DNA from: a virus
Length of the DNA: 41,526 nt
Direction: 5' to 3' (one strand)
IMG/VR virus record: IMGVR_UViG_3300045003_000061
Coordinates: 1-41,526 of that record
In this document: piece by piece, positions 1-41,526 of the stretch
Numbering within the stretch: the first letter of the stretch is position 1
How the letters are laid out: every line of letters begins with the position of its first letter
The notes under the pieces: generated by a model
The model's database searches: none
What the model was told of the DNA's origin: nothing
The model's input: only the letters and a program-made list of their open reading frames with translations
Translations under genes and position numbers: made by a program

Positions 1-122
1 ACGCCTCCGGCTTTCTCGGCGTGTTCGCCGGCGCGATCGGGCCGCTCGGCGTCGTCGAAACCGCGACGTTCAGCGTCGGCGGATCGGGCTATTATACGTC
101 GCTCGTCGGCGTCAGGGGCTAG
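1..122 (+). CDS. 3' end of the tail-fibre-like gene (duplicate of 41400-41521)
   Basis: This fragment reads in the same frame as the C-terminus of the 412-residue protein encoded at 40283-41521 and ends with the same TAG at 120-122. It is the same gene seen a second time because the circular sequence was opened inside it. It should not be counted as a separate gene or as a pseudogene. Confidence 0.9.
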   Translation, partial: ASGFLGVFAGAIGPLGVVETATFSVGGSGYYTSLVGVRG

Positions 123-127
123 GCCCT
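1..127. repeat. Terminal direct repeat, left copy
   Basis: Identical base for base to 41400-41526. It contains the last 40 codons and the TAG stop of the tail protein gene that is complete at 40283-41521. An exact 127-base overlap is what assemblers with k=127 leave on a circular contig, so it most likely shows that the molecule is circular or circularly permuted and complete. It is probably not a true physical terminal repeat. Confidence 0.9.
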
Positions 128-177
128 AGCGGGCATCATCGCCGCAGGAGCCCGGAATCGGGCCAAGGAGAGGCAAA

Positions 178-217
178 AGGGCCGGGCGGGTACTTCGATA
201 TCCCCCGGCCCTCTTTT
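178..217. terminator. Bidirectional intrinsic terminator
   Basis: A perfect 9-bp stem, AGGGCCGGG (178-186) and CCCGGCCCT (204-212), is followed by CTTTT on the plus strand and by CTTTTGCC on the minus strand (AAAA at 175-178). It lies between the end of the rightward late genes (stop at 120-122) and the end of the leftward operon (stop at 254), so it can stop transcription from both sides. Confidence 0.8.
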
Positions 218-253
218 CGCGCTGTACGGGCTTTTAATCGAGCCGTCTGGAAA

Positions 254-457
254 TCAGGCGTCGATCGCCTCGAAATCCCAACGCGGATAGCCGACGGCCC
301 GGCTCTCGGCAGTCGTCAGCTTGAAGGTCTGTCCATCCTTGAGCCGGTAGTAGATCCCGCGCGGGCCGTTGCGGTCGCCGCCGATCACGCTTCCATAAAC
401 GACGGGCGATCTCTTGTTCGCCTCGAGGAACCGATGCGCCTTGTGCGTCATGCTCAT
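254..457 (-). CDS. Hypothetical protein, 67 aa
   Basis: Last gene of the leftward operon 1716-254. Its ATG overlaps the TGA of the upstream gene (ATGA at 454-457), and a GGGGGAG Shine-Dalgarno lies just upstream inside the preceding gene; a second ATG two codons in is also possible. The protein (MSMTHKAHRF... ending FEAIDA) is mixed and soluble with no membrane segment. The phrase GPRGIYYRLKDGQTF resembles small DNA- or host-interacting phage proteins only superficially. Family not recognised. Confidence 0.65.
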   Translation of the reverse strand: MSMTHKAHRFLEANKRSPVVYGSVIGGDRNGPRGIYYRLKDGQTFKLTTAESRAVGYPRWDFEAIDA

Positions 458-1050
458 GCGACCAACTCCCCCTGCGCCTGTCCGCTTTCCTGCTCGACCG
501 CGGCCATGTGCCGGCGCACCAATTCGCGATAGATCTTCGCGCCCTCGCTCGAGCGGAGCGCCGACGTGTCGGCGCGGGCATCGACGGCCGAGCGAAGCGC
601 GCGGAGATATTCGATCGCCGGCCCTTCCGGCGGCTGCCACTGAAACAGCTTGTTCCAGTAGAGCCGCCGGAGCTGCTCGATCGCGCCGATCCGCCTGTCG
701 GCGTCGGCCTGGGTGAGCCGGCCCTTGGCGACGAGATCGGGAAGCCGCTTGCAGCGATGCTCGAGCTCGCCGTTGATCCACTTGACCTTGGCGGACCATG
801 TTACACGGGGGTTCGGCCGCTCGTAGGAGCCGCGGAGCTCGCCCGGCGCCAGGGGCGCAAAGGCAAACAGGAGATCGGCGCGAATGTCGCCGATCAGGCC
901 GACGAGATAATCGGCCTCCTCTTGCGCGATCCGGCCCTTCCTCGCCTGATCGGGATAATGCGCCTCCCGATCGGCGAGATCGCGGTCGATCTCGGCGACG
1001 AGCGCGGCCGCGTCGGCGATCCCCCACCCTTCACCGTCGAGCTTTGTCAT
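454..1050 (-). CDS. Hypothetical protein, 198 aa
   Basis: Largest gene of the leftward operon, coupled on both sides by ATGA overlaps (1047-1050 and 454-457). Soluble, helix-rich and charged, with several Trp residues in the middle (VTWSAKVKWINGELEH). A copy of the phage palindrome (798-806) lies inside the gene and encodes part of the RVTW stretch. No catalytic motif is visible and the family is not recognised. Overlaps and RBS spacing make it a confident gene; function unknown. Confidence 0.7.
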   Translation of the reverse strand: MTKLDGEGWGIADAAALVAEIDRDLADREAHYPDQARKGRIAQEEADYLVGLIGDIRADLLFAFAPLAPGELRGSYERPNPRVTWSAKVKWINGELEHRCKRLPDLVAKGRLTQADADRRIGAIEQLRRLYWNKLFQWQPPEGPAIEYLRALRSAVDARADTSALRSSEGAKIYRELVRRHMAAVEQESGQAQGELVA

Positions 1051-1205
1051 AGCCTGATTCCGTTCTGCTTGATGATCTTGCGGAGCCGCGCGTTCTCGAG
1101 CGCGAGCTCGCGCACTTGCTGTTCGGCGCGCTGGCGTTCGACGCGGTCGCGCGCCGCCCGTCGAGTGACCGAATCCTCGCCGGCCTCGATCGGGCCGAGC
1201 TTCAT
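1047..1205 (-). CDS. Small coiled-coil protein, 52 aa
   Basis: A short gene joined to its neighbours by ATGA overlaps at both ends (1202-1205 upstream, 1047-1050 downstream). The protein begins MKLGPIEAGED and is then almost entirely a charged helix with heptad-like leucines (QQVRELALENARLRKII), so it probably oligomerises or binds a partner. It resembles small phage coiled-coil proteins of unknown role. The double overlap is the main support. Confidence 0.6.
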   Translation of the reverse strand: MKLGPIEAGEDSVTRRAARDRVERQRAEQQVRELALENARLRKIIKQNGIRL

Positions 1206-1504
1206 CGCGCGTTCCTCTCGTCGACCGTGTTACACGCCGCCTGCTCGCGCTTGATCCGGCGCATCGTCGCGAGCGCCAGCGCGGCGAGCCGGGCGGCGCG
1301 CAGATAGGCGACCTCCAAATTCTGTCGGCAGCCGGGACGGATCACGTCGACATCTTGCGCGCGCCGAACGAGCTCCTCGTGGAAATAAGCGAGCGGAAGC
1401 TCGGCGTCGGAATCGGCGGTGTGCCCGTATTTCTCCGATTGTTCGAGGAAGGCGGCGAGGACGCTCGAGAGATCGAGCTCCCCGAGCGCGGCGCGCGTGC
1501 TCAT
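1202..1504 (-). CDS. Hypothetical protein, 100 aa
   Basis: Starts at the ATG overlapping the TGA of the upstream membrane-protein gene (1501-1504) and ends in an ATGA overlap with the coiled-coil gene. Acidic, helical N-terminus (LDLSSVLAAFLEQSEKYGH) and an Ala/Leu/Arg-rich helical C-terminus. A palindrome copy (1227-1235) lies near the 3' end and encodes Cys-Asn-Thr in the QAACNTVDERNAR tail. Family not recognised. Confidence 0.65.
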   Translation of the reverse strand: MSTRAALGELDLSSVLAAFLEQSEKYGHTADSDAELPLAYFHEELVRRAQDVDVIRPGCRQNLEVAYLRAARLAALALATMRRIKREQAACNTVDERNAR

Positions 1505-1716
1505 GGGTTCACCCCGAGCGCGATCAGGACCGCATTGCCCCATGCGATCGCCGCCGCGGCGAGCGCGACCAGGGCGCCGCCGCCGCAGCCGAGATAGCAG
1601 ATGAACGCGAAGCGCTCGGCCGCGAGATCGATCGTGTGCAGTTCGTCGTTGGTGATCTTGCCGAAGCGCCGCGGCGGTGTGTGCCACTGGCTCGGCACGC
1701 GCGATTGCTCGCTCAT
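1501..1716 (-). CDS. Small membrane protein, 71 aa
   Basis: First gene of the leftward operon. The ATG at 1716 is chosen because a GGGGGGGGAG purine tract sits immediately upstream at a usable distance; an ATG five codons further up lies before that tract. The N-terminus is polar (SEQSRVPSQWHTPPRRFG) and the C-terminal half is hydrophobic, FAFICYLGCGGGALVALAAA continuing to the end, enough for one or two membrane helices. It could be an early inner-membrane protein (superinfection exclusion, for example), but that is a guess. Confidence 0.65.
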   Translation of the reverse strand: MSEQSRVPSQWHTPPRRFGKITNDELHTIDLAAERFAFICYLGCGGGALVALAAAAIAWGNAVLIALGVNP

Positions 1717-1820
1717 GCTCCCCCCCCCCATTTATCCACAGTCGCCCGTCGGCGACCGCCGCTTCTTGAAAGTTATCCACACGGCTTGTCAACCCCGTTA
1801 GCCACGCGCATACAAAGTGC
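1717..1820. promoter_or_regulatory. Divergent control region with two DnaA boxes
   Basis: This 104-base gap separates the leftward operon from the rightward repressor/replication genes. It holds two perfect direct DnaA boxes, TTATCCACA at 1732-1740 and 1773-1781. A rightward promoter fits TTGTCA (1786-1791), 17 bp, CATACA (1809-1814), placing the transcript start at about 1821, the A of the downstream ATG. On the minus strand a perfect TTGACA (1787-1792) overlaps the same site, though its -10 is weak. The gap may be both operator region and replication origin. Confidence 0.65.
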
Positions 1821-2093
1821 ATGGTTCCGGGGACGGTGGGACAGCAAAAGCTCAAGGCGTTTCGGCGCGCGCGCGGCCTCACGATGGAGGAAGCGGGCGC
1901 GCTGATCATCGTCGAGGGCAAGCCCGTCGACCGCGCGACCTGGCACGGTTGGGAAAGCAAGGGGAAGATCCCCAAGCCGGCGTGGATGCTCGAGCTCGAG
2001 CGGATCGTCGGCACGGAGCCCAACGATTTCTATCCGCGGCCCGACGGGGCGGCGGATCTGGCGGCGCCGGCGCAACAGGCGTTAGCGCTCTAA
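1821..2093 (+). CDS. XRE/Cro-type helix-turn-helix regulator, 90 aa
   Basis: Residues about 8-70 fit a Cro/C1-type HTH: QKLKAFRRARGLTMEEAGAL (first helices), then DRATWHGWESKGKIPKPAWM (recognition helix, linker), then LELERIVGTEPNDFY, a common end of such domains. An insert (IIVEGKPV) lengthens the turn. There is no cleavage/dimerisation domain like lambda CI, so it is Cro-like in size. No Shine-Dalgarno precedes the ATG and the predicted transcript start coincides with it, so it is probably translated leaderless. It likely controls the divergent promoters at 1717-1820. Confidence 0.75.
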   Translation: MVPGTVGQQKLKAFRRARGLTMEEAGALIIVEGKPVDRATWHGWESKGKIPKPAWMLELERIVGTEPNDFYPRPDGAADLAAPAQQALAL

Positions 2094-2106
2094 TGGGGGG
2101 GATAGA

Positions 2107-2541
2107 ATGGCGAATGAGGCGCTCGACGCGCTAGGCGACCGGATCGCGACGGGCATCCATGCCGTTGCGGCCGCAACACTCTGCAGCAAGACGGCGAGCC
2201 GGGCCGAGCTGGATCTCGCCGGCGAGATCCTGAAAGCCGATCCGAAACGATCCATGCCGCGCGAGCTGGCGGGATCGGTCGATACCTTCAACCGCCACAT
2301 GGACACGGCGATCGAGAGCTGCAACCGATCCGCCGGCGAGCCGACGCGCGCCGCACGCCGCGCGCGGCTCGCATCCGATCTCGAGGCTGGCGGGCTTGTG
2401 CTGATCGACAGCTCGACACTGGCCGAGCTCCTCTCGCGCAAGCTCGCCGGTCCCGATCCGCTCGACGACGAGGATGCGGACGACATGCCGTGGATCGGCG
2501 ACGTCGGGCGCGATCCGCTGTCCGCCGCCGCGCATGACTAG
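2107..2541 (+). CDS. Hypothetical protein, 144 aa
   Basis: Begins at an ATG with a G-rich Shine-Dalgarno (GGGGGGATAGA) 13 bases after the regulator gene. Soluble, helical N-terminal two thirds and an acidic C-terminus (DPLDDEDADDMPWIGDVGRD). No motif recognised. Its position between the regulator and the primase suggests an early or replication role, by context only. Confidence 0.65.
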   Translation: MANEALDALGDRIATGIHAVAAATLCSKTASRAELDLAGEILKADPKRSMPRELAGSVDTFNRHMDTAIESCNRSAGEPTRAARRARLASDLEAGGLVLIDSSTLAELLSRKLAGPDPLDDEDADDMPWIGDVGRDPLSAAAHD

Positions 2542-2543
2542 CC

Positions 2544-2789
2544 GTGTTACACGGCCTCAAAGCGCGCCTCGGCCTCAAGCGGGGCGAGCGGCTCGAGCAA
2601 CCGCCGGGCACCGCGCCGAGCCTCATGCTGCAGCGCGACGGCGATCAATGGTTCGTCGTCATGTTACACGGCGGCCGACAGATCCACCGCTACACGCCGA
2701 AACAGGCGCGGCGCATGGCTAACCGCTTCATCGAAATGGCGTGGCTGGCGAGCAATCCCGGCTCCTGCCCGACGGGGACGCTCGAGTGA
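2544..2789 (+). CDS. Hypothetical protein, 81 aa, start codon inside a palindrome
   Basis: The best start is GTG at 2544, two bases after the previous stop, lying within a perfect GCCGTGTTACACGGC palindrome. A second palindrome (2661-2669) lies inside the gene in the same frame, so the protein carries LHG twice (residues 2-4, and in FVVMLHGGRQ). The middle (GDQWFVVMLHGGRQIHRYTP) looks like a short beta-rich fold. The Shine-Dalgarno is weak, so translation may be coupled to the upstream gene or start later, at 2626. Family not recognised. Confidence 0.5.
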   Translation: MLHGLKARLGLKRGERLEQPPGTAPSLMLQRDGDQWFVVMLHGGRQIHRYTPKQARRMANRFIEMAWLASNPGSCPTGTLE

Positions 2790-3883
2790 GCCGGTGCGGG
2801 ACACAATTCACGCGCCCGGCGATCGATATCGACGATCTGAAAGAGCTCGCCAACGGACAGGTGCGCTCGATCGTCGCGCATCTGCTGCCCAACGGCCGCG
2901 AGAACTGCGGCTATTGGGAAGTGGGATCGATCGAAGGCGAGAAAGGGCAGTCGCTCAAGATCAATTTGACCGGCGCGCTCAAGGGCATGTGGACCGATTT
3001 CTCCGCGCCCAGGGGCACGAAGGAACGCGCCGGCAATATCCTGCAACTGATCGCCGCGGTGCGGTTCGGCCATGATCTCGGCCAAGCGTGCGCCTGGGCG
3101 CGGTCGTGGCTCGGGCTCGACCATCTCGACCCGAACCGGCTCGCGACCGAGAAAGCCAAGGCGCGCCGCCAGGCCAAGCGCAACCTCGAGGAAGCGGCGG
3201 CCAAAGCCGAGAAGAACCGCCGGCGCGCGCTGCAGCTCTATCTGTCGGCCTCCCCGCTGCCCGGAACGCTCGCCGAAGATTATCTGTGCTCGAGGGGAAT
3301 CGACCTCCGCGCCGCCGGCCTGCGCGCGCCGGGATCCCTGAAATTCAAGGCCGACGTCTATTGCGCCGAGACGCAAGGGCATCTGCCGGCGATGGTCGCG
3401 GCCGTGGTCAACCTCGAGGGCCGGCACATCGCGACGCACCGGACCTATCTCGCGCCCGACGGCAAGGGCAAGGCGACCTTGCTCGAGGCGAAGAAGGCGC
3501 TCGGCAAGTTCCAGGGCGGGTTCATTCCCTTGTGGAAGGGCGATCATGATTGCCCGCTCGCCGAGCTCCCGCCGGGAACGCCGATCTATGTCAGCGAGGG
3601 GATCGAGGACGGGCTGAGCGTGGCGCTGGCCCGCCCTTCCCTGCGCGTGATCGCGGCGATCAGCCTGTCCAATCTCGGCTCGCTCGAGCTGCCGGCCAAC
3701 TGCCCGGTCCATATCCTCGGCCAGCGCGACGAAAAGATGCGCGCGATCGAGGCGTTCGCCGCGGCGGTGCAGAAGCTGCAGGAAAAAGGGCACGCGGTTT
3801 TCCTGATTTATCCGCCTCGAGGCGTGAAGGACTATAACGAATTGCTGCAGCGGGACGCCGCGCAGGGTGCGGGGGGAGAGTAA
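2786..3883 (+). CDS. TOPRIM-domain primase-like protein, 365 aa
   Basis: GTG at 2786 overlaps the previous TGA (GTGA) and is preferred to earlier in-frame codons inside the neighbour. The N-terminal ~110 residues resemble the DNA-binding part of phage primases (GYWEVGSIEGEKGQSLKINL, GMWTDFSAPRG) but lack an obvious zinc-finger cysteine set. A charged Ala/Lys helical linker follows. The C-terminal TOPRIM region carries IYVSEGIEDGLSVALA, with conserved Glu271; the usual DxD is replaced by GQRDEK. It should prime phage DNA synthesis with the adjacent ATPase. Related to phage Toprim_3/DUF7146-type proteins. Confidence 0.75.
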   Translation: MSRCGTQFTRPAIDIDDLKELANGQVRSIVAHLLPNGRENCGYWEVGSIEGEKGQSLKINLTGALKGMWTDFSAPRGTKERAGNILQLIAAVRFGHDLGQACAWARSWLGLDHLDPNRLATEKAKARRQAKRNLEEAAAKAEKNRRRALQLYLSASPLPGTLAEDYLCSRGIDLRAAGLRAPGSLKFKADVYCAETQGHLPAMVAAVVNLEGRHIATHRTYLAPDGKGKATLLEAKKALGKFQGGFIPLWKGDHDCPLAELPPGTPIYVSEGIEDGLSVALARPSLRVIAAISLSNLGSLELPANCPVHILGQRDEKMRAIEAFAAAVQKLQEKGHAVFLIYPPRGVKDYNELLQRDAAQGAGGE

Positions 3884-5674
3884 ATGGCAGACCGGAAGAA
3901 GCGGGGCGGCCTCGAGCTGATCTCCGGAGCGCTCGACGAAGCCACGCCGGCGCCGCGCATCGCGCGCCCCGTCGGCGGAACGATCGAGGAGCCCGAGCTC
4001 CCCGGCCTGCTGCCGCCCGGCTGTCCCGTGGTCCCCTTGGGCAAGCTCAATCAGGTCTGTTACTATCTCGACGAACAGCGCCAGCTCATTGGCCTCGATC
4101 CGCAAAAGCACGCCAAGCAGCACATTCGATCTTTGTTCGGCCGCAAGTCGCATTTGTGCGACGAATATTGGCCGCGCGTCGACAACCAGGGCAATCCGAA
4201 AGGGCACGGCCAATGGCACCCGGAGATCGCGGCCGACGTGCTGCAGCGGGCGTGCGCCTGGGCGGGGATCTTCGATCCGCAGGGCCGCGTGTTCGGCCGC
4301 GGCGCGCATCGCGGGACCGACGGCGAGCTGATCCTCCATTGCGGCGATGCGGTGTACGTCGCCGGCGAGCGCGGCGGCTATCGCGAGCCCGGCCTGATCG
4401 ACGGCAACGTGTACCCGACGGCCGCCGCGATCCCGCGCCCGCATGAGAACGGGCAATCGACGGCCGCCGGCGAGCAGCTCCTCGGGCTCTACAAGAGCTG
4501 GTATTGGGCGCGGCCGATCGTCGACCCGATGCTCCTTCTGGGATGGACCGGATGCGCGATGATCGCGGGCGCGCTGCAATGGCGGCCGCATGTGTGGGTC
4601 ACGGGATCCTCGGCAACCGGCAAGTCGACGCTGCAGAAGGCGCTCGAATATCTGTTCGACGGCGGCGCGCTGCACACGGCCGACGCAACGGAGGCGTCGC
4701 TTCGCCAGCTCCTCAAGCAGCAAACCCTGCCCGTGTTCTTCGACGAGCTCGAGGCGAGCGAGGACAACCGCAAGGGCAAGGGCGTGATCGCCCTCGCGCG
4801 CCTCGCCTCCTCGGGCGGCGAGATCTTCCGCGGCGGACAGGATCACGAAGGCCACGCCTTCAAGGCCAAGACGTGCTTCCTGTTTTCGTCGATCCTGATC
4901 CCGCCGGCGCTGCAGCAGGACCGCAACCGTCTCGCGATCCTCGAGCTCGAAAAGATCCCGAAGGGCGCGGATCCCGTCGAGCTCGATCCCGCCGAGCTGC
5001 GCGAGCTCGGCCGCCAGCTCCGGCGCCGGCTGATCGATCAATGGCCGCGCCTCGAGGGGATGCTCGCCGCCTATCGATCGGCGCTCGCCGACGTCGGACA
5101 CGGCGGCCGATCGCAGGATCAGTTCGGGGCGTTGCTCGCGGTCGCCGATCTCATGCTGTACGACACGGCCGACGACGAGCTGATCGAGGAAGCGGCGGGT
5201 TGGGTGGCGGCCGAGACGCTCGCGGAAAAGTCGATGGAGCTCGCCGACGAGGAGGAAGCGCTCGCCTATCTCTCGTCGACGACGCTCAAGGGGCGCGGCG
5301 GCGACGAGCTCGAGCCCGTCGCCCGGCATATCCGCGATGCGCTGGCCCCGGACGGCGACCGGGCGCGCGACCGGCTCGAGAATTTCGGGCTGAGGATCAT
5401 CGAGCTGACCGAAAGCGAGGACGGCAAGGCGAGCGTCGGCAAGCCGACGGGAACCAAGCCGGCGAAGGAGCTCTATCTCGCGATCGCCAACAGCCACACG
5501 CAGCTCGAGACGATTTTCGAGCGCACCCGTTGGGGCGAAGGCACATGGGCGCAGGCGTTCGGCCGAGTCGACGGCGCGAAGAAACGGGTCAAGGTCCGGT
5601 TCGCCGGCGACAAAGGCCGTTGGTCGACGCTGGTCCCGCTTTCGTCGATCGTCGAGCTGGAAGTTGGGGATTAA
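3884..5674 (+). CDS. Replication ATPase/helicase-like protein, 596 aa
   Basis: Follows the primase gene directly (stop at 3881-3883, ATG at 3884) with a GGGGGGAG Shine-Dalgarno. Walker A is GSSATGKST at residues 241-249 (Lys247) and Walker B is LPVFFDELE around 282-290, with Asp287 and Glu288. The arrangement fits the primase-associated helicases (DUF927/D5-like) of temperate phages. The N-terminal ~230 residues may be a DNA-binding or primase-associated module. With the TOPRIM protein it probably opens the origin and recruits host polymerase, since the phage encodes none. It is the last rightward early gene. Confidence 0.75.
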   Translation: MADRKKRGGLELISGALDEATPAPRIARPVGGTIEEPELPGLLPPGCPVVPLGKLNQVCYYLDEQRQLIGLDPQKHAKQHIRSLFGRKSHLCDEYWPRVDNQGNPKGHGQWHPEIAADVLQRACAWAGIFDPQGRVFGRGAHRGTDGELILHCGDAVYVAGERGGYREPGLIDGNVYPTAAAIPRPHENGQSTAAGEQLLGLYKSWYWARPIVDPMLLLGWTGCAMIAGALQWRPHVWVTGSSATGKSTLQKALEYLFDGGALHTADATEASLRQLLKQQTLPVFFDELEASEDNRKGKGVIALARLASSGGEIFRGGQDHEGHAFKAKTCFLFSSILIPPALQQDRNRLAILELEKIPKGADPVELDPAELRELGRQLRRRLIDQWPRLEGMLAAYRSALADVGHGGRSQDQFGALLAVADLMLYDTADDELIEEAAGWVAAETLAEKSMELADEEEALAYLSSTTLKGRGGDELEPVARHIRDALAPDGDRARDRLENFGLRIIELTESEDGKASVGKPTGTKPAKELYLAIANSHTQLETIFERTRWGEGTWAQAFGRVDGAKKRVKVRFAGDKGRWSTLVPLSSIVELEVGD

Positions 5675-5787
5675 GGTTTTCTGTCCAACAGATTAAATCT
5701 TGATCAGGGGCAAGGATCGTGTATCGCCGAAGGGCTCGGTCCCCCGATCAGGGGCAGCTTTCCCCGGTGCCGCGGCGGAAAGATAGA

Positions 5788-5817
5788 GGGCGAGGAAACC
5801 CGTCGGTTTCCTCGCCC
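5788..5817. terminator. Strong hairpin at the end of the rightward early operon
   Basis: Perfect 13-bp stem, GGGCGAGGAAACC (5788-5800) and GGTTTCCTCGCCC (5805-5817), with a CGTC tetraloop. No T-run follows on the plus strand; on the minus strand it is followed by TCTATCTTTCC. It probably blocks or stabilises the 3' end of the primase/helicase transcript. Confidence 0.55.
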
Positions 5818-5957
5818 CGCCGTAATGGCTCCCACCCCCCGAAACGATGCACCCTGGGGGGGGTGAAGAACATCGTTCCCAAGAAACGGGCGGGACTAGA
5901 TAGCGCCAAACTCGGTCGAATCCAAATCGTTCCGCTAGGGTATGCGCCGCGCCGCAC

Positions 5958-6007
5958 AAAAAAGAAGGCCGCCCGATCACCGGTTTCCCGGTTCTCTGGC
6001 GGCCTTC
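5958..6007 (-). terminator. Intrinsic terminator of the long leftward operon
   Basis: Stem GAAGGCCGCC (5964-5973) with GGCGGCCTTC (5998-6007), and an inner CCGG/CCGG pair. Read leftward, the stem is followed by a run of six T residues (5958-5963 complement), a classic intrinsic terminator just past the stop of the last leftward gene (6033). Confidence 0.85.
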
Positions 6008-6032
6008 CCGTCAGTAGTCGATCGAGCACCGA

Positions 6033-6539
6033 TCAAAGCGAACGATCAAGGCACGCTGACCGGCTCGATATACGCACGTTGCGTTCTGCCCGCAACCGCT
6101 CGACGAGCTCGAGATCCGCGTGACGCTGGATAAGATGCTCGAGCCGATCGAGCGGAATCCGCGTCGGATCCATGCGCGGGCCGCGCACCCGCGCCCGGTC
6201 GCGGCCGAGCGCCGCCAGCGTCAGGCGGTTGCGGCACTCGACGATCAGCGCGCCGAGCTCGGCGTCGCTCCACGGCGCCCTGATCCCGAACAGCCGGCGA
6301 TCGGGGCGCTCGCGCGTCGCCTCGAGGAGCGGAAGGACATGCTCGATCGCCGCCGGCGAGGCTTGCACCGGCGACCGGATGCGCCACATGGTGAGCTGGC
6401 GCGCCGTCGCGACGAAGCGATCGTACAGCGGGTTGCTGGCCTTGCAGCCGATCACGCGCGCCTGACGTTCGAGCTCCGCGCGCCAGCCCCAAGCTCCACC
6501 TTCCTGCCATGCCGGCGGGACGCGGTATTCGCGCGCCAT
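6033..6539 (-). CDS. Hypothetical protein, 168 aa
   Basis: Last gene of the long leftward operon. Its ATG (6537-6539) lies in a palindrome copy that also contains the TAA of the upstream recombinase gene, giving GTGTAACATG across the junction. The protein is Arg/Leu-rich and helical, with MAREYRVPPAW at the start and a middle part APWSDAELGALIVECRNRL. No catalytic motif is visible and the family is not recognised. A role alongside the recombinase is possible from position only. Confidence 0.6.
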   Translation of the reverse strand: MAREYRVPPAWQEGGAWGWRAELERQARVIGCKASNPLYDRFVATARQLTMWRIRSPVQASPAAIEHVLPLLEATRERPDRRLFGIRAPWSDAELGALIVECRNRLTLAALGRDRARVRGPRMDPTRIPLDRLEHLIQRHADLELVERLRAERNVRISSRSACLDRSL

Positions 6540-6540
6540 G

Positions 6541-7116
6541 TTACACGCCCTCCCCTGCCCGTTCGGCGGCCGCGCGCTCGCCCATGATGCGGCCGACGCT
6601 CGCCTTGCTGCAGCCGAGCGCCCTGGCCGCCTTGCCGTAGCTGCCATGCTCGGCGACGGCCGCGGCGACGGCCGCCGGATCGAGGCGGGATTGCTTGCCG
6701 CGATACTTGCCCTCGCCTTTCGCCCGAGCGATCCCTTCGAGCTGGCGCTCGCGCCTCAGATCGTTCTCGAATTCGGCGACGAGCCCCAGGATCCCGAGCA
6801 ACAGCTTGCCCGTCGGCGTGTCGGTGTTCGCGCCCGGCTGCTGCAGGCAGAGGAAGGACGCTTGTGCGTCGCCGACGCGCTGCAGGATCGCGTAGAGATC
6901 GGGAACCGATCGGGCGAGCCGGTCGAGCCGGGTGACGATCAGCTCGTCCCCTGCCCTCAGATCGTCGAGCGCGCGATCGAGCTCGACGCGCTTGAACGTC
7001 GATCGCGCGCTCTCCTTCTCGCGATAGATCTTCTCGCAGCCGGCGGCCGAGAGCGCCTCAAGCTGCAGCTCAAGCGATTGCCCGCCCGAGCTGACGCGTG
7101 CGTAGCCGATCTTCAT
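6541..7116 (-). CDS. Small serine recombinase (resolvase/invertase), 191 aa
   Basis: The N-terminus has the resolvase signature IGYARVSSGGQSLELQ with nucleophile Ser9. LIVTRLDRLARS (about 61-71) supplies the conserved Asp/Arg residues, and the E-helix region GKLLLGILGLVAEFENDLRR leads to a C-terminal HTH (YGKAARALGCSKASVGRIMGE, about 158-179). Length is typical of Tn3-type resolvases and Hin-type invertases and far too short for a phage serine integrase. It could resolve genome multimers, invert a segment or regulate. No paired crossover sites were recognised. It overlaps the upstream gene (ATGA at 7113-7116). Confidence 0.9.
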   Translation of the reverse strand: MKIGYARVSSGGQSLELQLEALSAAGCEKIYREKESARSTFKRVELDRALDDLRAGDELIVTRLDRLARSVPDLYAILQRVGDAQASFLCLQQPGANTDTPTGKLLLGILGLVAEFENDLRRERQLEGIARAKGEGKYRGKQSRLDPAAVAAAVAEHGSYGKAARALGCSKASVGRIMGERAAAERAGEGV

Positions 7117-7322
7117 CGCATGACCTTTCGGACGTAGCCGGTCGCATGATCGACGAGCGCCTCAAGCAGCGCGATCGTTGCGACGTTGCGCCCTTCGCCG
7201 TGGCAGGTGCGGCACTCGTCCCATTGGAAACCTCGGAACGATCCGCGCCTATCGTTGTGGCATTCCGGACACGCGAGCTCGGCGCGCGCGGCGTCGAGCA
7301 TGGGGATTGAAACGCGGTTCAT
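7113..7322 (-). CDS. Small zinc-ribbon-like protein, 69 aa
   Basis: Two CxxC pairs, CPEC at residues 18-21 and CRTC at 37-40 each followed by His or Gly, resemble a DnaJ-type or rubredoxin-like zinc ribbon (CPECHN... CRTCHGEG). It overlaps the genes on both sides by ATGA. Zinc-ribbon proteins of this size in phages often bind nucleic acid or host proteins; the actual target is unknown. Confidence 0.65.
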   Translation of the reverse strand: MNRVSIPMLDAARAELACPECHNDRRGSFRGFQWDECRTCHGEGRNVATIALLEALVDHATGYVRKVMR

Positions 7323-7801
7323 TGCAGCCCTCCCTCAAGCGACTGGCGATCGGCGACGCAGCGCTCCTTGATCGCATGGCCGATCTGTTCGAGCTGGTCG
7401 AGCGGCGCGCCGGCGATGCCGGCGAGCACCTGGGCGATCCATGTCCGGTGACAGCCGGGGCACGCGTCATAGCTGGCGGCGATCGCCGCCGCCTTGCTGA
7501 CCGGAACGAATTCGACCTTGCCGAATTCGGCGTGATGCCGGGGGTGATAGCGCGGCGGCTCCCTGGTCGGCGGTCCCGCCTCCCAAAAGCGGCCCTCGCC
7601 CGCCTCGCTCGCGCGCCCCTCGTCCGCCGTGTTACACGGCGCAACCGGCACGCGGCGCGCGTTGAGCCATGCGGCGAGATCGTCGGGCGATCCGGGCACG
7701 TCGACGCGCTCGGCCTTCTTGTCCTGCTTGCCGGGCACTTGCCACGGATCGGACAATTCCGGGTCGCTCGCCCGCCCTAGCGAATAGTAAAGTTTCGGCA
7801 T
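7319..7801 (-). CDS. Hypothetical protein, 160 aa
   Basis: Starts at the ATG at 7801 directly behind AGGAGCACCGATC, the shared start-associated sequence. Begins MPKLYYSLGRASDPEL; the C-terminal half has a single CPGC pair (YDACPGCHRTWIAQVL) and a helical end. A palindrome (7629-7637) inside the gene encodes Cys-Asn-Thr in PVAPCNTA, a string also found in the protein at 8863-9267. It ends in an ATGA overlap with the zinc-ribbon gene. Family not recognised. Confidence 0.65.
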   Translation of the reverse strand: MPKLYYSLGRASDPELSDPWQVPGKQDKKAERVDVPGSPDDLAAWLNARRVPVAPCNTADEGRASEAGEGRFWEAGPPTREPPRYHPRHHAEFGKVEFVPVSKAAAIAASYDACPGCHRTWIAQVLAGIAGAPLDQLEQIGHAIKERCVADRQSLEGGLQ

Positions 7802-7833
7802 GATCGGTGCTCCTTCTTCAACGATGCGATTGG

Positions 7834-7892
7834 CCGCATCTTGGAGGGGCGCGCGTCCGTGTAACACGGCCGTCCGCCCCTCGGGGTTGCGG
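7834..7892 (-). promoter_or_regulatory. Structured intergenic element with palindrome in the loop (copy 1)
   Basis: Nested pairing: outer CCGCA (7834-7838) with TGCGG (7888-7892); symmetric internal loop TCTTG/GGGGT; middle helix GAGGGGCG (7844-7851) with CGCCCCTC (7875-7882); apical part holding CCGTGTAACACGG. Plan and internal loop match copy 3 at 9958-10007 while the paired bases differ in a compensating way. It lies in the gap after the gene ending at 7906, where TTGCGGTCARTCC is tandemly duplicated (7887-7912). RNA leader element, attenuator or DNA cruciform are all possible. Confidence 0.65.
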
Positions 7893-7905
7893 TCAGTCCT
7901 TGCGG

Positions 7906-8301
7906 TCAATCCTCCAGGCCGAGCCGCTGGCGCAGCTCGACATATTCATCCATGCTCATTCGGCCCGCCGCGCGGTCCTCGGCGATCCAACCGGCGATCA
8001 GCTTGCGGAGCCGCTTGCGGGCGATGATCCCGGCGGCCGCGCGCCGATAACGCCGGTCCCCTCCCCTCACCAGTCGCTCGGCGATCACCAGCGGCATAGC
8101 CTTGCGGCCGCGCACCGTCTGCCGGTTGTGGAAGGCGACCCGGTGCGCGTCGCTGCAGAACATCTTGCGCTCGTCCCGGCTCGTGTCGACCGGGCCAAGG
8201 CACTCGACGCAGCGCCGCCCGAGCCCCGCCTGTTCGAGCGAGGCGGGGCGCTCGCCCGCCCCGCCGGCGTGTAACACGGCCTCGTCTTCGTCGTCGGTCA
8301 T
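7906..8301 (-). CDS. Zinc-finger-like hypothetical protein, 131 aa
   Basis: The ATG at 8301 is chosen for its AGGAG Shine-Dalgarno about eight bases upstream and its ATGA overlap with the preceding gene. Residues 31-60 contain CVEC, then FCSDAHRVAFHNR, a Cys2-Cys/His pattern (Cys31, Cys34, Cys49, His53) like small TRASH-type zinc fingers of phage and host proteins. The rest is basic and helical (RGGDRRYRRAAAGIIARKRLR), fitting nucleic-acid binding. A palindrome (8269-8277) sits near the 5' end. Confidence 0.6.
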   Translation of the reverse strand: MTDDEDEAVLHAGGAGERPASLEQAGLGRRCVECLGPVDTSRDERKMFCSDAHRVAFHNRQTVRGRKAMPLVIAERLVRGGDRRYRRAAAGIIARKRLRKLIAGWIAEDRAAGRMSMDEYVELRQRLGLED

Positions 8302-8558
8302 AGGCATAGCTCCTGCTGATCGGGCCGATCCAGCTCGGCGAAGATATCGCGCATTGCGTCGAGCCGGCGATAGTCGGTGCGGGCGAGCACGGACGCGGGC
8401 TTGCCCGTCATGGCGACGACGAACGCTCGCCACGTGCGATCTCGCTTGCGTTCGTCACCCTTGGCGGCCGCGAGCTGCTTGCGAGCAAAGCGGAGTTCGC
8501 CCGCATAGTAGGGGCTGGCTTCCAGCTCGGCCATGACGTCAGCGATGGTGCCGGTCAT
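8298..8558 (-). CDS. Hypothetical protein, 86 aa
   Basis: Joined to both neighbours by ATGA overlaps (8555-8558 and 8298-8301). Soluble, helical, basic in the middle (LRFARKQLAAAKGDERKRDR) and acidic at the end (IFAELDRPDQQELCL). Family not recognised; overlap structure and coding bias support it as a gene. Confidence 0.6.
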   Translation of the reverse strand: MTGTIADVMAELEASPYYAGELRFARKQLAAAKGDERKRDRTWRAFVVAMTGKPASVLARTDYRRLDAMRDIFAELDRPDQQELCL

Positions 8559-8866
8559 AGCGTGAGCTGCGCGGCGCGGTTCGCCGCCTCCTGTGTCGCG
8601 CGCGCGGCCTCGCGCCGCGCCTGCATGAGATGGAAGCTCGCCGCCTGGAACGCGTGGCGCGCGGCATCATAGCGGCGATCGGCCGCCGCATAGGCGTCCG
8701 CCAGCTCGGCCGATCGGTGCGCCTTATATGCCTCGCACGCGGCGCGCACCGCCTCGGCCGCCCGCTCGGCCTCGATCTCGGCTTGCCGGTACGCATCCTC
8801 AAGCGTCGGGATCGGCGCGAGCCAATCGAACGCATCCGGCAAGTCCATCGGCAGGAGGGCGGTCAT
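8555..8866 (-). CDS. Coiled-coil protein, 103 aa
   Basis: After a short hydrophobic N-terminus (MTALLPMDLPDAFDWLAPIP) the protein is one long Ala/Glu/Arg-rich helix (YRQAEIEAERAAEAVRAACE onward). It overlaps its neighbours by ATGA on both sides. Probably structural or partner-binding; no family recognised. Confidence 0.6.
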   Translation of the reverse strand: MTALLPMDLPDAFDWLAPIPTLEDAYRQAEIEAERAAEAVRAACEAYKAHRSAELADAYAAADRRYDAARHAFQAASFHLMQARREAARATQEAANRAAQLTL

Positions 8867-9267
8867 CGCGCGGCCCCCATGTCGGCGCGAACGCGGCGGC
8901 TCGCCTGAATACGGCGCGCGCCCTTGCAGCTCGATATCGCCAAGCGGATCCGCGCAAGGGTGCGTTTGTTGCCGGCGGCCTTGATCAGCTCGCGCGCCTC
9001 GCGAAGCAGCTCTAGGGCGCGGTCGACGCGCTCGGCATCGGTCATGGCCGTGTTACACGGCGCGACAGGGTCGACGGAAAAGCCGTCCAGCTCGCAGTCA
9101 AAGCCCTCCTCGTCATCCTCGGCGCGGTAGCGGTTGAGCGTCAGGGTCAAGCCCCATGCTTCGGCGAGCTGCGCGCGCGCCTTGCTCTCGGCTTCCTCCT
9201 GATCGGCGGCCTCTACGTCGTCGTGATAAATGTTGCCGTCCAGCGCGGCGATTACTTCATAACGCAT
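8863..9267 (-). CDS. Two-part hypothetical protein, 134 aa, joined at a palindrome
   Basis: Starts at 9267 after AGGAGCACCGATC. Residues 1-70 form an acidic small domain (MRYEVIAALDGNIYHDDVEA, ending DGFSVDPVAP). The palindrome at 9050-9058 then encodes CNTA, immediately followed by an internal Met and a separate-looking basic helical part (MTDAERVDRALELLREAREL onward). It reads through as one frame, but may be two ancestral genes fused where the palindrome removed or replaced the junction; the internal ATG at about 9045 could start a second product. Confidence 0.55.
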   Translation of the reverse strand: MRYEVIAALDGNIYHDDVEAADQEEAESKARAQLAEAWGLTLTLNRYRAEDDEEGFDCELDGFSVDPVAPCNTAMTDAERVDRALELLREARELIKAAGNKRTLARIRLAISSCKGARRIQASRRVRADMGAAR

Positions 9268-9290
9268 GATCGGTGCTCCTTCTGTTTCCG

Positions 9291-9350
9291 CTGTCGCGGT
9301 TAGGCGAGTCGCCGCGCCATGTTACACGGCGGCTCGCCAGATCGGGACAG
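9291..9350 (-). promoter_or_regulatory. Structured intergenic element with palindrome in the loop (copy 2)
   Basis: Outer CTGTC (9291-9295) pairs with GACAG (9346-9350), directly against the upstream stop codon (9351-9353). A symmetric 7+7 internal loop follows, then GGCGAG-T-CGCCG (9303-9314) with CGGCG-G-CTCGCC (9327-9338). The apical loop carries ATGTTACAC (9319-9327). Same architecture as the elements at 7834-7892 and 9958-10007 with different arm sequences. It precedes the start-associated sequence of the gene at 9267. Confidence 0.65.
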
Positions 9351-9926
9351 CTAGACGGCGGGGGAGGGGAGGGGATCGCCGCGCGTCTCGGTGAGCTGCA
9401 GATCGTCGCGTGCGAGCCAAGCCTCCAGCTCGTCCGCTTCGCGGCGCACGGCGTCGAAGTACGCGCCTTCGCCGCCTTCCTGATCGCGCCGAAGCATGGC
9501 AAGCCGCTCAACCGGAGCCGTCGGCCGCGCGTCGCGCGCTCCCTCCCAAAAGCCGCTCGTGTCGTGATCGCACTCGCCGACGTGGCGGAACGCCTCGACC
9601 GTGCCTTCGCCGTCTTGCGGAATGTCGAACAACTCGGCCTCGTCCGCGCCCTCGGTGTCATAGTCGATGGTAACGAGCTGCACGCCGGCAACACTGGCGG
9701 TTACGGCGGAAACGCAGCCGCCTTCCAGCGCGACTAGGACGCGGATCGGCGGCGACGTCTCGCCGGGAACAGCGGGCGGCAAGTACCCGCGCCCGGTCGC
9801 GGCCATTGAACGCGCCCAGGCTTCCAGCTCCTGCTTGCGGCGCGTGGCTTCGCTGCCGTCGGGGTCGAGTATGTCGAGCGCGTCGGCGATCAGCTCATAA
9901 TCAAAGCTCGATAGATATTCAGTCAT
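9351..9926 (-). CDS. Hypothetical protein, 191 aa
   Basis: Starts at 9926 behind AAAGGCACCGATC, a variant of the shared start-associated sequence. Acidic N-terminus (MTEYLSSFDYELIADALDIL), Pro-rich linker, a central beta-like segment (IRVLVALEGGCVSAVTASVA) and a charged helical C-terminus. The N-terminal phrase is typical of small phage/plasmid accessory proteins, but the family is not recognised. It ends exactly where the structured element 9291-9350 begins. Confidence 0.65.
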   Translation of the reverse strand: MTEYLSSFDYELIADALDILDPDGSEATRRKQELEAWARSMAATGRGYLPPAVPGETSPPIRVLVALEGGCVSAVTASVAGVQLVTIDYDTEGADEAELFDIPQDGEGTVEAFRHVGECDHDTSGFWEGARDARPTAPVERLAMLRRDQEGGEGAYFDAVRREADELEAWLARDDLQLTETRGDPLPSPAV

Positions 9927-9957
9927 GATCGGTGCCTTTCTTCGCTTATGATGCTGG

Positions 9958-10007
9958 CTGCATCTTGGAGCGGCGGCCGTGTTACATGCCGCCGCTCGGG
10001 GTTGCAG
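9958..10007 (-). promoter_or_regulatory. Structured intergenic element with palindrome in the loop (copy 3)
   Basis: Outer CTGCA (9958-9962) pairs with TGCAG (10003-10007), directly against the upstream TGA (10008-10010). Internal loop TCTTG/GGGGT is identical to copy 1. A perfect 10-bp middle helix GAGCGGCGGC (9968-9977) with GCCGCCGCTC (9988-9997) holds a 10-base loop CGTGTTACAT that contains the palindrome core (9979-9987). Confidence 0.7.
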
Positions 10008-10358
10008 TCAGGCGTTGATGTGCCCGATCTCGCGCGCTTCGTCGGCGTACTCGATCAGGCTCTTGGTCGCGCGAAAATGAATGTCGCGCTCGATCCGCAA
10101 GCCGTAGGGGAGGCGAAGCGCCTCGATCTCGGCAAGCGAAACGCGGCCGATCTCGGGGAACCCGTGCCCGAGATCGCAAAGACCGAACAGGATATCGGGC
10201 TCCTCCGGGTCGCGCTCGCTGATCAGCCACGTGGCCGCGCCGCATGGGTTGAACAGCTTGAGAACCGGGCGCGTCGCGTCCGTGTTCCCGCCGGCGGCCG
10301 CAAGCGCGCCGTTGGCGCGTAGCTTCCGGTCGATCTCGGCCGTAATGAGTTTCTGCAT
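10008..10358 (-). CDS. DUF2958 family protein, 116 aa
   Basis: The full-length pattern matches DUF2958: LITAEIDRKL at the start, then PVLKLFNPCGAATWLISERD, LFGLCDLGHGFPEIGRVSL, EIEALRLPYGLRIERDIHF and a C-terminal YADEAREIG. The family is common on plasmids, integrative elements and phages; its biochemical role is not established to my knowledge. The start at 10358 follows AGGAGCACCGATC with two extra bases. Its presence fits an exchangeable accessory module shared with plasmids. Confidence 0.85.
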   Translation of the reverse strand: MQKLITAEIDRKLRANGALAAAGGNTDATRPVLKLFNPCGAATWLISERDPEEPDILFGLCDLGHGFPEIGRVSLAEIEALRLPYGLRIERDIHFRATKSLIEYADEAREIGHINA

Positions 10359-10374
10359 TTGATCGGTGCTCCTC

Positions 10375-10533
10375 TTACGCGTGCGCTTTGACGTTCAGCC
10401 GGTCGAGCTTCGCCGCCAAGTCCATCAACTCTTTCTTGGCGTTCGCTTTGCCTTCCGGCGTGCCCTGCTCGATGCAGAGGATTAGGACGGGCATTAGCGC
10501 TCGCCACGTCGTCTCGATTTTGATCGTGTCCAT
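10375..10533 (-). CDS. Small conserved-type phage protein, 52 aa
   Basis: ATG at 10533, preceded by AGGAGCACCGATCAC; stop at 10375-10377. The protein (MDTIKIETTWRALMPVLILC, then EQGTPEGKANAKKELMDLAA, then a short basic tail) follows a pattern I have seen in many phage and plasmid small proteins: an IKIETTWRALMPVLI opening followed by a TPEGKxxAxxEL helix. Role unknown. Confidence 0.7.
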   Translation of the reverse strand: MDTIKIETTWRALMPVLILCIEQGTPEGKANAKKELMDLAAKLDRLNVKAHA

Positions 10534-10553
10534 GTGATCGGTGCTCCTATGGT

Positions 10554-10958
10554 TTAGAAAAGGGCCGGCTCGTTGGCCGCGACGAACAAGGGCAGATGCC
10601 CGGCGTCCTCAACCGGCTTTCCGCACGACTGCAGCGGCGCGGCGGCGCGAAGGCCGGTTTCGTAAAGCTCGCGATCGGTCGCAATGGCCGGGAAGCTGAC
10701 CGGCGCGCCGGGCGCTTCCCAATCGATCATGGCCGCAATCGCGCGGCCGTTCGCCGTGCGAAGCGTGACGCGGCTTCCGCGCCCGTTCGTCACACGATCA
10801 ATCGCATTGCAGGATCGGCCGTAGCTATGCCACGCGTGGCCGGCGTGCCATGCCTCGGCCGCATTGCTGGTCGCGTAATAGGGACAGCTCGAACGATCCG
10901 CCCCGGCGTTCGCCGCCGCGCCGCCTTCGAGGAATTCCAAAGTTAGATCGGTCGCCAT
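10554..10958 (-). CDS. Hypothetical protein, 134 aa, palindrome between RBS and start
   Basis: AGGAGG is followed by CATGTTAC and then ATG at 10958, so the palindrome (10957-10965) occupies the spacer and overlaps the start codon; here it takes the place of the usual start-associated sequence. The protein has a His/Trp-rich stretch (EAWHAGHAWHSYGRSCNAID) and several Cys residues, possibly metal-binding. No family recognised. Anything bound at the palindrome would directly block this start. Confidence 0.65.
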   Translation of the reverse strand: MATDLTLEFLEGGAAANAGADRSSCPYYATSNAAEAWHAGHAWHSYGRSCNAIDRVTNGRGSRVTLRTANGRAIAAMIDWEAPGAPVSFPAIATDRELYETGLRAAAPLQSCGKPVEDAGHLPLFVAANEPALF

Positions 10959-10970
10959 GTAACATGCCTC

Positions 10971-11180
10971 CTATGCTGCAAGGGGAAGGGCGAGCGGCGG
11001 CGCGTGGCGCTGCAGCTCCAAGGCGGCGCAATGCGCGTCGACGGCGGCCGCGATCTCCGCGCCGCGTGCGAACCAAAGGCCGCGACTGACGAAAGCGTAG
11101 GACTGGCCGGGAAGCGCGCCCGGTTCGCCGAATTGCTGCTGACGGAATAGCCACCCGTCGCGATCTGGTTGCCAGTTCAT
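10971..11180 (-). CDS. Hypothetical protein, 69 aa
   Basis: Starts at 11180, overlapping the upstream TGA (ATGA at 11177-11180). Trp- and Gln-rich N-terminus (MNWQPDRDGWLFRQQQFGEP), then a helical Ala/Leu-rich end. Family not recognised. Confidence 0.6.
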   Translation of the reverse strand: MNWQPDRDGWLFRQQQFGEPGALPGQSYAFVSRGLWFARGAEIAAAVDAHCAALELQRHAPPLALPLAA

Positions 11181-11446
11181 CGCGTCGCTTCGATCAGCGC
11201 GCGAGTGGCGATGCTGTGATAGATGCGAAGTCCGGCGCGCTCCATCGCTCGCGTCGCCGCCGCGATGTGCGACAGGGCAGGGCCGTTCGGTTTGCAGTCG
11301 CCGACGATGGTCGCGAAGTGGCCGGCCCATTGAACCGCCCAGGCGATTGCTTCGGCCTCCTCGCGGCTGATCTCCCAAAGCGGCCGTTGCGGCGGCAACA
11401 GCTCGCCGGCGGGCCGCGCCGCAGCCTTGAAATCATCGTTAGTCAT
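11177..11446 (-). CDS. Hypothetical protein, 89 aa, first gene of the long leftward operon
   Basis: ATG at 11446 is preceded by GGCACCGATCAC, and a second start-associated copy lies 24 bases further upstream (11472-11480). An upstream in-frame TTG at 11560 would run through the promoter and palindrome and is rejected. The protein (MTNDDFKAAARPAGELLPPQ, EISREEAEAIAWAVQWAGHF, helical end) is soluble with no recognised family. As first gene it should be the most strongly expressed of the operon. Confidence 0.65.
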   Translation of the reverse strand: MTNDDFKAAARPAGELLPPQRPLWEISREEAEAIAWAVQWAGHFATIVGDCKPNGPALSHIAAATRAMERAGLRIYHSIATRALIEATR

Positions 11447-11499
11447 GTGATCGGTGCCTCTTGTCTGTTGATCGGTGCTCTTGAGCCTTGCGGCTCGCG

Positions 11500-11532
11500 C
11501 CGTCTCATATAGAAAGATGCGAGACGGTGCAA
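11500..11532 (-). promoter_or_regulatory. Leftward promoter of the accessory operon
   Basis: On the minus strand TTGCAC (11527-11532) is followed after 17 bp by TATGAG (11504-11509), with TATATG as an alternative -10 at 11506-11511 (15 bp). It is the only good sigma70-like site upstream of the first leftward gene. CCGTCTC (11500-11506) and GAGACGG (11521-11527) form an inverted repeat across it. Two copies of the palindrome lie just upstream, 25 bp centre to centre, where a repressor or activator would act. Confidence 0.55.
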
Positions 11533-11819
11533 CAGCCGTGTTACACGGCGTTCGGCGCAAGCGTGTTACATGCCGCGCAGCCGAGCGCAGCGAGGCGGTG
11601 CGCGCGGCTCATTTCTCAAGCGAGCCCCGGCGCAAGCCGGGGTCGCACGCGCGGCCGCGACTAGCGGCCGCTCCGGTCGATCTCGCCCGAGCCCGAGCCC
11701 GTCGACGGCGGCCGTCCTGGCGCGGCGCTCCGCGCCTCAATTCCCGAGCCCGAGCCCGTGCCCTTGCTTTCGGATACGAAACGGGCCAGATTGGCGGCTC
11801 AACACGGGCGCGGGGGCTT

Positions 11820-12089
11820 GTTCCCATGTTCCCAGCCTTGTTCCCAGCCTTGGGAACAGGCTTTCCCTTCAAAATCAGGCGTTTAGGAGCGTGTTCCCAA
11901 CGTTCCCAAGATTTTGCCTCGCGCATGATGTGCGCGCGTGCGCGCGTAGGTTCGCGTGCGCGCGCGCGTATAGAGAGAGTGTATTTCCTTGGGAACATGG
12001 GAACAAGGTTCATAAGTATATGAAATGGCGCGGAAAGTGCGTTCCCAAAGGGCTGAAATCGTGGGTACAGAATTGGGAACGTTGGGAAC
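11820..12089. repeat. Array of eleven GTTCCCA/TGGGAAC heptamers
   Basis: GTTCCCA at 11820, 11828, 11840, 11893, 11902 and 12041; TGGGAAC at 11851, 11990, 11998, 12074 and 12083 (start positions). Several form pairs offset by 8 or 9 bp (11820/11828, 11893/11902, 11990/11998, 12074/12083), and 11840/11851 is an inverted pair. Pair spacing and the nearby AT-rich palindrome resemble iterons with an unwinding region; binding sites for a late-gene activator or the terminase are alternatives. Confidence 0.8.
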
Positions 12090-12124
12090 AGGCAAAGCGA
12101 GCGCGTTCAATGGCTTAGATGAAT

Positions 12125-12154
12125 TTGGCGCGCGTCGGCGGGTCGTGATACGCT
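12125..12154 (+). promoter_or_regulatory. Possible late promoter
   Basis: TTGGCG (12125-12130), 18 bp, TACGCT (12149-12154), followed by an AGTAGGGGGG Shine-Dalgarno before the ATG at 12177. The match is weak and it is offered because a rightward start is needed between the heptamer array and the terminase genes. Confidence 0.3.
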
Positions 12155-12176
12155 CGGAATAAAGTAGGGGGGTTTA

Positions 12177-12755
12177 ATGGCCGATCATCCATCGCCGATC
12201 GCCGCCGATCTGTCGGAAGCGCGCGATCTGTGCGCGCTGCCCGATCCGGTGCAGCTCGATCTGATCCGCGATGAAGTGCCTGGGCGCGATCCGGGGACCG
12301 CGCGCGCCGTCGCCGAACGGCGCGGTCGTGGACGGCCGCCGGGATCGCTCAACAAGCGCAACGCCAAGTTCCGTGATCAGCTCCTCGCGATGTGCGGCGG
12401 CCAGCATCCGGCGCTCGTTCTGGCGCGCGCGACGGTGACGCCGGTCGAGCAGCTCGCGGCCGTGCTCGACTGTCCACGAAGCGAGGCGTTCGGCTTCCAG
12501 CTCCGCGCGGCGGCCGAGCTGATGCCGTACATGGAGGGCAAGCAGCCGACGCAAGTCGAGATCAGCCGCCGGAGCGACGTTGTGCTGATCATGCCCGCCG
12601 GAGCGATCGACGGCGATCAGCTCGACAGGATCGCGGCGGAAGCGGGCGAGGGCATGGCGGACGGGATCGACTGGCAAAGCGCCGAGATCATCGACGTGCT
12701 GCCGTCTCTTTCGGGTACACCCGAACAAGACGTCTCGCCAGCAGCCGACGCATAG
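12177..12755 (+). CDS. Probable terminase small subunit, 192 aa
   Basis: First late gene, preceded by AGTAGGGGGG. The segment RGRGRPPGSLNKRNAKFRDQ (about residues 49-68) is the basic opening seen in many phage small terminases and DUF5681-like proteins, followed by a helical region (HPALVLARATVTPVEQLAAV) and a segment ending in RRSDVVLIM. It should recognise phage DNA and load the large terminase encoded about 1.1 kb downstream. The small terminase is divergent in most phages, so the call rests on this motif and position. Confidence 0.6.
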   Translation: MADHPSPIAADLSEARDLCALPDPVQLDLIRDEVPGRDPGTARAVAERRGRGRPPGSLNKRNAKFRDQLLAMCGGQHPALVLARATVTPVEQLAAVLDCPRSEAFGFQLRAAAELMPYMEGKQPTQVEISRRSDVVLIMPAGAIDGDQLDRIAAEAGEGMADGIDWQSAEIIDVLPSLSGTPEQDVSPAADA

Positions 12756-13080
12756 AGCGGCTGCCGGTTCGCAATCGGCGGCTCGCGGCCACATCTTAGA
12801 CCTTAACGAGACGATCCGGCGCGGCGCATCGCCGGCTCGACCGGGGCACCCCCCCCAAACGCCGCGCGCGCTGACCCCTGCCCCCTGTCGCTCGATACGC
12901 GACGATTTTCGGGAGTAATCCGCGGTCCCGTAAAGCTGTCTGCGTTCGGCCGACGGCGGAAGGTTCGGAGGCGGAAACGGGGCACGGGGCAGGGGATTGA
13001 CAAACCCCGTCAGCGCGCGGGAAACAAGCGCTTCACCCGAGCCGACGGGCACGGGTAGCTCATGGGGGGGATCCGTCAAG
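12756..13080. other. Gap with no recognised gene
   Basis: 325 bases with no good reading frame. A perfect -35-like TTGACA lies at 12997-13002 without a convincing -10, and ACGGGG/CCCCGT could pair around it. A run of eight C residues occurs at about 12850. A transcription start or an RNA processing site is possible; nothing stronger can be said. Confidence 0.5.
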
Positions 13081-13455
13081 GTGGATCGCGACGATGCGCG
13101 CTTTGTTGCAGACGCGCTGGATAGCCGAATCTCTGGCGATCGGGAGGCTCTCGATCGACTAGCGTCATCGTCGTTCGTTCGTCTAGGCGCGTCGGCGGCC
13201 AGGCTTCGCGCCTTGGCCGCCGATTGGCCGCCGGCGCTGCTGGCCGTTGCCGAGCTCGAGACGATCGCCATGTACGGAGGACGAGCGGCCGACGAACCCG
13301 CGCCTCCAAATCTGCAGATTTTTGTGGATAAGTTGCGCGAGCTCGCGGCCGAACGGCCGCAACCGCGCAACCGACACGAGCGGCGGCGCGAATCGAAGAT
13401 CCTTCTTCCGAGGAGAGCGCGCGTCGCCGGCAGAGTGCCGGCGAGGCTGCATTGA
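13081..13455 (+). CDS. Hypothetical protein, 124 aa
   Basis: GTG at 13081 is preferred, with a GGGGGGG tract upstream; an in-frame TTG at 12997 would add an unlikely low-complexity leader. Starts VDRDDARFVADALDSRI, helical, with a very basic C-terminus (RPQPRNRHERRRESKILLPR), suggesting DNA or RNA contact. A perfect reverse DnaA box (TGTGGATAA, 13323-13331) lies inside the gene. Sits between the terminase subunits. Family not recognised. Confidence 0.5.
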   Translation: MDRDDARFVADALDSRISGDREALDRLASSSFVRLGASAARLRALAADWPPALLAVAELETIAMYGGRAADEPAPPNLQIFVDKLRELAAERPQPRNRHERRRESKILLPRRARVAGRVPARLH

Positions 13456-13688
13456 GCGACGGAGCGGTCGCATTCGGCGAGAGGCGCCGTGTGCAGACGA
13501 AAGAGCAACGGCTCGGCCTCATGGCGGCGGTTCGGCGTTCGATGCGGCTCCGGCGCGCCGGCGAGCTCGACGAGCGCTTTGGCGAAAAACTCGTCGCGTC
13601 ACTCGGGCCAAACGAGGGTTTTCTCACCCCATCGTCGTCCCCGCACCTGTTCTTCCTCGCGGCGTGTCTCGAGGGGAAGATCCGGTGA
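13452..13688 (+). CDS. Hypothetical protein, 78 aa
   Basis: TTG at 13452 overlaps the previous TGA (TTGA). Basic N-terminal half (VQTKEQRLGLMAAVRRSMRL), Ser/Pro turn, hydrophobic end (HLFFLAACLEGKIR). The overlap with both neighbours supports it as part of the terminase operon. No family recognised. Confidence 0.5.
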   Translation: MSDGAVAFGERRRVQTKEQRLGLMAAVRRSMRLRRAGELDERFGEKLVASLGPNEGFLTPSSSPHLFFLAACLEGKIR

Positions 13689-13894
13689 TCGATATCGCGC
13701 TCGGCCGGCTTGCCGTCGATCTCCTGATCGGCCTCGCGATCGTCGCGGGTGCGAAGATTCTCGCCAACAGGATCGCGGCGGCGATCACGCGACGACGGTG
13801 GCGGCGGTCGACGGCGCGCGAGCTCGCGGAGATCCGGCGTCTCGAGCGCGAGATCCTCGAGCGCGAGACGGCGGCGGCGAGGCGCGTCGCATGA
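13685..13894 (+). CDS. Small membrane-anchored protein, 69 aa
   Basis: GTG at 13685 overlaps the previous TGA (GTGA), and the gene ends in ATGA with the large terminase. One N-terminal hydrophobic helix (VDLLIGLAIVAGAKILANRI) is followed by a highly charged coiled coil (ELAEIRRLEREILERETAAA). Topology resembles small spanin- or holin-like proteins, but its place beside the terminase is unusual for lysis genes. Function unknown. Confidence 0.55.
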   Translation: MIDIALGRLAVDLLIGLAIVAGAKILANRIAAAITRRRWRRSTARELAEIRRLEREILERETAAARRVA

Positions 13895-15486
13895 GCTCGA
13901 TCGCGCAGCTCATGAAGCCGACGGGGCCGGTCGGCGAGCGTTTCCTCAATGACAAGCGCCTGATCACCGGCATCATGGGGCCGGTCGGCTCGGCCAAGAC
14001 GACGAAATGCGTCGCGAAGATGGTCAAGTCGGCGCTGTGGCAGGAGCCCGGTCCCGACGGGATCTATCGCGCCAAGTGGGGCGTCGTCCGCGACACCTAT
14101 CCGCAGCTCAAAAAAACGGTGCTGGCGACGTGGCACCGCTGGTTCCCCAAGCAGCTCGGCGAATGGAACGGCGAAGCGCCTTACGAGCATACGCTCCGGT
14201 TCCTCGTCATTCAGGGGATCCAGAAATTCGAGGTCGAGCTCACCGTCATTTTCGCGGCGATCGGCGAGAACAAGGCCGAGGACGTCATGCGCGGGTGGGA
14301 AGTCACCGGCATCTGGCTGAATGAGGGCGATCTCGTCGCTTATGAAGTGTTCGCCTATGCCATGACCCGCATCGGCCGCTTTCCCGGCGCGTCGCAGGGC
14401 GGCTGCCAATGGCGCGGGCTCATTCTCGACATGAACGCGCCCGATATCGAGAATTGGACATACGGCGTGTTCGTCGAAAAGGATCTCGGGCTCGACAAGG
14501 AGCTCGAGCAGGAGCTCGCGCGCGAGCTCGGCGAGCTGTTCGGCGTCGGGTTCCACGTGCAGCCGGGCGGCCGGTCGAAGGATCCGCCGCCCGAGAACGT
14601 CGAAAATCTGCCCAAGGGCTATTACGCGCAGCAAGTTTTCGCGCTGTCCAAGCAGCCGTGGCTTGTCCGCCGGATGGTCGACAACGAATTCGGGCCGACG
14701 CGGCACGGGCAAGTCGTGTTCACCGAATATAACGACGAAGTTCATTGCGCGAAGGCGAAGCTCGAGGCGATCAGGGGCGTGCCGCTCAGGATCTCGGCCG
14801 ACGCCGGGCTGACGCCGGCGGCCGTGGTCCGCCAGCGCGATCACCGCGGGCAGATCCGGATCCTCGGCGAGATCGTCTATTTCGCCGAAACCGAGAATGA
14901 CGCGCTCGAGCAACTCGGCGCCTATGCGTTCGGCAAGCGCGTCGGCCGCTACGTGAAGGACGAATTCCCAAGCGTTCCGGTTTACCCGATCGTGCGCGTC
15001 GATCCGGCGTCGGCGGCGGGGGAGGGCGCCCAAAGCGCGGATCCGTCGTGGCGGCAGAATTTCCAGAAGGGGCTGCGCGAGGAGCTCGGCGAGGCGATCA
15101 GGGTCAAAAAGAGCCAGGTCCGCAACAATCATCTCGAAAAGCGGCTGCAGGCCGTGCGAACGCCGATGCTGACGATGGTCGAAGGCGGCGATCCCGGTTT
15201 CATCATCTGCCCGGAGCGCTGCAAGGTGCTCCGCAAAGGCTTCAAGGGCATGTACGTGATCCAGCGATCGAAGCTGGCGGGCGGCATGGAGCGCTTTTCC
15301 GATCAGCCGGCCAAAACCATGTGGTCGCACGTTCAGGACGCGCTCCAATACGGCTGCGTCGACGAACAGCACGCCGGGAACGACAATGATCTCGAGGGCG
15401 TCGCGCATCCGGGTTGGCGCGGCGATCGCCCGCGCCGGCGCGAGGTCAAGGTCGAGCGCGAATATAACGTGTTTAGCGGGAGGTAA
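13891..15486 (+). CDS. terL: Terminase large subunit, 531 aa
   Basis: Packaging motor and nuclease. Walker A is GPVGSAKTT (residues 30-38), Walker B region VTGIWLNEGD (138-147) with catalytic Glu145. The RNase H-like nuclease domain starts around residue 300 with RISADAGLTP (Asp304), the first metal ligand. Length is normal for a podovirus terminase. The ATG at 13891 overlaps the preceding TGA and is well supported; an in-frame extension upstream overlaps two genes and is rejected. Confidence 0.9.
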   Translation: MSSIAQLMKPTGPVGERFLNDKRLITGIMGPVGSAKTTKCVAKMVKSALWQEPGPDGIYRAKWGVVRDTYPQLKKTVLATWHRWFPKQLGEWNGEAPYEHTLRFLVIQGIQKFEVELTVIFAAIGENKAEDVMRGWEVTGIWLNEGDLVAYEVFAYAMTRIGRFPGASQGGCQWRGLILDMNAPDIENWTYGVFVEKDLGLDKELEQELARELGELFGVGFHVQPGGRSKDPPPENVENLPKGYYAQQVFALSKQPWLVRRMVDNEFGPTRHGQVVFTEYNDEVHCAKAKLEAIRGVPLRISADAGLTPAAVVRQRDHRGQIRILGEIVYFAETENDALEQLGAYAFGKRVGRYVKDEFPSVPVYPIVRVDPASAAGEGAQSADPSWRQNFQKGLREELGEAIRVKKSQVRNNHLEKRLQAVRTPMLTMVEGGDPGFIICPERCKVLRKGFKGMYVIQRSKLAGGMERFSDQPAKTMWSHVQDALQYGCVDEQHAGNDNDLEGVAHPGWRGDRPRRREVKVEREYNVFSGR

Positions 15487-15490
15487 GGCC

Positions 15491-15715
15491 ATGAAAGCAA
15501 TCGGATCCGTGCTGCGCGTGCCGCTCAAGGCGATCGGCCTCATTCCGAAGATGCCGAACGTTCCGCCGCCGACGCCGCCGGTGACGCGCGACAATGCGCG
15601 CGATGCGGCGCTGCAGCAGCAGGAGCTATTCGGCCGCCGCGGCGGCACTGCCGATCAACTGACGGGCGCAAGCGGGGCCGAGGCGGGCGCGACGTCAAAG
15701 ACCATTCTCGGCTGA
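15491..15715 (+). CDS. Small head-module protein, 74 aa
   Basis: ATG at 15491 behind GGGAGGTAAGGCC. The protein starts with an amphipathic stretch (MKAIGSVLRVPLKAIGLIPK), has a Pro-rich turn (NVPPPTPPVT), and a Gln/Gly-rich tail with NARDAALQQQELFGRRGGTA. Small proteins with this tail pattern lie between terminase and portal in related podoviruses; a minor virion or head-assembly role is likely but unproven. Confidence 0.6.
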   Translation: MKAIGSVLRVPLKAIGLIPKMPNVPPPTPPVTRDNARDAALQQQELFGRRGGTADQLTGASGAEAGATSKTILG

Positions 15716-15735
15716 CCGGACAATAAGGGGGGGAA

Positions 15736-16593
15736 ATGACCGAACAGAAGGCCAAGCCGGCCAAGCGACCGGACAACAACAAGAGGCTGGCGATCCTCGA
15801 GTCCAACGTCTCGGCGCTGGCGATCGCTCTGACCGCCAACGGAGTCGCGCTCGAGCCGGGCGCGGATCCGTTCCAGGCGGCGATCGACGTCATCAAGAGC
15901 GCGGCCTCGCTTCGGGCGTGTAACACGGAGCTCGAGACGAGGATCGCGGCGCGCGAGGCCGAGCTCGAGGCATATATGAAGCGCATCGCCGCGCTCGAGA
16001 CGCCGTCGCCGGGCGCTGGCACGCCGGGGACGGACGCGGCCGAGCTCGAGGAGCTCCGCAAGCGGGTGAAGGAGCTCGAGGAGGAAAACAAAGAGCTCCG
16101 GATCGACGTCGACGATCTTGCGAACGCAAAGAACGCGCTCGCCAATCGGCTCGCCGAGGAAGGGAAAGGGACGGGCGGCGAGCCGCCGCCAGCGGATCCC
16201 GTACCCGATCCGATCAACATCGCGGCGCTGCCCGCCGAGCGGCCCGAAGCCGCGCGCGACGTCGGGCCGGCCTTCAAGTCGCTGTCAGAGGTTGCGATCG
16301 GCAAGCTCGCCGCCGAGGGCGGTCAATTCGAGATCGCCTTTTCGAACGGCGAATATGAGATCCTCGATTTTGCGCCGGTCAAGATCGCGGCGAAGGATCT
16401 CCATCGGGTTGACAGCCTGCATTTCATCGTCGGCCCGGCGGTGAACATTCGCGGCGGTCACGCGCCCGCGCGGATCCACGGCGCCGGCTTGCTCTACGGC
16501 GGTGAACAGGTCGCCTACTGCGCCTTTGAGCCGCCGATCATCATCCAACCGGGGCAGGAACGGCGGTTCGACCGCGCGCTGATCTTCGGCTGA
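15736..16593 (+). CDS. Coiled-coil structural protein, 285 aa
   Basis: ATG at 15736 behind GGGGGG. Residues 1-65 are a helical domain, about 66-140 an almost continuous coiled coil rich in Glu/Leu (LEELRKRVKELEEENKELRI), then a Pro-rich linker (GEPPPADPVPDP) and a beta-rich C-terminal domain (residues ~180-285, FEIAFSNGEYEILDFAPVKI). A palindrome copy (15918-15926) is in frame and encodes Cys-Asn-Thr. Possibly a minor capsid, decoration or assembly protein; not recognised beyond this architecture. Confidence 0.6.
   Translation: MTEQKAKPAKRPDNNKRLAILESNVSALAIALTANGVALEPGADPFQAAIDVIKSAASLRACNTELETRIAAREAELEAYMKRIAALETPSPGAGTPGTDAAELEELRKRVKELEEENKELRIDVDDLANAKNALANRLAEEGKGTGGEPPPADPVPDPINIAALPAERPEAARDVGPAFKSLSEVAIGKLAAEGGQFEIAFSNGEYEILDFAPVKIAAKDLHRVDSLHFIVGPAVNIRGGHAPARIHGAGLLYGGEQVAYCAFEPPIIIQPGQERRFDRALIFG
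15918..15926. repeat. Palindrome copy inside the coiled-coil gene
   Basis: GTGTAACAC, one of four copies in the late region; read in frame as Cys-Asn-Thr. Confidence 0.8.
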
Positions 16594-16612
16594 TTTTCGT
16601 CGCGTGAGGGAA

Positions 16613-16642
16613 GGCGCCGGCGGTGGGGGCACCGCCGGCGCC
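16613..16642 (+). terminator. Strong hairpin before the portal gene
   Basis: Perfect 12-bp stem GGCGCCGGCGGT (16613-16624) with ACCGCCGGCGCC (16631-16642) and a 6-base loop. No T-run follows, so it is better seen as an mRNA stabiliser, processing site or partial terminator between the coiled-coil gene and the portal gene. Confidence 0.5.
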
Positions 16643-16661
16643 GCGAAGGGGGGAAAGGCAA

Positions 16662-18335
16662 ATGGCGGACGTCGCGCTTCTCGACACTGACAAGGTGCAA
16701 CTCGTTCTCGCCAATCATGAACGGCTGAAAGAGAAGCGCGCCTTTTACGAGCCGACATGGCGCGAGATCGATCGCTACGTCGATCCGTTCGGCGCCGGCG
16801 GTTGGGACAAGGGCAAGCACAGCTTCACCAATCAGGCCGACGAGCTGTTCGACGTGACCGCGCTCGACGGGCTCGACCGCTACACGGCTGCGATCGCCGG
16901 CGTCACGATCCCGCGGCAACAGCGCTGGCACGGGATCGCCTTTCCCGACGCCGAATTGATGAAGATCCCGGCGGTCGCGCGCTGGTGCGAAATGGCAACC
17001 GACGTGCTGTTCACCGCCCGCTATGCGCCGTGGACGGGGTTCGAGGCGCAAGCGCACGAAGATATCCGGCAGGAGGGCAAATACGGCACGTCGGCGATGT
17101 GGATCGGCGACAATCTCGGCCGCGGCCTGTTCTACAAGACGCTCCACATGAGCGAGATCTATATCGACGAGGATTTCAGCGGCCGCGTCGATACCGTTCA
17201 CCGCTGCTATTGCGAAACGCTGAAAAACGCGGCGGCCGAATTCGGCCTCGAGAACCTGTCCGACAAGTCGCGCCGCGATTTCGAGGATGAAAAGAAGCGC
17301 AATCGCGAGATCGAGATCCTCCACGTCGTTCGGCCGAACCGGGATTATGAGCCCGGCTATTTCGGCCCGAAGGGCAAGCCGGTCGAGAGCATCTATATCG
17401 AGCTCGGCGAAAAGCATGTGATCCGCCGACGGGGCTTCCGGTCCATGCCGATTCCCGTCTCGAGGCACGTGACCGGGCCGCGCGACTGCTACGGCCGATC
17501 GCCGGCGATGAAGGTTCTAGCGACGGTGAAGGGATTGAACGCAATGGCGCGGACGATCCTCGAGGCGGCGAACAAGGCCGTCGACCCGCCGCTCCTCTAT
17601 TTCGACGATGCGGATATCACGAAGGTCGTCACCAAGCCGGGCGGGCTCACCGCCGGCGGCGTCGACGATCAGGGCCGCCCGCTCGTGCATCCGCTCATGA
17701 CGGGCGCGCAGCTCCCGATCGGCGCGGAGATCCAGGACAATGAGCGGCAAGTCGTCAAGGCCGCGTTCCTCGAGGAATTTTTCCGGCTGCTGACCGATCC
17801 CTCCGATCGCATGACGGCAACACAAGTCATGGAAACGCTGCAGAAAGAGGGCGTTCTCATTGCGCCGTTCGCCGGGCGGCGCGAGACGGAAAAGCTCGGG
17901 CCGCAAGTCGAGCGCGAGCTCGATATCCTCATGACCGCCCGTGCCATTCCGCCGTTCCCGCCGGAAGTCGTCGAAGCCGGCGCGAAGCCCCGCGCCTATA
18001 TGACGAACCCGCTGTCGCGCATGGCGCGGGCCGAGGAAGTCACCGGCTTTACGCGGCTCGTCGAGATCGGCATCCAGGCCGCCGGCGCGGGGCGTCAGGA
18101 TGCGCTCGATCGCGTCAATTTCGACGAAGGCATGAAAGTGTCGGCCGACGTGCTCGGCGTTCGCCCGTCGCTGATCTACAGCGACGAGGAGCTCGCCGCG
18201 CGCCGTCAGGAGCAAGCGGATCAGCAGCAGGGACAGAGCCTTGTCGCCGCCGCGCAGCCGCTTAGCGAGGCGCAGCTCAACATGGCGAAGGCGCGCGAGA
18301 TCTCCGACAAGCTCGGCGACGGCGGCGGCCTGTGA
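16662..18335 (+). CDS. Portal / head-to-tail connector protein, 557 aa
   Basis: ATG at 16662 has a strong GGGGGGAAAGG Shine-Dalgarno. The sequence fits the podovirus head-to-tail connecting protein family throughout: REIDRYVDPFG near the start, DVTALDGLDRYTAAIAGVTI, WTGFEAQAHEDIRQEGKYGT, the DPSDRMTATQVMETLQKEGV motif in the second half, and a Gln-rich C-terminus. It forms the 12-subunit ring at the capsid vertex through which DNA enters and leaves. Length is normal for the family. Confidence 0.9.
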   Translation: MADVALLDTDKVQLVLANHERLKEKRAFYEPTWREIDRYVDPFGAGGWDKGKHSFTNQADELFDVTALDGLDRYTAAIAGVTIPRQQRWHGIAFPDAELMKIPAVARWCEMATDVLFTARYAPWTGFEAQAHEDIRQEGKYGTSAMWIGDNLGRGLFYKTLHMSEIYIDEDFSGRVDTVHRCYCETLKNAAAEFGLENLSDKSRRDFEDEKKRNREIEILHVVRPNRDYEPGYFGPKGKPVESIYIELGEKHVIRRRGFRSMPIPVSRHVTGPRDCYGRSPAMKVLATVKGLNAMARTILEAANKAVDPPLLYFDDADITKVVTKPGGLTAGGVDDQGRPLVHPLMTGAQLPIGAEIQDNERQVVKAAFLEEFFRLLTDPSDRMTATQVMETLQKEGVLIAPFAGRRETEKLGPQVERELDILMTARAIPPFPPEVVEAGAKPRAYMTNPLSRMARAEEVTGFTRLVEIGIQAAGAGRQDALDRVNFDEGMKVSADVLGVRPSLIYSDEELAARRQEQADQQQGQSLVAAAQPLSEAQLNMAKAREISDKLGDGGGL

Positions 18336-18664
18336 TCCATCCCGAAAGGATCGAGGACAAGGTTCGCAGCATCCTTCGCCGCAAGGCGGTCGAGCTCGCC
18401 CGCTGCGTCAAGGCGTGCTTTCTCGACGAAGAAGGCAAGGCGACGCTCGAGGCAAGCCGGGTGATCGCGGATCTTCGCAAATTCGCGCGGCTCGGCTCGC
18501 ATAAGGACCATGCCTTCTTGCGGGATCTCCGCGGCGCGATCGATCCCCTGTCAATGGCGCGGATCGAAGGCCGGCGCGAAGTGGTCAATCGACTGATCGA
18601 TTTTTTGGAGCTCGATCCGCTCGAGGTTCGGGCATTTGTGGAGGTGGACAATGGCAGGGACTAG
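18332..18664 (+). CDS. Small structural protein (Bbp19-like), 110 aa
   Basis: GTG at 18332 overlaps the portal TGA (GTGA). Contains FLDEEGKATLEASRVIADLR and IEGRREVVNRLIDFL, an arrangement recalling the small Bbp19-type structural proteins encoded between portal and scaffold in Bordetella-phage-like podoviruses. It overlaps the scaffold gene by 14 bases. A head or portal-associated role is likely from position; the family match is by eye. Confidence 0.55.
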   Translation: MIHPERIEDKVRSILRRKAVELARCVKACFLDEEGKATLEASRVIADLRKFARLGSHKDHAFLRDLRGAIDPLSMARIEGRREVVNRLIDFLELDPLEVRAFVEVDNGRD

Positions 18665-19700
18665 GGGGGGATTGCTGGCGAGCACGGGCGCGACGGCGCT
18701 CATGGCCGCCCGGAGCTGGCGCTTTCGAGCGCCGGAAGGCGAGGGCGACGCCGGCGGCGGTGGCGGCGGCGCCGCCGCGGCCGAGGACGATGACTTTTTC
18801 GGCGGATCCGGCGGATCTGGCGGCGATCAGGGCGGCGCTGGCGACGGCGGGGAAGGCGGCCAGGGCGGCGGGGAAGGCGGCGACGGCGGCGCCGCACCCG
18901 AGCCCGCCGAATGGATGAAGTCGTTTTCGGCCGAGAAAAAGGAGGGCGAGCTCTCCAATCAGGAGTGGCTCGCCAAGCTCGGCGTCAAGGATCTCGACGG
19001 GCTCGCGCAGATTGCCCGCGACAATCAGAAGGCGCTCCGCGAAAGCGGCCGAGTCAAGGTGCCGGGCGAGGGTGCGACCGACGCGGAAGTGAAGGCGTAC
19101 CGCGAAGCCGTCGGAGCGCCGCTCGAGGCGAAGGATTACGCCGTCGAGCTGCCGGCGGAAGCGCAGGGGTTCGAGCTCGATTCGGCGTTCATCGATCCGA
19201 TGAAGGAGATCGCCCACAAATACCATATCCCGGCGGCGGCGTTCAAAGAGATGGGCGCGGCGTTCATGGCCGCGCAGCTCGCCAGCGTCACGGGCGATGC
19301 GACGGCCGCCGACGCCGAGCGCGACGCGACGTTGAAGGAATGGGGGCCGGCGGCCGAACAGGGCAAGGAGGAATTCCGCCGCGGCATGGCGGTGCTCGGG
19401 CTCAAGACGGCCGACGTCCGCAAGATCCAGAGCGGCCTGGGCGCGAAGGACACGATGAACCTCTTTCGCAAGATCGGCCAAATGGCGGGCGAGGATTTCT
19501 TTGCCGGCAACGGCGGCCGCCCGGCGGAACGGTTCGGCGTCGTCGACGAGGCGAGCGCGCAAAAGCAGATCGACGCAATGACGAGCGATCCCGAGACGCG
19601 GAAGAAGCTCCGCGCGAAAGATCCTGTCACGGTCGACCGCTACAACCGGCTGACGGACGCGCTCGCGCATTTCCGCCAGCTCCGGGCACAGGGCAAGTAA
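18651..19700 (+). CDS. Scaffold-like protein, 349 aa
   Basis: ATG at 18651 is preferred for its GGAGGTG Shine-Dalgarno; an ATG 15 bases upstream has none. After a short basic start comes an extreme Gly/Ala/Asp-rich low-complexity tract (about residues 28-88), then a helical body with WMKSFSAEKKEGELSNQEWL, a form common in phage scaffold proteins, and a helical C-terminus (YNRLTDALAHFRQLRAQGK). Position just before the capsid gene fits a scaffold that shapes the procapsid and leaves before packaging. Confidence 0.7.
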   Translation: MAGTRGGLLASTGATALMAARSWRFRAPEGEGDAGGGGGGAAAAEDDDFFGGSGGSGGDQGGAGDGGEGGQGGGEGGDGGAAPEPAEWMKSFSAEKKEGELSNQEWLAKLGVKDLDGLAQIARDNQKALRESGRVKVPGEGATDAEVKAYREAVGAPLEAKDYAVELPAEAQGFELDSAFIDPMKEIAHKYHIPAAAFKEMGAAFMAAQLASVTGDATAADAERDATLKEWGPAAEQGKEEFRRGMAVLGLKTADVRKIQSGLGAKDTMNLFRKIGQMAGEDFFAGNGGRPAERFGVVDEASAQKQIDAMTSDPETRKKLRAKDPVTVDRYNRLTDALAHFRQLRAQGK

Positions 19701-19712
19701 CAGGAGGGAAGA

Positions 19713-20345
19713 TTGAAAACCGAAGGACTGAAAGCCACGGAGGCGGAATGTGCCGCCGGGCGCACCGCGCCGCGAGTGAGCCTCGACGATATCGAGGCGA
19801 ATATCGCCGAGGTTCATTACATACTCGGCGAAGCGATCGCCAACGCGTCCAATTATTCCGACTGGAATCATGAGGGCGATTTGAACGAGACGCTCGGCGT
19901 CCTGACCGTCTGCCTGGTCGTGCTCCGGAACGGCTTCACGATCATCGGCAAGGCGGCGCCGGCGAGCCCGGCCAATTTCGATCCCAAGCTCGGCCGAAAG
20001 CTCGCGTATGAGGACGCGGTTCGGCAGATCTGGCCGCTCATGGGCTATGAGCTGCGCGAGCGGCTGCATCGGGCGAGCTCGCAGCCGCCGATCTCGATCG
20101 CGGCGAGCGACCCGGAAATGCGGCTGCATGAGGGCACGAAGCGGCTCTACGCAAAGCCCATGACGCGCGGCGACTACAACGCCTTCCGGGGCTGGCAACA
20201 GCCGGCGGACGAAGATCCCGAAGAAGCGGGCTATCTCGTCGAATATACCGACGGGGGAAAGCCGAACGTCGACGGCTTCGGCGGCTATGTGAGCTGGTCG
20301 CCGGCGGACGTATTCGAGCGCAGCTATCGTGAGCTGCCATTTTAG
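19713..20345 (+). CDS. Phage gp49-like protein with C-terminal extension, 210 aa
   Basis: TTG at 19713 has an excellent AGGAGGGAAGA leader. Residues ~22-115 match the phage gp49 family pattern: VSLDDIEANIAEVHYILGEA, LTVCLVVLRNGFTIIGKAAP, ASPANFDPKLGRKLAYEDAV, WPLMGYELRERL. Residues ~140-205 (GTKRLYAKPMTRGDYNAFRG, GYLVEYTDGGKPN, GYVSWSPADVFE) form a second small domain often seen alone in phages. The exact role is unknown. Its place between scaffold and capsid genes is unusual because gp49 proteins are usually in early regions. Confidence 0.75.
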   Translation: MKTEGLKATEAECAAGRTAPRVSLDDIEANIAEVHYILGEAIANASNYSDWNHEGDLNETLGVLTVCLVVLRNGFTIIGKAAPASPANFDPKLGRKLAYEDAVRQIWPLMGYELRERLHRASSQPPISIAASDPEMRLHEGTKRLYAKPMTRGDYNAFRGWQQPADEDPEEAGYLVEYTDGGKPNVDGFGGYVSWSPADVFERSYRELPF

Positions 20346-20357
20346 AGGGGGGAAGCA

Positions 20358-20501
20358 ATGGCAAAAGCGAAAACGGGCACGGTCGCGAAGAAGCCGAAGA
20401 AAGCGAAGGCGACGCACGGCATCGGCCGCGACGGCAAAGCCGTCGGCACGGTCGAAACCGGGCCGAAATTCGTCGATCGGAAGGGCTCGACGACAAAATA
20501 G
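20358..20501 (+). CDS. Small lysine-rich protein, 47 aa
   Basis: ATG at 20358 with a GAGGGGGGAAGCA leader right after the previous stop, TAG at 20499-20501. The first half is strongly basic (MAKAKTGTVAKKPKKAKATH), the second half GIGRDGKAVGTVETGPKFVD then a basic tail. It could be a DNA-contacting minor head protein or assembly helper; unrecognised. The RBS quality and coding bias make it a likely gene despite its size. Confidence 0.65.
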   Translation: MAKAKTGTVAKKPKKAKATHGIGRDGKAVGTVETGPKFVDRKGSTTK

Positions 20502-20540
20502 CGACAGTGTTGCATTTTGGCCGTTGGGCCTATTGACAGG

Positions 20541-20579
20541 GGGCCGGCAATCAAGAGATTGTCGGCCCGTTCTTTCCTT
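20541..20579 (+). terminator. Intrinsic terminator upstream of the capsid gene
   Basis: Stem GGGCCGGCAATC (20541-20552) with GATTGTCGGCCC (20557-20568), one G-T wobble and an AAGA loop, followed by GTTCTTTCCTT. A perfect -35-like TTGACA (20532-20537) sits just before the stem. It separates the scaffold-side transcript from the capsid gene. Confidence 0.65.
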
Positions 20580-20718
20580 GGGGGGTGGAACGAACCGGCC
20601 TAGCGCCTTCCTTGCTCGCGACGGCGGGCGCAAAGAGGAAGCGCCCCGGCCCAGGTGGGGGGATCACCCGGCGAACCGTGCCGCTAAACGGTAGAACGGC
20701 CCGGCCTAAAGGCCGCCT

Positions 20719-20759
20719 AGCCGATCGGCTTTCCAAACAGGAAACTGATCCGATCGGCT
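20719..20759 (+). promoter_or_regulatory. Structured 5' leader of the capsid gene
   Basis: Nested inverted repeat: AGCCGATCGG (20719-20728) with CCGATCGGCT (20750-20759), enclosing TTTCC (20730-20734) with GGAAA (20740-20744) around an AAACA loop. It lies 43 bases before the capsid ATG and should fold in the leader mRNA, protecting the transcript or tuning translation. Confidence 0.55.
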
Positions 20760-20802
20760 CACGCACCTCCCGAGCCCCGGATCGCAGACCGGGAGGCCCG
20801 CA

Positions 20803-21744
20803 ATGGGTGATGTGACTTTTACCGCGCAGACGCGGTTCGAATCCAACATGCGAATGGAGCTTCAGGAGCAGACCTCGAAGCTCGCTCCAACGGCGATCCA
20901 GCGCGACGTCGCCGGCGCCGAAAAGACCAAGCTCGACAACCTCATCTCCAACCACAAGATGCGGAAAAAGACCGAGCGCAACGGCCAGGTCGAGCACGAT
21001 TCGACGGGTTGGGACGGCATCTGGGTCGCCAAGCCCGATCCCGACTATCTCGCGACGCTGGTCGATCAGGAGGACAAGCTCCTGACCGCCGTCGATCTGC
21101 AGGGCGGCGAGACGCTGGCGCACGCCGGCGCGGTTCGCCGCGCGAAGGACGATGCGTTCATCGGCGGCTTCTTCGGCGACATGATCACCGGCAAGCAGGG
21201 AACGGTGCTGAACGCCTTCCCGGCGGGCAATGTGGTCGACGTCGGGTTGCAGCCTGACGGCACGATCGGCGCGGCAACCGGCATGAACGTCGCCAAGGTG
21301 CGGCGCGCCCGCCGGATCCTCGCGCGCAATTTCGTGAACCTCGATCAGACGCTCAACCTCGCGCTGACGTCGGAACAGATCGAGGAGCTCTCGCTCGACG
21401 CGAAGGCTTCGAACCGCGATTTTGCCGATGCGATCAAGATGCGGTGGAGCGCCGACGGCAAGTATATCGTCGCGATCGCCGGCTTCGAGATCATCGAGAT
21501 CGAGCTCGGCAATCCGATGTACGACAATGCCGCTCTCACGGTCACGCAGGACGGCAACAGCTACCGCAAGCTGCCGTTCTACACGGCCGATGGAATGGTC
21601 ATGGCGACCTGGGAGGAGCTGTTTACCTCCGTCGACAAGCTGCCGACGCAGCATTTCAGCGCGCAGGTCTATTCGCGCTGTCAGCAGGTCGCCTCGCGCA
21701 CCGACAACAATCGGTGCGGCTACATTCTCTGCAAGGAGAGCTGA
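20803..21744 (+). CDS. Major capsid protein, 313 aa
   Basis: Starts MGDVTFTAQTRFESNMRMEL at the ATG at 20803. The sequence fits the podovirus capsid family: an N-terminal arm, DSTGWDGIWVAKPDPDYLAT, the helix VAKVRRARRILARNFVNLDQ in the middle and SRCQQVASRTDNNRCGYILC at the end, with no delta-domain or protease signs. It is flanked by strong hairpins on both sides, in keeping with high, independent expression. Its position after the scaffold supports the call. Confidence 0.85.
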   Translation: MGDVTFTAQTRFESNMRMELQEQTSKLAPTAIQRDVAGAEKTKLDNLISNHKMRKKTERNGQVEHDSTGWDGIWVAKPDPDYLATLVDQEDKLLTAVDLQGGETLAHAGAVRRAKDDAFIGGFFGDMITGKQGTVLNAFPAGNVVDVGLQPDGTIGAATGMNVAKVRRARRILARNFVNLDQTLNLALTSEQIEELSLDAKASNRDFADAIKMRWSADGKYIVAIAGFEIIEIELGNPMYDNAALTVTQDGNSYRKLPFYTADGMVMATWEELFTSVDKLPTQHFSAQVYSRCQQVASRTDNNRCGYILCKES

Positions 21745-21755
21745 GCCTGGGGGCG

Positions 21756-21790
21756 GTGAGCCGCCGGCGCTCGACCCGCCGGCGGCTCAC
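21756..21790 (+). terminator. Hairpin after the capsid gene
   Basis: Perfect 13-bp stem GTGAGCCGCCGGC (21756-21768) with GCCGGCGGCTCAC (21778-21790), loop of nine bases. No T-run follows. An isolated TGGGAAC heptamer (21792-21798) lies directly downstream. Probably stabilises the 3' end of the capsid mRNA and reduces read-through. Confidence 0.6.
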
Positions 21791-21866
21791 TTGGGAACAA
21801 CGGGGATCCCGCTCCGGCAACGCGGGACGATCCGAACGATCTCGGGTTTGAGATTTGGGGGGTTCA

Positions 21867-22307
21867 ATGGATTACAATTCTCAAGAAGCGCCGGCCAATA
21901 CTGCCGGTATGCCGACGGTGAAGGGGCCGGGCAATTCGGCCAATTCGCCTGTCCGCCGCACGATCGCGACGTTCAAGTGCGACGCCACGGGTTGCGGCGG
22001 AGCGGCGATCGGCGACAAGCTGCATCTGCGGCGGATCCCGGCGGGCGCACGCGGGATCAAGCACCGGATCACCGTCAGCGCCACGCTCGGAACGTCGACG
22101 CTCAAGCTCGGCATTGCCGGCAATGACGCCAAATATGCGGCCGCGGCGACGTACACCACGGCGAACGCTCCGGTTTCGATCGCCAAGGCGGCCAATCTCG
22201 CCGCCGAGCTGGCGGCCGACGAAGATCAGTTCCTCACTGTCGGCGCCGCGGCGCTCCCGAACGACGGGACGCTGATCGTCGTCGAGACGGAGTTCACGCT
22301 CAACTAA
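21867..22307 (+). CDS. Probable decoration or minor capsid protein, 146 aa
   Basis: ATG at 21867 follows GGGGGGTTC. The N-terminus is Pro/Gly/Ser-rich (MDYNSQEAPANTAGMPTVKG); the rest alternates beta-type segments (KHRITVSATLGTSTLKLGIA, DGTLIVVETEFTLN) with Ala-rich stretches. A compact beta-sandwich downstream of the capsid gene and bracketed by hairpins fits a capsid decoration or stabilisation protein, by position and composition only. Confidence 0.5.
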   Translation: MDYNSQEAPANTAGMPTVKGPGNSANSPVRRTIATFKCDATGCGGAAIGDKLHLRRIPAGARGIKHRITVSATLGTSTLKLGIAGNDAKYAAAATYTTANAPVSIAKAANLAAELAADEDQFLTVGAAALPNDGTLIVVETEFTLN

Positions 22308-22316
22308 GCGGCTCGG

Positions 22317-22340
22317 CCGCCGGCGCGACGGCGCCGGCGG
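22317..22340 (+). terminator. Hairpin after the decoration-protein gene
   Basis: Perfect 10-bp stem CCGCCGGCGC (22317-22326) with GCGCCGGCGG (22331-22340) and a GACG tetraloop; a smaller CAATC-gaaa-GATTG hairpin follows at about 22379-22392. Neither is followed by a T-run. Together they end the capsid segment of the late transcript. Confidence 0.5.
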
Positions 22341-22428
22341 TCCCGCGAAGGGGCAGGCCGTCCCTCCCTCTCTCTCCCAATCGAAAGATTGAGGGCCGGC
22401 TTGCTTCTCACCCTGGGGGGATTGGCGC

Positions 22429-23100
22429 GTGGCCGAGATCAAGCCGGAAAAGCTAAGCTATGTCCCGCTCGCGAACATCGCGCTCGGGCATTTGGGCGAG
22501 GACGATCGAATCTCCGCGCCGAACGATGACAGCAAGGCGGCGCGCGCGATCAAGAGCGCATGGGAGCCAACCCGCCAGTTCGTGCTTGCCGAGGCGCATT
22601 GGAGCTTCGCCTCGCGCACCGTCGACCTGACGCAGCGCCCCGACAATCCGGAATGGCCGATCGCGCTCGGCCGCAAGGCGTTCCCGCTGCCGTCGGATCT
22701 GGTGACGTTCGTCGAGATCGTCGAGCCCGAATATCTCGACGATGAAGAAGATCGCTACACGATCGAGGGCGGTCCCGACGGCGGGCTGGAGATCCTCGCC
22801 GACGAAGCCGGGCCGATCACGGTCCGCTATATCCGCGACAGCAAGGCGATTGCCGATCCCTCGCGCTGGCCGCCGGCTTTCGCCGAAGCCTTCGCGTTCC
22901 GCCTCGCATGGCAGATCAGCGACGAGCTCGGCGCCGACAAGGCGCGCAAAGACCGCGCGCTCACCGCGTCGGATCGGGCGCTCAAGCTCGCGCGCCGCGG
23001 GAACACCCGAACCAAGGGCCGGCGTCGCCAGCATGGCGGCGATTGGGTCCGCGCCCGCCACAGCTACGGCTCGCCGCGCGCTCCGGGCGTCACCTACTAA
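22429..23100 (+). CDS. Head-to-tail adaptor (gp11-like), 223 aa
   Basis: GTG at 22429 with a GGGGGGATT leader. LSYVPLANIALGHLGEDDRI, then VLAEAHWSFASRTVDLTQRP and a C-terminal FAEAFAFRLAWQISDELGAD match the tail tubular protein A/gp11-type adaptor pattern of podoviruses. The extreme C-terminus is basic (KGRRRQHGGDWVRARHSYGS). It would form the ring between the portal and the nozzle. Confidence 0.8.
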   Translation: MAEIKPEKLSYVPLANIALGHLGEDDRISAPNDDSKAARAIKSAWEPTRQFVLAEAHWSFASRTVDLTQRPDNPEWPIALGRKAFPLPSDLVTFVEIVEPEYLDDEEDRYTIEGGPDGGLEILADEAGPITVRYIRDSKAIADPSRWPPAFAEAFAFRLAWQISDELGADKARKDRALTASDRALKLARRGNTRTKGRRRQHGGDWVRARHSYGSPRAPGVTY

Positions 23101-25344
23101 ATGCCGAAGATCCGGACGCCGATCTATGCTTTCAACGGCGGCGAGATCAGCCGCCGCATGGAAGGGCGCTCGGATCTCGACGGCATCTGGGATCGCGCGC
23201 TCGCCAAGATGCTCAATTATGTGGCGACGGTCGAAGGGCCGGCCACCAAGCGCCCAGGCTTTCGCTACATCATCGCCGCCGCGGCCAGCTCGACGTGGCT
23301 CTCGCGGTTCGTGTTCAACTCGACGCAAGCCTATGTGCTCGAGTGGGGCGAGAAATCGGTTCGCTTCTTCACCAATGGCGGGCTGATCGACGGGCCGCCG
23401 CTCGCCGTGCCCTATGCCGCGGCCGATGCGCCGCGGATCTCGAGCAAGCAGAGTTATGACCGGCTGTACCTCGCGCACGGCGCTTACGCGCCGGGGATGC
23501 TGACGCGCACCGGCGCCGAGACGTTCAGCTACGGGCCGATTCCGCTGAAAGACGGGCCGTTCAAGGACTGGAACACCGACAAGGCCAAAACGATCACCTG
23601 GGCCGGCGACGGGACGGTTGGCGGCATTGCCACGATCACCGCGACCTTCGACCTGTTCGAGCCGGGGCACGTCGGCGCGCCGTTCATGTTCGAGGTTCTC
23701 GGCTTTTCGGAGATCCCGGCGTGGGAGCCGGCGGCGCAAACCTCGCTCAATGACGCCGGATCCTATATCCGCGTCGGTTGCCTGATCCGCTCCGACGGCA
23801 AGGTTTACAAGTGCGTCGATCTCGGCGGCGCCAAGTTCACCGGGACCGTCGAACCGACGCATACCAAGGGCGCCGAATGGGACGGGTCCAAGGCCGCGCC
23901 GCTCGGCCAGAAGGACGGTTGGAATTCCGGCGTCAAATGGGAATATCAATACGACCGGTTCGGGATCGGCACGATCAATGCGCTCGCGAGCTCGCAACAG
24001 GCGACGATCAAGGTCACGCGCGCGCTGCCGACGCTCGATACGCCGAGCTGGCATTGGGCGCACGCGGCCTTTTCCAACGCCGAAGGCTGGCCGCAGCTCG
24101 TCACCATCTGGGGCGGCCGCCTCATCTTCATCAAGGGCGTCGAGATCGCCGGATCCGTCGTCGGCGATTATTTCAACTTCCTGCCGGTCAATGAGCGGGG
24201 CGAGTTCTCCGCGGACATGGCGTTCCGGCTCGCGCTCAACATCAGCGATCCGCCGACATGGGTTCACGCCGACAAGGAATATCTCCTGCTCGGCACGCAC
24301 AGCGAGGAGATCGTTGTCGGCCAGGTCAACCGCGCCGCCGGGATCTCGGCCGACAATCTCAGCGCGCAACCGCAATCGGCTTACGGCTCGGCCGACACAT
24401 GGCCGGTGCCGATCGGCCCGTCGGTCCTGTTCATGCAGCGCGGCGGCCGCAAGGTCCGCGAGGCGACATTCTCCTACGATCAGGGGCGGTTCGTCGCGGT
24501 CAATTCGACGATCTATGCGCGGCATGTAACACGCTCCGGGATCGATTGGCTGGCGTGGCAGGCCGAGCCCGAGGACGTGCTCTGGGGCGGCCGCGGCGAC
24601 GGGACTCTGATCGCTCACCCGCACAATCCCGAACAGTCGATCAAGGGTTTCTCGAGGATCGCGCTCGCGCAAGGCTCGGCGATCTCGGGCGTCGTGATCC
24701 CGTCGGACGATGGAGCGCGCGACGATCTCTGGATGCTCGCCGAGCTCGACGGCAAGCGCGCGATCCTCAAGCTCGACCCCTATTGGGACGAGGACGCGGG
24801 ATTAGAGATCTCCGACGCCTTCTTTGTCGATTGGGGCGTTAGCTACGAAGGCGAGCCCAAGCAGGATTTCACGCAGGGGCTCGATCATCTCGAGGGGAAA
24901 AGGGTCCGGATCCTCGCCGACGGCGTAGAGATCAACGATCGCACCGTGACCGGCGGGGCGCTGTCGCTTCCCGGGCCGGCGAGCAAGGTCGCGATCGGGC
25001 TCGGCTATCAGGCGCGGCTCAAGCTGCTGCGCGCCGAAGCGCGCGGCACGCCGACGGCCCAGGGGTTGCGGAAGCGGGCGCAGCGATTGTTCGCGCGGCT
25101 GATCGACAGCGCGGCGCTGACCGTGTTCAACCGCAAGGGCGAGCCGTCGCGCATGTTCAACCGGAAGAACGATCTTCCGATGAACACGCCGGAACCCCTG
25201 TTCAACGGCGACACCGACAACATTGCGATCGGCGGCGGCGGGTCTGATTTTTCGGACTCGCCCGAGCTGGTCAGCGACGATGCGCTCCCGTCGATCGTGA
25301 CGATGCTCGTCCCGACTTACGAGCTCGAGGAGCTGCCGCAATGA
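23101..25344 (+). CDS. Tail nozzle (tubular protein B-like), 747 aa
   Basis: Starts on the base after the adaptor stop. The opening MPKIRTPIYAFNGGEISRRM and ATVEGPATKRPGFRYI is the hallmark of podovirus nozzle proteins, followed by VFNSTQAYVLEWGEKSVRFF, YDRLYLAHGAYAPGMLTRTG and LNISDPPTWVHADKEYLLLG. A palindrome copy at 24524-24532 is in frame and encodes part of RHVTRSG. It forms the distal tube of the short tail. Length is within the family range. Confidence 0.85.
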   Translation: MPKIRTPIYAFNGGEISRRMEGRSDLDGIWDRALAKMLNYVATVEGPATKRPGFRYIIAAAASSTWLSRFVFNSTQAYVLEWGEKSVRFFTNGGLIDGPPLAVPYAAADAPRISSKQSYDRLYLAHGAYAPGMLTRTGAETFSYGPIPLKDGPFKDWNTDKAKTITWAGDGTVGGIATITATFDLFEPGHVGAPFMFEVLGFSEIPAWEPAAQTSLNDAGSYIRVGCLIRSDGKVYKCVDLGGAKFTGTVEPTHTKGAEWDGSKAAPLGQKDGWNSGVKWEYQYDRFGIGTINALASSQQATIKVTRALPTLDTPSWHWAHAAFSNAEGWPQLVTIWGGRLIFIKGVEIAGSVVGDYFNFLPVNERGEFSADMAFRLALNISDPPTWVHADKEYLLLGTHSEEIVVGQVNRAAGISADNLSAQPQSAYGSADTWPVPIGPSVLFMQRGGRKVREATFSYDQGRFVAVNSTIYARHVTRSGIDWLAWQAEPEDVLWGGRGDGTLIAHPHNPEQSIKGFSRIALAQGSAISGVVIPSDDGARDDLWMLAELDGKRAILKLDPYWDEDAGLEISDAFFVDWGVSYEGEPKQDFTQGLDHLEGKRVRILADGVEINDRTVTGGALSLPGPASKVAIGLGYQARLKLLRAEARGTPTAQGLRKRAQRLFARLIDSAALTVFNRKGEPSRMFNRKNDLPMNTPEPLFNGDTDNIAIGGGGSDFSDSPELVSDDALPSIVTMLVPTYELEELPQ
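24524..24532. repeat. Palindrome copy inside the nozzle gene
   Basis: ATGTAACAC within the nozzle gene, encoding part of His-Val-Thr-Arg. Confidence 0.8.
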
Positions 25345-25814
25345 ACGCGGCAGCTTCCTCTACCGGCGCGCCGTTGGAGTTCCGCGACATGCTCGCCGGC
25401 GACGCGGTTCTCCTCGAGCTGCAGCCGAGCCAGCATTACGAGCTCGGCCTTCATCATCCATGTTACACGCTCGAGGAGGGCGAGGATCTCGCCAGCAACG
25501 GCGATGCGTGGACCGCGCACCGCGGCTCGAGGATCATCACCATCGCCGGCTTCCGCGACCTGTTCGGGACGGGGACGCACGCGATCGTGTGGGCGTCGCT
25601 CTCGGCCGATCTCGGCCGCGACTATCTGCCGATCACCCGCTTTGCCCGCGAAAAGATCGCAACGAGCCGTTTCCCGCGCCTCGAGGCGATTGTCGACGCT
25701 TCCGACGAACGGGCGATCACCTGGGCGAACCTCGTCGGGTTGAAGCCGGTCCACGTGCTCCGCGGGTACGGCCCGCAAAGCAAAGATCACATTCTGTTCG
25801 AGAGGGTCCAATGA
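25341..25814 (+). CDS. Internal virion protein A-like (gp13-like), 157 aa
   Basis: ATG overlaps the nozzle TGA (ATGA at 25341-25344). EFRDMLAGDAVLLELQPSQH, GSRIITIAGFRDLFGTGTHA, ATSRFPRLEAIVDASDERAI and GLKPVHVLRGYGPQSKDHIL follow the acetyltransferase-like fold pattern of the T7 gp13 / DUF2833 family. Palindrome 25460-25468 lies in frame (HPCYTLEEG). Family members aid assembly of the internal core; the enzymatic residues are not evident here. Confidence 0.65.
   Translation: MNAAASSTGAPLEFRDMLAGDAVLLELQPSQHYELGLHHPCYTLEEGEDLASNGDAWTAHRGSRIITIAGFRDLFGTGTHAIVWASLSADLGRDYLPITRFAREKIATSRFPRLEAIVDASDERAITWANLVGLKPVHVLRGYGPQSKDHILFERVQ
25460..25468. repeat. Palindrome copy inside the gp13-like gene
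   Basis: ATGTTACAC near the start of the gp13-like gene, encoding part of Pro-Cys-Tyr-Thr. Confidence 0.8.
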
Positions 25815-26287
25815 AGGCAGTCGGTCAGTTCGCCGGCGGCATCGCTGCCTATGACGCCGGGAAATACACAAGGCGCGTCATGCGCGTGAACGCGCAGAAC
25901 GCGCAGAACGCCGGCGTCGCCGAACGCGACCGGATCCGCACGGCGGCCCGCTCGGCGATGGGCGGCCAGCTCGTCGGCCAAGGCGGTTCGGGGTTCCAGA
26001 CGGGGACCGGATCGGCGCTCGACGCGCTCGCGCAAAGCGCGATCAACCGCGAACTCGATATCGCCGTGTCGCGCCAGCGCGCCGGCATGGCCGCCGACGC
26101 GTTCAAGCAGAAGGGCGATCTCGCTTACGCCAAGGGCAAGGCGGCAATGGCCGGCGGGATCCTCGCCGGCGCGGTGACGATCGCCGAGACGATCGCCGGG
26201 GCCTACACAGGCGGCGCCGGCGGCGGCGACGTCCCGACAATAGCGCTCGATGCCTTCGGCACCGGCAACAACGCGGGGGCGAGCTAA
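25811..26287 (+). CDS. Internal virion protein B-like (gp14-like), 158 aa
   Basis: ATG overlaps the previous TGA (25811-25814). Helical, Ala/Gln-rich (NAQNAQNAGVAERDRIRTAA, SALDALAQSAINRELDIAVS), with a hydrophobic Gly/Ala segment (AAMAGGILAGAVTIAETIAG) near the C-terminus, as in gp14-type proteins that are ejected and form an outer-membrane channel. Order between gp13-like and gp15-like genes supports the call. Confidence 0.7.
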   Translation: MKAVGQFAGGIAAYDAGKYTRRVMRVNAQNAQNAGVAERDRIRTAARSAMGGQLVGQGGSGFQTGTGSALDALAQSAINRELDIAVSRQRAGMAADAFKQKGDLAYAKGKAAMAGGILAGAVTIAETIAGAYTGGAGGGDVPTIALDAFGTGNNAGAS

Positions 26288-28335
26288 TGCCCGGCGCCTA
26301 TCAGCCGCAGCTCAATCCCGCCGGCGGGAGCGATTTCGAGGGCTCCGGATCGATCGGGCAGCCGATTGCCGACGCGCTCGAATATGCCGGCGAAGCGATG
26401 GATCGGGAGATCCATCGCCGCAAAGAGCTTCACCGCGACATGGAGGCGACGGCCGCCGGCGTGCAGCTCGCCCAAGCCTCGGCCGCGCTCGACAAGGCGG
26501 CGATCGACAACCGGGAGAACGCCGGGCCGGGCGGGGCGGGGCACACGCAATCGATCGAGCAGATGATCGATCAGCAATCGGCGGCGGCGCTCGGCGCGAT
26601 CAAGGATCCGCACGTCCGGCAGGTTTTCACGCAGCGATGGGCCGATCTCAAGAGCCACATCGCGACGCGCGAATATGGCTGGGAGGCCGGTCAGCGGGTC
26701 AATTTCCTGACGACGAACGTCAGGGAGGCGACGGACACCTACGCGCGCGCCCAGGCCGCGAACCCCGACGCATCGGCGCTCCCGAGCCAGCTCGCCGGGA
26801 TCCATGACACGATCGCGGCGCTCGGCGGGATCGATGACGATACGAAACACAAGCTGATCGTGGATCAGCAGCGCGCCGTTGTGCTCGGCTTCGCGAACGC
26901 GATGGTCGAAAAGGATCCCAAGTTCATCGCCGGCGACGAGAAAGCGGGAACGCCGGGGCTCCTGCAGATCGCCGACTTCAACCAATATCTGCAGCCCGAC
27001 GATATCAAGGCGCTCCGCAGCGCCGCGGGCGTCGAGATCCGCCGGCAGGAGGCGGAAGCGCGCCAGCAATTCAATCTCGAAAAGGCGCAAGCGGTCGAAC
27101 AGATCTCGATGCTCAAAAAGCAGTCGGGAAGCGGCGTTGTCCTGACCGACGACCAGATCGCGCAGGGGACCGCGCTCGCCAAGCAATACGGGCTCACCGG
27201 CGACGAGTGGGATCTCGCCGTCATCAAGGATCAGAACGACGTCAATCGCGAGTATCGGAGCGCGACTCCGGCGACGCTCCATCACGATATCAACGCGCTT
27301 CAATCGAAGGTCGCCGCGGGCACCGCGACGGCGGCCGAGCAAGTGCGCCTCAAGAACCTCACCGCCTTTGCCGGGCCGGCGATCGATCGCTTCAATTCGG
27401 ATCCCTACGCCGCGTCGGCGGCCGCCGGGAACCCGGCGCCCGACGTCGGCGATCTCGCGCATCCGGATCCGGCCAAGATCCAGGCGCGCGTCGCCTGGGC
27501 GCGCTCGTTCGCGGCGAGCTCGGGGCTGGTCAACGTCCCCTATCTGTCGAACGACGAAGCGAAGATCTTCACTGACCGGATCAAGCAGGGGCCGGCGGGC
27601 CAGCTCGAGGCGTCGGCGACGCTCCGCAATGCGTTCGGCGGAACGATCGCGACGTCGATCGTCAAGCAACTCGCGCCCGGCAACAAAGATCTCGAGCTCA
27701 TGGTCGGGCTGCATCCGCGCGTCGCCGAGCTCTACAGGCGCGGCGTCGCGGCGCTCGAGGGCAAGACCGTCCATCTCGGGTCGACGCAGGATCAGGCCAC
27801 GGGCATGGCCGATCAACAGGCGATGAAGGACGCCTTCGCCGCCTACGCCGAGGCGATCCCCGTCGACATGCAACCGGCGCTGCTGCGCGCGGCGCAAAAC
27901 ATCACCGCCGGAGTCGCGGCCGAATGGGGCCGGCGCGAGCCGACGGGCGACGAGCTCGCCAGCACGTTCCGCGCGTCGATGCAGCGCGCTGGCGGGATGC
28001 TCGGAAGCGCGGGGCAGGGCAGCGCGACCGGCGGCTTCGCCAATTGGGAAGGACATTATGTGTGGCTCCCGCAAAACATGAGCCGCGCGGATTTCCAGAC
28101 GCGCATGAGCCGCGCCGGAAAGGCGGACTGGATCAAGGCCGGCGGCGGCGCGCCTCACTATCTCGGAAGCGACGGCAAGCTCACGCCGCTGTCTGACAGC
28201 CAGATCGCGCAGCTCGCCCACTACCGGCTGCAGACGATCAATCCCGGCGTGTTCCAGCTCATCGGCGCCGACGGCGGCCATGTCGTCACGAAGGACGGCA
28301 CGCCGTTTCAGTTCGATATCAGGAACCTCCGCTAA
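26287..28335 (+). CDS. Internal virion protein C-like (gp15-like), 682 aa
   Basis: ATG overlaps the previous stop (TAATG at 26285-26289). A long, mostly alpha-helical, Gln/Ala-rich protein: EALDRE-type N-terminal helices (YAGEAMDREIHRRKELHRDM), many helical repeats in the middle and a small beta-rich C-terminus (MSRADFQTRMSRAGKADWIK, GTPFQFDIRNLR). Size and order match podovirus ejection proteins that build the periplasmic tunnel and motor with the transglycosylase protein encoded next. Confidence 0.7.
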   Translation: MPGAYQPQLNPAGGSDFEGSGSIGQPIADALEYAGEAMDREIHRRKELHRDMEATAAGVQLAQASAALDKAAIDNRENAGPGGAGHTQSIEQMIDQQSAAALGAIKDPHVRQVFTQRWADLKSHIATREYGWEAGQRVNFLTTNVREATDTYARAQAANPDASALPSQLAGIHDTIAALGGIDDDTKHKLIVDQQRAVVLGFANAMVEKDPKFIAGDEKAGTPGLLQIADFNQYLQPDDIKALRSAAGVEIRRQEAEARQQFNLEKAQAVEQISMLKKQSGSGVVLTDDQIAQGTALAKQYGLTGDEWDLAVIKDQNDVNREYRSATPATLHHDINALQSKVAAGTATAAEQVRLKNLTAFAGPAIDRFNSDPYAASAAAGNPAPDVGDLAHPDPAKIQARVAWARSFAASSGLVNVPYLSNDEAKIFTDRIKQGPAGQLEASATLRNAFGGTIATSIVKQLAPGNKDLELMVGLHPRVAELYRRGVAALEGKTVHLGSTQDQATGMADQQAMKDAFAAYAEAIPVDMQPALLRAAQNITAGVAAEWGRREPTGDELASTFRASMQRAGGMLGSAGQGSATGGFANWEGHYVWLPQNMSRADFQTRMSRAGKADWIKAGGGAPHYLGSDGKLTPLSDSQIAQLAHYRLQTINPGVFQLIGADGGHVVTKDGTPFQFDIRNLR

Positions 28336-31300
28336 TGGCCGCTCGCTCGTTCAACGTCGAGGACCGGATCCGGGAGCTCGGCGAGGATCCCGCGACGGCC
28401 TATCAGTCGGCCGAGCAAAAGGGGCCGTTCGCGCCGCTCCCGCTCGGCCCGTCGGCACCGGAGCTCGCGCCGAACGTGCTCGGCGAGGATCCGCCGATCA
28501 CCGTCCCCGCGGCCAAGCCGAGCGCGCCCAGGGCAAAGGCCGCGCCGGCGAAGGGCAAGGCGCCGGAGCTCGCGCCGATCGTCGACACGGGCACGCTCGC
28601 CGACACGCAGGAGAAAATGCCGTCGCTGGCGCCGGTTCGGCCGACGGCCGCGCCGATCGAGCCGCCGGCGAGCCTTAACGACATATTCCACGCGAGCAGC
28701 CGCATCGCGCAGCGCGACGCGAGCACCGCCGCCGATCACCGGCTCGCGCAGGGCTATGCGCCGATCGTCCGCGCGCTCGGCCTCGATCCGAGCGAGAACC
28801 CGGTCGCCTTCGCCGATCTCGACGCGGCGGGGCAGGCCCGGTTCGGTTACTCCGGTTCGCCCTCCAAGCTGGCGTCGGCCGCGCGCATGGGCCAGCAGAT
28901 CCCGTTCGGAAATGTGTTCCTTGCCGATCGCGCGCTGCAAGAAAGCCTGATCGCCGACGAGATCAGGAAGCGGCGCAAGACCGATCCAAAGTTCCTGCCC
29001 GGCGTCCCCGATACGGTCGACGGCCTGCACGCCTATTTCGTACAGCAAGAGAAACAGCGACAGGCGGACGATCAGGCGATCGCCGCGCGCTCGCCGGGCG
29101 GGATCGGCGGCTTTGCCGCCGCGCTCGCCGGCTCGGCCGTCGGCACGTTCCACGATCCGCTCAACATCGCGGCGCTGGCGGTCCCCGGCGGCGCGGGCAA
29201 GTCGCTGCTGCAGATCGCCGCCCGCGACGCGCTGATCAACGGCGTGCTCGAGCTCGGGATGCAACCGATCGTGGCCCGCAACCGCGCCGAGCTCGGCGAA
29301 AGCTACGGCGTTGGCGACGCGATCGCGAATGTCGGCGCGGCCGCCGTCGGCGGCGCCGCCTTCGGGACCGCGCTCCACGTCGGCGGCAAGGCGGCAATGG
29401 CGACCGGCGTCCCGCAAGCGATCGGCGGCGCCGTCGGCCAAAGCTCGAGCGCCATTGCTGACCGCCTGTTCGCCGCCTTGCCCGAGCGGCTGCAGCAGAA
29501 ATGGGGCGCGGCGATCGTCAAGTCATGGGCACGCCGGCTCGACAATGGCGAGCGGCTCGACGAGGTTTTCTCGGATCTCTCCAACCGCGAGCTGACGACG
29601 CTCTCGCGGACGATCGTCGGCGATCAGCATTTGACGCCGGATGAACGCGCGGCCGCGAACGTGCTCGAGCGGGCGCAGGAAGTCGGCGAGAGCTCGCCCT
29701 ACCAAGCCGGCCCCGCCGGCGATGCGACGCATGAGAACGGCCTCGCCGCCGCGATCAAGGATCTCACCGATCGGAGAAAACCCGAAACCGAGGGGTTGCC
29801 TTCTGGCCCCGTGGTGGAGGGGACCGGCGCGGTTTCGTCACCCGCGCCGGAGCGGCCGTCGCCGGCCTTGTCCACCGCGCGGCGGCCGCAACCCCGAACG
29901 TCGCTCCGGCCACAGAATGAAGTCGACGTAATCGACAGCTTCACCCGCAAGGTGGGCGGCGCCGAGAACAGCACGGGCAATGTCCACGCGAGAAACCCGA
30001 ACAGCTCGGCGAGCGGTCCCTTCCAGTTCACCGACGGCACGTTCCGCGACTATTACCGCAAGGTTTACGGGCAGGATCCCGGCGCTCACCCGCCGCCCGA
30101 GCTCAAGAACGATCCGTCCGTTCAGGCGCGGCTGCTTGCCGCGCTGACGCGCGACAATGCCGACGCTCTCAAGAGAGCCGGCGAAGGCGTCACCGAGGGC
30201 AATCTCTACCTGATGCACTTTCTCGGGAGCCGGGACGGGCTGCGCGTCCTGAAAGCCGACGCGTCGACGCCGATCGAGCGCCTGCTTTCCGAGGACGTGC
30301 TCCGGCGCAACGATTTCCTCCGCGGCAAGTCGGCGAGCGAGGTCGCCGCCTGGGCGCATCAAAAGATGGGCCGGCAAGTGGCGTCGGTCGCGCCTCGAGG
30401 CGCAGCCGGCGCACTCGATGCCGGGAGCGAGGACGCGATGATCGCGCAGCTCCGCGCCGAGGCGCTGCAGCTCGACAATGCCGTGATCGGCGCGCCGGCG
30501 AGCTCGGCCTCGAGCTCGAGCGTGCCGCCGATGTACGCCCGGAGCTTCAATGTCGACGATATCACGGTCGACGCGCATCGGTTCCAGTTCAAAAGCGGCG
30601 GCGACGAATATGGCGTCACCGATCGCCTTCGCGGGGTTCGCGAGTGGAACCCGATCTTTGCGTCCCGCGTGATCGTCTGGGAGGACAAAGAGGGGCGCGC
30701 CTTCCTCGCCGACGGCCACCAGCGTCACGGCCTCGCGCGGCGCATCCAGGCCGAGACGGGCGAGCCGATCCGAATGGATGCGGTCGTGCTGCGCGAAGCC
30801 GACGGGATCAGCGCCGAGGATGCGCGGGTCTATGCCGCGCTCAAGAACATCGCCGAGGGCACCGGGACGGCCGTCGATGCGGCCAAGGTCATTCGCGACG
30901 CCGGCGAGCATGTGCTCGACCATCTGCCGCCGCGATCGGCGCTGGTCCGCGACGGCGGCGCGCTGGCGCGGCTTTCCGACGCGGCGTTCGGGGCGGTCTA
31001 TAACGACGTCGTTCCCGCCGATTTCGCGGCCGTGATCGGCCATTTGCTGCCCGATCGCCCGGAAGCGCACGAGGCGATGATCGAGCTCCTCGCCAAACTC
31101 GATCCCGCCAATCGCGGCCAGGCCGAAAGCATCGTCAGACAGGCGCTCGCCGCCGGCCTCCACAAAGCCGAGCAAATCGACCTGTTCGGCGCGCATGAGG
31201 CTGTCACCTCGCTCATGCTCGAGCGCGCGAAGGTGCTCGAGAAGGGTCTTGCGAAGCTCCGCAAGTTGGGGTTGGTGCACAAGACGGCCGCCAATGAAGC

Positions 31301-33017
31301 GGACACGCTCGAGGCGGCGGGATCCACGATCGCCCGAGAGCGAAGCGCGAAGGAGGCGCAGGCCAATGCCGCAGCAGTCGAAATTGCCTCGAGGCTCGCG
31401 TTCAGCCACGGCCCCGTCGCCGACGCGCTCAACGACGCCGCGCGCGAGCTCGCCGCCGGCGGCAAGCTCGCCAGCGTCGTCGATCGGTTCGTCGGGCGAG
31501 TCCGCGAGCTCGATCTCGCCGCTCTCGCCCGAGAGGCTCCCGCAGACGATGCAAGTCGTCTCGCAGTTGATGGAGCAGGACGCGGGGGCGATGCTGGCGA
31601 AGAAGGTCCGCAACTATCTTCGCAATCAGGGGATCAGGAACAGCCGAGCCTAATCGAGCTCGAGCAAGCCACAGAGAGATTTTCCGATCCTGACGGCCCG
31701 GCGGTTCGGCAACAGGCCGACAGCCTCATTCACGATCTCAAGGTCGACGTCGAGCGTGTAACACGGCGCGAAAAGATCAAGGCGGCGACCGCCGAGCTCG
31801 AGAAAGTCTCGCGCGGCGAGCTCGGCACGATCGAGCCCTTCCCGCAGGAAGAGCCGGGTTATCACCGCTTCCGCTACGTCGCCGAGGACGGGACGGCCGT
31901 CGGCGGCAATTACACGGTCGACGGGAACACGATCGAAGGCTTGAGCATCGGCGACGTGAACAACAAGGCCGAGCTCGGCCCGGCAGAGGTCCGCAAGCTG
32001 TTCGATCAGCTCCACGCGCAGCATCCGGACGTCGAATATATCCACGCCTACCGCAAGAGCGGCGCGCGTGCCGGCGAGCAGGAAGTGTGGTTCCAGTTCA
32101 CCGACAAGGGCGTGAAATATCACGGCGCGACGGATCCGCGCGGGGCCGCGCCGGCGGCGGTCGCAAGCACCGATGTTTCGCCCGAACAATTCGGCGCCGT
32201 GTGGAAAAGCAAGGAGTTCAAGAAAGCCGTCGGCGGCATGACGGCGCGCGGCCAGGAGGACATGCCGCACCGCGAGAGCTCGGTCGCGGAGGCGATGGTC
32301 CGTGGTTGGGTCGACGGCAAGACGGGCGATCTCGACAAGCTCCGAAGCGAGGCGGCGCGCGCGCTCGAGGGAGCCGATCAATTTCAGCCGCACGGGTACA
32401 ATCCACGGCAAGGCTATATCGAAACCTATTATGCGGCCGCGACCGGCAAGCCGCGCGAGATCCGGGCGCTCGGCAGTGATCGCGTCATGGGCGTTCGGGA
32501 GGCGCTCGCGGAGCTCGACAAACCGCAAGCGGCCGCCGGCGCGTCGCCTGATCCGGTCGAGCAAGCGAAGGCGATCGCGGCCGAGCTAAAGGTCGGCGAG
32601 CCGGCGATCGGCAAGGGATATAGCTGGGCCGAAAGATCGGTCCTCGGAAACGACGTTCCAAAGGGCGGGATGGTGCTCGACATGTCCACCCCGGAGGGCA
32701 ATCGGGAATTCATCTTCAACAAGCGCGGCGAGCTCGTCGACGGGCCGCTCGGCCGAGCGGCCGATCGCGCCGCCCGCGACAACCCGCTGGATCTCGGCGC
32801 GCAAACGGATCCGGCGATCGCCGAGACGAACCGCCAGCTCGCGCAGCTCGCCGCCGAAGCGCCGCTTCGCCCCGACGGGATCGATCGCGTCGCGGCCGAG
32901 GACATGGCGCGCTCGTTCCGGCTCACCGCCGAAGGCGAGGAGATCACCGCCGCCGATCTCCTCAAGGATCTCGAGGACGACGACAAAGCGATCAAAGCCA
33001 TGAAGGATTGCCTGTGA
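28335..33017 (+). CDS. Giant ejected virion protein: transglycosylase plus ParB-like domain, 1560 aa
   Basis: ATG overlaps the previous TAA (28333-28337). N-terminal ~120 residues are Pro/Ala-rich; about 250-380 is hydrophobic and Gly-rich (possible membrane insertion). Residues ~530-680 are a lytic transglycosylase (VGGAENSTGNVHARNPNSSA with Glu544, then GPFQFTDGTFRDYYRKVYG). Residues ~736-880 are a ParB/DdrB-like domain with LADGHQRHGLARR (Asp793-Arg797). A long helical part and further unrecognised domains follow. The mix fits polyvalent proteins injected with DNA to open the wall and protect or manage incoming DNA. Palindrome 31756-31764 is in frame. Confidence 0.8.
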   Translation: MAARSFNVEDRIRELGEDPATAYQSAEQKGPFAPLPLGPSAPELAPNVLGEDPPITVPAAKPSAPRAKAAPAKGKAPELAPIVDTGTLADTQEKMPSLAPVRPTAAPIEPPASLNDIFHASSRIAQRDASTAADHRLAQGYAPIVRALGLDPSENPVAFADLDAAGQARFGYSGSPSKLASAARMGQQIPFGNVFLADRALQESLIADEIRKRRKTDPKFLPGVPDTVDGLHAYFVQQEKQRQADDQAIAARSPGGIGGFAAALAGSAVGTFHDPLNIAALAVPGGAGKSLLQIAARDALINGVLELGMQPIVARNRAELGESYGVGDAIANVGAAAVGGAAFGTALHVGGKAAMATGVPQAIGGAVGQSSSAIADRLFAALPERLQQKWGAAIVKSWARRLDNGERLDEVFSDLSNRELTTLSRTIVGDQHLTPDERAAANVLERAQEVGESSPYQAGPAGDATHENGLAAAIKDLTDRRKPETEGLPSGPVVEGTGAVSSPAPERPSPALSTARRPQPRTSLRPQNEVDVIDSFTRKVGGAENSTGNVHARNPNSSASGPFQFTDGTFRDYYRKVYGQDPGAHPPPELKNDPSVQARLLAALTRDNADALKRAGEGVTEGNLYLMHFLGSRDGLRVLKADASTPIERLLSEDVLRRNDFLRGKSASEVAAWAHQKMGRQVASVAPRGAAGALDAGSEDAMIAQLRAEALQLDNAVIGAPASSASSSSVPPMYARSFNVDDITVDAHRFQFKSGGDEYGVTDRLRGVREWNPIFASRVIVWEDKEGRAFLADGHQRHGLARRIQAETGEPIRMDAVVLREADGISAEDARVYAALKNIAEGTGTAVDAAKVIRDAGEHVLDHLPPRSALVRDGGALARLSDAAFGAVYNDVVPADFAAVIGHLLPDRPEAHEAMIELLAKLDPANRGQAESIVRQALAAGLHKAEQIDLFGAHEAVTSLMLERAKVLEKGLAKLRKLGLVHKTAANEADTLEAAGSTIARERSAKEAQANAAAVEIASRLAFSHGPVADALNDAARELAAGGKLASVVDRFVGRVRELDLAALAREAPADDASRLAVDGAGRGGDAGEEGPQLSSQSGDQEQPSLIELEQATERFSDPDGPAVRQQADSLIHDLKVDVERVTRREKIKAATAELEKVSRGELGTIEPFPQEEPGYHRFRYVAEDGTAVGGNYTVDGNTIEGLSIGDVNNKAELGPAEVRKLFDQLHAQHPDVEYIHAYRKSGARAGEQEVWFQFTDKGVKYHGATDPRGAAPAAVASTDVSPEQFGAVWKSKEFKKAVGGMTARGQEDMPHRESSVAEAMVRGWVDGKTGDLDKLRSEAARALEGADQFQPHGYNPRQGYIETYYAAATGKPREIRALGSDRVMGVREALAELDKPQAAAGASPDPVEQAKAIAAELKVGEPAIGKGYSWAERSVLGNDVPKGGMVLDMSTPEGNREFIFNKRGELVDGPLGRAADRAARDNPLDLGAQTDPAIAETNRQLAQLAAEAPLRPDGIDRVAAEDMARSFRLTAEGEEITAADLLKDLEDDDKAIKAMKDCL
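31756..31764. repeat. Palindrome copy inside the giant ejection protein gene
   Basis: GTGTAACAC, encoding part of Arg-Val-Thr-Arg. Confidence 0.8.
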
Positions 33018-33072
33018 TGCGCGCGGCCGCGCCCCAACCTCGCCAAGCCGGCGCGCCCGCGCGGAGAGAAAA

Positions 33073-35544
33073 ATGAGCCTCGACCGCTGTCTGCCCGAGC
33101 TCGAGCGCAAGGGCGAAATCGACGTCGGCCGATCGGCCGAGGCGCGCGAGCTCTATGCCGAGCTCCGGCGCTTCTACGAGCGCAGCCACGATCCCGAGAC
33201 GGCCGCCGCGCTCGCGTCGCAAAGGACGATCGAGCGCCTCGAGGCGGCCGCGATGCACAAAAAGGCGAACGCGATCCGCCAGGTCAAGGCGCAACAGGGG
33301 ATCGTCGCCAAGGCGCGCGGCTTCGACGGCGGCGATCCGGCGGGAACCGGGCCGATCGATCCCAGGGGAATGGAGGCGGTGCTCGGCTTCGACGAGCGCG
33401 CCGGCCACAACGACAGCGTTTGGGCGCGGATGCACGCGATCAAGGGCCGCGCGCACGCCATGATCGCCGACATTCTCTATCAGCATCATCGCAACGTCCT
33501 GGGCCAGATCCGCCACCTGGCGCAGCTCGACGACGTGGTTCGCGAGTTGTTCAAGCCGGGCTCGACGGGCAACGCCTATGCGCGCGAACTCGCCGATGCG
33601 TGGAGCCGCGTGGCCGAATATCTCCGCGCCCGCTTCAACGAAGCCGGCGGCCAGATCGGCAAGCTCGACCATTGGGGACTGCCGCAAAGCCACAGCTCGA
33701 CGCTGGTCCGCAAGGCCGGCTTTGACGCATGGCGCAATTTCATCGTGCCGCTACTCGACCGCGGCCGAATGATCGACCGGCTGACCGGCGAGCCGATGAC
33801 CGACGCCCGGCTCGAGCTCGCGCTTCGCGACGCGTTCGAAAAGATCCGCACCGATGGATGGAGCGAGATCACGCCGGGCAGCGGGACGGGCGGGAAGATG
33901 CTCGCCAACCAACATGCCGAACATCGGTTCCTGCATTTCGCCGACGGCGACGCGTGGCTGGCCTATCAGGCGCGGTTCGGATCGGGGACGCCGTTCGACG
34001 CGATGATGGGCCACATCGAGGCGATGAGCCGGGATATCGCCTTGATGGAGATACTCGGCCCCAATCCCAAGGCGACGATCCGCTGGATGCAGGACATGGT
34101 GATGCAGTCGGCCAAGCTCGATTCGGCGCCCGGCGGGGCGGCGATCGACCGCGCGCGCGCCGGCGTGCCGAAGATCCAGCGCCTCTATGACGAGATCACC
34201 GGATCGCTCCGGCGCCCCGAAAGCGAAAAGCTCGCGCTCGGCTTTGGAACGATCCGCGCGGTCGAGACGTCGGCCAAATTGGGCTCGGCGATCCTGTCCG
34301 CCGCGCCGACGGACCCGGCGTTCGGCGCCGTCACGCGCGCGTTCAACGGCCTGCCAGTGTGGAAAATGTTCGGCGGCTATTTGAAGATGCTGAACCCGTT
34401 GTCGGCCGAGGACCGGTTGCTCGCGGTGCGCGCCGGGCTGATCGCCGAGGAATGGGCGAAGATGACCGCCGCGCAGCATCGCATCCTCAACGAAGAATTG
34501 ACCGGCGAAGTCGCGCGCCGGTTGGCCGAGGGGACGCTTCGAGTGTCCGGCCTCGCGGCCTACACGCAGGCGGGCCGATGGGCGTTCGGGATGGAATTTC
34601 TCGGCCATTTGACGAACCTTGTCGGAAGGCGGTTCGACGAGCTCGATCCGCCGCTGCAGCGGGCGATGCTGCGCCACGGGATCGCGGCCGACACGTGGGA
34701 TCTTATCCGCTCGGCGCCGCTCGAGGAGCACAAGGGCGCGGCGTGGCTGCTGCCGCACAATATCGAGGACCGGCTCGCCGGCGATCGGCTGCTGCAGATG
34801 ATCCAGACGGAAGCCGATTATGCGGTGCCCGTCGCCGACCTCCGCACTCGGGCGATGATGAACAGCGTCGCGCCCAAGGGGACGTGGTTCGGCGAGCTGG
34901 CGCGCAGCGCGCTCCTGTTCAAGACGTTCGGGATCACCCTGCTCATGACCCACGGCCGCCGGATGCTCGAGCGCACGCCGGTGGGCATGGCCGCTTATGC
35001 GGCGACCTTCTTCATCCTGTCGACGCTCGGCGGCGCGGCGGCGATGGAGTTGAAGGAGCTTTCGAAAGGCAAGGATCCGCGGCCCGTTCCGGGGCGCAAG
35101 GATCCGCCGCTCAAGCACGCCGAGTTCTGGGGCGCGGCCGCGCTGCAGGGCGGCGGGTTCGGCATCTGGGGCGATTTCCTGGGCTCGACCGAGAACCGTT
35201 TCGGGGGCGGTCCCGGCGAGACGGCCGCCGGGCCGCTGGTGGGCACCGTGGCGAATTTCGGCGGCGCCGCCTTTTCGGGCGCGCGCTACGCGCTCGGCGA
35301 CACGAAGGCGCACCCTGGCCGCGATCTCGTCAAGGCGTTCAAGCAGGAAGCGCCCGGCAATTCGCTGTGGTTTTCAAGGGTTGCTTTCGAGCGACTTGTA
35401 GCGGATCAACTGCAGGAGGCGATCGATCCCGACTATCGCAAGTCGTGGCGGTCGATGCAGACGAAGGCGAGGCAGACAGGACAGGATTTTTGGTGGGAGC
35501 CCGGCGAGACGTCGCCGAAGCGGGCTCCAAGGGTGAAAAAATAG
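33073..35544 (+). CDS. Internal virion / DNA ejection protein, 823 aa
   Basis: ATG at 33073 with a GGAGAGAAAA leader. Mostly alpha-helical; contains a His-rich stretch (ANQHAEHRFLHFADGDAWLA), FIVPLLDRGRMIDRLTGEPM and RWMQDMVMQSAKLDSAP, and near the C-terminus a hydrophobic segment (TPVGMAAYAATFFILSTLGG) before a Gly-rich end. It matches the gp16 C-terminal-type ejection proteins of non-T7 podoviruses in size and order. It probably completes the ejection channel with the three preceding proteins. Confidence 0.7.
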   Translation: MSLDRCLPELERKGEIDVGRSAEARELYAELRRFYERSHDPETAAALASQRTIERLEAAAMHKKANAIRQVKAQQGIVAKARGFDGGDPAGTGPIDPRGMEAVLGFDERAGHNDSVWARMHAIKGRAHAMIADILYQHHRNVLGQIRHLAQLDDVVRELFKPGSTGNAYARELADAWSRVAEYLRARFNEAGGQIGKLDHWGLPQSHSSTLVRKAGFDAWRNFIVPLLDRGRMIDRLTGEPMTDARLELALRDAFEKIRTDGWSEITPGSGTGGKMLANQHAEHRFLHFADGDAWLAYQARFGSGTPFDAMMGHIEAMSRDIALMEILGPNPKATIRWMQDMVMQSAKLDSAPGGAAIDRARAGVPKIQRLYDEITGSLRRPESEKLALGFGTIRAVETSAKLGSAILSAAPTDPAFGAVTRAFNGLPVWKMFGGYLKMLNPLSAEDRLLAVRAGLIAEEWAKMTAAQHRILNEELTGEVARRLAEGTLRVSGLAAYTQAGRWAFGMEFLGHLTNLVGRRFDELDPPLQRAMLRHGIAADTWDLIRSAPLEEHKGAAWLLPHNIEDRLAGDRLLQMIQTEADYAVPVADLRTRAMMNSVAPKGTWFGELARSALLFKTFGITLLMTHGRRMLERTPVGMAAYAATFFILSTLGGAAAMELKELSKGKDPRPVPGRKDPPLKHAEFWGAAALQGGGFGIWGDFLGSTENRFGGGPGETAAGPLVGTVANFGGAAFSGARYALGDTKAHPGRDLVKAFKQEAPGNSLWFSRVAFERLVADQLQEAIDPDYRKSWRSMQTKARQTGQDFWWEPGETSPKRAPRVKK

Positions 35545-35560
35545 CCTGGGGGGGGCACCG

Positions 35561-36682
35561 ATGACCGTAGGCACGGCCAAGCCGAGCGCTGAATATATCG
35601 AGGACGGCGTGACCGTTCTCCACGCCGTTCCGTTCCAGTTCTTCGATCCCGACGAGCTGATCGTCACACGCATCGACGGCAATTCCGACGTCAACAACCA
35701 TGTGCTCACGCTCGGGGTCGATTACACCGTCGCCGGCGGCGCCGGCGAGGACGGCTCGATCACCAAGTCGAGCGGCGGGATCGTCGGCGCGACGCTGCGG
35801 ATCCAGCGCCACACGCGCCGCTCGCAGCTCCTCGACTATCAGCCGCGCGACGATTTCCCGGCGGAAAGCCACGAGGAAGGCTTGGACCGCCTCGAGATGC
35901 AGATCCAGGAGCTCGAGGACGTTTCGCTCACCGCCGAGGACGTGCGCGACATCATCGGCAAGACCCTGGTCGCCGGGAACGGGATCAAGATCGTCGTCAA
36001 CGATCAGCAGAACACCATCACGATCAGCGCGATCGCGGCCAACGAGCTGATCGACGGCCTTCCCGATTGCGTCATGCTGTCGGGCGATCAGCAGACCTGG
36101 GACGGGACCACCGGATCCGGCTCCGGCGGCCTCTCCGAAGAAGATGTGATGGATATCGTCGCCGGCATGATCCGCGCCGGCGCCGGGATCAAGGTCGACT
36201 ATGACGATGCGGCCAACACCTACACGATCACCAACAGCGCGCCCGCCGTGACCGGGCTCGACGCCGAAAACGTCATGGATATCGTCGCCGCGATGCTCAC
36301 CGCGGGCGACGGGATCGAGCTCGATTACGACGATCCCGGCAACAAGCTGACGATCACCAACAAGGTGACGGCGCCCGCCGGTCCCGGAACCCCGCTCGCG
36401 GTCACGGATCAGAGCCTCGTCGGCAACAACGGCCACATGACGCTTTCGAACGGCCTGATCGTGCAATGGGGCGTGGTCAACGTCCCCGCCAACGGGATGC
36501 CCAAGGTCTATTTCCCGATCCCCTACGCCGTCTGGGCGGTCCCCGTCGGATCGGGCGGCAAACGGTCGGTCGACGCGCCGGGCAACTGCCGGATCACGGC
36601 GGTCGCAAACACCAATTTCGAGATCACCAACAGCGACGGCGATTCGGCGCATCCGTTCTGGTGGATCTCGATCGGCGTCTGA
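35561..36682 (+). CDS. Tail fibre, T7 gp17-like N-terminus, 373 aa
   Basis: ATG at 35561 after GGGGGGGCACCG. Residues 1-115 have the virion-attachment pattern YIEDGVTVLHAVPFQFFDPD, VTRIDGNSDV and FPAESHEEGLDRLEMQIQEL. Three 30-residue repeats follow (126-155, 194-223, 236-265; ENVMDIVAAMLTAGDGIELD type). The C-terminus GHMTLSNGLIVQWGVVNVPA ... HPFWWISIGV is a gp53-like/Mu-type fibre tip domain. The repeats are probably shaft units and the tip binds the host. Confidence 0.85.
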   Translation: MTVGTAKPSAEYIEDGVTVLHAVPFQFFDPDELIVTRIDGNSDVNNHVLTLGVDYTVAGGAGEDGSITKSSGGIVGATLRIQRHTRRSQLLDYQPRDDFPAESHEEGLDRLEMQIQELEDVSLTAEDVRDIIGKTLVAGNGIKIVVNDQQNTITISAIAANELIDGLPDCVMLSGDQQTWDGTTGSGSGGLSEEDVMDIVAGMIRAGAGIKVDYDDAANTYTITNSAPAVTGLDAENVMDIVAAMLTAGDGIELDYDDPGNKLTITNKVTAPAGPGTPLAVTDQSLVGNNGHMTLSNGLIVQWGVVNVPANGMPKVYFPIPYAVWAVPVGSGGKRSVDAPGNCRITAVANTNFEITNSDGDSAHPFWWISIGV

Positions 36683-36730
36683 GGGGTGCGAACCGCGGCC
36701 GACGGGCCGCGCTGTCGGGGGGGGGTGAGT

Positions 36731-37033
36731 ATGGAGGATCACGGTTCGGGACTTGTGGCCGCCGTCGCGAGCCTGCTCGCGGCGATCGGCTTTCCCGGCT
36801 TCGTCGTGTGGCTGGTCCGCCGCGGCTCGGCCGACAAGGAGCTGATCGAGGTCTTGCGGAAGGCGCTCGACAAGGGCCGGGTCCGCGAGAACGCATATTG
36901 CGGCGCGCTCGACGCGTTCATTACCGGCGTCGATTCGCTCGAGGATCCGCCGCCCGCACTGACCGCAGCCCGCGCCCGCGCCCTTCGGCGCATGGAAGAA
37001 GCGAATTGCCAGCTCAACGGGAGGACAGGATGA
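36731..37033 (+). CDS. Single-span membrane protein, 100 aa
   Basis: ATG at 36731 follows a GGGGGGGTGAGT leader (a GTG two codons upstream is possible). N-terminal helix GLVAAVASLLAAIGFPGFVV (about residues 8-27), then WLVRRGSADKELIEVLRKAL and a charged helical tail. Just upstream of the holin-like gene and lysozyme, it could be an antiholin or a second holin. Family not recognised. Confidence 0.55.
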   Translation: MEDHGSGLVAAVASLLAAIGFPGFVVWLVRRGSADKELIEVLRKALDKGRVRENAYCGALDAFITGVDSLEDPPPALTAARARALRRMEEANCQLNGRTG

Positions 37034-37206
37034 ACGCCGATCAAGGGCGGCCGTGCGGCCGCGATCCCGACACGCGCCGGGGCATAGGGAAGGCGCTCGG
37101 CCGAGCGCTTGGCGCGCCGCTGCTGGTCGATGCCGCGGCCGATGCCGCGTTCGCCTCGAGCATCGCCCGGCTTCGCGGCGAGACGAACGCGGGGGGCAAG
37201 CCATGA
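37030..37206 (+). CDS. Small hypothetical protein, 58 aa
   Basis: ATG overlaps the previous TGA (ATGA at 37030-37033) and the gene ends in ATGA with the next. Basic N-terminus (MNADQGRPCGRDPDTRRGIG), then an Ala/Leu-rich helix (ALGRALGAPLLVDAAADAAF). Located inside the lysis cassette; no function can be assigned. Confidence 0.55.
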   Translation: MNADQGRPCGRDPDTRRGIGKALGRALGAPLLVDAAADAAFASSIARLRGETNAGGKP

Positions 37207-37430
37207 AGATCCGGCTCGTGCCCGACTGGAGCAAGGCGCTGCGCTGGTGGAGCGTTCAGCTCCATCTGGCGGCGACGGGCTTCCTCGCCGTTTATGCGCT
37301 GGTCCCGAGCGTGCCGCCGGAGATCGCGGCGATCATCCCGCCGGCCTATCGCGCGCCGCTGCTCGCGCTGTGGGCGGTGCTCGGCCTCGCCGCGCGGGTG
37401 ATCGAGCAACGGAGCTCGGCCAATGGCTGA
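37203..37430 (+). CDS. Putative holin (DUF7940-like), 75 aa
   Basis: ATG at 37203 overlaps the previous TGA. MKIRLVPDWSKALRWWSVQL is the typical opening of a small phage holin-like family, followed by two membrane helices (LHLAATGFLAVYALVPSV and APLLALWAVLGLAARVIE) separated by a Pro-rich loop. It overlaps the lysozyme gene by eight bases. It should form the membrane lesion or depolarise the membrane to trigger lysis. Confidence 0.75.
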   Translation: MKIRLVPDWSKALRWWSVQLHLAATGFLAVYALVPSVPPEIAAIIPPAYRAPLLALWAVLGLAARVIEQRSSANG

Positions 37431-37995
37431 CCCGGCGCCGAGCTCGGCGAAGCGCAAGACGCTGATCGGGATCCTCGGCGCGGCCGCGGCGATCGGCGCC
37501 GTCGTCAATGTCGCCAAGGAGGAGAGCGGGCGAACCGTCACGGCCGCGCCGACGGCTGACGGCCATGTGGCGATCCGCCATGTGAGCGGGCCGCAATATC
37601 TGAACGCCTATCAGGACGTGATCGGGGTTTGGACCGCCTGCGACGGGATCGCCTACGTCAAGGCCAACGCCAAGTTCACCGAAGCGCAATGCTCGGCGAT
37701 GCTCGAGGCGGCGCTCGTCGACACGGCCGATCACGTCATGGCCTGCACGCCGGGCCTCGCCGGCGCCGGCCATGACAATCAGCGGATCGCGGCGGTGCTC
37801 CTCGCCCATAACATCGGTTGGCCGGCCTTCTGCCGGTCGACGGCCAGGGCGCGCTTCAACGCGCGCCAATATGCCGGCGCCTGCGACGCCTTCCTTCTGT
37901 GGAACAAGGCCGGCGGGCGCGTCGTGAACGGGCTCGTCGAGCGGCGCAAGCGCGAGCGGCTGATCTGCCTTAAGGACGTAGGGAGGGCGGCGTGA
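37423..37995 (+). CDS. SAR-type lysozyme (endolysin), 190 aa
   Basis: Residues 14-30 (LIGILGAAAAIGAVVNV) form a weakly hydrophobic signal-anchor-release segment, then VAIRHVSGPQYLNAYQDVIG and VWTACDG, a GH24-type lysozyme pattern with D65 and T71 in Asp-x5-Thr spacing. The usual Glu nine residues before the Asp is Gly56 (next to Ser55). Cys-containing later parts (VMACTPGL, AFCRSTARARFNARQYAGAC, CDAFLLWNKAGGRVVNGLVE) follow the lysozyme C-terminal pattern. Degrades peptidoglycan after holin action. Confidence 0.8.
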   Translation: MADPAPSSAKRKTLIGILGAAAAIGAVVNVAKEESGRTVTAAPTADGHVAIRHVSGPQYLNAYQDVIGVWTACDGIAYVKANAKFTEAQCSAMLEAALVDTADHVMACTPGLAGAGHDNQRIAAVLLAHNIGWPAFCRSTARARFNARQYAGACDAFLLWNKAGGRVVNGLVERRKRERLICLKDVGRAA

Positions 37996-38456
37996 TCGGC
38001 GCATGGTTCACCAAGCAGGCGATCAAGGGCTTCATCGGCAAATACGGGCTGCAGCTCGGGATCCTGATCGCGGTTCTCGCCGCCGCATGGTTCCTCGATC
38101 ATCGCGGCTATCAGCGCGCCCAGGCCGAGAGCCATGCGCGCGAGCTCGAGCGCGCGGCGATCACCGCCGCGGCCGTCGCGGCGATCGATCAGCAGCTCGA
38201 CGGCAAGCTCCGGGCGATCGCCGATCGGCTCGACGTCAGGCTCGACACTCTCGACAGGGAAGGAACGACCGTTGTTCAACCGATCATCACCCGCGAGCTC
38301 GAGCGCGATCCTCGCCTTGCTGCTCCCGGTAGCTGTCTCACTCCCGAGCTGCTCAAAGCCGTTAACGCCGCCCGCGGCTATCCCGCCGGCGAGCTCGGCC
38401 GCGACGCTGGATCCGCAGACCCGCAAAGCCTGCCCGGATCTGCCGATGGTCGCTGA
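37992..38456 (+). CDS. Inner-membrane spanin (Rz-like), 154 aa
   Basis: GTG overlaps the lysozyme TGA (GTGA at 37992-37995). One N-terminal membrane helix (GLQLGILIAVLAAAWFLD, about 19-36), then a periplasmic coiled coil (QRAQAESHARELERAAITAA, QQLDGKLRAIADRLDVRLDT). This is i-spanin topology. The outer-membrane partner is encoded in another frame inside its 3' end. Confidence 0.75.
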   Translation: MIGAWFTKQAIKGFIGKYGLQLGILIAVLAAAWFLDHRGYQRAQAESHARELERAAITAAAVAAIDQQLDGKLRAIADRLDVRLDTLDREGTTVVQPIITRELERDPRLAAPGSCLTPELLKAVNAARGYPAGELGRDAGSADPQSLPGSADGR

Positions 38457-38625
38457 CGGCTCGGCGATCGGGATCGCGTCGGCCGACGCCGGCGCCTCGA
38501 TCGACTATCGCAAATGCCAGGCGCGGCACGGCGCGGCGGTCGCCGCGTTCGACGCGCTGGCCGACGCCTACCGCCAGCTCCGCGAAGCAATCACCGCCGG
38601 CGTCAAGAAGGGGGGGAAGCCTTAA
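38272..38625 (+). CDS. Outer-membrane spanin lipoprotein (Rz1-like), 117 aa
   Basis: TTG at 38272 with AAGGAA seven bases upstream, embedded in another frame in the i-spanin gene. A lipoprotein signal ILALLLPVAVSLPSC places the lipidated Cys at residue 27, followed by a Pro-rich stretch (SKPLTPPAAIPPASS) typical of Rz1. It then runs 169 bases beyond the end of the i-spanin gene with a helical tail (HGAAVAAFDALADAYRQLRE). Partly embedded spanin arrangement. Confidence 0.7.
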   Translation: MFNRSSPASSSAILALLLPVAVSLPSCSKPLTPPAAIPPASSAATLDPQTRKACPDLPMVADGSAIGIASADAGASIDYRKCQARHGAAVAAFDALADAYRQLREAITAGVKKGGKP

Positions 38626-39074
38626 TGTCGAGCAAACCAGTCACGGATCTGCCGGCGGCGGATCCGCTCTCCGGCGACGAACTGATCCACGTCGTTCAGC
38701 ACGGCAGCAGCCGCAAGACCACCGCCGCGTCGATCGGCGGCGGCGCCTATCATTACGGATCCTTCGCCGTCGCCGCGATCGGCGCGGGCGAGATCCTGAT
38801 GGATCATGTCGTCGCGACTCCGCACGTGCTCGCCGCGAATTTCGCCGGCTGCGTCGCCAGCGTCGGGACGCCGCCCGACGGAAACTGGATCGCCGACATT
38901 CAGAAGAACGGCGTTTCGATCGGGTCGCTCACAATCCATCCCGACGGCACCGTGACATGGCCGGCGGTCGCGGCCGTCGCCGTCGCCGCCGGCGACGTGA
39001 TCGCGCTGATCGCACCGGCGATCGCCGACGGCTCGATCGCCCGCCTCCGCTTCACTTTCAAGGGATCGCTCTAA
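38625..39074 (+). CDS. Fibre-associated or tail protein, 149 aa
   Basis: ATG overlaps the spanin TAA (TAATG). N-terminus MSSKPVTDLPAADPLSGDEL, IHVVQHGSSRKTTAAS is a pattern widespread at the start of phage tail-fibre or receptor-binding proteins. The C-terminal part is beta-rich (GNWIADIQKNGVSIGSLTIH, ARLRFTFKGSL). It is short for a full fibre and may attach to another tail protein. All tail genes 38625-40278 are linked by TAATG overlaps. Confidence 0.65.
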   Translation: MSSKPVTDLPAADPLSGDELIHVVQHGSSRKTTAASIGGGAYHYGSFAVAAIGAGEILMDHVVATPHVLAANFAGCVASVGTPPDGNWIADIQKNGVSIGSLTIHPDGTVTWPAVAAVAVAAGDVIALIAPAIADGSIARLRFTFKGSL

Positions 39075-40060
39075 TGCCGACAAATGTTCTCTGGCAGGGC
39101 CATGAAGTCGACGCGTACCGGATCAGCAATACGTCGAACGTCGAGAACCACGGCGCGATCGATGCGGCTTACGAACGCGCGGGAATGAGGGTCGGCCGAT
39201 GGGGTGCCGGCGATCTCTATTCGCGTCCCGACTGGCCTGCGACAAGCGAGATCTGGCACCACTTCAATCATGTGAGCGGCGCCTATAACGCCGGGTTGGT
39301 ATTCTGGGCGGCGTGCCAGGCCGACGGGACGAAGGTCGCGCAGATCGTTGCCGTCAACACGACGACGGCCAAGTATCAGCGCCTCGCCGGCGGCGTCATG
39401 GTCGACGTCGGCGCGCCCTTCGCCATTCAGGATCCGAACACGGTCGTTCGTTTCGACGTCCATCACAAGGGAACCGTCGACGGCAAGATCGAGGTTTGGT
39501 ACGGGACCGTCGGCGCACAGAACAAGGTGGTCGATGCCGCCGGCGATTTCTCCGGCGCCGCCGCAATCGTGCGGATCTACCACGGAACCAACAATGTCGG
39601 CGGCGGCTACGATACCAGCGTCGCGCACGAGATCGTGCAAACCACGTCGACGCTTTCCTCAACGAGCGAGATCAAGCCGCCGACGTCGCAGGGCGCCGAC
39701 GCCGACGGGACGGGAAGCTATCTCGACGTCGACGAGGAGGTTTTCAGCGACGTCGATATCATCACTTTGTCCGCCTCCGGGCACCGGCAGAGCTTCAAGT
39801 CGCCGGCGCGCCTTCACACGCAAAGCGTCGTGACCGGCGTCACGATCTCATGCCGCGCATGGTTCGAGGCCGGCGGCCCGTCGCAGATCAAGCCCTATCT
39901 GACGATCGGCGGCGTGCGCTATTACGGGCCAGCCTTCGATCTCGATCTCGTCGCCGGCGCCTATCAATACACCTGGGCGGCCAATCCGGCGACGGCGGCG
40001 GCGTTCACGCCGGCAGAGGCGAGCGACGCCAATCTCGAATGGGGATGGGAAGCAGTCTAA
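39074..40060 (+). CDS. Tail-associated beta-rich protein, 328 aa
   Basis: ATG overlaps the previous TAA (TAATG). Begins MPTNVLWQGHEVDAYRISNT; strongly beta-rich with a lectin-like feel (LVFWAACQADGTKVAQIVAV, VVRFDVHHKGTVDGKIEVWY, VRIYHGTNNVGGGYDTSVAH). Likely a receptor-binding or spike component; the enzymatic type, if any, is not recognised. Confidence 0.55.
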   Translation: MPTNVLWQGHEVDAYRISNTSNVENHGAIDAAYERAGMRVGRWGAGDLYSRPDWPATSEIWHHFNHVSGAYNAGLVFWAACQADGTKVAQIVAVNTTTAKYQRLAGGVMVDVGAPFAIQDPNTVVRFDVHHKGTVDGKIEVWYGTVGAQNKVVDAAGDFSGAAAIVRIYHGTNNVGGGYDTSVAHEIVQTTSTLSSTSEIKPPTSQGADADGTGSYLDVDEEVFSDVDIITLSASGHRQSFKSPARLHTQSVVTGVTISCRAWFEAGGPSQIKPYLTIGGVRYYGPAFDLDLVAGAYQYTWAANPATAAAFTPAEASDANLEWGWEAV

Positions 40061-40278
40061 TGGCTGTCGGCGCCAACATTTCCAAGACCAACCTTATGGT
40101 CGCCTCGAGCCCGGCGCTTCGGGCCGTGATCGGCAAGGCCAATCTCGCCGTCGCCTCGCGCCCCGTCTCGGCATGGGTGGCGATCGCCAAGGCCAACATC
40201 GCGATCGCGTCCGACGGCGCCGAGGGACCGCCGCCGCCCCCGCCGTCGGGCCGCCGGCGCAAGCTGTTCGTGAGCTGA
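40060..40278 (+). CDS. Small three-repeat protein, 72 aa
   Basis: ATG overlaps the previous TAA (TAATG). Three internal repeats: ISKTNLMVASSP (from residue 7), IGKANLAVASRP (24) and IAKANIAIASDG (42), period 17-18, then a poly-Pro and basic tail (PPPPPPSGRRRKLFVS). Such a short beta-repeat with a Pro/basic end between tail genes suggests a tail cap or adhesion adaptor. Family not recognised. Confidence 0.6.
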   Translation: MAVGANISKTNLMVASSPALRAVIGKANLAVASRPVSAWVAIAKANIAIASDGAEGPPPPPPSGRRRKLFVS

Positions 40279-40282
40279 GCGC

Positions 40283-41521
40283 ATGGGCAGGCCAGGCGAT
40301 ATCAACGTGCGCGTCATGGCGGCGGCCGCGCAGTCGGCCGCCGAGGACGGCGCGCAAGCCTATGCGGACGCGCAGCTCGCGACGAAGATCGGCTACATTC
40401 GGGATCCGGTCTGGATCGCGACGGCTCCGGACGTGTTCGCGATCGTCCCGGTTCAGGCCGACGGCGAGACGTCGGTCGACGTGATCACGATCGGCAATGC
40501 CGCCCTCGAGGGGACGGTCTATTTCCAGAAGGGGACCGCCGCGGATCCCGGCGGCTTCGAGTTCGACTTGCTCGGCGGCAATACGGGATGGTTCATCGGA
40601 TTTTCCGCCGACGCCGGCGGAACCCGCCTCATGGTCGACCAATATGGGACGGCGACGGGGTGGCAGTTCGCCGAGACGCCCTATGTCGGGCCGGCGGCGG
40701 GACCGGCGCACGCGATCTTTCACGGCGGCAACCTCAGTTTCGGCGCCGGGCTCGACTACGATCCCGTCACCGGCGAGCTCACCGCCACCGGCGGCGCCGC
40801 CGGCGCGACCAAGCTCGACGATCTGACCGACGTCGACACGTCGACGACGGCGCCAACCGACGGGCAAGTGCTCAAATATGATGCGGCCGCCGGGCTGTGG
40901 AAGCCAGGCGCGGCCGCGGCGGCAAGCGCCAAGCCGGTCCTGCGCGGCGCGTCGATCGCCTATTTCAACGCGGGATCGGCAACGATCGCCTTCCCCGCCG
41001 GAACCGTCGCCGGCGACCTTGCGATCCTGTGGGCGGCGCAAGCGTGGGACGTCAACAATCCGGCGAATTGGGTCGTGCTCGACAATCAATCGGGCAGTCA
41101 GACGATGGGCGCGACCTTCGCCAAGGTGCTGACCGCCGGCGACATTGCGACCGGAACCGTGACCGTCAACTTCAACGGCGGGTTCGACGGGACGATCGCG
41201 ATCGCCACGATCCAGGGCAGCACCGCAAAAGGGATCCGCGACTGGCGGTGCATCCGCAGCAGCAACGGCGCGGCGTCGGTTCCGATCGCCGGGCCGCGGC
41301 TCGACGGCAACGATCTGATCCTGGGCTATATCCACAACCGCGCCAATTCGGTCGACGCGATCAGCAACTTCACCGCGAAGGGCGCGCCGCAAGGCGCGAA
41401 CGCCTCCGGCTTTCTCGGCGTGTTCGCCGGCGCGATCGGGCCGCTCGGCGTCGTCGAAACCGCGACGTTCAGCGTCGGCGGATCGGGCTATTATACGTCG
41501 CTCGTCGGCGTCAGGGGCTAG
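40283..41521 (+). CDS. Tail-fibre-like protein, 412 aa
   Basis: ATG at 40283, with a weak leader four bases after the previous stop. Ala-rich helical start (VMAAAAQSAAEDGAQAYADA), beta domain (DVFAIVPVQADGETSVDVIT), the linker TKLDDLTDVDTSTTAPTDGQ followed by VLKYDAAAGLWKPG, a widespread phage fibre linker, and a C-terminal beta domain (IAYFNAGSATIAFPAGTVAG to the end). It is the last late gene; the contig was opened inside its 3' end. Confidence 0.75.
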   Translation: MGRPGDINVRVMAAAAQSAAEDGAQAYADAQLATKIGYIRDPVWIATAPDVFAIVPVQADGETSVDVITIGNAALEGTVYFQKGTAADPGGFEFDLLGGNTGWFIGFSADAGGTRLMVDQYGTATGWQFAETPYVGPAAGPAHAIFHGGNLSFGAGLDYDPVTGELTATGGAAGATKLDDLTDVDTSTTAPTDGQVLKYDAAAGLWKPGAAAAASAKPVLRGASIAYFNAGSATIAFPAGTVAGDLAILWAAQAWDVNNPANWVVLDNQSGSQTMGATFAKVLTAGDIATGTVTVNFNGGFDGTIAIATIQGSTAKGIRDWRCIRSSNGAASVPIAGPRLDGNDLILGYIHNRANSVDAISNFTAKGAPQGANASGFLGVFAGAIGPLGVVETATFSVGGSGYYTSLVGVRG

Positions 41522-41526
41522 GCCCT
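41400..41526. repeat. Terminal direct repeat, right copy
   Basis: Exact duplicate of 1-127; see the left copy. Contains the end of the last late gene. Confidence 0.9.

Follow-up and report, generated by a model that had tools for sequence, protein, structure and literature searches.

Genome context of the heptamer array

The question raised by this locus is what a dense cluster of GTTCCCA heptamers, situated immediately ahead of the late genes of a tailed phage, does for the virus that carries it. A preliminary description made from the sequence had offered three readings: a replication origin with iterons, a late-gene activator array, or a packaging (pac) region beside the small terminase gene. 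The window examined here is the whole of positions 1-41,526 (41,526 nucleotides, one strand) of the IMG/VR virus record IMGVR_UViG_3300045003_000061. Its identical ends give a circular map of 41,399 bp, as is typical of circular assemblies, and the window thus holds the complete genome of a tailed phage (Table 1). The idea that it represents a PICI satellite needing a helper phage was rejected, as it encodes its own terminase, portal, major head, tail, and endolysin proteins. The helicase gene, which adjoins the primase gene, gave a weak match to DUF5906 and a strong match to a phage 'DNA primase' profile; the DUF5906 profile, which is too narrow, matched nothing in 45 records. A tRNA-Gly (gcc) is predicted at 38950-39029 (+), just where the 38957-40060 reading frame begins, and is either a phage tRNA or a false positive. 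Cumulative GC skew, named in the preliminary description as a check for an origin, reached its minimum at 9653, loosely near the array, but is confounded by gene direction and was not usable.

Table 1. Positions of the array, its parts, and associated genes in the window
Feature	Position	Strand	Remarks
Direct terminal repeat, 127 bp	1-127	+	Identical to 41400-41526
DNA primase	2741-3883	+	Toprim_3 with DUF7146 domain
D5/SF3-like AAA+ helicase	3884-5674	+	Walker A ATGKS, Walker B FFDE; proposed initiator
Isolated GTTCCCA	5875-5881	+	201 bp 3' of helicase gene
Iteron array, proposed replication origin	11820-12089		11 exact GTTCCCA heptamers and one degenerate
Left half-array, six iterons	11820-11908	+	Orientation +++-++; start-to-start spacings 8, 12, 11, 42, 9
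Core between half-arrays, 81 bp	11909-11989		GCGC/alternating purine-pyrimidine tract
Right half-array, five exact iterons and the degenerate one	11990-12089	-	Inward spacings 9, 12, 21, 43, 8
Most AT-rich 25-mer, candidate melting element	12002-12026		Inverted repeat TTCATAAGTATATGAA
Degenerate twelfth iteron	12062-12069	-	TGTACCCA, one mismatch; slot partly conserved in relatives
Putative terS	12177-12755	+	By position and conservation with large terminase; no named family
Terminase large subunit	13489-15486	+	phrog_979

Structure of the array

The eleven exact GTTCCCA/TGGGAAC heptamers originally reported for this stretch were all recovered, with plus-strand starts at 11820, 11828, 11840, 11893, 11902, and 12041 and minus-strand starts at 11851, 11990, 11998, 12074, and 12083. 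Over the whole window the count is 13; 100 dinucleotide-shuffled versions had 2.3 copies on average and never more than 7. These sites form two inverted half-arrays and not a loose scatter: a perfect 18-bp inverted repeat (11817-11834/11990-12007) joins the halves, and a further inverted repeat of 21 bp (11889-11909/12073-12093) is 95% matched. The preliminary description had picked out the offset and inverted heptamer pairs but missed, in part, the near-mirror structure of the whole. The AT-rich inverted repeat that it placed at 12009-12024 is real, and no other 25-mer of the neighborhood is as rich in AT as 12002-12026; this patch lies inside the right half-array, while the core between the halves is 60% GC. 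Its statement that no gene explains the array was likewise borne out, in that no gene, Rfam family, or consensus sigma-70 promoter accounts for the stretch. No DnaA box was apparent by eye in the core, a point against an origin. In seven close relatives, 67.5% of iteron columns are invariant versus 8% of the columns in between, and the GCGC-rich core recurs among close relatives.

The single heptamers reported outside the array, at 5875 and 21792, are also present. The first occupies the array position of most relatives and is possibly a relic of an ancestral origin position, or a chance occurrence; a lone high-scoring iteron (TTGTTCCCAAG, 21790-21800) lies in the intergenic stretch that separates 21855-22307 from the major head gene (20803-21744). 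Two other interpretations were considered and set aside. The LexA box pattern is GTTC-N7-GTTC, and LexA boxes were rejected because the spacings in the array vary (8, 9, 11, and 12) rather than holding to a fixed 11. A Z-DNA role was considered for the alternating purine-pyrimidine tract, and nothing links the tract to function.

Arrays in other viral records

A scan of IMG/VR for TGTTCCCATGTTCCCA returned 44 stretches, about half of which were genuine arrays with recurring spacings, the rest being chance-like single doublets or compact inverted doublets. All records with a Toprim_3 primase or a window-type helicase carried a GTTCCCA array or an array of a related word (GTTTCCA in G037, GTTCCC(A/G) in G040), and in several (G003, G043, G040) the array stood directly 3' of the helicase gene. 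Where a window-type helicase went undetected, other initiators were found beside the array, namely VapE (L023, L039), DUF927 with the Cch HTH (L077), and Prim-Pol with DUF927 and the Cch HTH (L073), and in L079 the array was beside a Toprim_3 protein with DUF927. This recurrence beside different initiator types in unrelated contigs speaks for an origin. Records in which GTTCCCATGTTCCCA occurred once, without an array, were taken as chance hits, and most lacked a replicase of these types; the exception seen was G013/L018, in which a DUF927 gene lies 30 kb off. The array region gave no blastn match among annotated phages, and a literature search of partial coverage returned nothing relevant on TGTTCCC-type iterons or the P4 repeat.

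A compact variant was observed in L015, L016, L020, L031, L035, L038, L041, and L045, mostly as a pair of inverted GTTCCCATGTTCCCA doublets separated by about 150-165 bp, the stretch between them being AT-rich. The L016 copy is next to a terminase-like gene, and a Prim-Pol/DUF3987 gene is 3 kb away from it. Perfect DnaA-box sequences (TTATCCACA/TGTGGATAA) occur between iteron groups in L034 (2750-2960) and L047 (760-920), which suggests that host DnaA may take part at some such origins.

Because all of these records had been selected by the motif, 80 further viral loci (including near-duplicates and a few from the first set) were fetched with the helicase alignment alone, no motif being specified, and for each we asked where the strongest short-repeat cluster lies, with a two-strand heptamer cluster score of at least 8 as the cut-off. 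Such a cluster was present in 67 of the 80 loci and was 3' of the helicase in 65 of these; 47 of the 67 clusters lay within 1 kb of the helicase, versus 4.4 expected. Even a score of 6 was reached in none of 80 dinucleotide-matched random sequences, and in P4, used as a positive control, the two top clusters returned by the finder were the annotated crr and ori. Farther helicase relatives (L082, L083, and L084) had no such array, which counts against an origin. The usual position of the array in relatives, directly 3' of the helicase gene, had been missed by the preliminary description, as had the cognate helicase and primase genes (2741-5674). The window's own array is 3' of the helicase but 6.1 kb off, and its close relatives are equally displaced.

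With identical arrays removed, 61 distinct arrays remained, and these used 41 heptamer words (CGTTACC in L095, for example), some differing from others only in register. The word differs by lineage while the layout stays conserved. In a pair-distance analysis with one array per word, distances between sites clustered at 8-9, 11-12, 20-23, 30-33, 41-44, 51-55, and 62-65 bp, with a best period of 10.9 bp (resultant 0.38 versus a maximum of 0.17 in 500 random placements); the sites therefore share one helical face. In 51 of 60 arrays the innermost pair was inverted. Nearly all arrays (59 of 61) were richer in AT than their flanks, and in 38 of the 61, against 6.8 expected, the 25-mer with the highest AT content in the surrounding 2 kb (up to 1 kb away) fell inside the array. 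The GC-rich central spacer of the window, which is not AT-rich, runs counter to an origin.

A serine resolvase gene (6544-7116, -) is located in the block that separates the window's helicase from its array; homologues turned up in no lineage but the window's own (L085-L089), the one whose origin lies away from the helicase.

Predicted fold of the helicase

An AlphaFold model of the helicase (pLDDT 89.5) matched 5dgk (Cch) and 7ola (SaPI5) in Foldseek at E values of about 5e-7 to 3e-6, and the fold matches of this predicted model comprised ASFV PrimPol, SCCmec Cch (TM 0.45-0.50), NrS-1, the SaPI5 primase-helicase, and a poxvirus D5 orthologue. The protein is thus predicted to be an initiator helicase of the Rep/Cch/D5 fold. 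Its C-terminal domain was modeled as two helix-helix-beta-hairpin units. Because this domain alone gave no significant Foldseek match in the PDB, we do not claim a winged helix.

Covariation of the iteron word with helicase and TerS

The gene order in the helicase family, within full tailed phages, is primase-helicase-origin-terS-terL, and terS or terL follows the array in 58 of 65 array loci. In the window, 87 bp separate the array from the putative terS gene downstream, and throughout the window's lineage the array stays beside terS (84-105 bp) though it is 5.5-7.4 kb from the helicase, a placement that, taken alone, favors TerS and counts against an origin. Given this position, the serious rival was a packaging (pac/cos) site recognized by the small terminase, the product of the adjacent downstream gene, and we therefore asked with which protein the iteron word covaries, using 39 non-redundant loci that have both helicase and TerS. 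Helicase residues 530-594 followed the iteron word, with a partial rank correlation of -0.30 given the rest of the helicase (shuffle minimum -0.155), whereas the partial correlation for TerS was -0.02. In a larger set, the best helicase windows were residues 505-529 (-0.31) and 560-584 (-0.27), compared with a shuffle minimum over all windows of -0.279, and both coincide with the beta-hairpins of the two predicted helix-helix-hairpin units. Since these are Mantel-type tests on related sequences, the effect size counts for more than any probability attached to it.

The iteron sequence, then, follows the C-terminal domain of the helicase and not TerS. GTTCCCA is kept where TerS is only about 27% identical to that of the window (L112, L134) and in L091/L136, where no TerS homologue was detectable; the DUF927-type initiator locus L079 has an array of the same heptamer with no terminase recognized nearby, and the GTTCACC iterons of P4 are annotated as replication elements. 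The pac reading of the preliminary description thus fits the position beside terS but not the behavior of the heptamer, and we consider a packaging site improbable. A further alternative is a regulatory array, to which a phage transcription factor would bind to control the late operon (12177 onward) or the divergent early genes. Its location in a divergent intergenic region upstream of the structural genes would suit such a role, but the array is linked to the end of the helicase gene in most relatives, the heptamer words change with the C-terminal domain of the helicase, origins typically have arrays of 8-12 inverted sites in helical phase, and no consensus promoter was found, although the promoter scan is a weak one. 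A regulatory array is in our view very unlikely, and nothing specific speaks for the late-gene activator first put forward. The iteron-origin reading, by comparison, is strongly supported by the motif-independent comparative evidence.

Relationship to known origins

The C-terminal domains of SaPI Rep and SCCmec Cch2 are reported to bind iterons directly 3' of their own genes (PMC7581432), and P4 alpha binds repeats at the P4 origin (PMC4234260). In PICIs and SaPIs the origin has a pri-rep-ori layout, with two iteron sets around an AT-rich region 3' of rep; function of this arrangement was tested for an E. coli PICI, in which the origin is immediately 3' of rep, and the 2018 study described the layout as shared with 'no other known bacterial replicon' (PMC6092414). 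The window has the same succession of a primase gene, an initiator helicase gene, and an array of two inverted iteron sets; the iterons are lineage specific, terS comes next, as in SaPIs (PMC6092414), and the predicted helicase fold matches the SaPI5 primase-helicase and SCCmec Cch. Unlike PICIs and SaPIs, these are complete tailed phages that encode terminase, capsid, and tail proteins of their own; in addition, the AT-rich patch of the window is within a half-array and not strictly between the sets, and the origin in the window's lineage is displaced 6 kb from the helicase. The putative origin of SCCmec offers a similar parallel, with a D5/MCM-like helicase (Cch/Cch2) and, in Cch2, a C-terminal DNA-binding domain that reads repeats just downstream of the gene (PMC7581432), but the Cch2 site has only three iterons and SCCmec is an integrated cassette, not a phage. 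The crenarchaeal plasmid pRN1 likewise has an essential origin downstream of its primase-helicase gene (PMC4234260), although with a stem-loop in place of iterons and an AEP primase fused to the helicase.

The resemblance to P4 was examined at several levels. As in P4 ori and crr, short repeats occur in both orientations, and the P4 repeat TGTTCACC shares its form with TGTTCCCA of the window. Spacings in the right half-array (9, 12, 21, 43, 8) agree with those of P4 ori (10, 11, 22, 43, 10) to within 0-2 bp in all six slots, with a chance of about 1.5% in random 12-site arrays. Because the P4-ori slot pattern over all arrays was barely above chance (3.80 versus 3.51 for random, of 6 slots), this match is only suggestive and belongs to the window rather than constituting a general family rule. 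In other respects the systems differ: primase and helicase are separate genes in the window, the iterons point the opposite way relative to the triplet/doublet order, and the word is TGTTCCCA and not TGTTCACC. GTTCACC, the core of the P4 type 1 repeat, occurs only in relatives (L142, and more weakly L148 and L160). P4 alpha is marked by a C-terminal winged-helix origin-binding domain; the C-terminal domain of the window helicase is predicted to have two helix-helix-beta-hairpin units and has no significant PDB match. Homology to P4 alpha was absent beyond Walker A (blastp E 0.84; the profile aligned Walker A only). We rejected the label of P4-alpha replicon on account of the different word and this lack of sequence homology beyond Walker A.

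P4 also provides the basis for another alternative, in which the array would be an auxiliary or copy-control element like crr and replication would start elsewhere. The P4 array directly 3' of alpha is crr and not ori, the latter being a second array, which counts against an origin here. The window, however, has one array and no second, both half-arrays and the AT-rich patch are contained in it, and the origins of SaPIs and E. coli PICIs lie immediately 3' of rep (PMC6092414). We regard a crr-like role as quite unlikely.

Proposed function and implications

Taken together, it is very likely that the array is an initiator-helicase-type replication origin whose iterons are bound by a D5/SF3-type helicase via its C-terminal domain. 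By analogy with the systems described above, the helicase (3884-5674) would bind the GTTCCCA iterons through that domain, and the Toprim primase (2741-3883) would be its partner and do the priming. Two helicase rings may assemble over the inverted half-arrays, whose sites share one face of the helix; strands would open at the AT-rich patch within the array, and the rings would be loaded there for replication.

An origin design of the PICI/SaPI and P4 kind, previously described in viral parasites, thus appears from sequence comparison to be present in full-size tailed phages. A broader and more tentative proposal, which we hold to be possible but not probable, is that a single replicon module (primase - initiator helicase - iteron origin - terS) is common to PICIs, SaPIs, and a large group of complete tailed phages, that the origin of the satellites is an inherited or borrowed phage module, that iteron words diversify to avoid cross-firing between phage and satellite, and that the helicase C-terminal domain (residues ~505-590) constitutes a readable recognition code. 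The analysis names a likely origin and initiator for a large, mostly uncultured group of tailed phages and would extend the PICI-type origin layout to autonomous phages. The matched helicase C termini and iteron words, set on one geometric scaffold, provide data on how initiator helicases read DNA, and the same set would be useful for testing the source of satellite replicons. In practical terms, the origins of such phages may be located by sequence alone.

Follow-up and report, generated by a model that had tools for sequence, protein, structure and literature searches.

A phage lysozyme of the GH24 type very probably keeps its catalytic glutamate ahead of a predicted inserted hairpin

The window analysed here, a 41,526-nucleotide stretch of viral DNA (positions 1 to 41,526 of IMG/VR record IMGVR_UViG_3300045003_000061), encodes a probable phage endolysin whose active site appears at first to lack its glutamate. 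The initial annotation held that the GH24 pattern E-x8-D-x5-T keeps Asp65 and Thr71 in this protein and that the position of the catalytic Glu has turned into Gly56, so that either the alignment is shifted and a different acid does the work, or the enzyme uses a different catalytic arrangement. Asp65 and Thr71 are indeed retained as D-x5-T, both in the open reading frame and in the triad columns of our alignments, and Gly56 does sit nine residues ahead of Asp65. Reading Gly56 as the Glu site, however, assumed that there is no insertion. We conclude that the 190-amino acid protein is very probably a GH24 endolysin of the T4/R21 type whose triad, Glu34/Asp65/Thr71, is complete and in which a predicted hairpin inserted after Glu34 gives the spacing E-x30-D-x5-T. 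The features of the gene are as follows, the hairpin class being the 45 sequences, among 196 distinct ones aligned, with 29 to 31 residues between Glu and Asp/Cys.

37423..37995, + strand: GH24-type endolysin (phage lysozyme) of 190 aa, probable SAR (signal-anchor-release) endolysin (ORF, PF00959, PHROG 7, AlphaFold2)
37459..37515, + strand: probable SAR segment, residues 13-31, judged by composition, with a putative anchoring role
37522..37524, + strand: codon of Glu34, the proposed catalytic glutamate (column conservation, position near the end of helix 20-35, T4 Glu11 register)
37531..37587, + strand: insertion of residues 37-55, 19 residues more than in E-x11-D relatives, predicted to form a beta-hairpin (strands 38-43 and 49-55; alignments, AlphaFold2)
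37588..37590, + strand: codon of Gly56, first taken for the Glu position (G in 45/45 of the hairpin class; outside the Glu column)
37615..37617, + strand: codon of Asp65, the triad Asp (column D in 177 and C in 19 of 196)
37633..37635, + strand: codon of Thr71, the triad Thr (column T in 195 and D in 1 of 196)

The reading frame starts with the ATG at 37423 and its stop ends at 37995. Its product matches PF00959 (Phage_lysozyme, E 1.1e-26; 94 bits, above the curated cut-off of 22.3) and the PHROG 7 endolysins (E 4.8e-35). The AlphaFold2 model (mean pLDDT 93.8, pTM 0.87) was computed from a 45-row alignment of relatives, and the predicted fold thus depends on that alignment; it shows a helix at residues 20-35, the two strands of the hairpin and the lysozyme core after them. 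Foldseek placed this predicted model closest to 3hde (R21), 6et6 and 4zpu (DLP12 endolysin) in PDB, and the VIA-align Z scores of up to 18.7 are consistent with a T4/R21 lysozyme fold. Matches in BFVD were either named lysozyme or endolysin or carried no name.

Relatives were collected by viral-contig scans seeded with the window protein (best 80 of 131 relatives), with a protein of Microcystis phage Mae-JY29, with locus L001 and with a 14-sequence alignment (best 80 of 119), and additionally by one genome-contig scan and from two phage-record regions. This gave 221 loci, including repeats of one contig (for example, L001, L161, and L184). Since two of these scans were reduced to their best 80, the class counts given below describe the fetched set and not nature, and the hairpin class is favoured in them because the Mae-JY29 protein, L001 and the 14-sequence alignment were hairpin-class seeds. 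A first MAFFT alignment combined 44 of 70 prepared references with the window protein (45 sequences). The wider alignment contains the 221 loci and the window protein minus six loci, that is 216 sequences of which 196 are distinct; left out were three fragments (L142, L078, and L095) and L164, L165, and L172. Two of the latter, L164 and L165, read DESGRTV and have the hairpin, and L172 reads WESGG.

In these alignments the Glu column is occupied by Glu34 and its counterparts in all 45 sequences of the first set and in 196 of the 196 distinct sequences of the wider one, and Asp65 and Thr71 likewise fall in their triad columns, so that the alignment predicts a complete GH24 triad. The column of Gly56 is a different one, where 122 sequences have a gap, 71 a G, 2 a K, and 1 an A. 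The canonical E-x8-D/C-x5-T spacing is absent, with 30 residues separating Glu from Asp and the D-x5-T part intact. The catalytic Glu probably looked lost only because the extra hairpin separates Glu34 from the rest of the active site. We also scored the protein with an ungapped profile built from 29 E-x11/12-D relatives; it spans the 24 residues that flank their Glu, and the Glu itself was unscored. Glu34 reached 35.2, the next best position -0.9 and Gly56 -21.3; a profile from 15 E-x8-D SAR-type relatives gave 19.4 for Glu34, 6.1 for the next position and -15.9 for Gly56. Across the hairpin class, the residue nine ahead of the Asp reached the score of the Glu in none of the 45 sequences. We therefore rejected Gly56 as a true replacement of the Glu, on the evidence of alignment, ungapped profile and model alike. 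Most likely, the catalytic glutamate is Glu34: of the two alternatives offered by the initial annotation, a shifted alignment with another acid in service is the one borne out, and a different catalytic arrangement is not supported, given that Glu, Asp, and Thr occupy the expected columns of the alignment and the predicted fold is that of T4/R21.

Two other assignments of the acid were weighed against Glu34. If the Glu had truly been lost to Gly56, another acid of the cleft such as Asp74 might act as the general acid, and both Asp74 and Gly56 are invariant in the hairpin class (45/45 each). The Asp74 column, however, holds D in 94 of the 196 sequences, 49 of which lie outside the hairpin class and have the Glu in its usual place; Asp74 is therefore not a replacement that arose in the hairpin class, and Glu34 itself is invariant and in register by alignment, ungapped profile and VIA-align. 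We regard a lost Glu as very unlikely, and Asp74 as a new general acid was set aside as unnecessary and not peculiar to the class. Still less probable is Glu33 as the catalytic acid: the ungapped profile did choose the residue preceding the aligned Glu as its anchor in 14 of the 45 hairpin-class sequences (the aligned Glu in the other 31), but this position is variable within the class (E 22, D 22, F 1) and mostly W/F in the other sequences, and its neighbour, residue 34, is E in 196/196.

The structural comparison, in which VIA-align registers were taken from the first aligned residues only, points to the same glutamate. Most of the listed T4 lysozyme entries align T4 1-157 with residues 24-186 of the model (Z about 12-13). 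With T4 residue 1 at model residue 24 (for example, 1t8g), Glu11 of T4 would pair with residue 34 if helix 1 is free of gaps, and the overlay by aligned range thus favours Glu34, a residue that the initial annotation had named beforehand as one that would speak against its reading. As a control, we modelled an E-x11-D relative without the hairpin (L115, mean pLDDT 88.4), in which T4 1-157 falls on 29-171 and places Glu11 opposite the undisputed Glu39. For 6et6, 7m5i, 2anv, 9kbq, 4zpu, and 8hp8, the residue number reached is identical in the window protein and the control. A shift of one residue separates the two in 6h9d, in 9kbs, in 8app (where different chains were aligned) and in the T4 entry 3sb7, which would give T4 residue 13 for the window protein but 14 for the control. 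The shift is two residues in 3hde_C and in 1xjt, and it grows to 9-11 residues in 9kbt and 8b2s, both of which fit poorly. For both proteins alike, the residue reached differs from the Glu listed in the available part of PMC8228626 (in brackets) in 6et6 with 66 (64), 7m5i with 17 (15) and 4zpu with 29 (35), and the aligned ranges of these three entries therefore hold gaps.

The spacing between Glu and Asp/Cys in the 196 distinct sequences is 8 residues in 122, 11 in 28 and 12 in 1, and at the wide end 29 in 1, 30 in 43 and 31 in 1. The insertion of the window protein amounts to 19 residues over the E-x11-D relatives and 22 over the E-x8-D ones. Close relatives without the hairpin carry the motif KTLIG-x17-WESGGRPRLxAYRD; the window protein has KTLIG-x16-EESGRTV, about 17 residues, and then HVSGPQYLNAYQD. 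Counted by eye, the distance between the KTLIG Lys and the ESG Glu is 23 residues in both. The hairpin class is invariant (45/45) at L14, G19, A23, E34, S35, G36, R37, G56, Y63, D65, T71, C73, D74, and G75, residues 34-37 thus reading ESGR throughout, and His53 is H in 44. A Cys-Asp-Gly site (residues 73-75, window 37639-37647) follows Thr71-x in all 45, and its middle residue (residue 74) is D in 94/196 and Y in 66/196 of the whole set. Thinning by identity left 118 of the 196 for a tree, which was built on 127 columns from residue 60 onwards and so excludes the hairpin. On it the hairpin requires three changes, two of them forced by well-supported branches, and a single hairpin clade was not rejected (p-AU 0.32). 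Among its rows, L216 lies nearest to the window protein (72% over 125 columns) and likewise belongs to the hairpin class. Judged by these sequences, the hairpin class represents a well-known enzyme in an uncommon spacing, with a triad that appears otherwise ordinary.

Comparison with known enzymes sets the variant apart mainly by its insertion. R21 of phage 21 (PDB 3HDE) resembles the window protein in fold (VIA-align Z 18.1, rmsd 2.0, 145 aligned residues) and in its Glu/Asp/Thr triad. Its N-terminal anchor reportedly also lies ahead of the catalytic Glu, as in the window protein. R21 differs in its E-x8-D-x5-T spacing (Glu35/Asp44/Thr50, according to the available part of PMC8228626), against E-x30-D-x5-T and a hairpin in the window protein. 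T4 lysozyme shares the core fold and the triad (Glu11, Asp20, and Thr26 in the same part of PMC8228626), but has neither the anchor nor the inserted hairpin. The accessible text of that 2021 paper, on LysF1, states the E-x8-D/C-x5-T motif for all published structures of the family; in LysF1 itself, it locates the putative catalytic Glu where helix 1 ends on its C-terminal side. For inverting enzymes, it gives 7.2-9.5 A as the distance comparable to Glu34-Asp65. The accessible part of PMC9239132 describes Mu gp22, a SAR endolysin in which the motif is canonical. The endolysins of phiCbK-like Caulobacter phages come closest in principle: as proposed in the part of PMC3556154 available to us, the Glu is kept and moved upstream by an insertion before the Cys/Asp, with 16 residues from Glu to Cys. 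There, however, the insertion is a Gly-Pro-rich loop (E-x16-C) in a soluble protein without a SAR domain, whereas the window protein has a predicted hairpin, 30 residues from Glu to Asp and an anchor. The E-x11-D relatives (for example, L115, L003, and L083) share the family, the position of the anchor and the ESG at the Glu; they have three residues more than E-x8-D and lack the hairpin. The protein of Mae-JY29 (PP438421, L081), named 'glycoside hydrolase family protein', belongs to the hairpin class with 30 residues from Glu to Asp and shares about 50% identity with the window protein; its product name is silent on the insertion. No description of an E-x30-D lysozyme was found in the accessible portions of the literature searched, and one may still be in print. 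L081 (PP438421.1, Microcystis) and ON968454.1 (Pseudanabaena) are cyanobacterial phage records with endolysins near the family of the window protein, the hosts of the other listed phage records of this family being mostly proteobacterial, and the recorded hosts of these two may deserve a check.

The weak N-terminal anchor proposed by the initial annotation is present at residues 13-31 (TLIGILGAAAAIGAVVNVA), preceded by Lys10-Arg11-Lys12. With 6 Ala and 3 Gly among its 19 residues and a mean Kyte-Doolittle value of 2.06, it is weakly hydrophobic and Ala/Gly-rich, as in SAR endolysins, and in the predicted fold the anchor helix continues up to Glu34. Signal-anchor-release control is plausible from such a segment directly ahead of Glu34. 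The available part of PMC9239132 gives release from the membrane as the definitive test of a SAR endolysin. In the proposed sequence of events, the lysozyme would first exist as a SAR protein that is tethered to the membrane and inactive; on leaving the membrane, the anchor would become helix 1 of the lysozyme domain and bring Glu34 to the cleft, and cleavage would then follow a T4-type mechanism. In R21, the anchor leaving the membrane is likewise said to refold as helix 1 and to deliver the catalytic Glu to the cleft.

The gene lies beside the following lysis-related genes:

37203..37430, + strand: holin-like gene (DUF7940, E 2.7e-12; PHROG 1356 holin, E 9.1e-15), overlapping the endolysin start
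37992..38456, + strand: probable inner-membrane spanin (Rz-like; PHROG 1403, E 2e-4; N-terminal hydrophobic stretch)
38272..38625, + strand: possible outer-membrane spanin (Rz1-like), read from the sequence in another frame and overlapping the Rz-like gene

The Rz1-like frame has a TTG start and a signal-peptide-like stretch ending in LPVAVSLPSC, and for the longer ORF (38134-38622) neither Pfam nor PHROG gave a confident family match. Upstream of the holin-like gene are two small overlapping ORFs (36686-37033 and 37030-37206), likewise with no confident match in Pfam or PHROG; L001 contains a weak relative of the first (35.6% identity, E 1e-5). ARAGORN called a tRNA-Gly (gcc) at 38950-39029, inside an ORF after the lysis genes; in GC-rich coding sequence, such a call may have arisen by chance. 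At the 44 other hairpin-class loci (tblastn, E up to 1e-3), the holin-like gene was matched at 2, the first small ORF at 1 and the other three neighbour genes at 0, so that a conserved neighbourhood gives no sequence support, and part of these misses may be missing DNA since some of the loci are short. No phage record was matched by megablast of window positions 20000-41526 (about half of the window). That the protein is an inactive lysozyme relative acting as regulator or decoy is hardly credible: activity data for the hairpin class were not found in the accessible literature searched, but E34, D65, and T71 are each present in 45/45 of the class, the gene sits between holin-like and spanin-like genes, and no second copy elsewhere in the window was among the listed hits of a tblastn search that covered GH24 relatives (196 sequences, 196 hits, of which 182 lie inside the gene and, of the remaining 14, the 10 listed all overlap it).

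The insertion site is where the anchor meets the lysozyme domain, and the hairpin should adjoin the active-site cleft because its start is next to Glu34. We hold it possible, while leaning somewhat against it, that the conserved hairpin (Arg37, His53, and Gly56) is a functional module beside the catalytic Glu, for example, as a gate that keeps the active site closed before anchor release or as a source of extra contacts to peptidoglycan, in a lysozyme class with a spacing of its own, E-x30-D-x5-T. Motif searches with E-x8-D/C-x5-T will overlook the hairpin class or label its members inactive. A structure from this class would reveal to what extent insertions are tolerated in the active site, as well as any effect of the hairpin on SAR control.
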